A stretch of 64,000 nucleotides of DNA from contig PFFG01000001.1 of assembly GCA_002783265.1 (NCBI GenBank), positions 1 through 64,000 of the forward strand. The letters are read 5' to 3'. The notes under the pieces are model-generated. The model ran no database searches, was not told where the DNA came from, and was given only the letters and a program-made list of their open reading frames with translations. How positions within the stretch are numbered: the first letter of the stretch is position 1; the number at the start of each line of letters is the position of its first letter. Of the stretch, positions 1 through 64,000 are shown in pieces. Position numbers and translations under genes: made by a program. Source of the DNA: Candidatus Gracilibacteria bacterium CG17_big_fil_post_rev_8_21_14_2_50_48_13. GTDB taxonomy: Bacteria > Patescibacteriota > Gracilibacteria > 1-14-2-50-48-13.

Positions 1-235
1 TACCACCACCAATACTCACTGTGTTACCTGTGTTTGAAGTATTGCTACTTCCTCCACCGATTGTCAGTGTATTTGATGTGGAGCTACCTGAGTTACTGCT
101 ACCACCACCAATGGTAAGTGTGTTGCTACTGTTTTGGCTACCGCCACCAATGGTGAGGGTCGCAGCAGAAACTGAAGGAGTCAGTACCTGCATGAACATT
201 GACAACACAAGGAGACCTGATGCGACTCTTCTCAT
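1..235 (-). CDS. Secreted TLTIGGGS-repeat protein, 5' part only (gene runs off the window)
   Basis: The reading frame opens at the ATG at 235 and stays open to the window edge, so only about 78 N-terminal residues are visible. Residues 1-26 look like a signal peptide: MRR, a hydrophobic core and an A-A cleavage region. The rest is low-complexity repeat: TLTIGGG or TVSIGGG occurs four times, separated by Ser/Asn/Thr linkers such as SSNTSNTGN. The pattern fits an exported, probably beta-rich surface protein. I do not recognise a family. The upstream region has no Shine-Dalgarno. Function is unknown; export is an inference from the signal peptide. Confidence 0.7.
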   Translation of the reverse strand, partial: MRRVASGLLVLSMFMQVLTPSVSAATLTIGGGSQNSSNTLTIGGGSSNSGSSTSNTLTIGGGSSNTSNTGNTVSIGGG

Positions 236-304
236 GTGTATAGAAAAAGAAAAAGTAAGAACGAAAATGTGGAGTTCTACTTTTTATGTTTGTTTTGTAG
301 CTCA

Positions 305-332
305 TACTTACCAGATTTATAACCTTTGTCAA
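305..332 (-). promoter_or_regulatory. Possible promoter of the repeat-protein gene
   Basis: TTGACA lies at 332-327 and a weak TAAGTA at 310-305 after 16 bases. A second TTGACAAA lies exactly 20 bp upstream (352-347). The -10 is poor, so this call is tentative. Confidence 0.35.
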
Positions 333-359
333 TGAATATATATATTTGTCAAACAAAGA

Positions 360-387
360 AAAAACCTCACAGAAATGTGAGGTTTTT
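360..387 (-). terminator. Intrinsic terminator after the Pro/Thr-rich lipoprotein gene
   Basis: CCTCAC (365-370) pairs with GTGAGG (377-382) across a 6-base loop, flanked by A5 and T5, so it can act in both directions. It lies 27 bp past the stop codon of the minus-strand lipoprotein gene. Confidence 0.75.
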
Positions 388-413
388 GCTGACGAAACGC
401 CAGCTTGGGTCTA

Positions 414-1022
414 CTACATACGAAACACCTCCATGGAAATTTTTTGAGATCCGTTAACAAACACTTGAACTGTAAAGGCTCCTGAACCGGGTGCATCTTT
501 GCCTACATCGACAAAGATGACATTGTCAGTACCTGACAACGTTGCTTTGGTCATCCCGCTGCGGGAGACCTCCGCCGAATAAGTGTAACGATCTTTCAAG
601 CTAATTTTTAGCTTGAAAGCGTCAGACTTATCTACATCCAGCCCATAAGCTTGGATGTAGCCCGAATCAGATGAAATATTTCTCAAACCCCAGAAAGAGG
701 TCTGAGTCGTGGCACTGGGCACTGGCGTAGGCGTCGCTGTGGGCGCAGGCGTTGGTGACGCCGTTGCGGTAGGGGTCGGGGAAGGGGTCGGGGAAGGAGT
801 CGGGCTAGCTGTGGCAGTAGGAGAAGGCGTGGGAGTTGCACCCACGGGTACCTTCTTAGCCACGGGCAGAACGATGGTGTTTCCACTTTGCAGCGTCACC
901 GTCCCCTCTTGCTTGGTCTCGTCCACCAAAATGGTGGACCCCGAGATGGGGGCTTGAGACGCACAAGCAGACAAAGCAACTAACAAAGAGAAAGAAACCA
1001 AACCAACAAACAAATTCCGCAT
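414..1022 (-). CDS. Lipoprotein with Pro/Thr/Ser-rich stalk
   Basis: A 202-residue protein. From the ATG at 1022 the N terminus is MRNLF, a hydrophobic stretch and the lipobox LSAC with the lipidated Cys at residue 20. An upstream TTG at 1037 is in frame, but the ATG gives a standard signal peptide. Residues about 63-107 are a TPTPSPTATASP stalk that should be extended and exposed. The C-terminal 85 residues look like a small beta-rich domain that I cannot assign. A GAGG lies 9 bases before the ATG, one of the few partial Shine-Dalgarno matches in the window. Likely a cell-surface lipoprotein of unknown function. Confidence 0.75.
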   Translation of the reverse strand: MRNLFVGLVSFSLLVALSACASQAPISGSTILVDETKQEGTVTLQSGNTIVLPVAKKVPVGATPTPSPTATASPTPSPTPSPTPTATASPTPAPTATPTPVPSATTQTSFWGLRNISSDSGYIQAYGLDVDKSDAFKLKISLKDRYTYSAEVSRSGMTKATLSGTDNVIFVDVGKDAPGSGAFTVQVFVNGSQKISMEVFRM

Positions 1023-1110
1023 TACACTATACCTCAAAAATTTTTTTTATTCATTTTCGTCAGGACTCACCCGTAAAGGCGCGTCCGTTCTTTTTTTCTT
1101 CTCCTTTTCG

Positions 1111-1269
1111 TCAGGAGCAAGTTTCAGCAATCGCTAAAAATTGAACCCGCCCTTGAAAGGCGGAAGTAAATCCACCCCTCAGACCGCTCCTTTCAACCAG
1201 TTTCCGTATTGTATCGGATTCCTCTGGAGAGCTTCTAAAAGTAGACCCAATTTTTAATGATCGCTTCAT
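1111..1269 (-). CDS. Putative small protein (52 aa)
   Basis: An ATG at 1269 opens a 53-codon frame ending in TGA at 1111. The product starts MKRSLKIGS, is Arg/Lys/Ser-rich, and has a possible amphipathic helix (ESDTIRKLVERSGL) in the middle; I do not recognise it. It begins about 28 bases after the start site expected from the strong promoter at 1331-1304, a normal leader length here, and it fills much of an otherwise empty 360-bp gap. Without this ORF the lipoprotein gene downstream would have a 275-base leader. Coding status is an inference; the region could instead be a structured RNA. Confidence 0.45.
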   Translation of the reverse strand: MKRSLKIGSTFRSSPEESDTIRKLVERSGLRGGFTSAFQGRVQFLAIAETCS

Positions 1270-1303
1270 CCTGCCACCCAAGGGTGCTGGAGAAGACGCG
1301 GTG

Positions 1304-1331
1304 ATAATACTCGACTTTGAGAATCTGTCAA
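1304..1331 (-). promoter_or_regulatory. Sigma70-type promoter of the small ORF and lipoprotein gene
   Basis: TTGACA at 1331-1326, a 16-base spacer, and TATTAT at 1309-1304. Transcription should start near 1297 and reach the lipoprotein gene at 1022 through the 52-residue ORF. The leader also holds two copies of TCCTGACGAAAA and a 7-bp hairpin at 1147-1163. Confidence 0.7.
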
Positions 1332-1383
1332 ATATTTTTTACAACTTTTTTTACAAAACGTCTATTTCGGCTCTGGATGCTAC

Positions 1384-2295
1384 TTAGCGAATGTTGTTGA
1401 GAAAGACTGCGTAGGCATTTTTGACCGGTGCACCCGTGTTGCGATCCACCACAGAGAATGCATGGTAGGGCCAAAGCTTCTCCGAAATGCGCCCCATAGT
1501 AATAGAAGAGCCGGGGGTATAGGCTATGGGCGCGTAACCCGCCGTCCCGCGATCGGCCAGCGCATACTCACCCACCAGCTGATATTTTGGATCCAGTAGA
1601 GAAAGCGTGTACTCACCCGTTTCCGCATTTTGCTCGACCTGCACCAGATCCTGAAAGGTGGACGTCATGGAAACCTGATAATAGGCGTCCGAAAGATCAT
1701 GTTCAAAATGATCCCACGCGCTCTCCCGCGCAGCAAGCTGCTGGCGCATGCCCACGTCTGACGTGCTGCGTACCTGAGGAAGAGACATAAGAAGCCCCGC
1801 TCCCGCCACCGTGCCCGCCGTCCCGAGAGCAAGCATTTTCCTCGTGAATGCAGATTTCGTTCTTGCAATCTTTTTCTTCGCCGTCTCCTGCTCTTTTTTC
1901 ATATCATCCACAAAGAGCGTGAGTTTTTTCTTCTCAGGTGGAAGTTTAACCTCCTCTGCATAGAACACCTGCTCCTCTTCCGGCACACCCTGTACAAAGC
2001 CCTCAGCCTGCAAATACGCAGCATATCGAGCGTCCTGTACCTTTTTTGCCGTCTCCTTGCTCGTTGCACGAGTATCCAGAGCTCTTGTTATTTTTTCTTT
2101 TGCATCAAGAGCCACGTCCTGCACTGTTCCAAGAGCATGTTTGCCATGCTGGACCGTTTGCTTCAGTGCCGACGACGCTGCCTTTCGTAAACGACGAGAA
2201 ACTTTTCGTTCCTGTTTCAGCCGCTCCCGACGAGCTCTATAAGACCCCATATTCGGTGTCTCACCTTCTTTTGGCGTATGCGACTCCATAGACAT
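1384..2295 (-). CDS. Single-pass membrane protein with long basic cytoplasmic domain
   Basis: A 303-residue protein of no family I recognise. Residues 1-150 are highly charged and helical, rich in Lys/Arg (RRERLKQERK) with probable coiled coil, and should be cytoplasmic. One membrane segment lies at about 153-172 (LALGTAGTVAGAGLLMSL). The C-terminal 130 residues should be outside and contain several beta-strand-like stretches. The same order (charged N part, one membrane helix, extracytoplasmic C part) is seen in the next two upstream minus-strand genes, which suggests a functional set. Starts at 2295 and 2289 are both possible. Confidence 0.65.
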   Translation of the reverse strand: MSMESHTPKEGETPNMGSYRARRERLKQERKVSRRLRKAASSALKQTVQHGKHALGTVQDVALDAKEKITRALDTRATSKETAKKVQDARYAAYLQAEGFVQGVPEEEQVFYAEEVKLPPEKKKLTLFVDDMKKEQETAKKKIARTKSAFTRKMLALGTAGTVAGAGLLMSLPQVRSTSDVGMRQQLAARESAWDHFEHDLSDAYYQVSMTSTFQDLVQVEQNAETGEYTLSLLDPKYQLVGEYALADRGTAGYAPIAYTPGSSITMGRISEKLWPYHAFSVVDRNTGAPVKNAYAVFLNNIR

Positions 2296-2352
2296 CAGAA
2301 AAAATGTATCGCTTAAGTATAGCGTACCTTTTGTGTATTTCCTAGTTTTTTC

Positions 2353-2850
2353 CTAATACAAGGTTGTCTGTCCCACTTTTTGCCCCTCCCGCGTCAGGAC
2401 GACCAAATACTTTGGCAACATGTGCCGCTCGAAATCCCGCACCATCCGAAACCGCCCATCCCGCGCAAAGCCGCGCCCCGCCTCTTTTTGCTCCGCATCA
2501 TAGAACTGCACAATAAACTCAGCATCCGGCGCATACTCCGCCGTAACCGTCAAACGCTGATAGCGCTTGGGCTGGGTCTCCACCTGAACAGCAACCTCGG
2601 CAGCTGGAAGTGCAACTTTTGCCGCAAGAACACTGGAGGGCAGGGAAGTGTCCGGCCGAGTGGCGTCAGAACCGGAAAACATCTGCACAACGCGATCTGC
2701 TGACCCCTCATCACGTAATTGTAGAGCCGCAGCCGCAAGCAAAGTCAACATAACGGCAGAAAGGTGTTTCACCACCCGTGATTGAAAGGTGGCTAAGGAT
2801 TGTAATTCCTGTTTCGAAGGAACATCGTTTGACGTGTCGGGAGAAAGCAT
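2353..2850 (-). CDS. Small single-pass membrane protein
   Basis: A 165-residue protein with a short cytoplasmic N part, one membrane segment at about 28-44 (SAVMLTLLAAAALQL) and an extracytoplasmic C part of about 115 residues ending in probable beta strands (KYLVVLTREGQKVGQTTLY). The ending resembles that of the gene upstream at 2950-3807, so the two may be distant paralogues. The start codon lies only 5 bases after the T-run of an intrinsic terminator (2856-2891), an odd arrangement. No family recognised. Confidence 0.6.
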   Translation of the reverse strand: MLSPDTSNDVPSKQELQSLATFQSRVVKHLSAVMLTLLAAAALQLRDEGSADRVVQMFSGSDATRPDTSLPSSVLAAKVALPAAEVAVQVETQPKRYQRLTVTAEYAPDAEFIVQFYDAEQKEAGRGFARDGRFRMVRDFERHMLPKYLVVLTREGQKVGQTTLY

Positions 2851-2855
2851 AGATC

Positions 2856-2891
2856 AAAAAAAAGTCGCTCTGATAGTACAAAAGCGACTTT
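2856..2891 (-). terminator. Intrinsic terminator just before a start codon
   Basis: On the minus strand AAAGTCGCT (891-883) pairs with AGCGACTTT (869-861) through a 13-base loop, followed by a T-run at 863-856. It ends transcription from the gene at 2950-3807 but sits directly in front of the ATG at 2850, so expression of that gene from upstream must read through. Confidence 0.7.
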
Positions 2892-2949
2892 CCCTGTACA
2901 CCCCAACATCACCAAAGCTCTTGCCTAAGAGTATTTTCCCCGTGCAGTG

Positions 2950-3807
2950 TTACATGACATTCTGGTTGTACACCGTGATATGCCCCTGAGCCTTTCCCTT
3001 ATCGTCATAGACACGAATTTCCAGAGAACGCGTACCTGGATCGGCAATCGTCACCAACAGAGAGGGAAACTCCATGACACTATTCGTCAAAACCGTTGGA
3101 TCTGCGCTGCGCTCTTCCACACGGAGCTTCCAGCCTTTCTTCGCTGGATAGAGATAGAAATCTCCTTGAGCATTTTTCCAGAGGCGCAGTGACGAGAAGG
3201 TTTCCACCAGTTCATCGCTGCTCAGGCTCAAATTCTGACGTGCGAGGTATGCACCAAATTCCTGCTGAAGTGTTTGCTGCTGTGCCCAAGACTGTACATC
3301 AAAGGCGGAAATTTCCTGCACCGTACGCTGCACCACACCAGAGCCAACGAGGGCCGCACTTCCTGCAACAGCCATGCCGACGGTCGCAAGACGCATTTTC
3401 TTGGATACAGGACCAAGAACAAAGGAAAGATTCTCACGTATTTCCTCATACAGATCAGACCACGTTGTTTTATTGACGGGCGTAGGCGCAACGGGGGAGA
3501 CAGGTGCCTGTGCGGTAATTTCCAGCTCCTTCAGTGCCTCCAAAACTGGAGCCATGGCTCGTTCAAAATTGACCTCAAGTGCATAGGGTACTTCCGGAAG
3601 AACGGGAAGACCGCGTCTCTTGGCTTCCAACTCATACTGCGAGCGAAATCGTGGAATCGTGGGAAACTCCAGTTCCTCCAGGATATCTGCATCACTCAAA
3701 CAGTCGAGAATACGCATCGTTTTCCCCGTTTCTCGATCGTAATAGTAGGGGGAGTGATCATTTTCCGGAATCTGCATGGGCGCCACCTCTGAGGAATTTT
3801 TATTCAT
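2950..3807 (-). CDS. Single-pass membrane protein, unknown function
   Basis: A 285-residue protein. Residues 1-135 are acidic and probably cytoplasmic, with many Pro/Val residues near 100-112. One membrane segment is at about 138-157 (LATVGMAVAGSAALVGSG). The C-terminal 125 residues are extracytoplasmic and end in beta-like segments (SLEIRVYDDKGKAQGHITVY). It shares its layout with the two genes downstream and is probably transcribed first in that set. I cannot assign a function. Confidence 0.65.
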   Translation of the reverse strand: MNKNSSEVAPMQIPENDHSPYYYDRETGKTMRILDCLSDADILEELEFPTIPRFRSQYELEAKRRGLPVLPEVPYALEVNFERAMAPVLEALKELEITAQAPVSPVAPTPVNKTTWSDLYEEIRENLSFVLGPVSKKMRLATVGMAVAGSAALVGSGVVQRTVQEISAFDVQSWAQQQTLQQEFGAYLARQNLSLSSDELVETFSSLRLWKNAQGDFYLYPAKKGWKLRVEERSADPTVLTNSVMEFPSLLVTIADPGTRSLEIRVYDDKGKAQGHITVYNQNVM

Positions 3808-3845
3808 ATATGATGTTTATGGGATGCGTCAAATATTGTGCGCGC

Positions 3846-3874
3846 TTTTTATTATATTTTTACAGTTCTGTCAA
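3846..3874 (-). promoter_or_regulatory. Weak promoter-like site upstream of the 2950-3807 gene
   Basis: TTGACA at 3874-3869 and a perfect TATAAT at 3856-3851, but only 12 bases apart. A 17-base spacing gives a weak TAAAAA. The region is AT-rich and in the right place, but the exact elements are uncertain. Confidence 0.35.
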
Positions 3875-3888
3875 GACATTGTCTGCAG

Positions 3889-4107
3889 CTACTTTCCATC
3901 TTCAACAGCACGCACACCAAAGTAGAATGCTATCACCGTTATCACCATGGAGCTCATGGTTTCAGGCACGGAAATCCCTGCAAACATCTGCAGAAACATG
4001 GCAATAAAATAGACCGTGAGCGTTGCAAGCGTAATGATCGAGCGCACCGTGCCTTTCGGCAGACCAAGGGGCCAATACTGCCGTCCATGTTTTTTGTGTT
4101 TCGCCAT
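3889..4107 (-). CDS. Small membrane protein with two helices
   Basis: A 72-residue protein with a basic N terminus (MAKHKKHGRQYW) and two hydrophobic helices at about 24-42 and 48-66, ending in a charged tail. I chose the ATG at 4107: it has the pyrimidine-rich leader seen before most starts here (TTTTTCCAACCT) and lies just after a TATACT box at 4135-4130. A longer frame from 4212 would run into the control region of the divergent gene at 4227. The stretch GLPKGTVRSIITL recalls small two-helix proteins of unknown function. No firm family. Confidence 0.6.
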   Translation of the reverse strand: MAKHKKHGRQYWPLGLPKGTVRSIITLATLTVYFIAMFLQMFAGISVPETMSSMVITVIAFYFGVRAVEDGK

Positions 4108-4174
4108 AGGTTGGAAAAAAAGGTAGCCTAGTATAGTACCAGAAAGTGATCCCATGAGCAACGACGCCTTTTCG

Positions 4175-4202
4175 TTGCAGGAGAACGCTCCTCTGGTAGA
4201 AT
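4175..4202 (+). promoter_or_regulatory. Promoter of the 4227 gene and rsmE
   Basis: TTGCAG (4175-4180), a 16-base spacer and TAGAAT (4197-4202), with the ATG 24 bases downstream. The -35 is weak; the -10 is good. Confidence 0.5.
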
Positions 4203-4226
4203 GGTCCTGCAATTTTTCCGTTTTCT

Positions 4227-4589
4227 ATGATCAAGCAGCTTCTTCTCGTCGTTCAAGGCGAGTTTCACGATATTGAGTTCAAAAATATGGTCACCGACCG
4301 CGTTGCTTGGTTTAACCTGCAAACAAAGGAAGCGGACGCACCAGATGTCCGCTCAAAAACACGCCTGGATGCCGAGGACACCATAAGCATTCTTTTAGAA
4401 GGGCGAGAGGAAGATCTGGAGTACCTTGGTGCAATTTTTGCGCGTGGCCCCCTCACGGCGCATATTGTACACACCACATGGACCTATCGGGATGCGCCAA
4501 AGCAGGCTACCCCCAAGGGAAACCCGCCTGCTCAAGGCACGCCCCATAAACGTCGTCGCCGTCGTCGTAACCGAGGACGAAATCTATGA
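4227..4589 (+). CDS. Acylphosphatase-like protein with Arg-rich tail
   Basis: A 120-residue protein. Residues 1-90 follow the acylphosphatase fold pattern: VVQGEFHDIEF where the family has VQGVGFR, AWFNL where it has GWVRN, and ILLEG then ARGPLTAHIVHTTW where it has the EG/GPPxAxV strand. The phosphate-binding Arg of VQGVGFR seems absent, so enzyme activity is doubtful. Residues 105-120 are a strongly basic tail (KRRRRRRNRGRN) typical of RNA contact. Its stop overlaps the rsmE start by four bases, so the two are co-translated. The fold call is from pattern memory; an RNA-binding role is inference. Confidence 0.5.
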   Translation: MIKQLLLVVQGEFHDIEFKNMVTDRVAWFNLQTKEADAPDVRSKTRLDAEDTISILLEGREEDLEYLGAIFARGPLTAHIVHTTWTYRDAPKQATPKGNPPAQGTPHKRRRRRRNRGRNL

Positions 4590-5293
4590 TTATTCCCGTT
4601 CTCCTCCCTGGCTTCGACTGGGAGACACCTGCCTTAGACGCGAAAGACCATCCCGACGTTTTTCACCACCTTGTGCGCGTACGCCGAGTAAAACCCTCAC
4701 ACACTCTGCGTCTTTGTGATGGGCACGGGCGTGTTCAGCTCCGTACCATCGCGAGTTTGACCAGAGAACAACTGGTTTTGGGTGAAATACTTGAAGACTT
4801 CACCGTGCCAGCGCCAGAAGTAACCTTATGGCTTCCACTGCTCGAAAAATCCTCACTGGAGGAAGCCCTCGCGCTCTGTGCGCAGCTACCCCTGAAAGCC
4901 CTTCGTTTTATCATCACGGAGTATACCAATACGAAAGAAGCTCTACCAGAAAAGTACCGACGGCGAGCATTGAGCATTGTAGAATCCTCCTGCCTGCAGT
5001 CAGAACAGGCGTGGATTCCCGCCATCACCTGGGAACCGCTGCCCCTGACATCCCTAGATTTCTCCCAGGAGACCTGGTCTGTTTCCATAGAACGCACGGA
5101 TAAAAGGCCGACACGTGTGCCTGCTCTGAACGTCGTCATTGGGCCAGAGGGCGGATGGAGTCCAGCAGAGCGTGATTTCTTCGGGCAAATAGCCAAAACC
5201 TACCCGGATTCTGTGCATCACATCAGTCTTGGCCCTACTATTCTCCGTGCGGAAACTGCAGCTTTTCTGTCTCTCTGGAGCGCGCAACCTTAA
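4586..5293 (+). CDS. rsmE: 16S rRNA (uracil-1498-N3)-methyltransferase RsmE
   Basis: A 235-residue SPOUT methyltransferase that adds a methyl group to N3 of U1498 in 16S rRNA using SAM. The C-terminal SAM-binding knot carries the family signatures: VVIGPEGGWSPAERDFF near residues 184-200 and ISLGPTILRAETAA near 214-227. The N-terminal PUA-like part contains HHLVRVRRVKPSHTLRLCDG. Length is near the usual 240-250. The ATG overlaps the stop of the acylphosphatase-like gene (ATGA). The gene is convergent with, and overlaps by four bases, the metalloprotease gene after it. Confidence 0.92.
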   Translation: MIIPVLLPGFDWETPALDAKDHPDVFHHLVRVRRVKPSHTLRLCDGHGRVQLRTIASLTREQLVLGEILEDFTVPAPEVTLWLPLLEKSSLEEALALCAQLPLKALRFIITEYTNTKEALPEKYRRRALSIVESSCLQSEQAWIPAITWEPLPLTSLDFSQETWSVSIERTDKRPTRVPALNVVIGPEGGWSPAERDFFGQIAKTYPDSVHHISLGPTILRAETAAFLSLWSAQP

Positions 5294-6270
5294 CGAAAGC
5301 TCGCGAGCCGAAAGACCTCCGTATTGTAGGGCTCCCGGGTGACATCCCATGGGCGGAAGGTCGTGTCTGTGTTGGCGTCAATACCATCGATCCCTGAAAA
5401 CTCCCGCCCTTCGAAGACCATATCGCGAAGATGGGCATATTTTGCACGAAGTACCGTATTGTCTTCTGCTATTGCACGAAACCGCTCTCCATGCAGAACA
5501 TACATGGCAAAGGTTTCTGCAAAGTCCTCAAAGGGGTCCTGCTGTGCATAGCCTGAGACAAAATCCTGGGGAACGGCATCCCGTAACTTTGTCGTATCCG
5601 TGCTCCAGCTCAATCGGTAAAACGCGAGACTCGTATCGCCAAGATACACGGGGGTTTTACCGTCCATGAAGGTACTGGCTCCTCGTTCCATATTGCCCTG
5701 GAATACACCCATATCCACCACATGACCTAATTCATGAATGGCAACTGCAACAAGCTCTGGATCTGTCACTCCAGCCGTACGCAAAATCATCACGTTGGCC
5801 CCTGCAAGGCCGCGCGAACCCGTGCGGGATTTCTTTAACGTCAGCGTGGAGAGTTGGTCGACAAAAGGCGCAGGAAACTTCGCAAAAGCCTGAGCGAGCA
5901 GCGTATCGATGCGCGTTTTTTCTGTTTCGCTAAACTGTTCCGTTGTGTCCTGAAAAGTCACGTGATCCACCATCGCCGCCAGGCGAGTTGTCCCCTGAGG
6001 AACAGAGTCGCTTTGAGGTAAGGACTCCGTCTGGGCAGGCTGCACGGAAATAGACGATGTCCGTTTGGAGACAAAGGTGCTCAGAGGAGCAAAAATGTTG
6101 CGGAGCGTTGAACGGGTATATAGTGAAGAAACATCACCCGTTGCAGGGCTAAGAACAACACTTTGCGTTGAAACGGAGCGCTGCGCTGGCGTCGTGTCCT
6201 TCGCCTGTGCGTACAGGGCCGTAAAACTTGCGGCAATCAAAAACGTCAAAAATACAATTCGTCCTCGCAT
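5290..6270 (-). CDS. Secreted zinc metalloprotease-like protein
   Basis: A 326-residue protein. Residues 1-23 are a signal peptide ending in YAQA. The catalytic centre is visible: HELGH at 179-183 (zinc ligands His179 and His183, base Glu180) and a downstream DPFEDFAETFAMY at about 245-257 that can supply the third Glu ligand, as in gluzincin-type peptidases. Residues 24-100 are Ser/Thr-rich and probably a linker or pro-region. It likely acts outside the membrane; the substrate is unknown. It has its own promoter (6353-6326). Confidence 0.75.
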   Translation of the reverse strand: MRGRIVFLTFLIAASFTALYAQAKDTTPAQRSVSTQSVVLSPATGDVSSLYTRSTLRNIFAPLSTFVSKRTSSISVQPAQTESLPQSDSVPQGTTRLAAMVDHVTFQDTTEQFSETEKTRIDTLLAQAFAKFPAPFVDQLSTLTLKKSRTGSRGLAGANVMILRTAGVTDPELVAVAIHELGHVVDMGVFQGNMERGASTFMDGKTPVYLGDTSLAFYRLSWSTDTTKLRDAVPQDFVSGYAQQDPFEDFAETFAMYVLHGERFRAIAEDNTVLRAKYAHLRDMVFEGREFSGIDGIDANTDTTFRPWDVTREPYNTEVFRLASFR

Positions 6271-6325
6271 GGTTTGCGGAAATGGAATATTGGACGTGTA
6301 TTTTTGTTCTTGTCAATTCACGTAT

Positions 6326-6353
6326 AAAATACTACTTAGTTTCTTTTTGTCAA
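6326..6353 (-). promoter_or_regulatory. Promoter of the secreted metalloprotease gene
   Basis: TTGACA (6353-6348), 16-base spacer, TATTTT (6331-6326). The expected start near 6319 leaves a leader of about 50 bases. It lies just after the terminator of the previous gene. Confidence 0.7.
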
Positions 6354-6357
6354 CATT

Positions 6358-6383
6358 ACAAAAAAGCCCCTCCCGTGAGGGGC
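6358..6383 (-). terminator. Intrinsic terminator after yceD
   Basis: GCCCCTC (6366-6372) pairs with GAGGGGC (6377-6383) around a CCGT loop. On the minus strand it is followed by a run of T, placing it 24 bp past the yceD stop codon. Confidence 0.8.
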
Positions 6384-6406
6384 CAGGCAAGGATATTCTT
6401 ATGCCT

Positions 6407-6904
6407 CTATTGCAGTAAATCCTTCAAACCCGCAAAGGGCTGCTGCGTGTCTTCTTCTTTTTCAGCGGACGATTGCATCGGCGTCGGCGCATGACAGTCT
6501 TTTCTTGCGCATTTCTGCATAATGGGCAGGCCGAGCAAAATCTCTTCCCGGAGCCACATGTCCAACGGCAGACGTGCTTTCGCCGTATCAACAGCAAAAT
6601 CCTGTTCTTCCTCTGTGCCAGGAAGGCCAAAGAAGACAGGCATAGTTTTTTCTACCAGAAGTTGATAGGCATAGGTGCGAAGACAGGTATGACACTCCAG
6701 CTCCAGATCAGCCGACAAATCGGATAAATAGACCTCAAAACCACCCTCGACCCGCAGCATGTGCACCGCCGCCGTTATATCACCCCGAAGAGCAACCAAA
6801 TCATCGGCATCAAAGAGATCCTTAGCGTTTGCAACCTCAATAGTATCCTCTCCGGCAGTGCCGACGGGCGCCCCCAGTAGATGTTTTATAGAAAGTCCGA
6901 GCAT
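6407..6904 (-). CDS. yceD: YceD/DUF177 family protein (23S rRNA accumulation)
   Basis: A 165-residue DUF177 protein. The family signatures are a Cys pair in LELECHTCLRTY (about 72-83), LDMWLREEILLGLPIMQKCARKDC (about 114-137) with the second Cys pair, and an acidic tail ending in FAGLKDLL. In bacteria and plants this family is needed for normal 23S rRNA levels. It is usually followed by rpmF (bL32), but here a terminator follows directly. It lies three bases downstream of the BI-1 gene and is probably co-transcribed with it. Confidence 0.85.
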   Translation of the reverse strand: MLGLSIKHLLGAPVGTAGEDTIEVANAKDLFDADDLVALRGDITAAVHMLRVEGGFEVYLSDLSADLELECHTCLRTYAYQLLVEKTMPVFFGLPGTEEEQDFAVDTAKARLPLDMWLREEILLGLPIMQKCARKDCHAPTPMQSSAEKEEDTQQPFAGLKDLLQ

Positions 6905-6907
6905 AGA

Positions 6908-7588
6908 TTAATCTTGGCTAAAGGACCACAAGAGATAGAGAATATTGCGGAAAAGACCAATAAAATTAATAAAGAGCCCCATAGCAGCGGCTATATACAT
7001 GGAGTCCGGATAATGCTGCTTGATCATCTGCATATCGTAGGCAGTGAAGCCTGTGAAAATCAGGATGGCCACACTGGAGAGTATCATTTCCAGTAACTGA
7101 CTTCCCAAAAAAATATTCACCATGCCCACAACGATGAGAGCAATAACGGAGACCATGAGCATGCCGCCCCAGGAAGAAAGGTCTTTTTTTGTCACACTCC
7201 CAAAGACCGCCGCAGCGGCAAAGACACAGGTTGCAGAAAAGAACGCCTTGAAAATAAGCCCAATCCCTGCCGTCATGCCCACAAGCAGGAGAAGTGGAGC
7301 GAGGCTAAAGCCCATAAGGAGGGTAAACAGCGTGAACAGCAGGTAGTTGAGAGGAGATCGCTCCTGCCACATATGCGTCGTGAAGACAAGCACCAGCGTC
7401 ACGGCGAAGGACCCGAACATCACGAAGGGGTTGGTGAGTATTGATGGATTCACAGAAAAGAGGGCAAATCCCCCATAGGACCCAGCGGCACTCATCAGAA
7501 GTGCGAGGGCAAAGAACAGAAACACTTTATTCACAAAGGCAGACCGATCTGCCGATGCAGGAGTCATTGCGGAAACAAATGGTTCCAT
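6908..7588 (-). CDS. Bax inhibitor-1/YccA family membrane protein
   Basis: A 226-residue protein with about seven membrane helices. The BI-1 signature FTGFTAYDMQMIKQ is near residues 178-191 and the protein ends in a hydrophobic helix (NFIGLFRNILYLLWSF), both typical of the family. Members act as pH-sensitive Ca2+ leak channels or interact with the FtsH protease (YccA). It is transcribed from the promoter at 7647-7619 together with yceD. The start at 7588 has a pyrimidine-rich leader and no Shine-Dalgarno. Confidence 0.88.
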   Translation of the reverse strand: MEPFVSAMTPASADRSAFVNKVFLFFALALLMSAAGSYGGFALFSVNPSILTNPFVMFGSFAVTLVLVFTTHMWQERSPLNYLLFTLFTLLMGFSLAPLLLLVGMTAGIGLIFKAFFSATCVFAAAAVFGSVTKKDLSSWGGMLMVSVIALIVVGMVNIFLGSQLLEMILSSVAILIFTGFTAYDMQMIKQHYPDSMYIAAAMGLFINFIGLFRNILYLLWSFSQD

Positions 7589-7618
7589 AAGAAAAGGTGT
7601 GAGGTAAGTGATAGGCCT

Positions 7619-7647
7619 ATTCTAAAAGGAGCTCTGACCAGAGTCAA
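7619..7647 (-). promoter_or_regulatory. Promoter of the BI-1 and yceD pair
   Basis: TTGACT (7647-7642), 17-base spacer, TAGAAT (7624-7619); start codon 31 bases downstream of the -10. The -35 overlaps the stop codon of pth. Confidence 0.65.
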
Positions 7648-8174
7648 GCACGCTCCAGAGGGAGGCGAAGTTCATCGATAACCTGGGAAAGGGCGGTCAT
7701 CTCAGGTCCGCTCAAGCGGCCCAAAACAAAGGCGGACAGATCCGTGATGGGATGATCAGGCTTGATGCCAAGCCGTACACGTGCGACGGCGTCTGTGCCC
7801 ATTTCCTGGACCACAGACCGCATGCCGTTATGAGTGCCCGCCGAACCCGACTCCCGAAAACGCATGGTCCCCAGAGGAATATCAATATCGTCGTAGATAA
7901 TGGTCACATCGGCGGGCTCCAGTTTGTAATACTGCAAGGCTGCCTGTACGGCCATCCCGCTTCGATTCATGAGCGTATCGGGTTTGACTAACAAATACAC
8001 CGTATCGCCAAGGGGCATGCCCGAAACCCAGCCATGCAGTGACGTGTCATGGGTAAACTTCGGAAAACCGTATCGCTCAGCAAGGGCATCCACGGCAAGA
8101 AATCCCGCATTGTGGCGCGTCATGTCGTACTCTTTGCCGACATTGCCCAGTCCGACGATTATATGCTTGTTCAT
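7644..8174 (-). CDS. pth: Peptidyl-tRNA hydrolase
   Basis: A 176-residue cytosolic enzyme that frees tRNA from stalled peptidyl-tRNA. Visible signatures are VGLGN (7-11), TRHNAGF (19-25) with the catalytic His21, MNRSG near 68-72, and IIYDDIDIPLG with the catalytic-site Asp. The usual GGHNG loop reads GTHNG here. It is slightly shorter than typical (about 185-195). The ATG overlaps the ruvX stop (ATGA), so translation is probably coupled in the operon rplI-ruvX-pth. Confidence 0.93.
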   Translation of the reverse strand: MNKHIIVGLGNVGKEYDMTRHNAGFLAVDALAERYGFPKFTHDTSLHGWVSGMPLGDTVYLLVKPDTLMNRSGMAVQAALQYYKLEPADVTIIYDDIDIPLGTMRFRESGSAGTHNGMRSVVQEMGTDAVARVRLGIKPDHPITDLSAFVLGRLSGPEMTALSQVIDELRLPLERA

Positions 8175-8581
8175 AAAGAAAAATAACGTTCCAAAATTAT
8201 TTGTGCAGCCAGGGAATCTAGTCGCCCTCCAGGAAAGGGAACTCCTGTTTCCAGCTCAATATCTTCTGCTTTATTTTTGGCTTCTGCAGTCGTCACATGC
8301 TCATCCACGGGATGCACGGCAAGGCCCAGACGCTTCAGGAGGAGTGTCACGGTTTCAAAAGCCTTGGTCATAGAGGGAGAAGGTTCCGGTGGTACCCCCA
8401 CCACAACATCCCGAATGCCGGGTTCATCCTTTAACATGGTCCGCAGTTCCTGCTCAAATGTTGCAAGGTTTCCCCCCCAATGTATCTCTGGCCGGGGAAA
8501 TGCTACGGTACCAAAAGCGTCGCTTATCGCGACGCCTATGACCTTTGATCCTATATCAAAACAAAGAATTTTTTGCCGCAT
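8171..8581 (-). CDS. ruvX: YqgF/RuvX family RNase H-fold nuclease (pre-16S rRNA processing)
   Basis: A 136-residue protein. Signatures in order: FDIGSKVIGVAISD (Asp9 as the first catalytic acid), VVVGVP near 60, VDEHVTTAEAK near 97-107, and DSLAAQIILE near 122-131 with the last catalytic Asp. Members finish 16S rRNA 5'-end maturation and were also proposed as Holliday junction resolvases. A GGAGG lies 9 bases before the ATG but falls within the last codons of rplI, so it may be chance. It overlaps pth by four bases and follows rplI by four. Confidence 0.88.
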   Translation of the reverse strand: MRQKILCFDIGSKVIGVAISDAFGTVAFPRPEIHWGGNLATFEQELRTMLKDEPGIRDVVVGVPPEPSPSMTKAFETVTLLLKRLGLAVHPVDEHVTTAEAKNKAEDIELETGVPFPGGRLDSLAAQIILERYFSL

Positions 8582-8585
8582 AGAC

Positions 8586-9038
8586 TTACGCCTCCGCAGT
8601 CACGTGCACAAGAACTGATGCCTCAACACCCTCGGCAAGATGCAGTGTAACGGTAACGTCACCTTCTTTCTTGATCGGCGCCATATCGATGGAAGACTCA
8701 GAAACGTCCACCTTGTATGCAGTTTTGATGGCTGCGGCAACATCCTTCTCGCTGACAGAACCGTAGAGTGCTCCCTTATCGGAAACCTTCACCGCAATGG
8801 TGACCTCAGCACCTGCAAGAGATGCCTTGAGCTCCTGTGCCTTCGCAATAATGTCCGCAAGACGCCCCTGTTCCTTATCTTTACGCTCAAGCGCAATTTG
8901 CTGTTCCTGGCGCGTTGCAATGCGAGCAAGCCCCTGGGGAAGCAAATAGTTCATTGCATATCCCTTTGCCACATCAAGAACATCGTGTTTGTTGCCAAGT
9001 CGTGCAATTTTGTCGGTGAGAATCACTTTCAGTTTCAT
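8586..9038 (-). CDS. rplI: Ribosomal protein bL9
   Basis: A 150-residue large-subunit protein. The N-terminal rRNA-binding domain is clear: MKLKVILTDKIARLGNKHDVL then VAKGYAMNYLLPQGLA, followed by a long charged helix (about 50-78) and the C-terminal domain (GALYGSVSEKDVAAAI). The start at 9038 gives the canonical N terminus; the frame is open upstream, but that part looks non-coding. Several CPR lineages lack bL9, so its presence here is a useful marker. First gene of an operon with ruvX and pth. Confidence 0.95.
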   Translation of the reverse strand: MKLKVILTDKIARLGNKHDVLDVAKGYAMNYLLPQGLARIATRQEQQIALERKDKEQGRLADIIAKAQELKASLAGAEVTIAVKVSDKGALYGSVSEKDVAAAIKTAYKVDVSESSIDMAPIKKEGDVTVTLHLAEGVEASVLVHVTAEA

Positions 9039-9075
9039 AAACGGTGAGAAAAGAAAAAATGTAGAGTGAGCAGTT

Positions 9076-11001
9076 TTAGAAGGCCAGCATAGATCCCAGC
9101 CACTGCATGAAGTTTTGAACACTAACATCACGCAGCTGTTTACCCGAGGACTCATACCATGTGTCCGCATAGGCAAACCGATCTTTTGGTGTTACTAGGT
9201 TTTGTATATACACATTTTTTATCTTTTTATCAACGGCAAAATAGTTTTTTTGCTGGAAAAGGAAGATTGCGGGAATTTCCTCATGAAGCAAGCTGGCAAT
9301 TTGTTCAATTTGCGACTGGCGGTTTTTCATCAGCTCATCTTCGGTAAGATCAGCGCTTGGCTTGCGCATGGATTCCAAAATCTTATCGAGGGTGCTGTTT
9401 TTAAAGTTCGAAAGATTCAGACCGGAAAGTTTCGCTGCGCTCGAATGCCAGTAGGGGAATATGTCTGCATCGTAGCCCAGGTCCTGACCGATGATCATGA
9501 CATCGTAATCACGACTTTTCACGATACTGCGCAGTTCATCGGGTTCAACCTCCGACACCTCAGTTTTCACGCCAATATTGTTCCATGCCTCAGCGATGCG
9601 CCGGGTTGTTTCCGTTAAATACGATGGGGAACTGAGCGTCACCATGCGAAGGACAAAGGTTTCGCCCTTCGCATTCACACGATATCGCTTGTATTCTGCG
9701 AGGATGTCATAGACGAGGCGCCCATCCAGCACGGCTTCCTTGGTCATTTCCTCAGTCACTTCATCCGCCTTTATCTCTGGCAAACTGGATCCAGAGCCGC
9801 TTTCCAAGGTTACACCAGAACCACTGGTTCGCCCTTCACGCATGGTCGTTCCCGATAAATACTGCTTCCAGAGGCCTACCTTCTTTGCTGCCACTTGTTC
9901 ATCTGTGGGCATTTTCCAACCTGCGTCAAAAAGACTCCCCTGGGCGCGATCAGGAAAATATTGCGTCTTCCAGGAGTCGTCATTGCTGTCTGGGAAAGGA
10001 GAATTCACCTCCCGAAGAAATGGATAGGGGGAAATAAGTTCCTCACGATTGACGGCAAGAGAAAGCCCCATACGCGTCTTCACATTCACCAGTGTTTCAT
10101 TTTCCACATTTAAATAGGCTGCGTAATAACGCGGCTCGTCGATTTCATAGAGATCAAAACGCTGCATGGCCTGCACATCCGCTTGATTTTCAAAGGGCAC
10201 ACGTTTCATGGCCACCAAAGATGTTTTATTGGCCAAGACCTGCTCGAAGGTCGGATAAAACTGTAAAATGATGCGATCCAGATAAGGCGTCGCCGCGTAG
10301 TACTCATCATTACGGACAAGAGTCACAATTTGCGCACCATCCGCATTGGAGGAAAACCCTTCTTCGATTTTAAAGGGACCAGAGCCAATAGGTTTGAGAC
10401 CTGCGGGATCCGATTTCATTTTTGCCACGGGTACCTTTTCCCAAATATGTTTCGGCAAAATGCCCAGCATCGTCGCTGTGGGAAAAAACACATAAGAAGT
10501 GGGCAATTTAAACTGGACCGTCTTTTCATCGACCTTGGTGACTTTCACCCCTTCAAAGGCAGATTTCAGGAGCGCATTGGAAAACTCCGGATCCATGAGC
10601 AGGGAATAGGTAAAGACCACATCGTCTGCCGTCACCGGTGTGCCATCATGCCATTTTGCATCAGGATGCAGGCGAAAGACGAATTCTTTATAATCATTAC
10701 TTGCCTGGAAGGTTGCCAGATCAGGCACAATTTTTTTCTGTTTCGGGTCGTATTTCGTGAGGCCGGAATACACAAGAGCAACCACGTCCGGCTCCGCGGG
10801 GTTGAGCTGCGCGAAGAGCGGATTGATGGTGGAAATATTTCCTACAATACCTTCACGGAATGTTCCTCCTGGAATAGGTTGTTCATAGGAGTTGGCCTGA
10901 TAGTACACATACCCGAGGAGACCTGTCGCAATGAGCAGCACTGCGAGGGATGCACGTAAAAGAAAACGTGCTGAGAACGCACCGCGAATGGATGAAGCCA
11001 T
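9076..11001 (-). CDS. ABC-type peptide-binding protein, SBP_bac_5 family, membrane-anchored
   Basis: A 641-residue protein. An N-terminal helix at about 13-32 (LRASLAVLLIATGLLGYVYY) serves as anchor; there is no lipobox Cys. The binding domain then starts as in DppA/OppA proteins (GTFREGIVGNISTINPLFAQ), with VYSGLTKYDP, FRLHPDAKWHDGTPVTADDVVFTYSLL and a C-terminal lobe with IIGQDLGYDADIFPYWHSS. An extra Gly/Ser-rich segment of about 15 residues lies near 405. Family members capture peptides for ABC importers, but no permease or ATPase genes are nearby. It lies three bases after secG. Confidence 0.87.
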   Translation of the reverse strand: MASSIRGAFSARFLLRASLAVLLIATGLLGYVYYQANSYEQPIPGGTFREGIVGNISTINPLFAQLNPAEPDVVALVYSGLTKYDPKQKKIVPDLATFQASNDYKEFVFRLHPDAKWHDGTPVTADDVVFTYSLLMDPEFSNALLKSAFEGVKVTKVDEKTVQFKLPTSYVFFPTATMLGILPKHIWEKVPVAKMKSDPAGLKPIGSGPFKIEEGFSSNADGAQIVTLVRNDEYYAATPYLDRIILQFYPTFEQVLANKTSLVAMKRVPFENQADVQAMQRFDLYEIDEPRYYAAYLNVENETLVNVKTRMGLSLAVNREELISPYPFLREVNSPFPDSNDDSWKTQYFPDRAQGSLFDAGWKMPTDEQVAAKKVGLWKQYLSGTTMREGRTSGSGVTLESGSGSSLPEIKADEVTEEMTKEAVLDGRLVYDILAEYKRYRVNAKGETFVLRMVTLSSPSYLTETTRRIAEAWNNIGVKTEVSEVEPDELRSIVKSRDYDVMIIGQDLGYDADIFPYWHSSAAKLSGLNLSNFKNSTLDKILESMRKPSADLTEDELMKNRQSQIEQIASLLHEEIPAIFLFQQKNYFAVDKKIKNVYIQNLVTPKDRFAYADTWYESSGKQLRDVSVQNFMQWLGSMLAF

Positions 11002-11004
11002 AGA

Positions 11005-11223
11005 TTAGCGAACGAATGCAAAAGCCAACGTGTTCAAAACAAGTAACACAGCGAGCACAATAGTCGCCAGAAAAAGAAATTTTTCAGCGCCACGCTTTGT
11101 GGAATACACATTGCCGCTTCCACCAAAGGTTTCGGAGAGACCAACACCTTTGCTTTGCAACAAAATGGACACAGCCAGCGTGACTGCAAAGACGATTTGA
11201 AGGACAATCAAAAGAGTTTTCAT
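11005..11223 (-). CDS. secG: Preprotein translocase subunit SecG
   Basis: A 72-residue protein with two membrane helices (about 3-23 and 49-69) joined by the conserved loop LLQSKGVGLSETFGGSGNVYSTKRGAEKF, the SecG signature. It is an accessory subunit of the SecYEG channel. Length is typical. Leader GTAACGCCCAC shows no Shine-Dalgarno. It probably shares a transcript with the peptide-binding protein downstream. Confidence 0.92.
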   Translation of the reverse strand: MKTLLIVLQIVFAVTLAVSILLQSKGVGLSETFGGSGNVYSTKRGAEKFLFLATIVLAVLLVLNTLAFAFVR

Positions 11224-11294
11224 GTGGGCGTTACGCTCTATAAATACAAAGTTCCGCCGCCATATTACCTAGGCTTTGCGGGAAACGCAAGCCT

Positions 11295-13259
11295 TTAGAT
11301 GCGGCCCTGCACAGAAAGAAAACGTTTGGGATCTTTACCGCGAATATGCACACAGTCTTTGTGATGGAGACGAATAGTATGCTGCGTGCTTATGTAGGCC
11401 ACCAGATCCGTTGCAGGACAGGAGGCAATTTTTTGGTCACAGCATTTGGCCAGGGCATAGGGAATTGCAGGATCTCCACCAACAATGTAGGCCTTTTCTC
11501 CATATTGTTTTTGTTCTGGCCGTACCACCGTCGCCTGAAGAATTTTTCTATCAGGACCAAGCCGCAAATCCGGGTAGATTTTACGGACCACCGATAAGGC
11601 CGTGGTGGCACTTTTCCCAACCTTCAGTAAGAGTCGTTCTTTCCCCGAGATTTTCAACTCTCCATCACCAAGCAAAGCATCCAACTGGGACATGGAAGGA
11701 TCTAGCGGCTCTTTCCCGACACTTGCCAGGGCCTGATCCACCAGTTTGCGTCCTCGTTCTATAAAGGTCTCCCGCTGTGCTTCACGTAAAAAAGCTTGAA
11801 TACGTGATCGGGCATTAGGCGTTTTCGCATAGAGGAGCGACGTGCCCGTGGGTTTGTGCGAGGCCCTAGTCACCACTGACACCACATCACCGGTTTTGAG
11901 CTGGTAGGACAAAGGTACCGCCTTCTCATTTACCGTCGCGCCAATACAATGGTGTCCCACTTCCGAGTGAATCGCATAGGCAAAATCGAGGGGTGTCGAG
12001 TGACGGGGCAGGGCGACGACATCGCCTTTGGGCGTGATCACAAAAACCTTATCAATGATACGACTGAAGTCCGTAGAGTCATCAGCAGGGATACGGCCAA
12101 TACGCTTGAACTCACGGTTTATCATGGCCAGTTTCTGTTGCCAAAGCTCACCGTGATCCGGTGTCGAGGACCCCATTTCCTTATAGGCGCCATGGGATGC
12201 AATACCATACTCCGCCACGTCATCCATGGCACGAGTGCGAATTTGAATTTCTACAGGCAGCATGTCATTGCCTGGATACATGCCCGTTACGGCCGTATGA
12301 AGACTCTGATAGTTATTTGACTTTGGCGACGCAATATAATCTTTCATACGTCCTGCAATTGGCGGAAACTGCTCATGGACATACCCCAAAAGCCTGTAAC
12401 AATCTTCCTTCGTATCCACCACAATACGCAGTGCAAAAATATCGTACAGCTCAGCAGGGTGATCAAAATGCTTCTGATGCATCTTGTGTGCCGTTGAATA
12501 CACACTTTTTATGCGTCCATAGATTTTACCCGAAAGCTTATGGTGTTGCATCAGTTGTGCGATCTCCTGTTTACAAACAAGAAGAATATCCGGGTGTTCT
12601 TCATTGAGCAACTGGAGGTCTGACGCAGTTTTCTGGTAGAGTTTCGGATGCAAAACGCGAAACGCCTCATCTTCAATGCGTACCTTGAGCGCATAGACAC
12701 CAAGCCGTCCCGCAAGTGGGGCATAGATTTCCAACATTTCTTTAGCTAGGCGAATTTGTTTTTCGCGTGCCGTGCCTTCCAGCGTCAGGAGCCCAGACAT
12801 GCGTGTTGCTAACTTGACGAGAATGACACGCACGTCCTCCGCAAGAACGAGGAGCATTTCCCTGAGTTGCATGACTTCTTCCTGTGTATCCGCATGAAGG
12901 CGGATCTTTTTCAGCTCCGTAAAGCGCTGCACCAGATGGGCCGCAGCTGGTCCAACACGCTCTGCCAGGGTTGCTTCCGTAAGACCACAGGACTTGATGG
13001 TTTCATGCAGAAGCATGACTTCCATAGTCATCACATCGGGTTTGATGAGCAGGAGAAGGTCAACACTCTGCATGATATGAGAAAAAAGCATGTCACCATT
13101 GCGGCGCACATGCCCGAGGCTTGTGTCATAAGCAACGGCAAAAGCACGTTCGAGTCGCGCATACATATCATCGGTTTCCTTGGATTTTTGATGCCCAAGA
13201 TACTTCACCATCTTATTGTAGACGCGCTCCAGATGTGGAGTGTATGCAGCTTGGTTCAT
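11295..13259 (-). CDS. RelA/SpoT homologue: (p)ppGpp synthetase with inactivated hydrolase domain
   Basis: A 654-residue long RSH protein. Domains: HD hydrolase fold (about 30-165), synthetase (about 240-365), TGS (about 403-465), and a zinc-finger region with CC and CVH at about 610-645. The synthetase keeps RIKSVYS, RMKDYIA (304-310), NNYQSLHT and EIQIRT. The hydrolase site is lost: HD reads HE (85-86), the catalytic ED pair reads KS (89-90), and the Asp of KLADR reads Thr (152). I chose the ATG at 13259 because a longer TTG start at 13313 would lie inside the promoter -35. The enzyme should make but not degrade (p)ppGpp. Confidence 0.9.
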   Translation of the reverse strand: MNQAAYTPHLERVYNKMVKYLGHQKSKETDDMYARLERAFAVAYDTSLGHVRRNGDMLFSHIMQSVDLLLLIKPDVMTMEVMLLHETIKSCGLTEATLAERVGPAAAHLVQRFTELKKIRLHADTQEEVMQLREMLLVLAEDVRVILVKLATRMSGLLTLEGTAREKQIRLAKEMLEIYAPLAGRLGVYALKVRIEDEAFRVLHPKLYQKTASDLQLLNEEHPDILLVCKQEIAQLMQHHKLSGKIYGRIKSVYSTAHKMHQKHFDHPAELYDIFALRIVVDTKEDCYRLLGYVHEQFPPIAGRMKDYIASPKSNNYQSLHTAVTGMYPGNDMLPVEIQIRTRAMDDVAEYGIASHGAYKEMGSSTPDHGELWQQKLAMINREFKRIGRIPADDSTDFSRIIDKVFVITPKGDVVALPRHSTPLDFAYAIHSEVGHHCIGATVNEKAVPLSYQLKTGDVVSVVTRASHKPTGTSLLYAKTPNARSRIQAFLREAQRETFIERGRKLVDQALASVGKEPLDPSMSQLDALLGDGELKISGKERLLLKVGKSATTALSVVRKIYPDLRLGPDRKILQATVVRPEQKQYGEKAYIVGGDPAIPYALAKCCDQKIASCPATDLVAYISTQHTIRLHHKDCVHIRGKDPKRFLSVQGRI

Positions 13260-13283
13260 GGAGCAGAGAAAAGTGCTAGCTGT

Positions 13284-13313
13284 ATCATAACAAAGTATTC
13301 GTTCCCGAAGCAA
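13284..13313 (-). promoter_or_regulatory. Promoter of the RelA/SpoT homologue
   Basis: TTGCTT (13313-13308), 18-base spacer, TATGAT (13289-13284), ATG 25 bases after the -10. It supports the ATG at 13259 as the start. Confidence 0.5.
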
Positions 13314-13374
13314 ATTTTCCTTCCACGCCGCCTCATCTCTATGGTAGAGTAGGCGAGATTTTTTGACCGCCCTT

Positions 13375-14505
13375 ATGCGCCTTGCTTTCTTTCATGATTT
13401 TCTTCTTCGTTTTGGAGGAGCGGAACACGTGTTGTTTACCATGGCAAAAGCGTACCCAGAGGCGCCAATTTATACACTATTCTGTGATTTCGACGGTCTT
13501 AAAGCCCGTTATCCTGAGTTTGCCAACCGCATACACGTGCACCCTAAGGCGCAGCGCGCCTATAAGCTGGGAAGAAAAATACCCCTGATCGGCAAACAAG
13601 TCTCCAAACTCTTCCTCCCGTACTATGGGCGCTGGGTCGAGGAAATAGATTTTTCTGACTACGACACGGTGATTGCAAACAGTACGGCCTGGGGCCTTGG
13701 CGTGGTAACACCCTCATGGACCAAACTCATTGCCTATGTACACAGCCCAGCGCGATATCTCTGGGATTACTACCCTGATTACAAGCGTGAACTTGGAAGT
13801 AAGGGACAAGGATCGCTTCGGGACACCCTGCTGACCTACAGTCTTTCACGGCGAAGGCTTGAAAACCGCGTCAGTGCGGATCGCCCTGACGCTATTCTCT
13901 GTAATTCCACACTGGTTGCGGATCGCATTGCAAAGTTTTACAGACGCAAGGCAACGGTCCTCTATCCCCCCGTCGATATAGACAACATTTCCTGCACGGG
14001 TGCGTCGCCGCAAAGTTATGCACTCATACTTTCCACGCTCACCCCGTATAAGAACATTGATAAGATTCTTTCCTGGTGGGGAGACAGAGAAACCAAGCTC
14101 CTCATAGCGGGTGACGGTCCAGACCGTGAGCGACTTAAAAAACTTGCTGGGAAAAATGTGACCTTTCTTGGATATGTCAGCCAGGAAAAAAAGACGACGC
14201 TCTTAGAAGAGGCGCGCCTACTTTTCTATCCCTCCATGGAAGATTTTGGCATTGGCCCCATTGAAGCCATGGCTGCAGGAAAACTGACCATTGCCCTGGG
14301 AAAGGGTGGGGCATTGGAAACCGTTACTGATGGGCAAACCGGTATCTTTGTGACTGATTTATCTCAAAAATCTTTGGATCACGCATGGGAAAAGTTTTGC
14401 ACAATTGAGAAAAACTATACGGCGAACCATCTTCGAATATCTTCTGAACGTTTTTCCAGAAATTCGTTTCTTCATTCACTTTCTTCCTATATCGATGCTA
14501 GTTAG
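13375..14505 (+). CDS. Glycosyltransferase family 4 (GT-B fold)
   Basis: A 376-residue cytosolic or membrane-associated enzyme. The N-terminal acceptor lobe begins MRLAFFHDFLLRFGGAEHVLF with the Gly-rich turn. The C-terminal donor lobe has LAGKNVTFLGYVSQEKKTTLL and EDFGIGPIEAMAAGKLTIALGKGGALETV, the GT4 EX7E region. It should transfer sugar from a nucleotide donor to a surface glycan or lipid; the substrate cannot be told. The ATG at 13375 fits the N-terminal pattern better than an in-frame TTG at 13363. It overlaps the following membrane glycosyltransferase by 11 bases. Confidence 0.87.
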   Translation: MRLAFFHDFLLRFGGAEHVLFTMAKAYPEAPIYTLFCDFDGLKARYPEFANRIHVHPKAQRAYKLGRKIPLIGKQVSKLFLPYYGRWVEEIDFSDYDTVIANSTAWGLGVVTPSWTKLIAYVHSPARYLWDYYPDYKRELGSKGQGSLRDTLLTYSLSRRRLENRVSADRPDAILCNSTLVADRIAKFYRRKATVLYPPVDIDNISCTGASPQSYALILSTLTPYKNIDKILSWWGDRETKLLIAGDGPDRERLKKLAGKNVTFLGYVSQEKKTTLLEEARLLFYPSMEDFGIGPIEAMAAGKLTIALGKGGALETVTDGQTGIFVTDLSQKSLDHAWEKFCTIEKNYTANHLRISSERFSRNSFLHSLSSYIDAS

Positions 14506-16093
14506 CAAAAATCGATCCGGAAAAATCTGGATGTTTCTTCTCTCATTTGCGCTCCTCTGCGCTCTTGTGGGAAGCCTGTACGTTCATGCATGGAATTTAG
14601 GCGTAAGCCCTATGGGTCTATTTAGCGACGAAGCTTCTATAGGGCTCAATGCAAAGACCATTGCAGAGTATGGGACAGATGAGTTTGGAACTCCAACACC
14701 GTTGTACTTTCAAGCTTTTGGAGAGTATAAAAACCCCGTTTATATCTATGCACTCGCTTGGTTACTCCAGTATGTTCCTATGAGTGACATCAGTGTCCGA
14801 GGGGTCAGCTTTCTGTTTTTTGTTGGTATTCTTCTTGTCTGGACGATCTTTGCGGAACTGTACTGGAAAAACCGCGGACTCACGGTCCTCCATGTTCTCA
14901 TGCTAGGGGCATCACCGTGGCTATTTTCTCTTTCACGAGTAAGCTTTGAGGCAATTTCGTTCGTTTTCTTTTATGTTTCGTTTCTTACAGTCTATTTTCT
15001 ATTATATATTAATAAGTTTAGAAGTTTTATTTCGGTTATTTTGCTTTCCGTTCTTTGCGCGGCTTTTGCTGGTATCTCCTGGTACTCCTACTCCACAGCA
15101 CGGCTTCTCATTCTTATCAGCATATTTGGGGCATGTACACTGTTGCTTCTCCAACGTAAACGTCTTGCCCCTCTCCTCATTATTTTTCTGAGTGGTCTTG
15201 CTCTCCTCCCCGCAACAGGACTTTTAGAAGGAAACAACACGATTCTCCTTGGACGATTTTCACAAATTTCCTACTTCTATGATGCGACACTGACCTGGGG
15301 TGAAAAAATCGGGCAGTTCCTTCAGATTTATAGCAGCTATTTTTCTCCTGAATTTCATCTGTGGGTAGGGGATAGTAATCTCAGGCACCATGCAGGACCA
15401 GCCGGCATGTCCTCTTACTTTGTCTATGGTTCCATGTGGATTGGTGTTTTCCTCACGCTCTTTGCCTGGCGAACCAGAAAGTTGCAGCCCTTCTCTGATC
15501 GGGCTTGGTTTGCCAATTTTATGCTCATGGAATTTTTCGCAGCCCCCCTGGCTGCCAGTATGACAGAACCTGGCCATGCAATTCGTGTTGTCAGCATGAT
15601 CATCCCTATGCTCTTTTTTTCCGGTGTAATGCTTGCTTTTCTGCGTCGCCATCTCCAAACCTGGGCACCCATCGTCGGCATATCTGCCATTCTTCTCATT
15701 CTTCTCGAAGCCACGCCCTTTCTTTCCTATGCACTTGGCCACTATACGAGATACTCTGTACGCTACTTTATGACCTACGGTACGGAGGAAGCTGTACGAA
15801 CAGTTGCCACCATGCGATACCCCTTGCTCGTTATCGACAAAGACCTCTACGAAGCAAATGTTATAGCTTCGTATTACACCGAGACATTGAATAATGCCAT
15901 AACCATTACTTCTGGCATTTCCGATTCATACATACAAAATATCCAGATACCATTTTGCTATCTAGCAAAACACACGCCCTACACACAAACCACAAAACAC
16001 GTTGCCCCCAACGCGATACCCGTACCCCTGGATGTCCAATCACGTCTGAAGTTAACCTGTTTCCCTGGCGAGACAAGCGCACAATCCTCTTGA
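14495..16093 (+). CDS. Integral membrane glycosyltransferase, GT39/PMT-like
   Basis: A 532-residue protein with about 10-11 membrane helices. After the first helix comes GLFSDEASIGLNAKTIAEYG, where the DE pair in the first outer loop matches the catalytic acid motif of polyprenyl-phosphate-sugar transferases (PMT/ArnT clan). It likely moves a sugar from a lipid carrier to a protein or glycan outside the membrane. The start at 14495 overlaps the stop of the GT4 gene; a longer frame from 14405 would add residues that look unlike a leader. The region near 14.93-15.06 kb is unusually AT-rich, mostly from Phe/Ile/Tyr codons. Confidence 0.75.
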   Translation: MLVSKNRSGKIWMFLLSFALLCALVGSLYVHAWNLGVSPMGLFSDEASIGLNAKTIAEYGTDEFGTPTPLYFQAFGEYKNPVYIYALAWLLQYVPMSDISVRGVSFLFFVGILLVWTIFAELYWKNRGLTVLHVLMLGASPWLFSLSRVSFEAISFVFFYVSFLTVYFLLYINKFRSFISVILLSVLCAAFAGISWYSYSTARLLILISIFGACTLLLLQRKRLAPLLIIFLSGLALLPATGLLEGNNTILLGRFSQISYFYDATLTWGEKIGQFLQIYSSYFSPEFHLWVGDSNLRHHAGPAGMSSYFVYGSMWIGVFLTLFAWRTRKLQPFSDRAWFANFMLMEFFAAPLAASMTEPGHAIRVVSMIIPMLFFSGVMLAFLRRHLQTWAPIVGISAILLILLEATPFLSYALGHYTRYSVRYFMTYGTEEAVRTVATMRYPLLVIDKDLYEANVIASYYTETLNNAITITSGISDSYIQNIQIPFCYLAKHTPYTQTTKHVAPNAIPVPLDVQSRLKLTCFPGETSAQSS

Positions 16094-16138
16094 GCTTCAC
16101 CCTTCCTTTGATACAGTAGATATATGTGAGCCCACCTT

Positions 16139-18745
16139 ATGACGACGACAAAAAAACGCACTCCTGCAATGGAGCAATATGACAGCATTAAAGAACAATA
16201 TCCCACCGGATTCCTCTTTTTCCAGATGGGTGATTTTTTCGAGCTCTTTGGAGACGATGCAATAGAGGCCTCAAAAATTCTAGGACTGACCTTAACCGCA
16301 AGAGATAAACAGTCTGAAAACCCTTTACCCTTTGCAGGTGTTCCCATCCATGCTGGGGAAAAATACATAGCAGAACTCACCAAAAAAGGGCACACCGTCG
16401 TCATTTGTGAGCAATTACCGCAAGTAGGGAAGGGTCTCATCGAGCGAGCGGTGACAAGAGTTGTCACGCCTGGGACCACCCTATCTTCCTCCGTTCTCGA
16501 GGAAAAAACGAGTAATTACATGGTGGCCGTTTTGGAGGAAAAGGGTGTCTTTGGGGTCAGTTGGGCTGATACAAGCACAGGGGAGTTCCGCGTTCGCAAA
16601 ACAACGTCTCTTTCTGAAGTCCTTGCGCTCCTCGCTCGCCTTGCCCCACAGGAAGTCCTCATAGGAGAACCGTGTTTTTCCCGCGACGCCATCCTTGCAG
16701 AGGTGGAACAATATGCACGGAGCATCCATCGTACGTATCAGCCCAAGGTTTCACCCATGGAGTGCATCACAGAACATTTTGGTACCCATGCTCTCGGCGG
16801 CTTTGGCCTCGCTACCGAACCCCTTCTCTCGAATGCAGCGGGAATGATTCTTGCCTATATCCGCGAGACACAACTACGTGCACCGGTCCATATAACAAAA
16901 ATTACGCGGGAATTCCCCAGTGATCACATGCCTCTCGATTGGCAAACTATTCGCAATTTAGAGATTTTCGCAACGGCTCGTGATGGAAGTCGAGATGGCT
17001 CGCTGGTGTCAGTGCTCGACTACACCAAAACCGCCATGGGTGGACGATTTCTTCGGAAGGAACTGCTAGCTCCCCCCACCTCCCTTGAAGTTATTTCCGA
17101 ACGACAGAACGCCATAACGCGGCTCTTATCGTCCTATAGTAACACGGAGCAGCTACGAGATCTGCTCACGAAAGTCTACGATCTTGAACGGTTGTTTGGC
17201 CGCCTCTCTATGGGGCGTGGCAACGCACGGGATCTTCTTGCCCTCGGCAAATCTTTGGATGCCGTTCAGACAATCCTCCTGCTCCTGAAGGACGCCCACA
17301 TTACCCTTGGCTCCCTAGAGATGCCGGATGTCCAGCAGGTGGCGAACATCGCGGCCAGCATCGAAGCAGCACTTTGCGACGACCCCCTGCCAGTGTTACA
17401 GTCAGGCGGCATGATACGAGAAGGGTACCATACGGAACTTGATCGACTCCGTTCCTTGCAACGGGATGCAAAATCCCATTTGCTTGCCTATCAACAACGT
17501 CAACAAGAAGACACAGGCATCACCAACCTGAAAGTGAAATCCACCGGCGCCTTTGGCTATTTTATTGAGGTGACGAAATCACAAATTGCACGCGTTCCAA
17601 GTTCGTACCTGCGAAAACAAAGTCTCGTTGGGGCAGAGCGGTATACAACGGAGGAACTCGAATCCTTAGGCCGCTCCCTGGAATCCGCCGAGGTCGAAGC
17701 CAACCAGCTGGAATATACACTTTTTGAAGCAGTTCGCCTGGAAGTGCTCCAGGACAGCACCTGTATTCAAAATGCGGCATCCTTCGTTGCCGCTCTCGAT
17801 TTTTTGTGTCTCGGCGCTTACCTTGCACAGAAGAAACAATATGTCTGTCCACGCATAACACCAGGCGGTATTTTACGTATAGAACAGGGAAGACACCCCG
17901 TTGTCGAAGAATTGCTCAAAGCGGAGCAAAAAACCTTCGTCCCCAATGATACGAAGATGGAGGAAAACAGTCGCCTGCACCTCATTACCGGTCCGAATAT
18001 GGCGGGTAAATCCACTTATTTACGCCAGGTCGCCCTCATTTGCCATATGGCTCATACGGGCCTGTTTGTCCCTGCCACAAGTGCAGAGATTCCTCTTCTG
18101 GACCGCATATTTACCCGTATCGGCGCTCAAGATAATCTGACGAAGGGCCAGTCGACCTTTATGATCGAAATGCAGGAAACGGCGCATATTATGCATCATG
18201 CAACAAACAACAGCCTCATTATTCTCGACGAAATTGGCCGTGGAACCTCTACCTACGACGGCCTTTCTCTCGCATGGGCAATCACGGAATATGCGCACAC
18301 AACGCTGAGTGCCTTAACGCTCTTTGCGACGCATTATCATGAGCTCATTGATGTGGTTGCCGCCCTGCCACATGGAGCAAATTACAATGTTGCCGTTAGT
18401 AAAACAGCGTCGGGTGTGGTTTTTCTTCACTCCATAGTGCCAGGTGGAGCACCCGATAGTTACGGTATCGACGTCGCAGCACTTGCAGGTATTCCAGAGA
18501 AAATTTTACTTGCGGCGGGACAACATTTACTGCACCTTGAACAAGGTGCACCCGCAGAAAAAAAGAAACAACGCGGCAATCCTGACCAACTCTCTTTCTT
18601 CTCGTCCCCTATACCGGATCCACCTCGCATCGATCCCGTCGCACAAAATCTTCTCCGTGCGTTGCGTGATCTTGATCCTGATGTCCTGACCCCAAAACAG
18701 GCCCATGATGCCCTCTATTCTCTGAAAAATTTACTGTCTTCATGA
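16139..18745 (+). CDS. mutS: DNA mismatch repair protein MutS
   Basis: An 868-residue protein that finds base mismatches and starts repair. The N-terminal mismatch-reading motif is GDFFELF (31-37, Phe33 and Glu35 of Phe-x-Glu). The ATPase has Walker A GPNMAGKST (618-626; the family usually has GPNMGGKST), SLIILDEIGRGTSTYDG as Walker B and signature, and ATHYHEL. Length is typical (850-870). No mutL is visible nearby. The stop overlaps the pyrG start by four bases (ATGA), a coupling of repair and nucleotide synthesis genes seen only because of tight packing. Confidence 0.95.
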   Translation: MTTTKKRTPAMEQYDSIKEQYPTGFLFFQMGDFFELFGDDAIEASKILGLTLTARDKQSENPLPFAGVPIHAGEKYIAELTKKGHTVVICEQLPQVGKGLIERAVTRVVTPGTTLSSSVLEEKTSNYMVAVLEEKGVFGVSWADTSTGEFRVRKTTSLSEVLALLARLAPQEVLIGEPCFSRDAILAEVEQYARSIHRTYQPKVSPMECITEHFGTHALGGFGLATEPLLSNAAGMILAYIRETQLRAPVHITKITREFPSDHMPLDWQTIRNLEIFATARDGSRDGSLVSVLDYTKTAMGGRFLRKELLAPPTSLEVISERQNAITRLLSSYSNTEQLRDLLTKVYDLERLFGRLSMGRGNARDLLALGKSLDAVQTILLLLKDAHITLGSLEMPDVQQVANIAASIEAALCDDPLPVLQSGGMIREGYHTELDRLRSLQRDAKSHLLAYQQRQQEDTGITNLKVKSTGAFGYFIEVTKSQIARVPSSYLRKQSLVGAERYTTEELESLGRSLESAEVEANQLEYTLFEAVRLEVLQDSTCIQNAASFVAALDFLCLGAYLAQKKQYVCPRITPGGILRIEQGRHPVVEELLKAEQKTFVPNDTKMEENSRLHLITGPNMAGKSTYLRQVALICHMAHTGLFVPATSAEIPLLDRIFTRIGAQDNLTKGQSTFMIEMQETAHIMHHATNNSLIILDEIGRGTSTYDGLSLAWAITEYAHTTLSALTLFATHYHELIDVVAALPHGANYNVAVSKTASGVVFLHSIVPGGAPDSYGIDVAALAGIPEKILLAAGQHLLHLEQGAPAEKKKQRGNPDQLSFFSSPIPDPPRIDPVAQNLLRALRDLDPDVLTPKQAHDALYSLKNLLSS

Positions 18746-20361
18746 AAAAATATATTTTTGTTACCGGTGGTGTTTGTTCCTCTCTGGGAAAAGGTATTGC
18801 TGCCGCCAGTATTGGCCTCCTCTTAAAACGCATGGGGTACAAGGTTGTCCCCATGAAAATTGACCCCTACCTCAATGTTGACCCGGGAACCATGAGCCCC
18901 GAGCGACATGGAGAGGTCTTCGTCACAGACGATGGCAGCGAAGCAGATCTCGATCTTGGTCATTACGAGCGTTTTCTTGACCAACCGGTATCCAAACTTT
19001 CCACCATGACCATGGGACAAGTGTATCGCAATGTTCTCAAACTTGAACGAACCGGATCCTACCTCGGACGGGATATTCAAATTATTCCCCATATCACCGA
19101 TGAAATTAAGCGACATGTGTATGAACTTGCGAGCGAGTCCAAGGCAGATGTCATCATTGTCGAAATCGGTGGAACCGTGGGAGATATCGAAGGCCAACCC
19201 TGTATCGAGGCCATGCGCCAGATTATGCACGAAGTTGGACGCGACAATGCGTGCTGTGTCATGCTCACCCTCTTGCCCTATTTGCAATCATCCAAAGAAC
19301 TCAAAACCAAGCCCACGCAAATGGCCGTTCGTGAACTCACCAGATCCGGAATTAACCCTGATCTTATCCTCGCACGCAGTGATTATCCCATCCCTCAGGA
19401 TCAGCTTGAAAAGATATCCTCCTTTTGTAATGTCCCCCGTGAAGCAGTAATTCCAGCCTATACGCTCGATAGTATCTATGCCGTTCCTTCGGCACTTGCC
19501 GCAAGCAATATTCACCAAATTCTCCAGCAGCGACTTGGCCTTCCCCCAAAAGGGAAGCCGAGTCTCAAAGATTTTACACAGCTTCGACGCATCATCGACG
19601 ATGCCTTTGTGGGGAAAGTGCGCATTGGCATGGTCACCAAGTACAACGAACTGGATGATGCCTATCTCAGTGTGCATGAAGCCTTAAAGTCGGCCTGCTA
19701 TGCGGCAGGTAAGCATCCCGATATCCTGCATATCAATAGTGAACTTCTGGAGTCAGGATCACCTGAAGAGTGGGATCGTCTCAAAAGCTGTGACGGCATT
19801 TTAGTGCCAGGTGGTTTTGGCAAACGCGGTATCGAAGGCAAAATTCAGGCAGCGGAATATGCACGAACCAACAACGTACCATACTTTGGCATTTGTCTTG
19901 GCTCTCAAATTCTCGCCATCGAATTCGCCCGCAATGTCTGCGACATGAAGGGTGCAAACTCAACGGAAGTAAGTATGCATACCTCCTATCCCATTGTGGA
20001 TATCATGGATGACCAACGTACGGTGAAGAAAAAAGGAGGGACCATGCGCAAGGGAAGTTACCCATGCCACCTCAAGACAGGAAGCCGTTCAGCGAAACTC
20101 TACGGACAAAAGGTTATTCACGAGCGGCATCGCCACCGTTTTGAATTCAACAATCTCTACCGGAAGGAACTCGAAAAGGCAGGACTGACTATTGCCGGCA
20201 CCTATAAGGAACAAAATATCGTTGAAATTGTAGAAGTGGAGAAACATCCCTTTATGATCGGGTGTCAATTTCACCCAGAATTTACGTCACGCCCGACTAA
20301 GGCCCACCCGCTCTTTTTGGGCTTCGTTTCTGCATCGCTCAAACACGGCGAGAAAAAATAG
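18742..20361 (+). CDS. pyrG: CTP synthase
   Basis: A 539-residue enzyme converting UTP, ATP and glutamine to CTP. The N-terminal synthase domain starts KYIFVTGGVCSSLGKGI (the family usually has GVVSSLGKG) and has MKIDPYLNVDPGTMSP and GGTVGDIEG. The C-terminal glutaminase has PGGFGKRG, the nucleophile Cys385 in GICLGSQ (usually GICLGMQ), and CQFHPEF with the catalytic His and Glu. Translation is coupled to mutS through the ATGA overlap. Confidence 0.96.
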   Translation: MKKYIFVTGGVCSSLGKGIAAASIGLLLKRMGYKVVPMKIDPYLNVDPGTMSPERHGEVFVTDDGSEADLDLGHYERFLDQPVSKLSTMTMGQVYRNVLKLERTGSYLGRDIQIIPHITDEIKRHVYELASESKADVIIVEIGGTVGDIEGQPCIEAMRQIMHEVGRDNACCVMLTLLPYLQSSKELKTKPTQMAVRELTRSGINPDLILARSDYPIPQDQLEKISSFCNVPREAVIPAYTLDSIYAVPSALAASNIHQILQQRLGLPPKGKPSLKDFTQLRRIIDDAFVGKVRIGMVTKYNELDDAYLSVHEALKSACYAAGKHPDILHINSELLESGSPEEWDRLKSCDGILVPGGFGKRGIEGKIQAAEYARTNNVPYFGICLGSQILAIEFARNVCDMKGANSTEVSMHTSYPIVDIMDDQRTVKKKGGTMRKGSYPCHLKTGSRSAKLYGQKVIHERHRHRFEFNNLYRKELEKAGLTIAGTYKEQNIVEIVEVEKHPFMIGCQFHPEFTSRPTKAHPLFLGFVSASLKHGEKK

Positions 20362-20399
20362 ACTTCCCCTCGACACAATCCTCCTACTCTCGTCAAGAA

Positions 20400-20421
20400 G
20401 TCCTTCCCCGCAGGGAGGGAC
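20400..20421 (+). other. Hairpin between pyrG and the sortase gene
   Basis: GTCCTTCCC (400-408 of 20 kb) pairs with GGGAGGGAC (413-421) around a CGCA loop: 9 bp with one wobble. There is no T-run, so it is a poor terminator; it may mark the 3' end of the pyrG mRNA. Confidence 0.4.
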
Positions 20422-20426
20422 GTTCA

Positions 20427-20435
20427 TGATATACT
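20427..20435 (+). promoter_or_regulatory. Extended -10 promoter of the sortase gene
   Basis: TGA-TATACT (20427-20435) matches an extended -10; no clear -35. The ATG is 26 bases downstream. Confidence 0.45.
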
Positions 20436-20460
20436 GAGGTATACACCCAACATCACTTGT

Positions 20461-21441
20461 ATGCCTTCGCGAGAATTCCAAAAAAAGATGTACGGACGCT
20501 ACCGAAAGGCACTCCCACGCCACCTGCACATGCGGGAGCCCCACGAGACGCCATGGTATAGCCTTGGTGCCCATACAGACGAGACAAGTGGGTACCGATC
20601 TTTTCTGCACATGGGACCGGCAAAAAATCGGTTCCGGCATATAAAACATCCGAGTAATGTAACACGCGCCGTACGCAAAGAGATATCGCGCGTCCTACAC
20701 ATGGGAGAGCCACAACCTGCTGGATTCTTCAGTAACTTTGTGCGGTACGCCGTGACGTCAACAGCAATTTTTGCCAGTCTGCTCATTGTTTTTAACTTTC
20801 AAGCCTATGGCAGCGTGGTTTCCTACTGGTGGATGCACACCTTCAGCGGAGAAACCTTTGCAAAGGAAGCCTTTGCCTACGTGGAACATACGGCACCAAC
20901 ACTCTTACCCGTGCCCGTTAATACGACGCACAGCACTGCAGAAGCGGGCGGCCTCCACCCTGACGGATCACAGCTTCCCATTAATCCACCGGATAATCGG
21001 ATTATGATCCCAAAAATCGGACAGAATATTCCCATTAAGGAAGTGGACCCGAAAAACCTCGTGGATCAGAAATGGAATGGCCTTGAACAGGATATTCAAG
21101 AAGCCCTCAAGGAAGGTGTGGTGCGCTACCCAGGAACGGCGCAGCCCGGGCAAAACGGGAATGTGTTTATAACAGGGCACAGTTCTTATTATCTCTGGGA
21201 TCCAGGCCGATACAAAGATGTGTTTGCCTTGCTGCATGAGCTTGCACTCGGGGACACCATTACCATTTTCTATGACGAAAACCGGTACGATTATGTGGTA
21301 AAGGAGATTCGCGTAGTGTCACCAAAAGAAATTGATGTTCTGCAGCAATCGAACGACAAACGTCTGACCCTTATGACCTGTACGCCTATTGGGACCGCCA
21401 TCAATCGACTGGTGGTGATAGCGGAACAAGTAGAAAAATAA
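20461..21441 (+). CDS. Sortase (transpeptidase)
   Basis: A 326-residue membrane-bound cysteine transpeptidase. Residues 1-95 are basic and cytoplasmic, a membrane helix lies at about 98-118 (STAIFASLLIVFNFQAYGSV), and the catalytic beta-barrel follows. The triad is visible: His240 in VFITGHSSYY, Cys307 in LTLMTCTP and Arg316 in AINRLVV. Sortases join sorting-signal proteins to the cell wall or build pili. I found no clear LPxTG-type protein in this window. The long basic N-terminal extension is unusual; the ATG is supported by the TATACT box just upstream. Confidence 0.88.
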   Translation: MPSREFQKKMYGRYRKALPRHLHMREPHETPWYSLGAHTDETSGYRSFLHMGPAKNRFRHIKHPSNVTRAVRKEISRVLHMGEPQPAGFFSNFVRYAVTSTAIFASLLIVFNFQAYGSVVSYWWMHTFSGETFAKEAFAYVEHTAPTLLPVPVNTTHSTAEAGGLHPDGSQLPINPPDNRIMIPKIGQNIPIKEVDPKNLVDQKWNGLEQDIQEALKEGVVRYPGTAQPGQNGNVFITGHSSYYLWDPGRYKDVFALLHELALGDTITIFYDENRYDYVVKEIRVVSPKEIDVLQQSNDKRLTLMTCTPIGTAINRLVVIAEQVEK

Positions 21442-21447
21442 CACGTC

Positions 21448-22167
21448 CTACGAGAGCGCACGACGCCTTTCCTCGAGAATTTTTTGTACGGAAAGGAGGA
21501 TTTCCGCGGGCACAGACAGCATAGCCCCCATGGAAAGGGGTTTCGTCACAAAGACATGGAGTGACTTATATACTAAGGGATCTATAGGTTGGACCTCTAC
21601 AGCGGTGGAGAGTTTTTTCGCACAGGAACCGCACAAAAAAAGCATGTCCCTTGGACGCAGATGCAGGTGTGTTTCTCCCACCAAATCTGTCTGGCAATGC
21701 ATACATTGGCGACTGACGTGCATATGTCCTAGAGCATCCAAAAGCTGCATTTGCATCATGATCGACAGCACCTCCGGGTGCTGCGCCGTGTTCAGTAAAG
21801 AAAGAAACAAACAGAGGTGTTCAAAAATCTCCGCATGGGGTTCCTCTTCTGGGACGAGGGTAGAAAGGAGCCCCAGAACAGCCCAGAGCGCTTCGATAGC
21901 TGCATAGGGAAGGGCGTGGTCCGCATATCGATGCAGCGGCGCCGCTCCCGTCAGCATGGTTGCGGAATCAAGCCCATAGAATTGCACATCGAGCAAGAGA
22001 AGAGGGTCGATACGCGACGCCATAACACTTTTCCCAGAGGCAAGTCCCTTCACTAATACACGGCGCATCCCATAGATTTCCGTAAAGAGCAACACCGGTG
22101 TATTGCCACTCGCAAGAGGCGCATAGCGATGCACCACCAGAGCACGGGTTTGCTGGTACGATCGCAT
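21448..22167 (-). CDS. recO: DNA repair protein RecO
   Basis: A 239-residue protein that loads RecA with RecR in the RecF pathway. The N-terminal OB fold begins with TRALVVHRYAPL and TEIYGMRRVLVKGLASGKS; a helical middle follows. A zinc site is formed by CMHC (about 154-157) and CGSC (about 178-181). Sequence is divergent, as usual for RecO, but the order and Cys pairs fit. It follows ftsX by four bases in the operon galU-ftsX-recO and is convergent with the sortase gene. Confidence 0.85.
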   Translation of the reverse strand: MRSYQQTRALVVHRYAPLASGNTPVLLFTEIYGMRRVLVKGLASGKSVMASRIDPLLLLDVQFYGLDSATMLTGAAPLHRYADHALPYAAIEALWAVLGLLSTLVPEEEPHAEIFEHLCLFLSLLNTAQHPEVLSIMMQMQLLDALGHMHVSRQCMHCQTDLVGETHLHLRPRDMLFLCGSCAKKLSTAVEVQPIDPLVYKSLHVFVTKPLSMGAMLSVPAEILLSVQKILEERRRALS

Positions 22168-22171
22168 GGAT

Positions 22172-23122
22172 TTAGATGCGGGGCAAGTAAGTGCGTAGCG
22201 CGTACCATGTACTGAGCACGGCTACAAAGGCAAGCAAAAGCAACATCTTCCCAAGATCCACCAGAGCATTGTTCGCTACATGAGTGGTGAGGATATCTCC
22301 CACATGGAGCAGCATCACCTGTGCACCTGCCGTGCCACTAAAGGCACCTGCAACCACCGCATGCCACTGAAATAAGACGAGAACAAAGATCAAAAAGGCC
22401 GCGAGAACCCCAAAGACAGAGAGCAAAATAGCTTCGCCATAAAAAGGCCCTTCAATGGTTTTACGACTTGCCCCCACCAGCTGCATGATTTGAATCTCAT
22501 CCTTGCGTGTAAAGAGAAGAATTCTACTCGTATTAAACAAAATGAGTGAAGCAATAGCGAGAAACAGGACATAGAGCACAATAAAAATGACCTGAGCAGA
22601 GGTGGTCACGGAAGAAAGATTCTGCACCCGGCTCAATTGTTCGTCAAAGTAGGAAAAATCGATGGCGGGTGCAAACTTTGGGTCTTTAAGCAGAGCGGTA
22701 ATGCGGTTTGCGTCGACACGGGCAACATTTTTAATAATCATCACCGGCTCCAGAATATTTTCTCCTTCGTAGGTTTGCACAACGCCCACGGTTTGGTCGA
22801 TCAGATCAGGAATGTTCGTGCTTGCTTTGACCAGATCAAGGGCTTCCTTTGACGTCAGTAACTGGACCTCTGTCCCGAGGAGAGTGAGCCCCGTTTTCAA
22901 TTCGCTAACCAGGGCATTATCCACACTCACACCCTTCTTCAAAAATACTGTAAATTCCACATTATTTTGGACATCCGCAACGGTCCTATCCAGGAGAACA
23001 CCACCACTGTTCACGACAAACAGGAAAAAGGACACCAAGAGCACCACAGAAAAGGCACCAAGGCTGAGGAGGGAATTGCGGGCAATGCTCGTCCAGGAGC
23101 TACCAAAAAGTCGGGCTATCAT
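22172..23122 (-). CDS. ftsX: Cell division protein FtsX
   Basis: A 316-residue membrane protein. The first helix (about 18-38) is followed by an extracytoplasmic domain (about 45-170) and three C-terminal helices. The FtsX/MacB permease signature RKDEIQIMQLVGASRKTIEGPFYGEAIL is at about 209-236. With the ATPase FtsE it activates peptidoglycan hydrolases at the septum. ftsE is not next to it here, contrary to the usual ftsEX pair, and must lie elsewhere. The ATG overlaps the galU stop by four bases. Confidence 0.92.
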   Translation of the reverse strand: MIARLFGSSWTSIARNSLLSLGAFSVVLLVSFFLFVVNSGGVLLDRTVADVQNNVEFTVFLKKGVSVDNALVSELKTGLTLLGTEVQLLTSKEALDLVKASTNIPDLIDQTVGVVQTYEGENILEPVMIIKNVARVDANRITALLKDPKFAPAIDFSYFDEQLSRVQNLSSVTTSAQVIFIVLYVLFLAIASLILFNTSRILLFTRKDEIQIMQLVGASRKTIEGPFYGEAILLSVFGVLAAFLIFVLVLFQWHAVVAGAFSGTAGAQVMLLHVGDILTTHVANNALVDLGKMLLLLAFVAVLSTWYALRTYLPRI

Positions 23123-23988
23123 GCAAGAAAAGATGAAGAAGCTAGGAATTTCTTAAAGGGGACCGCAAGTTCAGGGCGATCTTCCAGATATGCAAGGGTT
23201 GCCTTGAGATAATTCAGGGGATCACCGGTGGTCAGCCACTCGCCACCCTCGACGGATTTCGCACGCACATCATACCCGGAAACAATCAGCCGCTGTACTG
23301 CATCCATAAGCCATAGCTCATTATCTTTCCCCACCTGCATGCCATCGACCACATCAAAAATCTCCGGAGGGAGGAGATAACGCCCAAAGCCCGCCAACGT
23401 GGAGGGGGCTTCTTCGACGGCAGGTTTTTCAATTATCGCAGTGATGCGTCCCGTTTCGTCGTGCGCATAACAACCATATTTCGATATTTCCTCACGAGGT
23501 ACTTCCTGCGCACCAAGAATACATCCGGCCCCCGTGGCTTCGGCCTGTTCTATGAGCTGTTTGGTAAAAGGCACCTTCGATCGCACAAGGTCGTCGCCAA
23601 AGGCATAGATAAAGGGTTCGTCGCCAATAATTTCCCGTACATTGAGGAGAGGCGTCGCATTTCCATAGGGGCCTTTCTGACGCACATAGACAAAATTCGC
23701 CATGGTGGGTAAGGCAGCAATCTGGGCGAGCCGGTCCATCTTTCCTTGCTCCTTCAAGTAGGAAGCGAGTTCGGGGGAGTGATCAAAATGATCTTCAAGA
23801 GCACGTTTATCCAGGCTCGTGACGAAAATAATCGTTTCAATCCCTGAGTCGACCATTTCCTCCACAATATATTGGACTGTGGGTTTGTCGATAATAGGCA
23901 GCATCTCCTTTGGCATTGCTTTGGTCGCCGGCAGGAAGCGGGTTCCTCGGCCAGCAACCGCAATGACTGCTTTACGTATAGGTTTCAT
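23119..23988 (-). CDS. galU: UTP-glucose-1-phosphate uridylyltransferase
   Basis: A 289-residue nucleotidyltransferase making UDP-glucose for glycans and glycolipids. The N terminus carries the nucleotide-binding signature VAGRGTRFLPATKAMPKEMLPIIDKP (about 11-36); later come QYIVEEMVDSGI, the YAFGDDLV acidic site (about 128-135) and EKPAVEEAPS. Length is typical. It is the first gene of galU-ftsX-recO and could supply the glycosyltransferases at 13.4-16.1 kb. Confidence 0.93.
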   Translation of the reverse strand: MKPIRKAVIAVAGRGTRFLPATKAMPKEMLPIIDKPTVQYIVEEMVDSGIETIIFVTSLDKRALEDHFDHSPELASYLKEQGKMDRLAQIAALPTMANFVYVRQKGPYGNATPLLNVREIIGDEPFIYAFGDDLVRSKVPFTKQLIEQAEATGAGCILGAQEVPREEISKYGCYAHDETGRITAIIEKPAVEEAPSTLAGFGRYLLPPEIFDVVDGMQVGKDNELWLMDAVQRLIVSGYDVRAKSVEGGEWLTTGDPLNYLKATLAYLEDRPELAVPFKKFLASSSFLA

Positions 23989-24022
23989 GCAATCTGGTCA
24001 TGCAGTACGATTTGATGCCGCG

Positions 24023-24028
24023 AGTATA
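24023..24028 (-). promoter_or_regulatory. Candidate -10 box of the galU-ftsX-recO operon
   Basis: TATACT at 24028-24023, 34 bases before the galU ATG. No convincing -35. Confidence 0.35.
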
Positions 24029-24040
24029 CCGTTTGAGAGG

Positions 24041-24487
24041 CTAGTCTTCCAGCTCAATTTTAATTTCTCTCTCTTTGCGAACAACAAGCTTCGGTACTGT
24101 AATCATTAAAATACGCTCGCGCGTCATACGAGCAGTAATATGTTTGAGGTCCACCTGCTGAGGAAGAATGATGGAACGAGAAAAGGGACCAAAACTAAAC
24201 TCCTCCGTGTGCAAATAGGGCTCAAGGTCCGCCATTTCTGCCGGGAGGCGAGAGGTGCCGGAAATTTCCAGATGATCCTCACGTACGGTCAAATGCAAGT
24301 CATCATCGGAGACGCCGGCCACTTCAGCCATGATGACAATTTTATCCGATCCATTGTATACACGCACTTTCATTTCCTTGTCAGCAGCGTATAGCATCGC
24401 ATCTCGCGGCTCTTCGGAAATTGCATGGGGATGGACCTCATGAAATTCTGGATCTTTCTTCAGCGACATCTTTGTAAAAAGTGCCAT
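24041..24487 (-). CDS. Small heat shock protein, Hsp20/alpha-crystallin family
   Basis: A 148-residue ATP-independent chaperone that binds unfolding proteins. The alpha-crystallin domain runs from about 40 to 142: KVRVYNGSDKIVIMAEVAGVSDDDLHLTV, EDHLEISG, FSFGPFSRSIILPQQVD (FxRxxxLP motif) and ARMTRERILMITVPK (the family usually has A.y.nGvL.i..PK). I chose the ATG at 24487; an in-frame ATG at 24577 would add residues that overlap the divergent promoter. No heat-shock operator such as CIRCE is visible. Confidence 0.88.
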   Translation of the reverse strand: MALFTKMSLKKDPEFHEVHPHAISEEPRDAMLYAADKEMKVRVYNGSDKIVIMAEVAGVSDDDLHLTVREDHLEISGTSRLPAEMADLEPYLHTEEFSFGPFSRSIILPQQVDLKHITARMTRERILMITVPKLVVRKEREIKIELED

Positions 24488-24517
24488 AGGAGCAGGACGT
24501 AACATATGTGTAGGGCT

Positions 24518-24546
24518 ACTGTACAAATGAACGGGCATCAAGGCAA
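24518..24546 (-). promoter_or_regulatory. Possible promoter of the hsp20 gene
   Basis: TTGCCT (24546-24541), 17-base spacer, TACAGT (24523-24518), 30 bases before the ATG. Confidence 0.4.
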
Positions 24547-24567
24547 GGTGAGCCATGCGTAAATCCC

Positions 24568-24595
24568 TTGAAGTCACGGCGTATTCTTTTATAGT
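24568..24595 (+). promoter_or_regulatory. Promoter of the PP2C-like/propeller gene
   Basis: TTGAAG (24568-24573), 16-base spacer, TATAGT (24590-24595), ATG 29 bases further. Confidence 0.6.
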
Positions 24596-24624
24596 GATGA
24601 AGACTTTCCGTCTCTCCTTTTGCT

Positions 24625-26568
24625 ATGAACCGTTCTCCAGCCCGATTCCACACCCTCGACGTTTCCCACGCTCTCGACCATATTCACGAGACCTTCCATA
24701 TATCCATTTCTGACACAGCTGACCTTTTTCTTGCGGTGGGTTTTTCCCACGTCCTCGATGAAGCCATGGCACGCAACACCATGTATAGCCTTGTGCAGAC
24801 GATGCAGGAGATTATTTTGAGTGGCACCCAGGATGTACGGCAGCGTTTTGAAGAGGCCGTACGCAAAGGAAACCTGTACCTGGAGGGTCGGGATATTGCC
24901 AGTATGGGGAAGCTCCACATTGCGGCGGGTTTGCTGACGGGTGAGGAGATGCACATTACGAAGTCCGGCGCGGCCGAAATGTATCTCATCCGCCACGGTC
25001 AATGTACGAATGTTACAGCCAATTTTGATGAACCGCTCTACGATGAAGACGGCAATCCGCTGGGAAGTACGGTGGGAGAGCTTATGGATACGCTTCCAGA
25101 TAATGAATACTTTAACAACATAGCCACCGGTATGCTGACTCCGGGGGATATTCTTCTTATTGCAACCGCAAGGCTGACACGGCACCTCGATGAACATGAA
25201 CTGTCTGGATTCTTCGGAAAAAGCAATTTGGATGTGGGCTTTTTGAATCTGGAGCATCGCCTGAAAGATGATCCTGATGCAGATGTGGCGATTTTGGGGC
25301 TTAAAATGCAGGTTGTCACGCCCGAAACGTCGAAGGCTGGAAGTAGCACGCCTGGATCAGTCGCCGAGGAGAGTTCACCAGAACCCGCTGACTTTGTAGG
25401 CAAGGTACGCCACAGAGCGCGCCTCGTGCGTGGTGGCCTCAGCGATCCGGAACAACGCAAAAAGCTCTATACGCTAGGTGCAATTGTTCTCGGTATTGTG
25501 CTGATCATCAGTATAACTACTGCTCTTGGCAACAACCAGGACGCGGAATTTAAACTTGAGGTCAAGCAACAGTTTGCCGATGCAAAGAACGAGCTGACCC
25601 TTGCAAGAAACAGTAATATTAAGGGAAATCGTGAGGAAGCGCGAACGCATCTTGAAGCATCGAGGGCCATTATTGCCGACTTACAGGCAAAAAATGTCGT
25701 TTCTGCAGACGTCAACGCACTCCTCTCTGATGTAGAAAAGGAGTCGGACGTTGCAAATAAGGTTACCCGTGTGGGCAGTGATGACCCCTTTATTAACGCG
25801 GAAGGTCAGTTTAGCGGTGAAGCCATCAAGGGTCTTGTTGTTTCGGACAATCAACTGTTTGTCTATTCCTCCTCCAGTATTTTTGGTCCCTTCATCAATG
25901 GAACGACAAATGCCAACAAAAAATATACGCTGGAAACCAACGATCTTATTCTTGACCTAACACCCTTTTCCGATATTCGAGGTTTCCTGTTGAAACTCAC
26001 ACCCGATAAAATTGCGGAGTTTTCCAACAATTCCTATAAATTTGTGGATTCGACAGGTATTACCTGGAAAGCAGGGAACTTTATCGATACCTTTGGTAGC
26101 AATGTATACGTCCTCGGGACTGATCAGATCTGGCGCTATACACGGAACAAAGAAGCCTACCGAGGTCCGTCACCTTGGTTGCAAAAAGCCGAGCCCACGC
26201 TTAAGGACGCCGTCTCCTTTGCTGTTGATGGTGCTGTGTATACCTTGATGAATAACGGTGAAGTGAAGAAATTCTTCCGTAATAAACCCGTTGACCTGCA
26301 GATTATTGACGCACCGGAGGAGGTCCTTCGCGGCGTTGACAGTCAGTCAAAGATTCTCACGGAGTCTGATTGGCGACACGTCTACATCTTCAACCACGCC
26401 CACAATTCCGTGGCATCCCTGGTGAAGGTGCAAGGGAAAGATCAACTCGCCTTCGACCGACAAATAATCTTTGAAGGTGCTGAGGTGATTACCGTGACAC
26501 TGAGTCCTGATGAAGGAATTCTGTACGGTCTGACAAAAGAAGGGAAGATCCTGCGCGTTGAATTGTAA
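24625..26568 (+). CDS. Membrane protein with PP2C-like cytoplasmic domain and external propeller-like domain
   Basis: A 647-residue protein in three parts. Residues 1-220 resemble a degenerate PP2C-type phosphatase fold: an early VGFSHVLDEAMARNT, then HITKSGAAEMYLIRHGQCTNV, like the GDSRAYLIRDG strand pair, and GMLTPGDILLIATARLTRHL. Most metal-binding Asp residues are not evident. One membrane helix is at about 283-302. Outside are a charged helical segment (about 305-385) and about 260 residues of repeated beta units (e.g. FGSNVYVLGTDQIWRYT, DEGILYGLTKEGKILRVEL) suggesting a beta-propeller. A transmembrane signalling role is plausible but unproven. Confidence 0.6.
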   Translation: MNRSPARFHTLDVSHALDHIHETFHISISDTADLFLAVGFSHVLDEAMARNTMYSLVQTMQEIILSGTQDVRQRFEEAVRKGNLYLEGRDIASMGKLHIAAGLLTGEEMHITKSGAAEMYLIRHGQCTNVTANFDEPLYDEDGNPLGSTVGELMDTLPDNEYFNNIATGMLTPGDILLIATARLTRHLDEHELSGFFGKSNLDVGFLNLEHRLKDDPDADVAILGLKMQVVTPETSKAGSSTPGSVAEESSPEPADFVGKVRHRARLVRGGLSDPEQRKKLYTLGAIVLGIVLIISITTALGNNQDAEFKLEVKQQFADAKNELTLARNSNIKGNREEARTHLEASRAIIADLQAKNVVSADVNALLSDVEKESDVANKVTRVGSDDPFINAEGQFSGEAIKGLVVSDNQLFVYSSSSIFGPFINGTTNANKKYTLETNDLILDLTPFSDIRGFLLKLTPDKIAEFSNNSYKFVDSTGITWKAGNFIDTFGSNVYVLGTDQIWRYTRNKEAYRGPSPWLQKAEPTLKDAVSFAVDGAVYTLMNNGEVKKFFRNKPVDLQIIDAPEEVLRGVDSQSKILTESDWRHVYIFNHAHNSVASLVKVQGKDQLAFDRQIIFEGAEVITVTLSPDEGILYGLTKEGKILRVEL

Positions 26569-26604
26569 TTTTTCCTTGCAGGTGATAAAAATATCACTAT
26601 CATA

Positions 26605-26640
26605 CTGCTGTAGGTCATCACGAACAACAGCAGCTGTATT
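26605..26640 (+). terminator. Weak terminator-like hairpin before recA
   Basis: CTGCTGT (26605-26611) pairs with ACAGCAG (26627-26633) across a 15-base loop, followed by CTGTATTTTTC. It may end the transcript of the preceding gene. Confidence 0.4.
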
Positions 26641-26646
26641 TTTCCC

Positions 26647-26674
26647 TTGGCTGTGCGGGTAGACCTTCTAGAAT
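26647..26674 (+). promoter_or_regulatory. recA: Promoter of recA
   Basis: TTGGCT (26647-26652), 16-base spacer, TAGAAT (26669-26674). The leader is about 30 bases, AT-rich and then C-rich (CACCCACCCCC) up to the ATG. I see no LexA-type operator. Confidence 0.6.
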
Positions 26675-26710
26675 AGTTGTGACTGGTTATATATTATTTC
26701 ACCCACCCCC

Positions 26711-27793
26711 ATGGCTCAAGATTCCCCCACGACCGATAAGAAAAAAGCAGTGACACAGGCACTTGCTCTCATTGAAAAACAGTTTGGCAAAGGCAGTATC
26801 ATGCGCCTTGGCGAGAATAGCCACATGACGGTGGAAACGACCTCCACCGCATCCATTTCACTCGATCTTGCCCTGGGTGGTGGTATCCCTAAAGGCCGCG
26901 TTGTAGAAATTTACGGTCCTGAGTCCGCAGGAAAGACAACCTTGTGTCTGAGTATCATTGCTCAGGCACAAAAAACAGGAAGTCAGGCCGCATTTATCGA
27001 TGCTGAGCACGCACTCGACCCCATCCACGCAGAAAATATTGGTGTGGATATCAATAATCTTCTCATTTCTCAACCCGATTCTGGTGAACAGGCTCTTGAA
27101 ATAGTCGAGACTTTGGTACGCAGTGGCGCTGTTGATGTAATTGTCGTCGATAGTGTTGCCGCTCTCACACCAAGGGCAGAGCTTGAAGGCGAGATGGGCG
27201 ATAGTCATATGGGTCTCCAAGCACGACTTATGAGCCAGGCACTGCGCAAGCTCACCAGCATTGTCAATAAAACCAATACAACGGTGATTTTCATTAACCA
27301 GCTTCGTATGAAGATTGGCGTCATGTTTGGTAATCCAGAGACGACAACGGGTGGTAATGCACTGAAGTTTTACTCCTCCGTGCGTATTGAGGTGCGCAAG
27401 AAAGCAGCCATCGAACAAGGGGTTGGAGACGCAAAGCAGGCCATTGGTCTTCGCGTACGCGCAAAAGTGGTCAAAAACAAAGTTGCCCCTCCATTCCGTC
27501 AAGCAGAGTTTGATATTATGTTCAATGAAGGCGGCATTTCCCGGGAAGGCGATATTCTTGATACCGGCGTCACTTTCAACTTAGTCAATAAGTCTGGTTC
27601 CTTCTACGCCTACAAAGACACGAAGCTTGGGCAGGGAAGAGAGCAAGCAAAAACCTTCCTCCGTGCCAATCCCAACATAACAGACGCTATCGAAAAAGAT
27701 ATTCGTGCGGAAGCGATGAAAGATGCGAAGGTGCGTGCACCAGAGGCCTCCAAAGATGATGAAGAGGATATGGAAGACGATACAGAAGAATAA
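26711..27793 (+). CDS. recA: Recombinase RecA
   Basis: A 360-residue DNA strand-exchange protein. Signatures: [13 protein letters not shown] (23-35), Walker [10 protein letters not shown] (69-77), [22 protein letters not shown] (Walker B and loop 1), [31 protein letters not shown], and the acidic C-terminal tail (DDEEDMEDD). Length is standard. A strong terminator follows the stop, separating it from recX. Confidence 0.98.
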
Positions 27794-27800
27794 TTCTCAT

Positions 27801-27830
27801 GCCCAGCAGATCGTTCTGCTGGGCCTTTTT
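27801..27830 (+). terminator. Intrinsic terminator between recA and recX
   Basis: GCCCAGCAGA (27801-27810) pairs perfectly with TCTGCTGGGC (27815-27824) around a TCGT loop, followed by a T-rich run. It lies 7 bases after the recA stop and 10 bases before the recX ATG, so recX depends on readthrough. Confidence 0.88.
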
Positions 27831-27839
27831 CCTCTCACC

Positions 27840-28328
27840 ATGCAACCCTATTCACACAAAAAAGCTCCTCGCCTTTGGACGGAAGCGAGTGTCTGGAGCC
27901 ATTTTCTCCGAAAACTAGGGAGACGTGCCTGGGGAAGTGAAGAACTGTATCAAGATGCTCTTCAAAAGTATGCAATTCCAGAGTCCCTTGCGCAGCCAGC
28001 CATCGAGAAACTCTATCACATGAACATCCTTGATGACGGACTCTATGCCGAGCAACTTCTTCGGCAATGTCAGCGAAAAGGGTATGGACCAAGACGTATC
28101 CAAAATGTCTTTCGCACCAAATTCCTTGGTTCCGAGCATATAGATCGATTGTTCCCGCGCGTTTTGGGTGACGAGCAAGCATCAATCGGACCCGTTGCAG
28201 AAAAAAAATGGGCTACTATGCCGGCAAAACTGAGCCAAGAACAAAAGGAGGCTCGCCTCTTTCGCTTTCTTGTCGGGCGCGGATTTTCTTCACAAGCGGT
28301 CATGTCCGTTATACAATCACTGCGATGA
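27840..28328 (+). CDS. recX: Regulatory protein RecX
   Basis: A 162-residue modulator of RecA filaments. It shows the RecX helix repeats: WSHFLRKLGRRAWGSEEL, then AIEKLYHMNILDDGLYAEQLLRQCQRKGYGPRRIQNVF (the family typically has L...g.lDD..fA....s...kG..ri...L), and a last repeat with LFRFLVGRGFSSQAVMSVI. The ATG at 27840 is chosen because the frame upstream overlaps recA and the terminator. Its position after recA is the usual one. The stop overlaps the next ATG by four bases. Confidence 0.88.
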   Translation: MQPYSHKKAPRLWTEASVWSHFLRKLGRRAWGSEELYQDALQKYAIPESLAQPAIEKLYHMNILDDGLYAEQLLRQCQRKGYGPRRIQNVFRTKFLGSEHIDRLFPRVLGDEQASIGPVAEKKWATMPAKLSQEQKEARLFRFLVGRGFSSQAVMSVIQSLR

Positions 28329-28780
28329 CCAACTATACACCACGCCGCATATCGGCAACCTATCAGATAATCATTATTGGAGGATTTATCATCCTCTTTT
28401 TGCAGCTATACACCCATGCAACAAGCATGTATCGAGATTCTCAATCGAGTGAACAGGTGACGCGTTTCCAGGAAACGAACAAACAAATAGAAAACGATAT
28501 ACGTGAAAAGCAGTTAACAGCCTTTACCCTGACACTCCCCGCCGTAGAGGAAAGGGAAGCAAAACTCAACGATGCAAAAAAGTATCTTGATGAAACCGTC
28601 ATGGTCGTCAGCGACTCAGAAGCCATGGCTCATGAGTCCATAAAGCTCCCGAGTGAAGAAAATGTTTTCAAAGAACCCGTCTCTCTCGACTTTATTGCTG
28701 GTGATAATGCAAAAATCGAAAGCATGAAACAACGCCCCAAAATTGATCAGTGGAAGTGGGTTTTGTTTAAGGTTGAGTAG
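28325..28780 (+). CDS. Single-pass coiled-coil membrane protein, FtsB/FtsL-like topology
   Basis: A 151-residue protein: short cytoplasmic N part (MTNYTPRRIS), one membrane helix at about 12-29 (YQIIIIGGFIILFLQLYT), then a charged helical stretch at about 35-80 likely to form coiled coil (EQVTRFQETNKQIENDIREKQ) and a less ordered C part. This is the layout of FtsB/DivIC and FtsL cell-division proteins, but I see no diagnostic motif. ATGA overlap with recX suggests co-translation. Confidence 0.55.
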   Translation: MTNYTPRRISATYQIIIIGGFIILFLQLYTHATSMYRDSQSSEQVTRFQETNKQIENDIREKQLTAFTLTLPAVEEREAKLNDAKKYLDETVMVVSDSEAMAHESIKLPSEENVFKEPVSLDFIAGDNAKIESMKQRPKIDQWKWVLFKVE

Positions 28781-28882
28781 TCTGAGACTATAAAAACCTC
28801 CCTATGTGGATCCAGTGACCTCGAACTAACCTGCTTCATAAAACAACGAAGCACTCAGGTGCCTTTATCTTCTCGCTTCGAA

Positions 28883-28959
28883 TGGTGGCTGGGAGCAGAT
28901 TTGAACTGCCGACCTCAGGGTTATGAATCCTGTGCTCTAACCAACTGAGCTACCCAGCC
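28883..28959 (-). tRNA. tRNA-Met (elongator, anticodon CAT)
   Basis: A 77-base cloverleaf: acceptor GGCTGGG/CCCAGCC, D stem GCTC/GAGC, anticodon loop TTCATAA, T arm GGCAG-TTCAAAT-CTGCT, discriminator A and an encoded CCA. The 5' bases and D arm match elongator Met rather than the CAT-bearing Ile tRNA, though Ile2 cannot be fully excluded. Confidence 0.9.
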
Positions 28960-28979
28960 TTGGTCTTTGAACGTGCATT

Positions 28980-29007
28980 ATTATAAAGATGCGGTGGGTC
29001 AGGGCAA
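28980..29007 (-). promoter_or_regulatory. Promoter of tRNA-Met
   Basis: TTGCCC (29007-29002), 16-base spacer, perfect TATAAT (28985-28980), 20 bases before the tRNA 5' end. Confidence 0.68.
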
Positions 29008-29136
29008 GACTATTACAAATTTTATCAGGCAAGTGACATCGAGCCTGAAAACATGGATCAGTGTACCCCTCTCAAGAAACACTCGACATTCAAAGCAATC
29101 GTCCTATTCTACTAACATATACTCTTGCTTCTTTTT

Positions 29137-29454
29137 ATGACTGAAGACCTTCCCGATTTGTCGGCAATACCCAAGATAGAAAGTCAAGAAACACCTCGTC
29201 AGCTCATAGATGTTGATATATACAAAGAACTATATCACATTCTGATCTTGTACTATGGGGACGATGTACATATGAAAGAAAGCCTGAAAACCTGTGAGTT
29301 TTTACCGGTAAACTACAGCTCACGCGTCAACTTTAGTATTCCGAAAAGTTGCTATGAAGCGTGCATCATCGCACTAAAAACCATAGAGCAATCTGCTGCA
29401 AAAGACCTTTCTCTCCGCAGTAAGAAGGTTTTGGATGCTCTCGGCACAGTATAG
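29137..29454 (+). CDS. Hypothetical protein (105 aa)
   Basis: A small acidic N-terminal region (MTEDLPDLSAIPKIESQETP) is followed by helices: VDIYKELYHILILYYGDDVHMKESLKTCEF and CYEACIIALKTIEQSAAKDLSL. No membrane segment, signal or known motif. The ATG at 29137 has the pyrimidine-rich leader typical here (CTTGCTTCTTTTT) and a TATACT box at 29118-29123. It ends three bases before the convergent tRNA-fMet gene. Function unknown. Confidence 0.55.
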   Translation: MTEDLPDLSAIPKIESQETPRQLIDVDIYKELYHILILYYGDDVHMKESLKTCEFLPVNYSSRVNFSIPKSCYEACIIALKTIEQSAAKDLSLRSKKVLDALGTV

Positions 29455-29457
29455 TTT

Positions 29458-29533
29458 TGGTTGCGGGGGTTGGACTCGAACCAACGACCTCCGGGTTATG
29501 AGCCCGACGAGCTGCCAACTGCTCTACCCCGCT
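29458..29533 (-). tRNA. Initiator tRNA-fMet (anticodon CAT)
   Basis: A 76-base cloverleaf with initiator marks: an unpaired 1-72 position (A1 opposite A72), A11:U24 in the D stem (GAGC/GCTC), three G-C pairs at the base of the anticodon stem (TCGGG-CTCATAA-CCCGG), and an encoded CCA. Most bacterial initiators have C1-A72; A1-A72 is unusual. Confidence 0.93.
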
Positions 29534-29550
29534 ACGCTTAAAACATGTGT

Positions 29551-29578
29551 AGTATAAAGTAAAAAAATCTAGGTGCAA
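29551..29578 (-). promoter_or_regulatory. Promoter of tRNA-fMet
   Basis: TTGCAC (29578-29573), 16-base spacer, TATACT (29556-29551), 17 bases before the tRNA 5' end. Confidence 0.65.
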
Positions 29579-29589
29579 GGAAAAGTACA

Positions 29590-30210
29590 CTACCGAACTA
29601 CGCGTGCCGCAATCTGGTTTGGTTCTAACACCTTACCGTGTCGTGCTTTTGTTTGAAAACCTGGTCGCTCAATGCGAATGACAATATTCGCAGTGTAGGA
29701 AGGAGCGTATTTTCCCACGGCAACATGCGCTCCCTGAATGCCGTGCTCCACATCAACGACACACTGATAGCCGTTTTTTTGCGTCCAATCGTATAATTTT
29801 TTCTCAATATTGACCTGATATTCTGAAGAGCCCTGGGCCCCTGAAAAAACGTAAAATCCCTCTGGAGCATCACCCGTAGTCACATTCACCACAATCGATT
29901 GTCGCGAAATAATTGGGATAATCAGACCTCCAAAAGATATGGTGAGATCCTGGGGAAGAATAGTCGGAGAAACTTGTACGTTCGAAAATGGGAAATCCTG
30001 ACCTGCGGCAATGCTCGACGAGATCTTATGCTGCATTTGCGGCATTATATCCATTTGCGTCGTGCATGCCGCCGTTGAACATGCAGTAAGAATGGGAAGA
30101 AGCCTCACGATCTTTTTTCGCAGATGCTCGAAAATTTTGGTCGGGAGAACTCCATTTTCTGACGTATTTTCCACATGAGGAAGACTGTTTCCCTCAGGTT
30201 GTTTGTTCAT
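29590..30210 (-). CDS. Probable membrane-anchored or lipoprotein, unknown function
   Basis: A 206-residue protein. Residues 1-34 are polar and charged; then comes a short hydrophobic stretch RLLPILTACSTAACTTQ, with lipobox-like LTAC (Cys44) and TAAC (Cys49). Such a long polar region before a lipobox is atypical. The C-terminal 150 residues alternate beta-like strands (QSIVVNVTTGDAPEGFYVF, ANIVIRIERPGF). It lies eight bases after the LOG-family gene and should be co-transcribed with it. No family recognised. Confidence 0.6.
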   Translation of the reverse strand: MNKQPEGNSLPHVENTSENGVLPTKIFEHLRKKIVRLLPILTACSTAACTTQMDIMPQMQHKISSSIAAGQDFPFSNVQVSPTILPQDLTISFGGLIIPIISRQSIVVNVTTGDAPEGFYVFSGAQGSSEYQVNIEKKLYDWTQKNGYQCVVDVEHGIQGAHVAVGKYAPSYTANIVIRIERPGFQTKARHGKVLEPNQIAARVVR

Positions 30211-30218
30211 ATTTTTCT

Positions 30219-30851
30219 TTAGCCACGAGCTTTACCAAATTTCACATCCACCACACGTCCATCTTCGTGGATCGGTGTCGGGTAGAGATGGATCACTTTA
30301 ATTAACTTTTCGATGAGTTTTTCAGGATCATCATCGGTGACAATGTTTGGCGTTACGGACCGGTCTGCCTTCCCGATGAATTCGAGAAAATAATCCGAAA
30401 GACCACCCGAGTTTGTCAAAATACCAATGGGTTTTCCTTCTTCAAAGGCCACCGTGAATTCATTCATTGTTCCAATACCACCGCCGAGAAAAACGACACC
30501 ATCAGATGAACGGATATTCATGATATCACGCTCCATAAAGCCGAGGGCAGAGAAGATAATAATATCGTAGTATTCATTGGGCGACTTGTATTCACGCACA
30601 TGCTCGTGCTCGGAAAAGGCAGGGGAAACACCCAGTACGAAACCACCCGCTTCCTTGGCTCCCTTCGCCGCAAAGTGGGGTAATCCTGGGCAGGCTCCGG
30701 TAATCGTCATGCAGTTGTTTTTTGCGATAGCACGTCCGACCCGTTCACATTTCGCTTCGTTATCTTTTTTGTAGAGTGTCGGACCAGAGGCAGAGCCCAT
30801 GACGCCGATTTTCAGTTTTCGCGTGAGATTGTTTTTTGTTTTCGTTGGCAT
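30219..30851 (-). CDS. LOG-family Rossmann-fold protein (lysine decarboxylase-like)
   Basis: A 210-residue protein with the LOG/TIGR00725-type fold: KIGVMGSASGPTLYKKD near the N terminus, TGACPGLPHFAAKGAKEAGG, and VVFLGGGIGTMNEFTVAFEEGKPIGIL, the PGGxGTxxE nucleotide-binding signature with the catalytic Glu. LOG enzymes cleave ribose phosphate from nucleoside monophosphates; the exact substrate is unknown. The start at 30851 lies 25 bases after a perfect TATAAT, which rules out longer starts at 30878 and 30893. Confidence 0.82.
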   Translation of the reverse strand: MPTKTKNNLTRKLKIGVMGSASGPTLYKKDNEAKCERVGRAIAKNNCMTITGACPGLPHFAAKGAKEAGGFVLGVSPAFSEHEHVREYKSPNEYYDIIIFSALGFMERDIMNIRSSDGVVFLGGGIGTMNEFTVAFEEGKPIGILTNSGGLSDYFLEFIGKADRSVTPNIVTDDDPEKLIEKLIKVIHLYPTPIHEDGRVVDVKFGKARG

Positions 30852-30876
30852 GCGTAGAGAAAAAAGTTTTCGTTTC

Positions 30877-30905
30877 ATTATACCGCAAAACACCCCTCGT
30901 CACAA
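30877..30905 (-). promoter_or_regulatory. Promoter of the LOG-family and lipoprotein pair
   Basis: TTGTGA (30905-30900), 17-base spacer, TATAAT (30882-30877). The -35 lies within the loop of the alaS terminator. Confidence 0.75.
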
Positions 30906-30917
30906 GTGCGAAGGGTG
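30887..30917 (-). terminator. Intrinsic terminator after alaS
   Basis: On the minus strand a 9-bp stem (30917-30909 with 30899-30891, one G-U pair) with a 9-base loop is followed by TTTT. It overlaps the promoter of the next gene. Confidence 0.6.
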
Positions 30918-30935
30918 CATCGAGATACGGTATCC

Positions 30936-33575
30936 TTATCCAGCAAAGTGCGCACTGGTAATTTCCCCAAAGGCATTCATGTTCATACCCACACCTTGCA
31001 CCATTCCATCGTTTCCGCCGCCTTTTCCACCAACAACATCCTTTATTCGATCAAACACTGCACGTGCAGACAGCGCTGCATCCGTTGAGTAGAGCACGTA
31101 ACTTCCTGTAGCATTAGCGATAAGACCCGCCTTCGACTCGCCCCGCGACTTTAAAATATGTGCCACTTGCTTTAAGGCATCCATGGAATCTAGGTCAACC
31201 TTTGCGAGAATGACTCCACCTTCAATGCGCGTAGAAAGCTCCTCCGCAACAGTTTTTGCACGCTGCATTTCCATGTCTTTTTGCTGACTCTCCAAAGATT
31301 TCAGCTGGGCTTTCATTTGCTCAACTTTATCCACCACATCGGCAAAGGACGTACTCTTCGTTTCCTCAGCAAGGGTACTTAAAATGCCTTCATGTCGAAC
31401 CAACTGTTCATAGACATTAACCCCTGTCAGCATCTCGATACGTCGAACACCGCTTGCGACGGAAGATTCCTTGAGAATACGCGCGATGCCGATTTCCGAA
31501 GTATTGGAAACGTGGGTACCTCCACAAAACTCGACGCTGTAGGAATCACCAATACTCACCACACGAACCGTCTCGCCGTATTTATCGGTAAAGAGTCCAA
31601 TAGCACCAATCTCACGTGCCTTTGCCAAAGGCATTTCTTCTTTCTTCACGGGATGCCAGCTATTAATTGCATCATTCACTTCCTGTTCGATGAGGGTCAG
31701 TTCTTCCGTTGTGAGTGCCCGGGCACAGGAGAAGTCAAAACGGGTCCTTTCCGCATCAACGTAGGAACCTGCCTGTTCAATGCTATCACCCAGGTACTTT
31801 TTTAGTGCCTTATGCAGAAGGTGCGCCCCCGTATGAGACGCCATAATGCGACGGCGACGATCTTCTGCCACATGGCAAAACACCTCGCGACCTTCCAGTT
31901 CAAAACTCGACACTGTGCTATGACCATCGATTTCACCAAAGTGCACCCAGACATCGTCATATTTCTGCGTATCCACCACATGGAATTGGAAACTGTCATC
32001 GCCAATGGTTCCCGTGTCACCAACCTGACCACCACTTTCCGCATAAAAAACCGTCGCGTCGAGCACTAGTGCAAACTCACGTTCACCTGAGGGTATGACT
32101 TTGAGAATCTTCGCGCCGCGCATAAAGAGCAGGGGAGCGCCAGTTGCGGTCAGCTCGTATCCGCGGAAGTCGGTCTTCGGAAGCCCTTCAAGGGCCGTCT
32201 GCACCGCTTCGCGACCACGCGCAAACATGTCTTTCGATCCTTCACGGCTCCGTTGCTGTTGTTCTTCGTAGGCAGAGGTGTAGGCCTCCATATCAACCTC
32301 TATTGCGTGTTTTTTCGCAATCTCTGTGGTCAAACTAATGGGGAAGCCGAAGGTATCGTGCAGTTGAAAGGCTGCCTCTCCAGAAATAATGCCGCCACTG
32401 ATCTTCGCATCTGCTATAGCCTTTTCTAGAATTTTCTCACCGCGTGCTAGGGTCTGAAGAAACTTCTCCATTTCAAGCGTAATCACCTGCACCACGATAT
32501 CAAAACGTTCGACAATTTCCGGGTAAAAATCACCCATTTGATCACGAATAATGGCAACCAAGTCAGGCAGTATCGTTGGAGCATCTTCCTTGAGAGCGCG
32601 CAGATTATAGACGGCACGGCGCAGTAAGCGACGAAGAACATACCCTCGCCCCTCATTTGATGGAGAAACACCATCGGCAATAATAAACGAGCTACTTCGT
32701 ATGTGATCCACGACGATGCGGAAGGCTTTCGTAGTTAAGGTCTCGTGTTCATTCATCTCATGACCGGATTTCACAAAACCAGGATAGGCAACTCCCGTTG
32801 CTTTTTCCACGGCTTCGATGAGGGGCCGAAAAATATCCGTCTCAAACACGGTTGGCGCCCCCTGCAAAATCATCGCCATGCGCTCGAGACCCATGCCCGT
32901 ATCCACATTTTGCTTCGAGAGTTTTGTAAAATTTCCTTCGCCATCACAGGCAAATTCCATGAAGACGTTATTCCAAATTTCCAAATAACGTGGATTTTCG
33001 CCTCCAGGGTAATTTTCAGGACCTTCATAGGGTATGCCCGTGTCGTAATGAATTTCCGTATCTGGACCACATGGTCCCTTTGCACCGTACACAGGCCACC
33101 AGTTATTTTCCTTGGGGAGGGGAACAATGGCGGATGCATCCAGGCCAACTTTTTTCCAGATATCCATGGACTCTGTATCGAGAGCAACCTGGTCGTACCC
33201 CTCAAACACTGTTGCAGAAAGCTTCTTCGGATCAATGCCCAATTCTTCAGTCAAAAAACGATAACTGAGTGCAATGGACTCTTCTTTAAAATAGTCGCCC
33301 AGACTCCAGTTACCCATCATTTCAAAAAATGTGAGGTGCCGTTCATCACCTACATCATCAATATCACCTGTGCGAACACACTTTTGTACGGAAAAAAGCC
33401 GAGATCCCAGTGGATGTTCCTTCCCTAACAGGTAGGGAACAAGCTGCTGCATACCCGCCGTTGTAAACAACACCGTTGGATCGTTGGCTGGAACCAGGGA
33501 AGAACTCGGCAAATGCGCATGGGCGTTTGCGAGAAAAAAATCGATGAATTTTTGGCGTATCAAACGTGATTCCAC
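30936..33575 (-). CDS. alaS: Alanyl-tRNA synthetase
   Basis: An 879-residue enzyme charging tRNA-Ala. Signatures in order: MESRLIRQKFIDFF, PTVLFTTAGMQQLVPYLLG, CVRTGDIDDVG, HLTFFEMMGNWSLGDYFK (motif 2), the editing domain with MASHTGAHLLHKALKK (HxxxH) and VEFCGGTHV (CxxxH), and a C-terminal domain ending in VVGGKGGGNDGMVQGVG. The start is GTG at 33575, with leader TTCAACCACC and no Shine-Dalgarno. Length is typical. Confidence 0.97.
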   Translation of the reverse strand: MESRLIRQKFIDFFLANAHAHLPSSSLVPANDPTVLFTTAGMQQLVPYLLGKEHPLGSRLFSVQKCVRTGDIDDVGDERHLTFFEMMGNWSLGDYFKEESIALSYRFLTEELGIDPKKLSATVFEGYDQVALDTESMDIWKKVGLDASAIVPLPKENNWWPVYGAKGPCGPDTEIHYDTGIPYEGPENYPGGENPRYLEIWNNVFMEFACDGEGNFTKLSKQNVDTGMGLERMAMILQGAPTVFETDIFRPLIEAVEKATGVAYPGFVKSGHEMNEHETLTTKAFRIVVDHIRSSSFIIADGVSPSNEGRGYVLRRLLRRAVYNLRALKEDAPTILPDLVAIIRDQMGDFYPEIVERFDIVVQVITLEMEKFLQTLARGEKILEKAIADAKISGGIISGEAAFQLHDTFGFPISLTTEIAKKHAIEVDMEAYTSAYEEQQQRSREGSKDMFARGREAVQTALEGLPKTDFRGYELTATGAPLLFMRGAKILKVIPSGEREFALVLDATVFYAESGGQVGDTGTIGDDSFQFHVVDTQKYDDVWVHFGEIDGHSTVSSFELEGREVFCHVAEDRRRRIMASHTGAHLLHKALKKYLGDSIEQAGSYVDAERTRFDFSCARALTTEELTLIEQEVNDAINSWHPVKKEEMPLAKAREIGAIGLFTDKYGETVRVVSIGDSYSVEFCGGTHVSNTSEIGIARILKESSVASGVRRIEMLTGVNVYEQLVRHEGILSTLAEETKSTSFADVVDKVEQMKAQLKSLESQQKDMEMQRAKTVAEELSTRIEGGVILAKVDLDSMDALKQVAHILKSRGESKAGLIANATGSYVLYSTDAALSARAVFDRIKDVVGGKGGGNDGMVQGVGMNMNAFGEITSAHFAG

Positions 33576-33663
33576 GGTGGTTGAAGGTTAGAATAAACAG
33601 TCGCCCCCATGGTACCGAGGAGCCGTACATTTGACAAGCCTCACTAGACTTATCTCCCTCACT

Positions 33664-33672
33664 TGCTATAGT
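33664..33672 (+). promoter_or_regulatory. Extended -10 promoter of the HtpX-like gene
   Basis: TGC-TATAGT (33664-33672), 27 bases before the ATG; no good -35 at normal spacing. Confidence 0.42.
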
Positions 33673-33698
33673 AAAACTGCTGTTTTTTTCTCTTTCCT

Positions 33699-34538
33699 AT
33701 GCAGTTATTACGCCTACTTTTTGTTCTTGCGATCTTTGCTCTGTTGCCCACGCTGATTGGTCACTTTGCACTCCCAAACTTACCGGGTGCACTCATTGGC
33801 CTCCTCATTGGGTTGGTCATTCACATCATTCTGCTCTGGTGGTCACCGGCAATTATTCTCAAAATTTCCGGGGTCTATACCTATAAGAAAGAATCATACG
33901 TTTCCTTTCATGCTGTGCTCACGGCTATTTGTGAAGATATGCATATACCGGTTCCGCGCGTTGCCATTACACCTTCACCACAACCGAATGCTTTTGCAGT
34001 AGGAAGAAGTAGCGATGACTCAACGATTGTAGTGACCCAGGGTCTCCTCGAGCTCGTCTCCGAAGGGGAAAGTGCAGCGATTGTTGCCCAAGTTCTTCAA
34101 TATACGCAGCAACAGAATTTTTATATTACGACAATAACTGCCTGTTATGCAGCAATCATCACCCGCATTGCACAGATGGGTCAATTTTCCGTCTTAAGTA
34201 CAAAGCAGGAGGAGCGGGGAAATTCCTTATCCGCACTCCTCTTTTTTCTTTTGGCGCCACTTGCTTCAACCATTCTCAAGTTTATTCTCACAGAACGCAC
34301 CCACCTTCAGGCGGACTTTGAAGCAGCAAAAGTCTTAAAAGATCCAAAATATTTGGCAAAATCCCTGGAAAAAGTGCATCTTGCCGTGGAACATGACATA
34401 CCGCTCATCAACCCGAACCCGTCTCTCTCTGCACTCTACGTCGTGCACCCCATACATCAAGCAACACTGAAAGCCCTTTTTGATACACATCCTCCTATGT
34501 CAACGCGGCTTTCCAGACTTCTCAATATGACTTTGTAA
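33699..34538 (+). CDS. HtpX-like M48 membrane protein lacking the zinc site (pseudo-protease)
   Basis: A 279-residue protein with HtpX layout: two N-terminal membrane helices (about 5-22 and 28-48), DMHIPVPRVAITPSPQPNAFAVGRSSDDSTIVVTQGLLELV (80-120), which matches the HtpX pattern closely, then two further hydrophobic helices. Where HtpX has the catalytic AHExxH, this protein reads AQVLQY (130-135): both His and the Glu are gone. The third-ligand Glu (RREYEAD in the family) reads RTHLQAD. It cannot be a zinc protease by the usual mechanism. Next gene starts four bases after the stop. Confidence 0.8.
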   Translation: MQLLRLLFVLAIFALLPTLIGHFALPNLPGALIGLLIGLVIHIILLWWSPAIILKISGVYTYKKESYVSFHAVLTAICEDMHIPVPRVAITPSPQPNAFAVGRSSDDSTIVVTQGLLELVSEGESAAIVAQVLQYTQQQNFYITTITACYAAIITRIAQMGQFSVLSTKQEERGNSLSALLFFLLAPLASTILKFILTERTHLQADFEAAKVLKDPKYLAKSLEKVHLAVEHDIPLINPNPSLSALYVVHPIHQATLKALFDTHPPMSTRLSRLLNMTL

Positions 34539-34542
34539 TTGT

Positions 34543-37113
34543 ATGCATTTCTCCCGTATCGTTCTTCGTTTGCTCGCGAGCCTTGGTCTTCTTCACCTTG
34601 TGTCCCTCAGTTTTGCCTACGCCGTCGATTGTCCAGCACTGCGCATTAGTGATAATCCCGCAAATCTCCAAGGACAGGAAATTATGTCAAATACAGCTCC
34701 CCTAGAATTTGCCGTACGCCTTTCCTGGGAAAACTCCTCAGATTTCACACCAACACGCACAAGCATTTATCGTCGGAGTAAGGACACCCTCTTTACAAAA
34801 ATCGGCCAAACCACAAGTTCGTCGCCCAATTTCTACATCGACAAAACCATTGCCAAATCTTCTCCTGCATACATTTATGCAGTGCAAAGTGAGTACACCT
34901 GTGGTGGAACACTCTGGAGTGAGCCCGTTACTATTGCAACTCCCCGGCGCTCCATGGACACAACGCCACCCTTAATTCAAATTGTGTTTCCAGGCCCTGC
35001 AAGCGAACTGCGAGGATCCGATGACATCTTTGTATACGTGCGCGACAGTGAGTCTGGTGTCGCGGAAAAAACCATCAAAATAAAGGCAGGAACTACCAGC
35101 CTTCCCGCAGGGACAAATTTGGGAACGACCCAATTTGCTCTCTTTAAAATTCCCGCAAGTTCGCTGCCGACGCAGCTGACTGACTTCAAAGTAACAGCGA
35201 ATAACGGTGCAGATCTCACTGCGGAGCGCTCTGTGAAAGTAATGAAGGTGGATCCCACATCCTCAGCATTACAGTGGAGTAGCCCAACATCTGGTTCCGG
35301 CATCGACCCAAGACTCCCTACGAAGCTGAGCTGGAGTAAGCCCGCAGACACAGAATCGACAGGGGACAATATTCTTCTCGACTACTCTACGAACTTTGGA
35401 AGCGACTGGTTTCCCCTCACAGAAAAGGAGATCACAAGCGCAAGCATGACTCCCACAGAGGTAATTAAAGGAATCAAAAATGCAGGTGTTGTATGGTTTC
35501 GCCTAGGTTACCAGGCACCGGACGGAAAAATCTATGGAAGAAAAATTTTACCGCTGTTCATGTCACTTACAACGGTGACCGTGACCTCCCCAGCCAACTT
35601 TCTCGCGCAGCCAACGGGTGCATTGTCTTTTACAGACGCGCTAAAAAACACAAAGGTGACCTTTACAAAGGAGACCCCGGGCGTCGATAGTAAGGATCTC
35701 ACAAAAATGACTCTCGAGGATCAGAAAATGGTGCTCGCCCTCAGGCCTGGCTTTTATGCATTGGAAGAATTTATGGATTCCTTTCTCCTGCCACCAACCA
35801 CCATGGGCAAGGTACTGCAAATATCCCCAGGAGACAGTGAAACAACCATCGCTGCGTATCCCAATGCATTTTTTCGCAACGATAGACAGGCCTTAAGTAG
35901 TGAAGGGGAAGCAGTCATTTCCAATAGTTATTTCCCCAAGGCCTTTACGGATGCCTATGCTGCCTACGATAAAAAGATGGCGGTTGAAGCCGTCGCAACA
36001 GAAAATGTGACAAAGGAACCAACCCCTGAGCCCCTGTTTCTGCGCCTGATACGCTGTTCCACCACGGAATGTCAAAGTACGCCCTACGAGGGTATGAATC
36101 CTATGACGTTTATCTGGGACAAAGATGCAAACAGTTTTCAAAATGCAACGGGGAGTGGGCAAGTAGTTACTCCATCCCCTATCTACTTCGGAAAAGTCAC
36201 CCTGACGACCAACCCAATTTCCGTGCACATTCCTGAGGAATATTTTGATACTTTTACATGGACTAGTGACGAAACCTTTCAGGCAAAAAAAATCTCGCCC
36301 GAGGGCATTCAGTGGAAGTTTCCAGAGCGATTTATTCGATCGTTGCAGGCATCCACAGGTTTTGTGAAAGTATCCTATGCACTCCCGACAGGGAAAAGCT
36401 GTACTCAGTATCTCTTCGAGCGTACAGATGCACTAGGAAACCAGGCACTTGTCCCTACTCTATGCGCGACCAACACCATCGTTGGTGTCCTCCTGCCCTT
36501 TACACAGACAGATATTGAAATAACGAGTGTCACTCGTGATTTTGCCATACTGGAAGGGAACGACTGGTTTGTGCCCTATATGAACCAATTTCAGCTTTGG
36601 AATATGCTAGTAAAGGAGAGTGATATCACCCTTCCTCATGAAGAAATTACGCGGGGGGAACTGGCGTATCTCCTGCATAAAGCATTTCAGTATCCCGTTG
36701 GTGCGTATTCCTCGGGGAAACAGACCTTCAAAGATTTAAGTGCAAATCATCCTTTTGCTCCCTACCTGCTTGGTATGGTAGCCTACAATATCATGTCAGG
36801 AGATAAAAGCTTAGAGACCATACGTCCCGATGCACCGGTAAACCGTGCTGAAGCCCTGAAGATGATTATGACTGCTGCACACTTAAGCCAAACGGAACTC
36901 TCCCCTCGGCTTGCGACACAGTCTATCCCAAACTTCATCGATGTCCCCAGTGATGCGTGGTTTGCCCCCTATATTAACCGAGCTGCCCAATTAGGCATGA
37001 TTAGCGGGTACCTCATCCAAGGAAAACAGGTCTTTAAGCCAGATAATCATGTTTCACGTGCTGAAGCAGTGAAAATTATATATAGTAGCCTGGAAAAAAA
37101 GGCACTTGAATAG
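34543..37113 (+). CDS. Large secreted surface protein with C-terminal SLH repeats
   Basis: An 856-residue protein. Residues 1-27 are a signal peptide ending in FAYA. The middle contains several Ig/fibronectin-like segments (e.g. LSWENSSDFTPTRTSIYRRS, the next near RIQIVFPGPASELRGSDDIFVYV). The C-terminal 165 residues hold three SLH units: a weak one from about 690, FKDLSANHPFAPYLLGMVAYNIM to NRAEALKMI, and FIDVPSDAWFAPYINRAAQLGMISGYL to SRAEAVKII. SLH domains tether proteins to pyruvylated cell-wall glycan, so this is a likely S-layer-associated protein. Translated four bases after the HtpX-like gene. Confidence 0.82.
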   Translation: MHFSRIVLRLLASLGLLHLVSLSFAYAVDCPALRISDNPANLQGQEIMSNTAPLEFAVRLSWENSSDFTPTRTSIYRRSKDTLFTKIGQTTSSSPNFYIDKTIAKSSPAYIYAVQSEYTCGGTLWSEPVTIATPRRSMDTTPPLIQIVFPGPASELRGSDDIFVYVRDSESGVAEKTIKIKAGTTSLPAGTNLGTTQFALFKIPASSLPTQLTDFKVTANNGADLTAERSVKVMKVDPTSSALQWSSPTSGSGIDPRLPTKLSWSKPADTESTGDNILLDYSTNFGSDWFPLTEKEITSASMTPTEVIKGIKNAGVVWFRLGYQAPDGKIYGRKILPLFMSLTTVTVTSPANFLAQPTGALSFTDALKNTKVTFTKETPGVDSKDLTKMTLEDQKMVLALRPGFYALEEFMDSFLLPPTTMGKVLQISPGDSETTIAAYPNAFFRNDRQALSSEGEAVISNSYFPKAFTDAYAAYDKKMAVEAVATENVTKEPTPEPLFLRLIRCSTTECQSTPYEGMNPMTFIWDKDANSFQNATGSGQVVTPSPIYFGKVTLTTNPISVHIPEEYFDTFTWTSDETFQAKKISPEGIQWKFPERFIRSLQASTGFVKVSYALPTGKSCTQYLFERTDALGNQALVPTLCATNTIVGVLLPFTQTDIEITSVTRDFAILEGNDWFVPYMNQFQLWNMLVKESDITLPHEEITRGELAYLLHKAFQYPVGAYSSGKQTFKDLSANHPFAPYLLGMVAYNIMSGDKSLETIRPDAPVNRAEALKMIMTAAHLSQTELSPRLATQSIPNFIDVPSDAWFAPYINRAAQLGMISGYLIQGKQVFKPDNHVSRAEAVKIIYSSLEKKALE

Positions 37114-37134
37114 GGGATAGAGTTATCACCATAG

Positions 37135-37167
37135 AAAAAACACAGATTATCGCATCTGTGTTTTTTT
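37135..37167. terminator. Bidirectional intrinsic terminator
   Basis: CACAGAT (37141-37147) pairs with ATCTGTG (37154-37160), flanked by A6 and T7, so it works on both strands. It ends the SLH-protein transcript on the plus strand and could end the putative minus-strand RNA at 37133-37279. Confidence 0.82.
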
Positions 37168-37279
37168 ATATTACATTCAGTACAAATATTTTTTTGAAGG
37201 TAGGTGATCAAGATTGGAATTTGAACGACCAGTCTTCGAGGATCATAGGGAAGCGGTGGGGGAGCCCCTGAGCGTGAGA
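37168..37279 (-). ncRNA. Candidate small transcript in a gene-free 320-bp gap
   Basis: The gap between the SLH gene and hisS has no sizeable gene. On the minus strand a promoter-like pair at 37315-37286 would start RNA near 37279 that ends at the terminator at 37135-37167, about 145 bases in all. It contains a GGGGCTCCCC hairpin and a 12-codon frame starting at an ATG with leader GCTTCCCT (37242-37204; MILEDWSFKFQS). I recognise no RNA family. It may be a small RNA, a tiny-peptide gene, or nothing. Confidence 0.3.
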
Positions 37280-37285
37280 AGTGTT

Positions 37286-37317
37286 TTAATACTTTGTACA
37301 AGATACATTGTACAAAG
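37286..37317 (-). promoter_or_regulatory. Palindromic operator over a promoter-like site
   Basis: CTTTGTACAA (37292-37301) and TTGTACAAAG (37308-37317) form a perfect 10-bp inverted repeat with a 6-base spacer. On the minus strand it covers a -35 (TTGTAC, 37315-37310) and the spacer up to TATTAA (37291-37286), as a repressor site would. Confidence 0.45.
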
Positions 37318-37391
37318 CAATATACACAACTGATAGTGCCTTTCCCCGCACCACGAGAGGCTTTGCTACTTTTGCACATAGTTATACACAG

Positions 37392-37420
37392 AAAAAGCCC
37401 CACATAACGTGAGGCTTTTT
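37392..37420 (-). terminator. Intrinsic terminator after hisS
   Basis: AAAAAGCC-C-CAC and GTG-A-GGCTTTTT pair with one mismatch around ATAAC; the minus strand ends in T5. It is 16 bp past the hisS stop. Confidence 0.75.
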
Positions 37421-37435
37421 CTCCTTAGGACATTC

Positions 37436-38731
37436 TTAGTTTTTTTGGAGAAACGCAGGAAGGTCCTTAAGACCAATTTCCGTTATAGCACCTGAGGTCA
37501 AGGATTTGAGTTTGAGCATGCCGCTAGCAACTTCATCTCCACCAATGACTGCAATATACGGAACCGCTAACTTGTCTGCCGCCTTAAGTTGTTTTTCTAA
37601 TTTCCGATTATCCAGCTCCACACAAACCGCAATACCCTCCCCTCGTAACTGGACAGCCATTGCCCATACTTCTTCAAAGGTAGCACCTGGACCAGTTGAC
37701 AAATATAATTTTGCGTTCGACTCGTATTTTGGCAGAAGCCCTCGCACTTCAAGAAAGTTGTAAGCAGTAACATCTCCCATTGCTATTCCCACACAACTAA
37801 TGGGCTCAACACCGAATATACCGACTAATCCATCGTAGCGCCCTCCACCAAACATCGCGCGATTGTTGTCGGGATGTTTATCAAAGACCTCAAACACGAC
37901 ACCGGTGTAGTAGTCAAAACCACGCATTATCGTTGGATCAAAGCGCGCATTCCCTACTCCACCCTGCCCTAGCAAAGCAAACAGATCACCGAGCTCCTGA
38001 ATACTCGGATGCGTTGCAAACTCAAGGGGAAGAATGCGGCAAAGCTCATCAATGGACCCCGCCTCCATACAAGAGGCAAAAAGAGGGTAGAGCGGGGTTC
38101 CCACAATACTCCTTCCCTGCTCCGCAAACTGTTCCTCGGAAATTTTGGCCTTTTTATCAATGAGTTTCGCGAGGCGGTATGCTCTTGTCTCATCGAGCCC
38201 AAGAATGTCAGCAAAAAATGCTTCGACAAAACGGCGAGAGTTAATCCGTACCTCAAACTCGTCGTCCTTGGCACCAAGGCCACGCATAATATCGACCGCC
38301 GTCGTTATAACTTCCAGTTCACCATGAATGGAGTTCACACCGGCAATATCAACATTGAGCTGCCAGTGTTCACGAAGTCGCCCACGTTGAGGACGTTCGT
38401 AGCGCCACAGGTTAGGTATGGAGTACCAACGCGCGGGGAAAGCCAGCTCATGACGCTTGCGGGCAATCATGCGTGCAAAACTTGGCGTCATTTCCGGTCG
38501 CATAGTCACCTGGCGATCTCCGCGATCTGTAAAACTATAGGTTTGTTCCCCAACGATTTCTTCGCCGGTTTTCGCAGCATACAAGGCCGTTTCTTCCAGC
38601 ATGGGCGCATTGTACTCCTGGTATCCAAAACCCTCCACCACACGGCGAATCACTCCAAAGATATGGTTATGTACAAACTGGTCCTCAGGATAAAAATCAC
38701 GAGTGCCTTTGTACGGTTCTTTGGAAAGCAT
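37436..38731 (-). CDS. hisS: Histidyl-tRNA synthetase
   Basis: A 431-residue class II synthetase. Signatures: GTRDFYPED near the N terminus, TYSFTDRGDRQVTMRPEMTPSFARM (motif 2 with the ATP-binding Arg), WYSIPNLWRYERPQRGRLREHWQLNVDI, the histidine-specific IMRGFDYYTGVVFEVF, and a C-terminal anticodon-binding domain. Last gene of the operon nudix hydrolase, Mur ligase, hisS. Leader TATTTTCTCTCTTT is pyrimidine-rich. Confidence 0.96.
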   Translation of the reverse strand: MLSKEPYKGTRDFYPEDQFVHNHIFGVIRRVVEGFGYQEYNAPMLEETALYAAKTGEEIVGEQTYSFTDRGDRQVTMRPEMTPSFARMIARKRHELAFPARWYSIPNLWRYERPQRGRLREHWQLNVDIAGVNSIHGELEVITTAVDIMRGLGAKDDEFEVRINSRRFVEAFFADILGLDETRAYRLAKLIDKKAKISEEQFAEQGRSIVGTPLYPLFASCMEAGSIDELCRILPLEFATHPSIQELGDLFALLGQGGVGNARFDPTIMRGFDYYTGVVFEVFDKHPDNNRAMFGGGRYDGLVGIFGVEPISCVGIAMGDVTAYNFLEVRGLLPKYESNAKLYLSTGPGATFEEVWAMAVQLRGEGIAVCVELDNRKLEKQLKAADKLAVPYIAVIGGDEVASGMLKLKSLTSGAITEIGLKDLPAFLQKN

Positions 38732-38760
38732 AAAGAGAGAGAAAATATAACGGCGCCATT

Positions 38761-40059
38761 TTACTCTGCTCTGTGCATGGCTGCAAGGATCTCTTCCCTG
38801 TCGCTCCAGGGCTCCATATCCCCTCCCACAATGCGACTCGTTTGATCGCCCATGCCACTCACGACCACAATGTCTTCTGGAGCAGCCATGGCAAGCGCTG
38901 TTTCAATGGCTTCCCTGCGAGAGAGCAGGGTCTTGTAGTTCCCCTTCCCTTCCTTCTTTGCTCCCGACTCTAACATGGCAATGATCGCTGCTGGATCTTC
39001 CGTATAGGGCTCTTCATCTGTCAGAAAGACGAAATCCGTCAGTTGTGACGCAATTGCACCCATGATCGGCCGCTTGCCCTGATCACGATCGCCACAGGCC
39101 CCAAGCACGGCAATCACCTTCCCGGACGTCATCGATCTCAGCGTTGCATAGAGCTTGGTGAGCGCCTCTGGTGTGACGGCATAATCGATGACGGCACGTT
39201 TGCCATCCTTTGCCGTCAGGATTTCCATGCGCCCTGGCACACTGGTAAGCTCCTTAATAGAAGACACAAGGGAATCAAAGGAAAAACTCAATCCAAGCCC
39301 GATACCAATTGCAGCAGCGATGTTGAGCACGTTAAAGTTTCCCATCAACGATGTCGTACAGGGCACCCGCTGCCCACCATAGATGATATCAAAATCTTGG
39401 CCTCGCTCATGGACACTTGGCGGTGATACCGCAAGAAAGGGTTCTGCAGGAGCATCCCCAGACTTCGTCTCCCAACCAAAGAGCAATTTCGTCTTTGCCC
39501 GTTCCTTCAAGTAATACGCAGACTCGGGAAAATCCTTCCCCACCACAAACACCGCCTTAGGATGCCGCGAGGTTATACGGAACAACTTTCCCTTCGCTTC
39601 TTTGTATTTTTCCATGGTTCCATGGTAATCGAGGTGCTCTCTCGATAAATTCGTGATTGCCGCCACCTGGAATGGAATACCCGCAAGACGCGACTGTACC
39701 AGGCCATGAGAAGAAACCTCAAGTACTGCGTGGGTGCAGCCTTCGCGCACCATCCGGCGCAGCAGTTTTTGTAGCCCCAGACGCCCCATGGTTGTTTTAT
39801 GCGTTGGGTTCGGCTCATAGGTATCACCAATACGAAAACCCACGGTGGAGGCCATACCCACGCGTACGCCCTGCCTACGCAGAAGATCCGTGGTTAAAAA
39901 GGTTGTTGTGGTTTTTCCGTCGGTGCCGGTAATGCCAATACAGACCATCTTTCGAGCGGGGAAACCGTAGAGTGCTGCAGCACCCCACCCCATAAGAGCA
40001 TGGTACCCTAGTCGCAGAGGTGAATCGTGTCGAATAATTTTTTTGAGTGTGGTCAGCAT
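38761..40059 (-). CDS. MurE-like Mur ligase lacking the N-terminal domain
   Basis: A 432-residue ATP-dependent ligase. The central domain has the P-loop GTDGKTTTT (45-53), SSHGL, NLSREHLDYHGTMEKYKEAKGKLF with the carbamylated-Lys site, and the C-terminal domain has VPGRME, GACGDRDQGKRPIMG, and SGMGDQ where MurE has GKGHE. It lacks about 75 residues of domain 1, which binds UDP-MurNAc in MurE. VDYAHTP reads IDYAVTP. The amino-acid motif, DNPR for diaminopimelate, reads DEEP, so the added residue is unknown. Probably peptidoglycan stem peptide synthesis; a different substrate is possible. Confidence 0.78.
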   Translation of the reverse strand: MLTTLKKIIRHDSPLRLGYHALMGWGAAALYGFPARKMVCIGITGTDGKTTTTFLTTDLLRRQGVRVGMASTVGFRIGDTYEPNPTHKTTMGRLGLQKLLRRMVREGCTHAVLEVSSHGLVQSRLAGIPFQVAAITNLSREHLDYHGTMEKYKEAKGKLFRITSRHPKAVFVVGKDFPESAYYLKERAKTKLLFGWETKSGDAPAEPFLAVSPPSVHERGQDFDIIYGGQRVPCTTSLMGNFNVLNIAAAIGIGLGLSFSFDSLVSSIKELTSVPGRMEILTAKDGKRAVIDYAVTPEALTKLYATLRSMTSGKVIAVLGACGDRDQGKRPIMGAIASQLTDFVFLTDEEPYTEDPAAIIAMLESGAKKEGKGNYKTLLSRREAIETALAMAAPEDIVVVSGMGDQTSRIVGGDMEPWSDREEILAAMHRAE

Positions 40060-40063
40060 AGGT

Positions 40064-40516
40064 TTATTGATGAGCTACTCCTAAATAGGTGACGTCCTCA
40101 GCAAAAATGTCCTTCAGTGGAATTTCTGCAAGCATCAGGGGTTTAAAATTTTCTTTGAGTGAGGAGAGAAAGGTCACTTCCGCCAGCTCAGCTGCTTGTG
40201 CAGCTTCTGTCAGTCCTTCAATATTGTCCTCCGCTATTGATCCCACAAAGTACATTTCTAGAGAGTTGATGTGCGGAATCTCCAATATATACCGTAGACG
40301 CAGCCCCACGGGCGAGAGAGCCAGTTCTTCTTGCAATTCACGCAGGAGTGCTTCTTTCGCTGATTCTTTGGCATCCACTTTCCCACCGGGTAACGAGAAA
40401 AAGTCGCTACCATGATGTTTCACAGCCAGAATCTTCCCATGGGGGTTTTGCAAAAGAGCGCGAACACGCAAAACGGGTCCACCGCCAGCTGAAGTTTGAA
40501 GAGTTGCATGCGTCAT
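40064..40516 (-). CDS. NUDIX hydrolase
   Basis: A 150-residue hydrolase of nucleoside-diphosphate compounds. The nudix box GGKVDAKESAKEALLRELQEEL (about 47-68) has Gx5Ex7REUxEE complete. It starts with MTHATLQTSAGGGPVLRVRALL. The ATG at 40516 follows the pyrimidine-rich CTCCTTCTTCTCGGCAC; an in-frame TTG at 40540 is less likely. The stop is four bases before the Mur ligase start, so it may clean up nucleotide-sugar or aminoacyl side products, but this is a guess. Substrate unknown. Confidence 0.88.
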   Translation of the reverse strand: MTHATLQTSAGGGPVLRVRALLQNPHGKILAVKHHGSDFFSLPGGKVDAKESAKEALLRELQEELALSPVGLRLRYILEIPHINSLEMYFVGSIAEDNIEGLTEAAQAAELAEVTFLSSLKENFKPLMLAEIPLKDIFAEDVTYLGVAHQ

Positions 40517-40534
40517 GTGCCGAGAAGAAGGAGA

Positions 40535-40563
40535 TTGCAAGATAATTCAAGCATGAGTATAAT
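40535..40563 (+). promoter_or_regulatory. Promoter of the 40605 SLH gene
   Basis: TTGCAA (40535-40540), 17-base spacer, perfect TATAAT (40558-40563). The transcript should begin near 40570 with a CTGGC-AGAT-GCCAG hairpin (40571-40584) that could protect its 5' end. Confidence 0.72.
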
Positions 40564-40604
40564 GCCCCAGCTGGCAGATGCCAGAGGACCTTAAACCTTT
40601 TTCT

Positions 40605-41606
40605 ATGATTCGACGATTTCTTTCCGTCTCAATACTTGTCACGTTGCTTGGAAGCGCTCTTCCTACGGCCTTTGCCGCCACCTTTCAAGATGTTCCCTCG
40701 AGTGACGCCAACTATCGTGCCATTGAATATTTCGCGGATCTTGGGGTTATTGAAGGATACCTCGACAGTAAAACAGGACTACGATACTTCAAGCCGACCG
40801 CTAGCGTCAACCGTGCCGAAGCAGTAAAGATGATGCTGGCAGGATCCACGGGGTCCTTTACCATTCCAAGTACGGTAAGTAGTAACGTTTTCCCGGATGT
40901 GAAACCCGCAGACTGGTTTGCTCCCTATGTCTCCTTGGCTAAAGCACAGGGTATTGTCAAAGGGAACGATGCCACGGGCCTTTTTGATCCAGCGCGTACG
41001 GTCAATAAAGCGGAATTACTGAAAATGGTTATTCTCGCCAACTCCATTGATCTCGATAAAGAACTCGGCAGCGTGCGCACAGTCACCATGAGTGATGTCA
41101 GTAGCAAAGACTGGTTCTATAGTTACATGCGGTACGCAAAGGCCTACGGCATTATTGCACCCGATGCACTCGGAAAGCTTGATCCAGGCAAAGCCCTCAC
41201 ACGTGCTGAAGTTGCACGTATTCTCTATAATATTGTCAAAGTTCGTACTGGTGGAGACCAGCAAGTGCTGCTTTCCCGTACAGAGGCGAGTATTGTCAGC
41301 TCCATGGCAAATGTGAATATCAAGGAGTACGACGCAGCCATTGCCGATCTCGACGAAGCAAAAAAGTTTGCTGAGGCCGCAAAAAATGCTGACCCCTCAA
41401 ACGTTATCGTGCAGGAAGCCTACACCATCGCCCAGTCCTACGCTGTGGCCATTCGTGGTTTTGTGGACTGGAAGCGTGATAACAACGTAGCCAGTGCAAA
41501 AGCAAGTGCCCTCGAAGCGGAGCGTCTTGTTTCCAGCATTACGGTTCTGACGAATTTGCAGAAATCCCTCCTCGACGTTATTTCCCGCATGAAGTCCGCC
41601 AGCTAA
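40605..41606 (+). CDS. Exported SLH-domain protein
   Basis: A 333-residue protein. Residues 1-24 are a signal peptide ending in TAFA. Three S-layer homology repeats follow: FQDVPSSDANYRAIEYFADLGVIEGYL (from about 27), FPDVKPADWFAPYVSLAKAQGIVKG (from about 95) and MSDVSSKDWFYSYMRYAKAYGI (from about 162), each ending with an RAE or KAE helix. Residues 215-333 are mostly helical (TPR-like character) and may extend away from the wall. It likely forms or anchors the S-layer. Start at 40605 has leader AAACCTTTTTCT. Confidence 0.88.
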   Translation: MIRRFLSVSILVTLLGSALPTAFAATFQDVPSSDANYRAIEYFADLGVIEGYLDSKTGLRYFKPTASVNRAEAVKMMLAGSTGSFTIPSTVSSNVFPDVKPADWFAPYVSLAKAQGIVKGNDATGLFDPARTVNKAELLKMVILANSIDLDKELGSVRTVTMSDVSSKDWFYSYMRYAKAYGIIAPDALGKLDPGKALTRAEVARILYNIVKVRTGGDQQVLLSRTEASIVSSMANVNIKEYDAAIADLDEAKKFAEAAKNADPSNVIVQEAYTIAQSYAVAIRGFVDWKRDNNVASAKASALEAERLVSSITVLTNLQKSLLDVISRMKSAS

Positions 41607-41610
41607 AGGC

Positions 41611-43671
41611 TTACTGTCCAATATACTGGAGGCGAACATCCCCAAGATCCATGTAGTTCGCCCCAGAGACAGACAAGACAAGTTCAATAGTCACCCGATC
41701 ACCAGGAGCAAAGGTGGGGGCACCTGCAAAGGTGATATTCGACGTAGTCCACGTATTTGCCGAAGAAGATGTCAGTGAAGATGCGCCAGTTAACGGCACA
41801 CTCACGCCATTTTGTTTCAGGTTCACAGAAATATGTGCATCGCCTGGCAGTGTGGTCAACGTACGTAGTTCGACCAAAAGAGGAATCGCTTGAAAACCTG
41901 CAAAATCCTCTGGAAGTTTCCACTCGAGAGCAAGCACAATATCCTGCGATCCAGAACTTTGCCTCGTGGTCCAGCGAAAGTGGGTTTTTGCCACAAGACT
42001 ATCGTAGGCCGACTCCAGCTTCCCCTTTCCAAGACTTGCGTTGCCCACAATGGCCTGTTCGAGTGCTTCTCCACCAAAGGTATGGTCGCGATTGCGTGTT
42101 GCAATATCTGACCAATTCAGGGGAAGCGCTATGGTAGCACCTGCCCCTGGAGGCCCTGCTGGTCCTTGTGGGCCTTGCGGACCTGCGGGTCCCCCACTCA
42201 CAATGACGGTCGTATTGCCAAAAATGCCAGGCGTTGGTGTATAGCCACCAAAACCTCCGCCGCCACCCATAGCAATCCAGCTCGAACCATTATAGTAGTA
42301 GGCAATGCTGTCACTTGTATCAAAATACTGCTGACCAGAAACAGGGTTCGGTGGTGGTGAGGCACGATTTTCTAAAACTGCATTAATTAATTGGCCTCCC
42401 TGAAAATCCACGGATTTATTGATAACAAACACATCACGATCCGGATCAAAACTGAGAAGCCCACTGGCGAGCCCTTCTCCAAACTGGAGCCCGAGCTTGC
42501 TATCACCGCGATCTCCCAGACCTATGGTAAATTTCTTTGCAGGCGTACCATCGTAATAGCCACCAAAAGGGTGGTAGACAATGCCATCATTACTCACTTC
42601 CCAAATACGCTCGACTCCGTTATAGCGGAGCACCGCGGCTTGCCCATCCTGTTGCCGCACGCGAATTTCGTAGTAGCCAACGGGGTCGCTATCTCCAACA
42701 CCCAGTTCAAAATACCGGGAGCTCGTTCCATTGGGAATATTACTAACCATCAGCTTTTCCGTTTCACCGATACGGGCGACACTGTCGTTATCCTGCGCTA
42801 TGAGCCGGTCATTTTGTAACAAAAAGCGATCAATGCGGGTTTTTATATCCCCATCGGGGTCGATGAGGTCATAATCATAGAGAGGCTGGCCTTGTTCTCG
42901 TACATCGAGCTGAATATAGGTGTCATTTTTTTGAGGGTTGAAGTTTGTTGGAAAGGGACCAACGGGAAACGTGAAACGCCCAAATTTGTCCGTCGTAAAG
43001 GGCACTTCCACCTGATAACCCTGATAATTACTGCTCGCCGTGCGTATGGTGCCATCACCTAAGAAATCACTCAGTTCATCAAGATTAGGACTGGACCAGA
43101 CGGAAAAACGGGCAAGGTAGTTCCCCTGAATGGGGGCTCCTGACTTATCTAAAAGTACACCTCCGTAAATGCCGTAGGTGGTTTCAAAACGTATGCGTGA
43201 TGGTCGAAGTTCAGAAAGCAAGATCGGCAAACGCTTCTTTCCAGCAAGTTGTGGAAGAGCGACTGGCTGCCAGTTACTTTGATCTGTTCCGCTCGGCTTC
43301 ACGTCCACTTGCATATACAACACGCCGGAATCCGCAAAGAAGGTACTGATATCCGATAAAGCTCCAACAGCCACGTTAAAGGAACCGTTGGTCGCAGAAA
43401 TCACCGTATGTTCCTCCACATACCCAGCATAATTTGGGGATGCTGCTCGAACGGATTTTTCCTGAAAATCGACTTTTTCGGGCGTCTCTTTTTTCCAAAG
43501 GGAGAGCCGAACATCATAGACACCTGCAAGAATTTTTCCATCTTCAATTTTGAGAATGGAATTGAGAATATACACAGAGTTGGCAGATGCTTGCTGCACA
43601 TGGACAAACAAACAAAAAACCGTCACAAAAAGCGTGCATAAGGTCGATATGTTTTGCGTACGTTTGTTCAT
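41611..43671 (-). CDS. Large secreted surface protein with duplicated N-domain and short collagen-like segment
   Basis: A 686-residue protein. Residues 1-30 are a signal peptide ending in ASA. Two related units of about 120 residues follow: DVRLSLWKKE ... RAASPNYAGY ... GSFNVAVG and LARFSVWSSP ... RTASSNYQGY ... GRFTFPVG, an internal duplication. A region resembling phage-tail or bacterial fibre assembly (AVLENRASPPPNPVSGQQYFDTSDSIAYYYNGSSW) precedes GPAGPQGPQGPAGPPGAG (494-511), about five Gly-X-Y triplets, and a C-terminal beta domain. Likely a surface fibre or adhesin. It follows the Pro/Thr-rich gene by nine bases. Confidence 0.72.
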   Translation of the reverse strand: MNKRTQNISTLCTLFVTVFCLFVHVQQASANSVYILNSILKIEDGKILAGVYDVRLSLWKKETPEKVDFQEKSVRAASPNYAGYVEEHTVISATNGSFNVAVGALSDISTFFADSGVLYMQVDVKPSGTDQSNWQPVALPQLAGKKRLPILLSELRPSRIRFETTYGIYGGVLLDKSGAPIQGNYLARFSVWSSPNLDELSDFLGDGTIRTASSNYQGYQVEVPFTTDKFGRFTFPVGPFPTNFNPQKNDTYIQLDVREQGQPLYDYDLIDPDGDIKTRIDRFLLQNDRLIAQDNDSVARIGETEKLMVSNIPNGTSSRYFELGVGDSDPVGYYEIRVRQQDGQAAVLRYNGVERIWEVSNDGIVYHPFGGYYDGTPAKKFTIGLGDRGDSKLGLQFGEGLASGLLSFDPDRDVFVINKSVDFQGGQLINAVLENRASPPPNPVSGQQYFDTSDSIAYYYNGSSWIAMGGGGGFGGYTPTPGIFGNTTVIVSGGPAGPQGPQGPAGPPGAGATIALPLNWSDIATRNRDHTFGGEALEQAIVGNASLGKGKLESAYDSLVAKTHFRWTTRQSSGSQDIVLALEWKLPEDFAGFQAIPLLVELRTLTTLPGDAHISVNLKQNGVSVPLTGASSLTSSSANTWTTSNITFAGAPTFAPGDRVTIELVLSVSGANYMDLGDVRLQYIGQ

Positions 43672-43680
43672 GACCTCATT

Positions 43681-44217
43681 CTACAGACGCATCAAAACCG
43701 TTGCAAGCACGAGTACCACGAGAAGTGCCAAGCCCATCCAGATAGCAGCAAGGAGCATTGGAGAAATAGCCGGTGACTGCTCTGACGACTCTGAACTGGC
43801 AAAATCTACAGGGGCGGCAGCACGCAGTTGGGTTGCCCAGGACGGCAAAGGAAACAGTAAGGAGCCTGTAGAAATTTTGGGTATGAGCGTGATGGGTGCA
43901 GGAGATTCTGTCAGCGTTGCCCCTGTATTCACGGGGTTTTGTGGCACTGTATCAACAACAGCTGGGCTGAGTGTCACTTTGGATGGTGTCTTCACCGGCT
44001 GTTTTCGTATGGTGGGTTTCTTGGGTTCCGTCGGGTTCACCTCCGTCGTAGCTGGTGTCGGTTGCACGATGGTCGGCTGTACTATGGGACTGCTAGAGCG
44101 AATAACATACGTATTCCCCTCCCCTTCAATGGATGCGGCAAAAACAGGTGTAGCTAGGACAAAGACAGGTAATATAGCTGCAAAGACCAGAGGGGCATGT
44201 TTGGTGTATCGTGGCAC
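43681..44217 (-). CDS. Pro/Thr-rich exported protein with C-terminal membrane anchor
   Basis: A 178-residue protein starting at GTG (44217). Residues 1-28 form a signal peptide ending in VFAA, followed by Pro/Thr/Val-rich sequence (VQPTIVQPTPATTEVNPTEP) suited to spanning a cell wall, and a C-terminal membrane helix at about 154-175 (LLAAIWMGLALLVVLVLATV) with a short MRL tail. There is no LPxTG motif near the anchor. It is the first gene of an operon with the collagen-like protein and may help display it. Function unknown. Confidence 0.65.
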   Translation of the reverse strand: MPRYTKHAPLVFAAILPVFVLATPVFAASIEGEGNTYVIRSSSPIVQPTIVQPTPATTEVNPTEPKKPTIRKQPVKTPSKVTLSPAVVDTVPQNPVNTGATLTESPAPITLIPKISTGSLLFPLPSWATQLRAAAPVDFASSESSEQSPAISPMLLAAIWMGLALLVVLVLATVLMRL

Positions 44218-44223
44218 GTTTGT

Positions 44224-44245
44224 GTTTTGATGAGGTAATCAAAAC
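44224..44245 (-). promoter_or_regulatory. Inverted repeat at the transcription start, operator or leader hairpin
   Basis: GTTTTGAT (44224-44231) and ATCAAAAC (44238-44245) form a perfect 8-bp inverted repeat separated by GAGGTA. It starts directly after the -10 box of the promoter and ends seven bases before the GTG start. Confidence 0.5.
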
Positions 44246-44275
44246 AGTATACACCATATTTTGACATTTTATCAA
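44246..44275 (-). promoter_or_regulatory. Promoter of the Pro/Thr-rich and collagen-like protein operon
   Basis: TTGATA (44275-44270), 18-base spacer, TATACT (44251-44246). Confidence 0.55.
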
Positions 44276-44293
44276 GAAATGCCACAGTATATT

Positions 44294-46369
44294 TTATGTC
44301 TTCTCGAGCATTGCAAGCCATTGGTCCTCTGACAGGATAGGAACCCCCAGTTTTTCTGCTTTTGCCACCTTGGACCCAGGTTTTTCACCCACCACGAGAA
44401 AGGAGAGATTTTTCGAGACACTGCTTAGAATCGTGCCTCCCAGTTCTTCCACAAACTTTTGAGCCTCCTCACGCGACCGAGTAGAAAGTGTCCCCGTAAA
44501 AAGAAAGGTCTTCCCCGAGAGGGGCCCTGTAGCAAGGGTGGGCGCACGCCCCTGCAGTGATAGTCCCATTGCCTCAAGACGCCGAAGTTCTTCTATATTG
44601 CTTTCTGTTTGAAAAAAATCGAGGATACTTTCGGCAACCTTATCGCCAATTTCTGGTAGCGCGACCAACTGATCCTTTGACATCTGCGCGAGATCCCAGA
44701 GTGAGCTAACGGACTCGGCCAACACTTTTGCCAGTTTTTTGCCTACAAAGCGAATACCAAGACCAAAAAGCAACCGGTCGCTTGATTGCTTCTTTGATGC
44801 ATCAATAGAAGCAACGAGATTCGTCCAACGTTTGAGTTCCTGGGTGTCCGCCATGGTTGAAAAGAGCCCTGACTGCTCCAAAACACCTTTTTTCTCTAAG
44901 GTTGCTTCCTCATACAACAGCGGGAGCACCTGCTCCTGTTTGTCGGCAAGGGTATAAATATCACTAAAATGCGTTAGAAGCTTTGCGTCTGCAAGCATTG
45001 CAATACTGCGACGGCCAAAACCATCGATATCCATGGCTCCCTTCGAGACAAAATGGATCAGACGTTCCTTTATCTGCGCTGGACAAGAAGCATTAATACA
45101 ACGGAGCGCAACCTCCTCAGGCAATTGTACCGCCGTCGATGCACAGGCAGGACACCGCATCGGCATGGAAAATGGCACGGTGTTGGACGGGCGCTTCGCA
45201 AGAACGGGTTTCACAATTTGTGGAATAACATCCCCTGCCCTGCGCAGAATAATAGTGTCTCCTACCCGCACATCTTTTCGATGAATACCTTCGATGTTAT
45301 GGAGCGTCGCTCGACGGACCATAACCCCCGCAACCTCCACAGGCTGTACATGTGCAACGGGAGTCAGCACCCCCGTGCGACCTACCTGAATCTCAATGCC
45401 CTCTAAAATCGTCATTTCCTCCTGCGCGGGAAACTTGTAGGCTGCCGCACCCCGAGGGTGATGCCCTGTTTCACCAAGAGAACGAAAGGCATGAGCATCC
45501 GCAAGCCGCAAGACAAGACCATCAATTTCATAAGGGAAACCCGCTCTTTTTGATTCCATAGCATGTACGTAGGCCACCGCTTCTGCAATATTTGCACAAG
45601 CAAATGGTGTTGAAGCCCGCAATCCCGAGGATGCTAAGAAATCCAGTTCTTCCGTATGCGTTGCCCAGGGATAGGAGTCAGCATAGGTAATATCGTAAAA
45701 ATAGATATCGAGGTTGCGTTCAGCCGTTACCCTCGGATCTAACTGCCGAACGGAACCTGCTGCCGCATTTCGTGGATTCGCAAAGAGAGGCTGCCCTTCC
45801 GCAGCGCGTTTTTCGTTGAGATCTGCAAAGGATGCCTTGGACATCAAGACTTCACCCCGTACTTCCAGTATCCCTTCATGGGTTCCCAGTAAGTGCAGAG
45901 GCACACTTGCGATGGTTTGAATGTTTTGTGTCACATCCTCCCCCACCTCCCCATCTCCACGTGTTGCGGCTCTGGTAAATTTTCCATCGACATAAGTAAG
46001 TGCGATACTCAGACCGTCATATTTGGGATCCACCAGGTAGGCAATATCCGCGTCTGCGGGTTTCCCTAGAAGTCGCTTCACACGCTCGTCAAAGGCGTAA
46101 AGATCCTCGGCATTATAGGAATTTTCCAAAGACAAAAGTCTGCCATGATGCCTTGCCTCCCCCAGTTCTTTTTGCAGAGAAACGGCGAGTTTTTGCGTGG
46201 GAGAATCAGGGGTAATTAACTCAGGATGTTGCTCCTCAAGAGCAATAAGCTCAGCAAAAAGCGCATCATAGGCGCGGTCGGAGATCTCGGGCTCGTCATA
46301 AATATGATATCGCACATTGTGATAGCGAATTTGTTCCCGTAGCTGCTGAATTTTTTGATGGTCGGTCAT
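44294..46369 (-). CDS. ligA: NAD+-dependent DNA ligase LigA
   Basis: A 691-residue enzyme sealing nicks in replication and repair. Order: N-terminal Ia domain (IRYHNVRYHIYDEPEISDRAYD), adenylation site KYDG with Lys116, OB fold (HVQPVEVAGVMVRRATLHN), zinc finger (CPACAST ... CINASC), HhH domain and C-terminal BRCT (GKTFLFTGTLSTRSREEAQKFVEELGG). The ATG at 46369 gives the standard N terminus; the frame is open further upstream to 46504, but that lies in the divergent control region. Confidence 0.96.
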   Translation of the reverse strand: MTDHQKIQQLREQIRYHNVRYHIYDEPEISDRAYDALFAELIALEEQHPELITPDSPTQKLAVSLQKELGEARHHGRLLSLENSYNAEDLYAFDERVKRLLGKPADADIAYLVDPKYDGLSIALTYVDGKFTRAATRGDGEVGEDVTQNIQTIASVPLHLLGTHEGILEVRGEVLMSKASFADLNEKRAAEGQPLFANPRNAAAGSVRQLDPRVTAERNLDIYFYDITYADSYPWATHTEELDFLASSGLRASTPFACANIAEAVAYVHAMESKRAGFPYEIDGLVLRLADAHAFRSLGETGHHPRGAAAYKFPAQEEMTILEGIEIQVGRTGVLTPVAHVQPVEVAGVMVRRATLHNIEGIHRKDVRVGDTIILRRAGDVIPQIVKPVLAKRPSNTVPFSMPMRCPACASTAVQLPEEVALRCINASCPAQIKERLIHFVSKGAMDIDGFGRRSIAMLADAKLLTHFSDIYTLADKQEQVLPLLYEEATLEKKGVLEQSGLFSTMADTQELKRWTNLVASIDASKKQSSDRLLFGLGIRFVGKKLAKVLAESVSSLWDLAQMSKDQLVALPEIGDKVAESILDFFQTESNIEELRRLEAMGLSLQGRAPTLATGPLSGKTFLFTGTLSTRSREEAQKFVEELGGTILSSVSKNLSFLVVGEKPGSKVAKAEKLGVPILSEDQWLAMLEKT

Positions 46370-46442
46370 AGTGTTGCGAAGTGTATCATGAACGTTGTAC
46401 GGAAAGTTGACACCACGAACCAGAGGCAAGGGAGACTTATTC

Positions 46443-46470
46443 TTGACAAGTAAAATTATTATACTATTAT
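46443..46470 (+). promoter_or_regulatory. Promoter of the structured RNA
   Basis: TTGACA (46443-46448), 16-base spacer, TATTAT (46465-46470). Start expected near 46477. Confidence 0.72.
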
Positions 46471-46476
46471 CCGCTC

Positions 46477-46577
46477 GTCTATCTTTGACCTGCTCAGCGT
46501 ACATATGTTGTCCATGTACGGCCTCCAGTCAAAGATATGTCCAGTACCTCCCGTGGAAATCCATGGGAGTTTTTTTT
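46477..46577 (+). ncRNA. Candidate structured RNA or leader of about 100 nt
   Basis: P1: TATCTTTGAC (46480-46489) pairs perfectly with GTCAAAGATA (46528-46537). P2, inside it: CGTACAT (46498-46504) with ATGTACG (46514-46520), 9-base loop. P3: a 9-bp terminator hairpin at 46548-46569 followed by T8. With its own promoter this is a complete unit. It lies 44 bp before the metalloprotease lipoprotein gene, so it is either an independent small RNA or a terminating leader that controls that gene. No riboswitch class recognised. Confidence 0.6.
46548..46577 (+). terminator. Intrinsic terminator of the structured RNA
   Basis: CTCCCGTGG (46548-46556) pairs with CCATGGGAG (46561-46569), one G-T wobble, loop AAAT, followed by eight T. 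A strong terminator ahead of the gene at 46621. Confidence 0.87.
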
Positions 46578-46620
46578 GCGCCCCGTCTATGATACACTAG
46601 CATACACGAACCCAAGAATC

Positions 46621-48048
46621 ATGCCTATTTTACGACCACATCATGAGCCGCCTTCCCCCAAAGGCCCAAAGCGACTCTCTAAAACGCTCCAATCTGTAGA
46701 AAAGAGCATACTTGCGCGCATAGCGTCTCTTTTTCTGTTGTCTGCCTGCCAAGTCCCTCATGTTGTGCATATTCCCTCTCCTCCGCCATCAAAACATACG
46801 CAGGAGAACGCAGCAGAGCCTGTTACCATAGATTCCATAACGGAATTGGAGCAAAACCGTCCTCTCCAAACAAAAGCAGATGCATGGTTTCTTGATATGG
46901 TACAACGTCTTGAGTCCCCATACACTTCCTTGATTACCAAGCCAAGGCATAGTCGCACCAAAGAAGACGTGGAGAATTTTCTCTCCCTGGTGCGGGAAAA
47001 AATGGTGCAAATTCTCGAGGAATATATCAAGGAACGGCCGCAACTACGTGCGGCAATCTTCGATCCATCAACGAGTCTTGGTGCAAGTATCTATGCACTA
47101 TTTCGCGCCTATGGATACCTTGTGTATGCAACGGCACAAGATATCACCGTTGGAAACACCCTCTATCCCTCCACCCAATTAACCTTAGCGAAACTGCGTG
47201 ACCCCATCCTCTTCACCTGCGCAGATTTTGTCTGCGCACTTCCAGAGAAGACGCATTTCCCAGAGTCGTCCTACCAGGCTATTACCCGCGCCCTCACAAC
47301 TATTCAATCGCATCCACTGGTTCCAGGCCATAGGATTCCAAAGCAGTTTACCTATCGAGAAACCGTGCCTCATACGGGGTTTCTTGTGCCAGATGGAACG
47401 ATCACGACAGGCGGCGTATACCACAGTAAAGAGAACGAATTAATGATTTTTCGGCATGTCATGGTGTCGGCTGAAGCACAAAATCCAGAGCTCTTTCAAA
47501 AACAGCTACAGAGGACCCTTCAACATGAAACGGCCCATTTTGCGGTACAAGAGCTACTCAGCAAGAGAGCCACATCCCCTTACCACGATACGGAGCTTGA
47601 CCTTGATATAACAGCGCAAACCGTAAATGAGGCCTATGCATTTTTTATTGAACTTCTGAGTGATCCAACGCCGGGCGTGGATATTTTTTATAAATATATT
47701 TATGCGACGACGATCCCGACGTATTCTTTGGCACAGGCGCTCCTGGGGAACGTGATGCGGGAGATGTTGCTGGCAGCACGAGTGAAAGGCATGACGATTC
47801 CCGATGGATTCGATGGTGTACTGGAGGGGCACGAAACCTTCATGGAAGGGCTCCAAAGAATTCTACGCACAAGCGAGCAACCCACGCGTTCAGAACTGCT
47901 GATTGCTCTTGCCGAGGATATCGGTGCGATCACAGCACATCCAATGCTTACAGACGAACGCGAAATATCCTTCGGTTCAGGCTTTGATCAAATGCGTCGA
48001 TGGTATGCACAGCTGAGTCACTCGCAGAGCCTCTCTCAAGCACCTTAG
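46621..48048 (+). CDS. Lipoprotein with HExxH metalloprotease motif
   Basis: A 475-residue protein. An unusually long basic N-terminal region (about 25 residues) precedes the hydrophobic stretch and lipobox LLSAC (Cys43). A Pro-rich linker follows. The HETAH motif at 302-306 with a downstream NEAYAFF Glu (about 337) gives a plausible zinc site. The rest is helical. Likely an extracytoplasmic peptidase of unknown family. The ATG at 46621 is preferred; the frame is open to 46537, but that part covers the terminator. Expression may depend on readthrough of the structured RNA. It overlaps the pilB-like gene by four bases, tail to tail. Confidence 0.68.
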   Translation: MPILRPHHEPPSPKGPKRLSKTLQSVEKSILARIASLFLLSACQVPHVVHIPSPPPSKHTQENAAEPVTIDSITELEQNRPLQTKADAWFLDMVQRLESPYTSLITKPRHSRTKEDVENFLSLVREKMVQILEEYIKERPQLRAAIFDPSTSLGASIYALFRAYGYLVYATAQDITVGNTLYPSTQLTLAKLRDPILFTCADFVCALPEKTHFPESSYQAITRALTTIQSHPLVPGHRIPKQFTYRETVPHTGFLVPDGTITTGGVYHSKENELMIFRHVMVSAEAQNPELFQKQLQRTLQHETAHFAVQELLSKRATSPYHDTELDLDITAQTVNEAYAFFIELLSDPTPGVDIFYKYIYATTIPTYSLAQALLGNVMREMLLAARVKGMTIPDGFDGVLEGHETFMEGLQRILRTSEQPTRSELLIALAEDIGAITAHPMLTDEREISFGSGFDQMRRWYAQLSHSQSLSQAP

Positions 48049-49727
48049 GCACTCGTGACACTCATAACTTCGGCGATGGTGGTGAGCCCCGCCAGAACTT
48101 TCAACAGCCCGTCTTGATACAAGGTCACCATGCCGTCTTTTTGTGCCTGAGCGATCATTTCTCTTGGAGTTGCTTCAGCGAGAATTAACTCTTCAAAGGC
48201 TTTCGTGACATTAAGAATTTCAAAAAGTGCCACCTGACCCGCATAGCCGGTATTGCCGCAAGCAGGACACCCAACCGCTTCATATATATGGTTTACTGAA
48301 GGAATCTCCAGTTCAGGCTGTGCCTTCTTTGCCTCGGTCATGGCTGCAGTCATTTCCGCTGCAATTTTTCCCGTTAAGGGTACTTCTTTCCGGCACGCTG
48401 TGCAGGCTTTGCGCACAAGACGCTGCGCCACAATGGTGTTGAGTGCTGGACCCACCAGGTATCGTTTTACCCCCATATTTAAGAGGCGCGGTATCGTCTC
48501 CACCGCAGAATTCGTATGCACGGTGGACAGCATGACGTGACCCGTCAGAGCCGATTGCACAGCGATATCTGCTGTTTCTTGATCACGGATTTCACCCACC
48601 ATGATTATATTGGGATCCTGACGAAGAATTGCCCGCAGTCCAAGGGCAAAGGTGTACCCTTCCGTTTCGCGAATCTGGCTTTGGGAAATATTCTCCAAGT
48701 GGTATTCAATGGGATCTTCTAGGGTAATAATTTTTACATCCGGTGTGTTCAGCATATGCAGCACGGTATAGAGCGTCGTTGTTTTTCCCGATCCCGTAGG
48801 CCCTGTCACCAAGAGCATTCCTTCTGATTTTTGCAAAGCAGCTTCCAACACTGCACGATTGCGCCCAACAAGTCCGAGAGAATCAAAAGTCGCTATGCTC
48901 TTTTTGCTATCCAGAAGTCGCATCACCACTGCTTCGCCAAATTCCGTTGGCAGTGTCGACATACGAATATCAATCTGTCTTCCTGTCACCTGAAAATTGA
49001 GCTTCCCGTCCTGCGGTTTGTACCCCACATTCAGCTTCATACTTGCACTAAATTTCAGATTTGTGAGGATGTTCTCGTAGATATCAGGCGGTAGAATAAA
49101 GATTTGGTGTAAAACACCATCAATACGGTAGCGCAATAGCACTCGCCCCTTTTCTGGCTGGAAATGTATGTCAGAGGCGTGTGTTTTAACGGAACCTAAG
49201 AGAATTGCGTTTAAAATATCCACATCGGACATACTCTGAAAATGTTCCACAAGCGCCGACATCTTGGCAATTTCCTTATCGTAACTCTCCAAAGCATCTT
49301 CGTTGAGTTCAAGGACCTTTACCCCAACCTTCTCTGCCTGTTTATCGTACAGACGAAGAACAAAAGAGAGACTTTCCTCCGAGATTAGATAGAGCTGTAC
49401 AACAAAGCCCTTTGCTGTGTAGGAAGCGGCAATTTCTTTGAGTTTCGCGTTGGTGGGATCAACGGCAGCAAAACGCAGTTCCTTGCCCGCCGCATGAATC
49501 GGCACAAAACGCCCTTCCACAGCATCATCCTTGCTCACTAAAACAAGCGCATCCGGGTTAATAGGAAAATTACGCAGATTCACATAGCCAAGCTTGTGTT
49601 CCTTCGCGTATTTTTCGACTTCCTTTTCTTTGAAATCAAGATTGATCTGATCCACATGGGAAATCAGGGGCGCATTCGTCTTGATGGGCGTCTGGGAAGC
49701 GCCAAAATCAAAGGATTTTGAAGGCAC
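48045..49727 (-). CDS. Type IV pilus/type II secretion assembly ATPase (PilB/GspE family)
   Basis: A 560-residue hexameric ATPase that powers pilus extension or secretion. Signatures: N-terminal MSHN-type region, HASDIHFQPEKGRVLLRYRIDG, Walker A GPTGSGKTTT (309-318), Asp box LEDPIEY, Walker B DPNIIMVGEIRDQETADIA, His box TGHVMLSTVHTNSA, and two Cys pairs (CTAC, CPAC) that bind zinc. I chose the GTG at 49727 because a TGG-TATACT promoter lies just upstream; a longer ATG start at 49823 would be above that promoter. No other pilus genes are in the window. Confidence 0.9.
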   Translation of the reverse strand: MPSKSFDFGASQTPIKTNAPLISHVDQINLDFKEKEVEKYAKEHKLGYVNLRNFPINPDALVLVSKDDAVEGRFVPIHAAGKELRFAAVDPTNAKLKEIAASYTAKGFVVQLYLISEESLSFVLRLYDKQAEKVGVKVLELNEDALESYDKEIAKMSALVEHFQSMSDVDILNAILLGSVKTHASDIHFQPEKGRVLLRYRIDGVLHQIFILPPDIYENILTNLKFSASMKLNVGYKPQDGKLNFQVTGRQIDIRMSTLPTEFGEAVVMRLLDSKKSIATFDSLGLVGRNRAVLEAALQKSEGMLLVTGPTGSGKTTTLYTVLHMLNTPDVKIITLEDPIEYHLENISQSQIRETEGYTFALGLRAILRQDPNIIMVGEIRDQETADIAVQSALTGHVMLSTVHTNSAVETIPRLLNMGVKRYLVGPALNTIVAQRLVRKACTACRKEVPLTGKIAAEMTAAMTEAKKAQPELEIPSVNHIYEAVGCPACGNTGYAGQVALFEILNVTKAFEELILAEATPREMIAQAQKDGMVTLYQDGLLKVLAGLTTIAEVMSVTSA

Positions 49728-49754
49728 GGAGTTGCAATTAACAAATATCACGAA

Positions 49755-49763
49755 AGTATACCA
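49755..49763 (-). promoter_or_regulatory. Extended -10 promoter of the PilB/GspE gene
   Basis: TGG-TATACT (49763-49755), 27 bases before the GTG at 49727; weak -35. Confidence 0.45.
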
Positions 49764-49806
49764 TAGATTCCTGCAAATGAGGATACCGTTTCCGTCGATA
49801 GGCACT

Positions 49807-49846
49807 AAAAAAATCCCCTCCATACACCGTGTGTACAGAAGGGATT
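49807..49846 (-). terminator. Intrinsic terminator after the DUF4389 gene
   Basis: Outer stem AATCCC/GGGATT and inner stem TACAC/GTGTA with a CGT loop; the minus strand ends in T7 (49813-49807). It lies 20 bp past the stop codon at 49866. Confidence 0.72.
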
Positions 49847-49865
49847 CTCATTACCCTCGTGGGGA

Positions 49866-50153
49866 TTACCACCAAAGACCAGGACGAGCATCTGTATAGG
49901 CATTCAGGTACGTCTGCCAGCTCATGATCCACTTTAAGAATCGTACAGTCGTATCAAACATTCCCTTGTGGCGCTTTCCGAGGAGAAGCATAAACCAGAA
50001 CTGAACAAAGGTCACAAGGCCAAGCCAGATAACCAATGGGATCATAGGAATCCACAAAATGTAGACCCAAAGAAAACGGAAAATGAAGAGACGAGATACC
50101 TTCTCAGCATAAGGAACTTCAAGCTGAAGAGCGGTCTTTGTAGAGCTGTCCAT
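49866..50153 (-). CDS. DUF4389 family small membrane protein
   Basis: A 95-residue protein with two membrane helices at about 24-48 (FLWVYILWIPMIPLVIWLGLV) and 50-60, then LLGKRHKGMFDTTVRFLKWIMSWQTYLNAYTDARP, which matches the conserved FTGRyP.gLf.f..g.lRW..R...Y...l.D.yPp pattern of DUF4389. The role of this family is unknown. It is a single gene with its own promoter and terminator. Confidence 0.75.
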   Translation of the reverse strand: MDSSTKTALQLEVPYAEKVSRLFIFRFLWVYILWIPMIPLVIWLGLVTFVQFWFMLLLGKRHKGMFDTTVRFLKWIMSWQTYLNAYTDARPGLWW

Positions 50154-50180
50154 ACGGATAAATAATGAGATATTGCCTGA

Positions 50181-50208
50181 ACTATAGAGGCATTAGTGCG
50201 TCTGTGAA
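50181..50208 (-). promoter_or_regulatory. Promoter of the DUF4389 gene
   Basis: TTCACA (50208-50203), 16-base spacer, TATAGT (50186-50181), 28 bases before the ATG. Confidence 0.62.
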
Positions 50209-50251
50209 GGATTTGCCCTGTACACACTCCCCTACCCTGTGTCCTTGTAGT

Positions 50252-50278
50252 AAAAAACCCCCAAATCTGGGGGTTTTT
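50252..50278 (-). terminator. Intrinsic terminator after rpsU
   Basis: CCCCC (50258-50262) pairs with GGGGG (50269-50273), flanked by A6 and T5, loop AAATCT. It lies 10 bp past the rpsU stop; the T-rich arms would let it work in either direction. Confidence 0.85.
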
Positions 50279-50288
50279 CTTGGTGCAA

Positions 50289-50498
50289 TTAGCTTGCAAG
50301 TTCTTCCTTACGTCGCTTCGCGCGATAATGCTCACGCATGATAGCAGCGCCACGCTGTTTAATCTTCGTGTTGGGTTTTTCAAAACGGCGGTGCTTCTTG
50401 AGCTCCATAATGTAGCGAGCGCCACGGACCATTTTCTTAAAACGCTGAATCAAATGATCGTTGTTTTCACCCTGGTTCTTTTTTACGTATACTGGCAT
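50289..50498 (-). CDS. rpsU: Ribosomal protein bS21
   Basis: A 69-residue basic small-subunit protein. It has the bS21 pattern: PVYVKKNQGENNDHLIQRFKKMV, then ELKKHRRFEKPNTKIKQRGAAIMREHYRAKRRKE. bS21 sits on the 30S platform next to the anti-Shine-Dalgarno end of 16S rRNA. The gene has its own promoter and terminator and, unlike almost every other gene here, a full Shine-Dalgarno: AAAGGAGGTGAT ends four bases before the ATG. This suggests bS21 controls its own translation. Confidence 0.93.
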   Translation of the reverse strand: MPVYVKKNQGENNDHLIQRFKKMVRGARYIMELKKHRRFEKPNTKIKQRGAAIMREHYRAKRRKEELAS

Positions 50499-50501
50499 AT
50501 C

Positions 50502-50513
50502 ATCACCTCCTTT
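50502..50513 (-). promoter_or_regulatory. Full-length Shine-Dalgarno site of rpsU
   Basis: On the minus strand AAAGGAGGTGAT, a 12-base perfect match to the complement of the common bacterial 16S 3' end (ATCACCTCCTTT). Distance from AGGAGG to ATG is seven bases. It is the only strong, non-coding SD seen in this window. Confidence 0.92.
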
Positions 50514-50540
50514 CGTGCGAGCAGAAATTAAAGTAGCGCA

Positions 50541-50569
50541 ACTCTACGCTAGGTTTTCCTTGGTGGCAA
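50541..50569 (-). promoter_or_regulatory. Promoter of rpsU
   Basis: TTGCCA (50569-50564), 17-base spacer, TAGAGT (50546-50541). The leader is about 36 bases. The -35 lies inside the 3' end of the upstream gene. Confidence 0.6.
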
Positions 50570-51928
50570 GGGTTCTTGATTTTCTGGTGACAAAAGTGGC
50601 GCAGCATACAAGTGTGCACCAGATTCGTTATCTAAGAGTCGGCAAACCGTACGCCCTTGTGAGTTATCCACACACCAGTGCGAGTCTGAGAGCAACGAGT
50701 CATCAACAAGTTGCACAACAATTCGCTTCGCCTGAATACCCGTTTCTATTAATGAATCGACACAATGTTCATACAAAAGCGCGTTGTTTATTTCGTCATT
50801 TGATGCATCAAACAAACAGACAAATGCATCGAGTTTATCCGTAGGAATACGACCAAGAAGAGCAATAAGATCAGGAGAAATATGGTCAAAACTTGTACGA
50901 CCATATTCATCTACAAAGAATGGGTACGGAATATTAAAAACCATGGCAGCTCCCTCCGGCAATATGGCCTGAGTTTCCGTAAACGTATTCCCCTCCCCTG
51001 CAAGAATTGTACGCACTCGCCTTCGCTCGGTTTCTTTCGTTACCTTCGGATCTGCGACACGTAGGCCCTTCTTGATATCTATAGGGCGAGTGAAGACAAA
51101 GGTCACCCCTTCATGGGGAACCATCGCAATTTGCCCTGCATGCACGATAGTGGGAACAGACGGAATAACAGAGAGAACGGGCATGATGGAGATATCCGCT
51201 TTTACCGTTTCAAGCAGGTCTTCATAGGCGCAGCCAAAGGTATGCAATACGGCGTCGATATCTTCTGGATCAAGAAAAAAGTCGGTGGACTTTTCAAATA
51301 ATCTCTGATGAATACCTGCACCCATAAGCGTTGGAAAGACGCGCTGAAACTCGAGACGAGAGACCATGTAAGCGAAAAGACCTGGATACACGTACGCTGT
51401 TTTCTCTAGTGCATTATGATACACTGGTCCAAATATTTTTTTCAGCTCAGAAACCAGTAGTGGGGTCAGTTGACGCCAAAGTGTCTCTTGCGCCATACGT
51501 TGTTTGCGCGCGTATCGATGGTGATACATTTCTTTCCTTGGTTTTGGCACATAGGGCTTTGGGCTCTTCTCTGAGGCACGGGGCACCTCAAAGAGCGAAT
51601 GCAGAAGATTTGCCGCTACCGTTGCGTATATTTCCGCAAACTCCTGTGCTCGTTCTACATTCACATCAGGATCCTCACTTGAGGAATACAAAATTGCGGT
51701 TACATCCGCTTCTTCCACGCGCTCTTCAAGGGTGTTGATCATCTCATTCCAGAGTTTGGTCAGCATCCATAGCTCTTTCTTCTGAGCAAACCCTTCCGAC
51801 GGGTGCTCTTCAACGTATGGGTGAATATACAATTCTTCCAGAAAGGTTTGCAACCTGGGATAGCCGACGGATGCATATTCGCGTACATCTTCCTGTTTTC
51901 CATCAAAGGATTCGGGGTGAAACTCCAT
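50549..51928 (-). CDS. Hypothetical protein (459 aa)
   Basis: A soluble protein with no signal or membrane segment and no motif I recognise. The N-terminal 200 residues are helical and acidic, with a basic patch (KPYVPKPRKEMYHHRYARKQR, about 126-146). The C-terminal half has alternating strands and helices (GVTFVFTRPIDIKKGLRVADP, DKLDAFVCLFDASNDEINNALLYEHCV). It has a strong promoter (51984-51957) and lies directly before rpsU. The terminal Pro-rich PLPPRKT ends 50 bases before the rpsU start. Function unknown. Confidence 0.65.
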   Translation of the reverse strand: MEFHPESFDGKQEDVREYASVGYPRLQTFLEELYIHPYVEEHPSEGFAQKKELWMLTKLWNEMINTLEERVEEADVTAILYSSSEDPDVNVERAQEFAEIYATVAANLLHSLFEVPRASEKSPKPYVPKPRKEMYHHRYARKQRMAQETLWRQLTPLLVSELKKIFGPVYHNALEKTAYVYPGLFAYMVSRLEFQRVFPTLMGAGIHQRLFEKSTDFFLDPEDIDAVLHTFGCAYEDLLETVKADISIMPVLSVIPSVPTIVHAGQIAMVPHEGVTFVFTRPIDIKKGLRVADPKVTKETERRRVRTILAGEGNTFTETQAILPEGAAMVFNIPYPFFVDEYGRTSFDHISPDLIALLGRIPTDKLDAFVCLFDASNDEINNALLYEHCVDSLIETGIQAKRIVVQLVDDSLLSDSHWCVDNSQGRTVCRLLDNESGAHLYAAPLLSPENQEPLPPRKT

Positions 51929-51956
51929 AGGGTCATTGGAAATTTTTTGTACCGGA

Positions 51957-51984
51957 TTAATATCCCAAAACCTTTACTTGTCAA
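51957..51984 (-). promoter_or_regulatory. Promoter of the 459-aa hypothetical gene
   Basis: TTGACA (51984-51979), 16-base spacer, TATTAA (51962-51957), 29 bases before the ATG. Confidence 0.7.
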
Positions 51985-52062
51985 CGTCAATACACCAAAG
52001 AAGGTTCCGCTTGCAGTGCAAGGAAAGTCTCTTCATACTGATTGTGTAATCTCACTCGCACT

Positions 52063-53067
52063 ATGGCAAAAAAACGCATTTTAACGGGCATTCGCCCAAC
52101 GGGTCGCCTACACATTGGGCATTTAGTTGGACAAATTGCTCTCACGAAATCCCTGCAGGATGAGTTCGATGTCTTCGAAATGATTGCCGACACACAGGCG
52201 CTCACGGATAATTTTCATGATCCCAAAAAGGTCCACGATCATGTGCTGGAGGTGGCAATCGATGTTCTTGCAGGTGGTATTGATCCGGAAAAATCGACCA
52301 TTTTTGTCCAATCCCATATTCCTGCTATTCCAGAAATGACGGTGTATTTTTCCAATCTGGTGACCATTGCGCGACTTATGCGTAACCCCACCGTCAAAAC
52401 GGAAATCGCCCAAAAGAAAGAGGTATTTGGTGAAGGGGGCGTAACTTTTGGTTTTCTCGGGTATCCGGTGAGCCAGGCCGCCGATATTACCGCCTTTGAT
52501 GCCGATTTAGTACCGGCGGGCGATGACCAAGCGCCCATTATTGAACAAGCACGAGAAATTGTGCGAAAATTTAACAGTATTTATGGCCCTACTCTCAAAG
52601 AGCCGGAACATCGCATGTCTGCTATTCCGAGACTTCCAGGATTAGATGGGAATCAAAAAATGGGAAAAAGTCTCGGGAATGGCATTTTTCTTGCGGATTC
52701 CTTGGAGGAGATGAGTAAAAAAGTTATGCAAGGAAAAACAGATCCAGAGAAAATCCATAAGGACAGCCCGGGCAACCCGGATATTTGTACGGTTTTTCTC
52801 TACCATTCTCATTTTAGTGGTGAAGCAGCACCAACTATTGCCACAGAATGCCGTAAAGGCGAACGGGGATGTGTGCAATGTAAGCGCGAATTGATAACAC
52901 ATATGGATTCTTTTCTCGCTCCCCTCCGTGAGAAACGTGACTATTTTGCCGCGAGACCGGATTTTGTTATGGACGTCCTCAAGGAGGGTACCCAAAAAGC
53001 AAATGCTGTTGCAAATGAGGTGTTAGAGCGTGTACGGACGAATATGCATTTGCGGTACTTTCACTAA
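52063..53067 (+). CDS. trpS: Tryptophanyl-tRNA synthetase
   Basis: A 334-residue class I synthetase. Signatures: TGIRPTGRLHIGHLVG with the HIGH-type GHL motif, FLGYPVSQAADITAFDADLVPAGDDQAPIIEQARE for tryptophan and ATP binding, and NQKMGKSLGN as the KMSKS loop. A CysCys-type element (CRKGERGCVQCKREL) near 265-280 is present. The ATG at 52063 gives the usual MAKKRILTGI start. Confidence 0.95.
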   Translation: MAKKRILTGIRPTGRLHIGHLVGQIALTKSLQDEFDVFEMIADTQALTDNFHDPKKVHDHVLEVAIDVLAGGIDPEKSTIFVQSHIPAIPEMTVYFSNLVTIARLMRNPTVKTEIAQKKEVFGEGGVTFGFLGYPVSQAADITAFDADLVPAGDDQAPIIEQAREIVRKFNSIYGPTLKEPEHRMSAIPRLPGLDGNQKMGKSLGNGIFLADSLEEMSKKVMQGKTDPEKIHKDSPGNPDICTVFLYHSHFSGEAAPTIATECRKGERGCVQCKRELITHMDSFLAPLREKRDYFAARPDFVMDVLKEGTQKANAVANEVLERVRTNMHLRYFH

Positions 53068-53135
53068 GACCTAAAACCTGTTCCTCACGCCGAGGTTCAT
53101 GTATACTGGACTGAAGTATTTTTTTTAGTACCCTC

Positions 53136-55475
53136 ATGCCTACTCTACGCGATGTTTCCAAGTATTTTCGACTGGTCAACTATCTTTCTGCCGCGCAGAT
53201 TTTTCTTCAGGACAATTTTTTTCTTGAACGCCCTCTCACGCAGGAAGATGTTAAACCACGGCTGCTTGGTCACTGGGGCACCTGCCCAGGCATAAATTTT
53301 GTGTACACCCATATAAACTACCTTTTGACGCAGGAAAAGCGTGATCTTATGTATATTGTGGGTCCAGGACACGGCTTCCCTGCTCTGCAGGCAAATCTGT
53401 TTGTCGAGGGATCCCTTTCCCATTTTCATAAACAGACACCCTACTCGAAGGCGGGACTGAGTAAAATGATCCGGGAGTTTTCCTGGCCTTACGGATCTCC
53501 AAGTCACACAAACCCTGGGGCTCCGGGATGTATTCTGGAAGGTGGTGAGCTTGGATATAGTTTATCGACGGCCTATGGTGCTGCCTTAGATAATCCTAAT
53601 TTACGCGTCGTTTGTCTGGTAGGAGACGGAGAAGCGGAGACGGGCCCAATCGCAACGGCCTGGCATGCGAACAAGCTTTTGGATCCAAAAACCTGTGGCG
53701 CTGTTCTCCCAATTTTGCATCTCAATGGCTATAAAATTTCAGGTCCGACCTTCTTTGGTCGTATGAGCGACGAGGAGCTCACACAGCTCTTTACCGGTTA
53801 TGGATACGATGTCTCTATCGTCGACGAAGGAAAGGGTGATGTCCACAAAGTCATGCATAAAACGCTCAAAAAAGCCATGGCGGCCATCGACAAAATCCAG
53901 GCAAAGGCTCGCGGCGGAGAGGATGTTCTTCGCCCCAAATGGCCTATGATTGTCCTTCGAACGCCCAAAGGGTGGACCGGTGTTGCCTCAGTGCATGGCA
54001 AAAAGGCTGAGGGGAATTACCTATCACATCAGGTAATGCTCACAAAGGCGAAAACGGACGCGGACGAACTCGCCCAACTAGAGGCATGGCTGAAAAGCTA
54101 CAATATCTCCGAATTGCTTGAGGAGAAAAAACTCTTTAGCGAAAGTATCCGCTCCATGATTCCTGCGAAAAGTCTTCGCATAGGCATGAACAAACATGCC
54201 AATGGTGGAATGCGAAAAAAACTGCAACTTCCTTCCATGGATAGTGCCGCCGTACGCATAAAATCTCCTGGAACGACGGAAGGCTTTGCCATGAACGCTC
54301 TTGGTGAGGCACTCAGAGACATCATGAAAAAGAATGCAAAACAGCGGCATATGCGACTTTTCTCGCCAGACGAGACCTACTCCAACAAGCTGCAGGCGGT
54401 CTTTGATGTGACTAAGCGTGCATTTCAGTGGCCAATTCTCGACTTTGATGAGGACATGGGGCGCAGTGGCATGGTACTCGAGATGCTCAGTGAACATACC
54501 CTCCAAGGTATGATGCAGGGATATATTCTTACTGGTCGATATGGCGTTCTAACGTCCTACGAAGCCTTCGCGCAGATTGTCTCCAGCATGACGGACCAGT
54601 ATGCGAAATTTCTTAAGGCTTCACAGGAATTTCCCTGGAGAAAATCTGTCCCGCCATTTATCTACATGCTCTCTAGTCTTGGATGGAGACAAGATCACAA
54701 TGGATATTCTCATCAGAACCCAGGTTTTATCAGCAACATTCTGGAAAAACAGGGGAATCTATCGAAAGTGTACTTCCCTGTTGATGTGAACAGCGCCCTA
54801 GCCATTTTTGAAAAGTGTCTGAAGGAAGATAATGCCATTCATGTCATCGTCTGTCCTAAGCAAGAAATGCTGCAATGGCTTTCAATTAAACAGGCAAAAA
54901 AATATCTCGAGATGGGTATTGCTCTTTGGGATTTTGTGAGTGATCCCCGCCCAGACCTGGTCATTTGTGGCATTGGAGGCGATCCGACGGGTGAGGCCCT
55001 GGCCGGGCTTTCCCTCGTGCGAGAATATTTTCCCGGAGAAAAGGTGCGCTTTGTCAATGTCATGGAGCTCTCTGCCCTTGGCGTGGCAGACCCAAGATCA
55101 CAAACCACACAGAAAGATTTTGATGCCTATTTTACGCGCGAAAAACCAGTTTTCGTGAATTATCATGGCAACCCAGGCGATGTGAAGCATCTCCTTTTTG
55201 ACAGCACGAACGATACAGGGCGCTTTACGGTGAGAGGCTATATCGAAGAAGGTTCTACGACGAGCCCCTTTGACATGCATGTACGCAATAAAACGAGTCG
55301 GTATCATATCGTGCTTTGGGCTGCTCAGCAGCTTCTCCAACAGAAAAAGATCTCGCCCCGTGAGGCAAAACGTGTCGAAAAAAGTGTTTTGCGTATTCTG
55401 GCAGATCACAATGCCTATATTCGCGCCTATGGCGATGACCCGGAGTACATTAAAAACTGGCGATGGAACAAATAA
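53136..55475 (+). CDS. xfp: Phosphoketolase (xylulose-5-phosphate/fructose-6-phosphate)
   Basis: A 779-residue thiamine diphosphate enzyme that splits xylulose-5-P (and often fructose-6-P) with phosphate to acetyl phosphate and a triose or tetrose phosphate. Signatures: GHWGTCPGINFVYTHIN, YIVGPGHGFPALQANLFVEGS, EGGELGYSLSTAYGAALDNP, VVCLVGDGEAETGP (ThDP motif) and SSLGWRQDHNGYSHQNPGF. The stop lies inside ackA (13-base overlap), so acetyl phosphate production and use are translated together. Confidence 0.96.
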   Translation: MPTLRDVSKYFRLVNYLSAAQIFLQDNFFLERPLTQEDVKPRLLGHWGTCPGINFVYTHINYLLTQEKRDLMYIVGPGHGFPALQANLFVEGSLSHFHKQTPYSKAGLSKMIREFSWPYGSPSHTNPGAPGCILEGGELGYSLSTAYGAALDNPNLRVVCLVGDGEAETGPIATAWHANKLLDPKTCGAVLPILHLNGYKISGPTFFGRMSDEELTQLFTGYGYDVSIVDEGKGDVHKVMHKTLKKAMAAIDKIQAKARGGEDVLRPKWPMIVLRTPKGWTGVASVHGKKAEGNYLSHQVMLTKAKTDADELAQLEAWLKSYNISELLEEKKLFSESIRSMIPAKSLRIGMNKHANGGMRKKLQLPSMDSAAVRIKSPGTTEGFAMNALGEALRDIMKKNAKQRHMRLFSPDETYSNKLQAVFDVTKRAFQWPILDFDEDMGRSGMVLEMLSEHTLQGMMQGYILTGRYGVLTSYEAFAQIVSSMTDQYAKFLKASQEFPWRKSVPPFIYMLSSLGWRQDHNGYSHQNPGFISNILEKQGNLSKVYFPVDVNSALAIFEKCLKEDNAIHVIVCPKQEMLQWLSIKQAKKYLEMGIALWDFVSDPRPDLVICGIGGDPTGEALAGLSLVREYFPGEKVRFVNVMELSALGVADPRSQTTQKDFDAYFTREKPVFVNYHGNPGDVKHLLFDSTNDTGRFTVRGYIEEGSTTSPFDMHVRNKTSRYHIVLWAAQQLLQQKKISPREAKRVEKSVLRILADHNAYIRAYGDDPEYIKNWRWNK

Positions 55476-56668
55476 ACCACGGTATTCTTGTTGCAAACGC
55501 AGGAAGCAGTAGTATCAAATACCACTTGTTCGCCCCTTCAGGAACAACGCTCCTGCGTGCACAATACGACCGAACGTCCTCTGGTGATACGTGCACCATC
55601 GAATATGGAGGAAGAACAAATACAACACCATCTCCGAAGGGGGTCTTTTCCAATACTGCCTCCGATATGAGTGGTTTGATTGCGCGTCACTATCCTGGTT
55701 TGTCTCTTGCATCCATAGGGTTTCGCATTGTGCACGGCGGTTTTCACCTCAAAGAAACCAGCTGGCTGACGGAAGAGGTAATGGCCATGATCGATGCTGC
55801 TAGCAGTTTAGCCCCACTACACAACCCGCCCTGCCTCGATTTAATACATGCCTGGCAAAAGCACCTCCCGCATCTGCCTATGTTTGGCGTTTTTGATACG
55901 GCGTTTCATGCAACTATACCGCATTTTGCCTCGACCTATGCCCTTCCCTCTGCTCTGGAGGAAGAGACACATATTCGGAAGTATGGCTTTCATGGTATTG
56001 CCTATGCCTCTGTCGTGCGGCAATTGGAGGAGCTTTTGGGATACCTTCCAGAGCGACTTATCGCATGTCATCTAGGAAGCGGCTCCAGTATTTGTGCTAT
56101 GTATCAGGGGAAAAGTGTGGATACATCCATGGGGACGACTCCTTTGGAAGGACTTATAATGGCTACTCGCACGGGGGATATGGATCCCGGAAGCATTCTT
56201 TTGCTTGAAGAGTACTTACGTACAACCTACCCCGAAGAAACAGAAGAAGAAACGGAGGCAAAACTTCGCCATATTCTATCCAAAGAAAGCGGTTTACTTG
56301 GCATGGCTGGTACTCCAGATATGCGGGAAATTCTCGCAATGGAGGCGACCTCCGATCGGGCAGCCCTTGCTGTAGCGGCATATACTTACCGAGTACGCAA
56401 ATACATTGGTGCCTATGCTGCAGCCCTTGGCGGCATCGATGGACTTATTTTTAGTGGCGGAATAGGAGAGGGTTCAGACTATTTGCGCGAAAAAATTCTT
56501 TCCCCCCTCACGTTTCTTGGACTGGCCGTTGATCCAGAAAAGAATCAAAACGCAGAGAAAAGACAGTCAATCGGCCGTGCATCTTCGCATCCCATATGGG
56601 TTATGGGTGCAGAGGAAGACAAGGAAATTTTTCTTGAAGGCCTAAAACTTACGGGAACGCAGAGATAA
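55463..56668 (+). CDS. ackA: Acetate kinase
   Basis: A 401-residue kinase turning acetyl phosphate and ADP into acetate and ATP. Signatures: VANAGSSSIKYHLF, FDTAFHATIP, YGFHGIAYASV, HLGSGSSICAMYQGKSVDTSMGTTPLEGLIMATRTGDMDPG, and GLIFSGGIGEGSDYLR. Length is typical. It starts inside xfp. With Xfp it forms a short substrate-level ATP route that does not need Pta. The ATP synthase operon begins about 90 bases downstream. Confidence 0.96.
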   Translation: MEQINHGILVANAGSSSIKYHLFAPSGTTLLRAQYDRTSSGDTCTIEYGGRTNTTPSPKGVFSNTASDMSGLIARHYPGLSLASIGFRIVHGGFHLKETSWLTEEVMAMIDAASSLAPLHNPPCLDLIHAWQKHLPHLPMFGVFDTAFHATIPHFASTYALPSALEEETHIRKYGFHGIAYASVVRQLEELLGYLPERLIACHLGSGSSICAMYQGKSVDTSMGTTPLEGLIMATRTGDMDPGSILLLEEYLRTTYPEETEEETEAKLRHILSKESGLLGMAGTPDMREILAMEATSDRAALAVAAYTYRVRKYIGAYAAALGGIDGLIFSGGIGEGSDYLREKILSPLTFLGLAVDPEKNQNAEKRQSIGRASSHPIWVMGAEEDKEIFLEGLKLTGTQR

Positions 56669-56705
56669 TTTCACAGAACACGTCAAGCCGAAGTTTTGAA
56701 ACTCC

Positions 56706-56732
56706 TTGATTTTAATGCCCTTCCTCTATAAA
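56706..56732 (+). promoter_or_regulatory. Possible promoter of the ATP synthase operon
   Basis: TTGATT (56706-56711) with TATAAA (56727-56732) at 15 bases, or TAAATA at 17 bases. Position is right; elements are modest. Confidence 0.38.
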
Positions 56733-56763
56733 TACTGTCCGTTACATCATCAGGACTGTATTG

Positions 56764-57039
56764 GTGAAGAAATCTCCAAAACAACCAGAACGAACACCTG
56801 AGGAGCAGAAGCAATTTCTTGCAGACCTCATGTTTACCAAGCATCTTTCCATGAGTTGGAGAGTTGTTTTGTGCACGGTGCTTCCTCTGCTCCTTTTGGG
56901 TTCCCTTGGATACGCACTGGACCACTGGCTCGGTACTGGGAAGATATTCTTCATTCTCTCCCTTGTCCTTTCCTTTGTTGTTGCTCAGGTGCTTAACTAC
57001 GCTGTTTTCACCCGCCTCACTCGTCATTCCTCAAAATAA
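56764..57039 (+). CDS. AtpI/AtpZ-like ATP synthase accessory protein
   Basis: A 91-residue protein with a charged N part (KKSPKQPERTPEEQKQF) and two membrane helices at about 34-54 (VVLCTVLPLLLLGSLGYALD) and 60-81 (KIFFILSLVLSFVVAQVLNY). Position as first gene of the atp operon and size fit the AtpI/AtpZ group, which helps assemble the c ring or take up Mg2+. The start is GTG (56764) or the TTG just before it. Confidence 0.72.
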   Translation: MKKSPKQPERTPEEQKQFLADLMFTKHLSMSWRVVLCTVLPLLLLGSLGYALDHWLGTGKIFFILSLVLSFVVAQVLNYAVFTRLTRHSSK

Positions 57040-57045
57040 CCTTCT

Positions 57046-57855
57046 ATGGAATCTATCCGCCTACCCGCTGACGTCCTTTTCACCCTTGGACCTGTTCCCA
57101 TCACAAACGCCATGCTTTCCATGTGGCTTGTGACGCTAGGAATTATTGTTGTAGCAATTCTGGTGCGCCTCGGGATGCGTGTTGTACCGAGTAGAGCACA
57201 AATTGTCCTGGAAATGGGCATTGGCTACTTTTATGATGCACTGACGGATGCCTTTGGGACACAGAAGCGGGCACTGAAGTACCTTCCGTTTATCTTTACA
57301 CTGTTCTTGATGCTCGCCGTCATGAATCAGTTTTCTGTTTTTCCCTTGCTCACCAGTATCGTTGTGGACGGTGATGTGAACCTGTTTCGCGTTGCCACCT
57401 CCGACTGGAGTCTCACGCTGACCCTTGCCCTCATAACAGTAATCGGGTCACAGGTTATTGCTTTTGTCGCCCATCCTATCCGCCATATTGGCAACTATTT
57501 TCGGTTTCATTTGTTTTTCAAGGTGAAGACTCCCATGGAGTTATTTCTTGCTTGTATCGAGTTTGCTCTCGGGCTTCTCGATATCATCAGTGAAATTGCC
57601 AAGGTCATTTCCCTCTCTGCACGTTTGTTCGGAAACATTCTTGCAGGTGAGGTACTCATGATCATTATTGTTGGCCTCACCGCCTACACGCAGTTTATTC
57701 TCCCTATACCGTTCGTCATTCTCAGTATATTTTCAGGATTTGTTCAGGCCTTTGTCTTCGCGTTTCTTTCCCTGCAGTTTATGTCGGGAGTGATAACCGC
57801 CGTTGACGATGCCCCAGCAGAGCTTGAAACAACACCTGATGGACAAACGGCATAA
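57046..57855 (+). CDS. atpB: F1Fo ATP synthase subunit a
   Basis: A 269-residue membrane subunit forming the ion half-channels. The key stator Arg is in ISLSARLFGNILAGEVLM (about 189-206); the C-terminal helices follow. About six membrane helices. Six bases after the accessory gene; leader AATAACCTTCT lacks a Shine-Dalgarno. It works with the Na+-type c subunit encoded next. Confidence 0.93.
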   Translation: MESIRLPADVLFTLGPVPITNAMLSMWLVTLGIIVVAILVRLGMRVVPSRAQIVLEMGIGYFYDALTDAFGTQKRALKYLPFIFTLFLMLAVMNQFSVFPLLTSIVVDGDVNLFRVATSDWSLTLTLALITVIGSQVIAFVAHPIRHIGNYFRFHLFFKVKTPMELFLACIEFALGLLDIISEIAKVISLSARLFGNILAGEVLMIIIVGLTAYTQFILPIPFVILSIFSGFVQAFVFAFLSLQFMSGVITAVDDAPAELETTPDGQTA

Positions 57856-58113
<258 letters not shown>

Positions 58114-58133
58114 TTTTTTGATTTCTCCACGTT

Positions 58134-58646
58134 ATGGACGCCCTCGCTAAAATTGGAATCGATCTATGGAGCGTTTTGCTCTATTTGATCAATACGGGAA
58201 TCCTCGTGGGTGTGCTGACCTATCTTTTGTACAAGCCAGCGCTGAAGTTTCTTGATGAGCGTCGTCACTCCATTCAGAGTAGTCTCGATGAAGCAGATGA
58301 GCTCAAGCGTGCCTTCGAAGCGAAAACTGCAGAAATGCATCTTGCAGAGAAAGAAATGCGTGCATCCTTTGAAAAGGAGCTCGCGGATGGTCGCGCTTTT
58401 GTTGAGGAAATGAAAGCAAAGATGACGGCAGAAATGCAGGAACAGAAGCAGCAAATGATGGAAAAAGCCATGGCGGATATTCAGGCGGAAAAGGAGCGAC
58501 TGATGGCGTCTGTGCGTAGTGATGTACTTGCTACCATGGAAAAAGCGCTCACCAGCATTCTCCTCAACCGAGTGCCCGAAGACGTCATTACTTCCAGTGT
58601 TTCTGAAGAATGGGATCGCTTTACGACATCACAAAACATGTCATGA
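58134..58646 (+). CDS. atpF: F1Fo ATP synthase subunit b
   Basis: A 170-residue stator protein: one N-terminal membrane helix at about 10-32 (IDLWSVLLYLINTGILVGVLTYLLY), then the conserved YKPALKFLDERRHSIQSSLDEAD and a long charged coiled coil to about 150. It forms the peripheral stalk dimer. The stop overlaps the atpH start (ATGA). Confidence 0.92.
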   Translation: MDALAKIGIDLWSVLLYLINTGILVGVLTYLLYKPALKFLDERRHSIQSSLDEADELKRAFEAKTAEMHLAEKEMRASFEKELADGRAFVEEMKAKMTAEMQEQKQQMMEKAMADIQAEKERLMASVRSDVLATMEKALTSILLNRVPEDVITSSVSEEWDRFTTSQNMS

Positions 58647-59209
58647 ATGATCTCCTCCTCAGCTTTCTCCTCGATGTGACCTCTGCCTACGACACCGCAT
58701 CGTCTTCACGCATTAGCGCGTATGTGTCATCACATACAATGGAAGAATATCTTCTCGATGTGCAACGTTTTCTTGCGCACATGGACCAAAAGTCTTTGCC
58801 GAAGGGTGAGCTTATGACTCTTCTCGCAGATATTCTGGTACATGAAGCTGGACCGTTCCTGGAAGACGGTGACCTCTCTCACTTCGATCCTCACCATCCT
58901 TCCCTCGCGAAAGCCTTTGTGCATCTCAAGGAATCCTTCACACCGCATACGCTTGCGGGCATGATCCAAGCTCTTTTGTCTTCTGCCTACCCTGATTCAA
59001 GTATTACGGTGATTCAAACACCCTACCCTCTTGAACAGAAGGCACGCGTTTCTATGCGAAGGAGTCTTGCTGGAGCTTTCCCTCATGCATTCCCTACCTT
59101 TTCGGTAGATCGTGCGCTCTTAGGTGGCCTGCGCATTTTTGTCAACGGCACCCTCTGCGACAACTCCTGGCAGTACAAAGTGAAGCGTATGCTTCGCACA
59201 CTCTCGTAA
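58643..59209 (+). CDS. atpH: F1Fo ATP synthase subunit delta
   Basis: A 188-residue protein linking the stalk to F1. It has the delta layout: an N-terminal six-helix bundle and a C-terminal segment with GLRIFVNGTLCDNSWQYKVKRML (about 161-183), like the conserved GG..i.vg..viDgSv...L motif. Sequence is divergent but position between atpF and atpA is decisive. The ATG at 58643 gives ATGA overlap with atpF; longer starts lie inside atpF. Confidence 0.85.
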   Translation: MNDLLLSFLLDVTSAYDTASSSRISAYVSSHTMEEYLLDVQRFLAHMDQKSLPKGELMTLLADILVHEAGPFLEDGDLSHFDPHHPSLAKAFVHLKESFTPHTLAGMIQALLSSAYPDSSITVIQTPYPLEQKARVSMRRSLAGAFPHAFPTFSVDRALLGGLRIFVNGTLCDNSWQYKVKRMLRTLS

Positions 59210-59229
59210 TTTTTATTTTTCACCGCCCT

Positions 59230-60732
59230 ATGCAAACGCAATCTATGCTCGACCAGCTGAAGGCAGCTCTGGAAACAGAACTGAACCAGTCCACGAGTAC
59301 CCCAGAGAAAACCGGCGTGATTACCTCCTTTAAGGACGGGGTCATTGCCATCAAGGGCATGAGCGGCCTTGCCATGAATGAAGTGGTTGAAGTCGAGTCC
59401 GTCGGCGTACGCGCCCTCGTTCTCAACCTCGATCAACAGGAGGCACTCGCTATTGTTCTCGAACACTCAACAGATATTAAGGAAGGGCTTTTCGTCCGAT
59501 CCCTCGGGCAAATGCTCAGCACGGAAGCATGCGACGACATCTGTGGTCGTATCGTTTCCCCACTCGGTGCACCTCTTGACGGAGGAAAACCTCTTGCAAA
59601 TACCAAGCGTATGCCGCTGGAAAAAATTGCACCAGGCGTTATCACCCGAAAGTCCGTGGATCAACCTGTGCAAACAGGCATTCTTTCCATCGACTCCATG
59701 ATTCCTATTGGACGAGGTCAGCGTGAACTTATCATTGGGGACCGACAAACAGGAAAGACGACCATTGCCGTGGATACGATCCTGAATCAAAAGGGTCAGA
59801 ACATGATTTGTGTCTACGTTTCTATTGGACAACGTGAAGCAAAACTCGCGGCAGTTCATGCTCAGCTCGAGGCACAGGGTGCTATGGACTACACCGTCAT
59901 TGTGAATGCACCTGCTTCCAGTACGGCTGTGATGCAATATCTCGCGCCCTTTGCGGGTACAGCCATTGCAGAATATTTCATGGAGCAAGGAAAAGATGTT
60001 TTGGTGGTCTTCGATGACCTTTCCAAGCATGCCGTTGCCTACCGTGAAATGTCACTGCTGCTCCGCCGTCCTCCAGGACGCGAAGCCTACCCAGGTGATG
60101 TTTTCTACCTGCACAGCCGACTCCTTGAGCGTGCTGCACGGTTAAATGAAAACTATGGTGGAGGAAGTATTACTGCACTCCCTATCATCGAAACCCAGGC
60201 TGGAGACGTATCCGCCTACATTCCAACCAATGTGATTTCCATTACGGATGGACAAATCTTCCTGGAGACGTCCCTCTTCAATAAGGGTATTCGGCCCGCC
60301 ATTAATATTGGTATTTCCGTTTCCCGTGTTGGTGGTTCCGCACAGACAAAAGTTATGAAAAAGGTGGCGGGAGCTGCAAAGCTGAATCTGACCCAGTACT
60401 ATGAACTGGAAGCCTTTTCTCAGTTCGCCTCAGATCTTGATGCGAGTACGCTTGCTCAACTCACACGCGGTCGACGCGTGGTAGAAGCCATGAAGCAAAA
60501 ACAGGGTGCGCCCTATGCTCTCTGGCAGGAGGTGACGCTTCTTCTCGCAGCCACAGAAGGCTACCTCGATGAAACACCGGCGGAGGAATGTACATCAACA
60601 CTTCGCTCCCTGCTCCATCATATGGAAGCGCAGGAATCGGCGCTGATTGCTCAAATTGAAGAGAAAAAAGAATATTCCGATGAGGTCAAAGCTGGCCTGA
60701 AGGCGGCACTTGATACTTACTTTCACGCATAA
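59230..60732 (+). CDS. atpA: F1 ATP synthase subunit alpha
   Basis: A 500-residue non-catalytic nucleotide-binding subunit. Walker A GDRQTGKTT (170-178), VYVSIGQREAKLAAV, DDLSKHAVAYREMSLLLRRPPGREAYPGDVFYLHSRLLERAA, and the ISITDGQIFLE and RPAINIGISVSRVGG segments are all present. Length is near the usual 500-510. Confidence 0.97.
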   Translation: MQTQSMLDQLKAALETELNQSTSTPEKTGVITSFKDGVIAIKGMSGLAMNEVVEVESVGVRALVLNLDQQEALAIVLEHSTDIKEGLFVRSLGQMLSTEACDDICGRIVSPLGAPLDGGKPLANTKRMPLEKIAPGVITRKSVDQPVQTGILSIDSMIPIGRGQRELIIGDRQTGKTTIAVDTILNQKGQNMICVYVSIGQREAKLAAVHAQLEAQGAMDYTVIVNAPASSTAVMQYLAPFAGTAIAEYFMEQGKDVLVVFDDLSKHAVAYREMSLLLRRPPGREAYPGDVFYLHSRLLERAARLNENYGGGSITALPIIETQAGDVSAYIPTNVISITDGQIFLETSLFNKGIRPAINIGISVSRVGGSAQTKVMKKVAGAAKLNLTQYYELEAFSQFASDLDASTLAQLTRGRRVVEAMKQKQGAPYALWQEVTLLLAATEGYLDETPAEECTSTLRSLLHHMEAQESALIAQIEEKKEYSDEVKAGLKAALDTYFHA

Positions 60733-60737
60733 TTCTC

Positions 60738-63039
<2,302 letters not shown>

Positions 63040-63050
63040 CACATTCCACT

Positions 63051-63464
63051 ATGAAGTTTTTCAAGTTTGAAATCATGACACCGAATGGCACGCTCCTTTC
63101 CCGGGACGTGCAGTCGGTGAAGTTATCCACGGAGGCGGGTGTAACGTCTGTCTTGGCAAACCATGCAGATTTGCTCGCTTCGGTACAGTTCACGCATGTG
63201 ATCGTCAAGTATGATCATCATATCGATGAATACCTAGTACGTGGCGGTATTCTCGCCATGGATCATGATATGAATACCCTGTCGCTGTTGGTGAGCTTTG
63301 CTGAAGAACTCTCTGAGACCACAACTGTTTCCGCGGGTGAATATCTTACCATGCTCAAGACGGAACTCGAAGAAGGTCATACCCTCAGTAGTTTTCATCT
63401 GGACTATCTCCAGGAAGAACATTTTGTGCTCACCAAACAAATGGAAACGGCTCAAAAGCCGTAA
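63051..63464 (+). CDS. atpC: F1 ATP synthase subunit epsilon
   Basis: A 137-residue rotor subunit. The N-terminal beta sandwich has FKFEIMTPNGTLLSRDVQSVKLSTEAGVTSVLANHADLLASV and YLVRGGILAMDHD; the C-terminal helical part (SAGEYLTMLKTELEEGHTLSSF) can inhibit ATP hydrolysis. Last gene of the operon; a terminator follows. Confidence 0.92.
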   Translation: MKFFKFEIMTPNGTLLSRDVQSVKLSTEAGVTSVLANHADLLASVQFTHVIVKYDHHIDEYLVRGGILAMDHDMNTLSLLVSFAEELSETTTVSAGEYLTMLKTELEEGHTLSSFHLDYLQEEHFVLTKQMETAQKP

Positions 63465-63474
63465 CTCTGACACT

Positions 63475-63510
63475 AAAAAAACCGCCGGCAACGATGACCG
63501 GCGGTTTTCT
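63475..63510. terminator. Bidirectional terminator between the atp operon and the last gene
   Basis: ACCGCCGG (63481-63488) pairs with CCGGCGGT (63498-63505) around a 9-base loop, flanked by A6 and T4. It serves both convergent genes. Confidence 0.88.
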
Positions 63511-63517
63511 AGTGTGT

Positions 63518-63997
63518 TTAGTTTTTCGCCCCAGAGGCAATCTTTCCGGCAACAAACATATGCCAGGAAAGGACAAGATTGAAGAGAAGCCAGAAGATCA
63601 TCTGACCGAAGTTACCTGTCATGAGGACAGGAATGGGCAATAGTACCATAATCACAGCAAAAACCATCACCAGCAGTAATGCAAGAAGGCCATAATGCAG
63701 GTACGCATCGAAGGTGAGAAGAGTGTATCGCACGACGGGGTTTTTTCCATCACCCTTTGCGTTACCCATGAGGAACAACACAAGAGGAAGGATCGCACCA
63801 ATCACTCCTACAACACTATTCAATGAATTTTCTAACAGAGTACCCAAGGCATACATTGATGGATCCAGGGGAACAGAATTCATGAGTACAGCAAAAAGAG
63901 CACCTAAGACGGCAAATACCCAAAGGTAGTTCTGCTCTACCTGCGTCGTAACTTTCTTCTGAGAGAACTTGCGAGCGAGTGCAAAGAGATCAAACAT
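63518..63997 (-). CDS. Four-helix membrane protein (Tic20/DUF4870-like topology)
   Basis: A 159-residue protein with hydrophobic segments at about 24-40, 62-77, 98-118 and 125-150, and short polar loops. The layout recalls Tic20/DUF4870 small membrane proteins, but I see no diagnostic motif. The ATG at 63997 is three bases inside the window, so an upstream start cannot be ruled out. Function unknown. Confidence 0.55.
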   Translation of the reverse strand: MFDLFALARKFSQKKVTTQVEQNYLWVFAVLGALFAVLMNSVPLDPSMYALGTLLENSLNSVVGVIGAILPLVLFLMGNAKGDGKNPVVRYTLLTFDAYLHYGLLALLLVMVFAVIMVLLPIPVLMTGNFGQMIFWLLFNLVLSWHMFVAGKIASGAKN

Positions 63998-64000
63998 GGT

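Follow-up and report, generated by a model that had tools for sequence, protein, structure and literature searches.

The window, a 64,000-nucleotide stretch of a Patescibacteria (CPR) genome, contains a minus-strand rpsU gene for ribosomal protein bS21 that is preceded by an extended Shine–Dalgarno (SD) sequence (Table 1). On that strand, the region around the start reads CGCAC-GAAAGGAGGTGAT-GAT-ATG (longer stretch, CGCACGAAAGGAGGTGATGATATGCC), and the spacing between AGGAGG and ATG is an ordinary 7 nt. The 3′ tail of the genome's own 16S rRNA, taken from the single 16S gene found, is GGATCACCTCCTTTC; it is intact and complementary to the rpsU SD, as the original prediction expected of it. A strong SD before rpsU had been placed at this position, and it is there. 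The 12-base complementarity claimed with the usual 16S 3′ end is also real and holds for the genome's own tail, but its length is 13 nt instead of 12. Concealment of the SD by a hairpin was rejected. The rpsU leader folds less than shuffled controls (z = +2.1), indicating that the SD site is open. From its sequence, the hairpin downstream of rpsU is likely an intrinsic terminator, and co-transcription of rpsU with the upstream gene is possible.

Table 1 Features around rpsU in the window.
Feature	Position	Strand	Remarks
rpsU, ribosomal protein bS21, 69 aa	50289..50498	−	ATG at 50498–50496; PF01165, E 4.8e-7, above gathering score; profile of relatives, E 2e-27
Extended Shine–Dalgarno GAAAGGAGGTGAT	50502..50514	−	13 nt complementary to own 16S tail AUCACCUCCUUUC; followed by GAT (3 nt), then ATG
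Promoter-like TTGCCA-17-TAGAGT	50541..50569	−	Consensus match alone, 9/12; would make the leader ~35 nt
Hairpin CCCCC/GGGGG with flanking A- and T-runs, directly 3′ of rpsU	50253..50278	−	Found by eye; absent from the list of the scan
Upstream gene, 459 aa, no Pfam family	50549..51928	−	Same strand as rpsU; ends ~50 nt before the rpsU start

Energies given here are those of SD pairing with the 16S 3′ tail. The genome-wide ranking covered 93% of the genome (1.19 of 1.28 Mb), in which a simple codon-based caller gave 996 genes, and 991 starts were scored. With the own tail, rpsU ranked first of the 991 starts at −21.6 kcal/mol, in line with the original prediction, and the next called starts followed at −13.8 and −13.2 kcal/mol. 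In the same 93% of the genome, AGGAGG occurs within −20 to −4 of exactly one called start. The first rank of rpsU held with any ATG, GTG, or TTG between 60 codons upstream and 20 codons downstream of a called start admitted as an alternative (2,884 candidates). This wider search gave a second strong site, at C3:27107 outside the window, with the near-perfect SD GAAAGGAGGTGACTTGT-ATG (−20.1 kcal/mol after start correction). The claim that rpsU alone has a full SD is correct for the window but has to be relaxed for the genome, where C3:27107 is near-perfect as well. Weaker alternative-start candidates besides these two are few and within the range of mock windows. The gene at C3:27107 (L018:7107–7418, plus strand) encodes a protein of 103 residues with a Cys-rich C-terminus (CDAHC...CNKKC). 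The protein had no match in Pfam, in NCBIfam, or among phage proteins, and its upstream region had none in Rfam.

SD windows were not enriched over mock windows, either in the own genome or at the neighbours of rpsU in relatives, indicating that general SD usage is absent. Specific avoidance of SD at the other starts was considered and rejected: GGAG was counted 24 times against 53 in mock windows, but GGAA was depleted as well (34 against 78). A general depletion of G-rich words therefore accounts for the rarity of SDs as compared with mock windows. Pyrimidine-rich leaders, which had been noted at these other starts, are real but modest, with a C+T fraction of 0.58–0.65 at −18 to −6 against ~0.52 further upstream. 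At −1 the fraction is 0.80, and G is as low as 0.11–0.16. Elsewhere in the genome, a run of adjacent genes at C7:87127–95390 has moderate SD-like leaders (−7.9 to −13.2 kcal/mol), unlike the rest of the genome, and is possibly a mobile element.

Named matches assign the window to the class that holds Peregrinibacteria, Peribacteria, and Gracilibacteria (families and genomes are given below as f and G numbers, and the window genome is G000). A search of genome contigs with the window bS21 alone gave no match, but an alignment of relatives used as the query did match, and bS21 is present in 226 of the 288 genomes of the class. Among the rpsU leaders of 94 genomes, 43 have an SD of about −10 kcal/mol or lower and 51 have none; this split tracks families and sometimes divides a family. 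With own tails, 23 of 50 rpsU leaders reach energies of −13 kcal/mol or lower; 1 of 768 neighbouring genes does so, as does 1 of 768 mock windows. The genome ranking and this 50-genome comparison reject a chance origin of the rpsU SD. The leaders of the genes for uS7, uS11, bS6, and bS18 lie between −1.1 and +2.4 kcal/mol. The same rpsU SD pattern was found in Saccharibacteria, another class, with energies down to −21.6 kcal/mol.

SD-less rpsU genes have a TATAAT-like box 5–11 nt before the ATG in 8 of 12 cases from other classes and in 10 of 39 from this class, as compared with 0 of 43 SD-bearing genes. With such a box, the mRNA would have little or no leader; because a purine-rich SD partly excludes it, the observation is only suggestive. 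In families f40, f91, f103, and f110, the SD-less rpsU genes (L261, L268, L273, L274, L277, and L278) carry a TANAAT box 6–11 nt before the ATG.

The strongest evidence comes from the covariation of the rpsU SD with the anti-SD. In families f14 and f22, the anti-SD is altered to CUAUCUCC, and CUAUCUC is common to all 24 of 24 16S tails from these families. In G078 (f22), the anti-SD CUAUCUCCUUCG is matched by the rpsU leader CGAAGGGGAUAG with 12 paired positions, and the energy is −18.9 kcal/mol with the own tail versus −8.7 kcal/mol with the canonical one. G013 (f14) has the rpsU leader GGGAGAUAG with the same altered anti-SD as f22 (−14.7 versus −8.0 kcal/mol); the covariation in f14 and f22 is based on one rpsU leader per family. 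Variant tails give a gain of ~2 kcal/mol in G198 (f26; −18.0 own versus −15.8 canonical) and G270 (f30; −17.1 versus −15.1). When tails were swapped among SD-bearing genomes, the mean pairing was worse than with own tails in 20,000 of 20,000 permutations. Part of the 16S tails came from 21 loci of one pattern search and from sequence matched in other searches. These results suggest that the rpsU SD and the anti-SD co-evolve, possibly through few independent events; since CUAUCUC is common to all tails of f14 and f22, the change in these two families may have been a single event. Within conserved genes of G013, G065, G083, and G070 (f14, f22, and f10), TGA codons occur as they do where TGA encodes an amino acid.

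Absence of the site from related rpsU leaders had been named beforehand as evidence against the prediction. The SD recurs in many families, but about half of the leaders lack it. The SD-less lineages mostly have an altered anti-SD, so these exceptions mostly fit the model, barring f15, f27, and a few single genomes. In families with SD-less rpsU throughout, the tails are ACAUUUCC, ACACUUCC, and ACAUCUCC (f4), UACCGCC, UAUCGCC, and UACUGCC (f6), and CACUUCC and CACCCCU (f2). G119 of f20, also with SD-less rpsU, has UAUCUCU. Four families contain both states. SD and anti-SD core are both present in G206 (f3) and G004 (f5) and both absent from G002 (f3) and G027 (f5); f16 has both in G052 and no SD in G067, the tail of which is CAUCUCC; and f18 has both in G102, G113, G025, and others and neither in G079. 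In f10, a bS21 gene was not found in nearly all genomes (G009, G021, G031, G041, G057, G070, and others), and 6 of 6 tails are altered. The anti-SD core is altered family-wide in f4, f6, f10, and f2 (16S 3′ ends L218–L238, L240–L251, and L284–L288).

In the other class sampled, all 9 of 9 SD-bearing genomes whose tail could be read have UCACCUCC; among the SD-less genomes, five from four families have UUACCUCC and two have the canonical tail. Counter-examples are f15 (three genomes) and f27, which retain the canonical tail although rpsU has no SD, and the single genomes G226 and G338, in which the CCUCC core is kept and the rpsU SD is absent. Overall, 30 of 32 SD-bearing genomes have the CCUCC core, as compared with 13 of 33 SD-less genomes (Fisher p = 3e-6, with relatedness ignored). 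A tree-based test of joint loss gave four independent pairs on supported branches, about three of them agreeing with the expectation and almost none opposing it, too few for significance. As judged from these sequences, the anti-SD has usually eroded where rpsU has lost its SD.

A mechanism that connects rpsU with the anti-SD is known from Flavobacterium johnsoniae, in which bS21, bS18, and bS6 jointly conceal the 16S tail (McNutt et al., 2023, PMC9976891). In that species, ribosomes without bS21 are better at initiating translation on the extended rpsU SD, which closes a feedback loop (PMC9976891); autoregulation of this kind in F. johnsoniae and other Bacteroidota is described there and in Jha et al. 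(2021), as cited in PMC9976891. By analogy, 30S subunits without bS21 would have an exposed 16S tail and recruit the rpsU mRNA through a helix of 12–13 bp. Once bS21 is bound, the tail would be masked, initiation on rpsU would drop, and SD-less mRNAs would be favoured. We consider it almost certain from the sequence comparisons that rpsU uses its SD for translation; it would do so through an extended SD–anti-SD helix, and most other mRNAs of the organism would initiate without one. Feedback on rpsU through bS21-lacking ribosomes is probable; tail masking by bS21, and the negative feedback that would follow from it, are drawn from the F. johnsoniae system (PMC9976891). Taken as a whole, translation of rpsU by an SD helix with bS21 feedback as its most likely role is the best explanation and a likely one. 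If this model is true, the gene at C3:27107 would, like rpsU, respond to ribosomes without bS21.

Genes for bS18 and bS6 were found in the window's own genome. In Flavobacterium bS21, Y54 stacks on A1534 (PMC9976891). The expectation that bS21 would show the residues that cover the anti-SD was not borne out at this position: the window protein has M54 as the equivalent of Y54, and the position is variable in the class, with Y in the alignment rows of f13 only (residue 54 was placed by extrapolation from an alignment to 7jil_z that ends at residue 52). This lack of conservation of the masking residues known from Flavobacterium is compatible with an SD that is real and used, but only for strong constitutive initiation on rpsU, with an always free anti-SD, no feedback, and other genes that are simply SD-less. 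All of the sequence evidence for pairing is also compatible with such constitutive use. We nevertheless regard it as unlikely, since it gives no reason why bS21 in many families keeps an extended SD, unlike uS7, uS11, bS6, and bS18, and the 16S tail is contacted by bS21.

A very improbable alternative is that rpsU senses the maturation of the 16S 3′ end, such that fully processed 30S subunits, and not bS21-lacking ones as such, translate it well. Although the match extends to the last bases of the predicted tail (GAAAGG with CCUUUC), beyond ordinary SDs, this tail end is predicted from the gene, and several conserved rpsU leaders pair over 8–10 nt only. The extended SDs of Flavobacterium act through bS21 (PMC9976891), which speaks against sensing of maturation.

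Era, which recognises GAUCACCUCC during 30S assembly, has been lost by most CPR (PMC10582724). Full-length Era was found in G000, G013, G065, and G078 only and was absent from the other 71 of 75 genomes tested; we read the remaining Era-like matches, from their length and tandem arrangement, as probable halves of the two-domain GTPase EngA. The window genome has its full-length Era at C1:266757–267575, and the only other occurrences are in f14 and f22. Era as the keeper of the anti-SD was rejected for most lineages, and with 71 of 75 genomes lacking it, Era does not explain the retention of the anti-SD in most SD-bearing families, although it could contribute to this retention in the genome of the window. 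It is scarcely tenable, despite this recognition and the Era of the window genome, that the anti-SD is kept for 30S assembly through Era and that the rpsU SD is a relic of inheritance with no special role, because Era is missing from all SD-bearing families but f1, f14, and f22, the anti-SD of f14 and f22 is altered with a matching altered SD even though Era is present, and a relic would be expected neither to hold 9–13 bp nor to covary.

Returning to bS21 feedback, the anti-SD may be kept mainly as the receptor for the rpsU leader, decaying with loss of the leader or of bS21, and the leader may follow changes of the anti-SD; we judge the case for and against this extension to be evenly balanced. 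The tendency of the SD and the anti-SD to be kept, altered, or lost together suggests that feedback control of one gene helps to preserve a ribosomal element that is nearly universal. The joint losses offer an answer to the retention of the anti-SD in SD-poor bacteria, in that lineages that have naturally lost the rpsU SD usually also lack the anti-SD core. What conserves the anti-SD thereby becomes testable through genome comparison alone. A specialised-ribosome mechanism shown in one Bacteroidota species would also extend to a very large radiation that is only distantly related.

The literature searched contained no paper reporting an rpsU SD/anti-SD finding for CPR bacteria. What is new relative to that literature is the phylum, the lack of the hallmark residue, and, most of all, the co-decay of the anti-SD; the kind of system is known from Bacteroidota and predicted in Chlorobia. 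The genomic signature in Bacteroidota is rpsU as the top gene at less than −13 kcal/mol, and SD/anti-SD covariation was taken there as compelling evidence (PMC9976891). The present lineages likewise combine an SD-poor genome and a normal anti-SD with rpsU on top, its extended SD pairing over 9–13 bp at less than −13 kcal/mol, and natural covariation occurs in a subset of them. They differ from Bacteroidota in belonging to the distant phylum Patescibacteria, in that Y54 is not conserved and masking and feedback are assigned by analogy, and in that SD-losing lineages have usually lost the anti-SD core as well. Chlorobia, for which autoregulation was predicted (PMC9976891), share the strong rpsU SD, the SD-poor background, and the missing Y54; there, however, 11 other contact residues are conserved, and no decay of the anti-SD was reported (PMC9976891). 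The notion that bS21 may switch the specificity of ribosomes is shared with phage-encoded bS21 (PMC9723584), which is a viral paralogue, whereas here it concerns the chromosomal gene and its leader.
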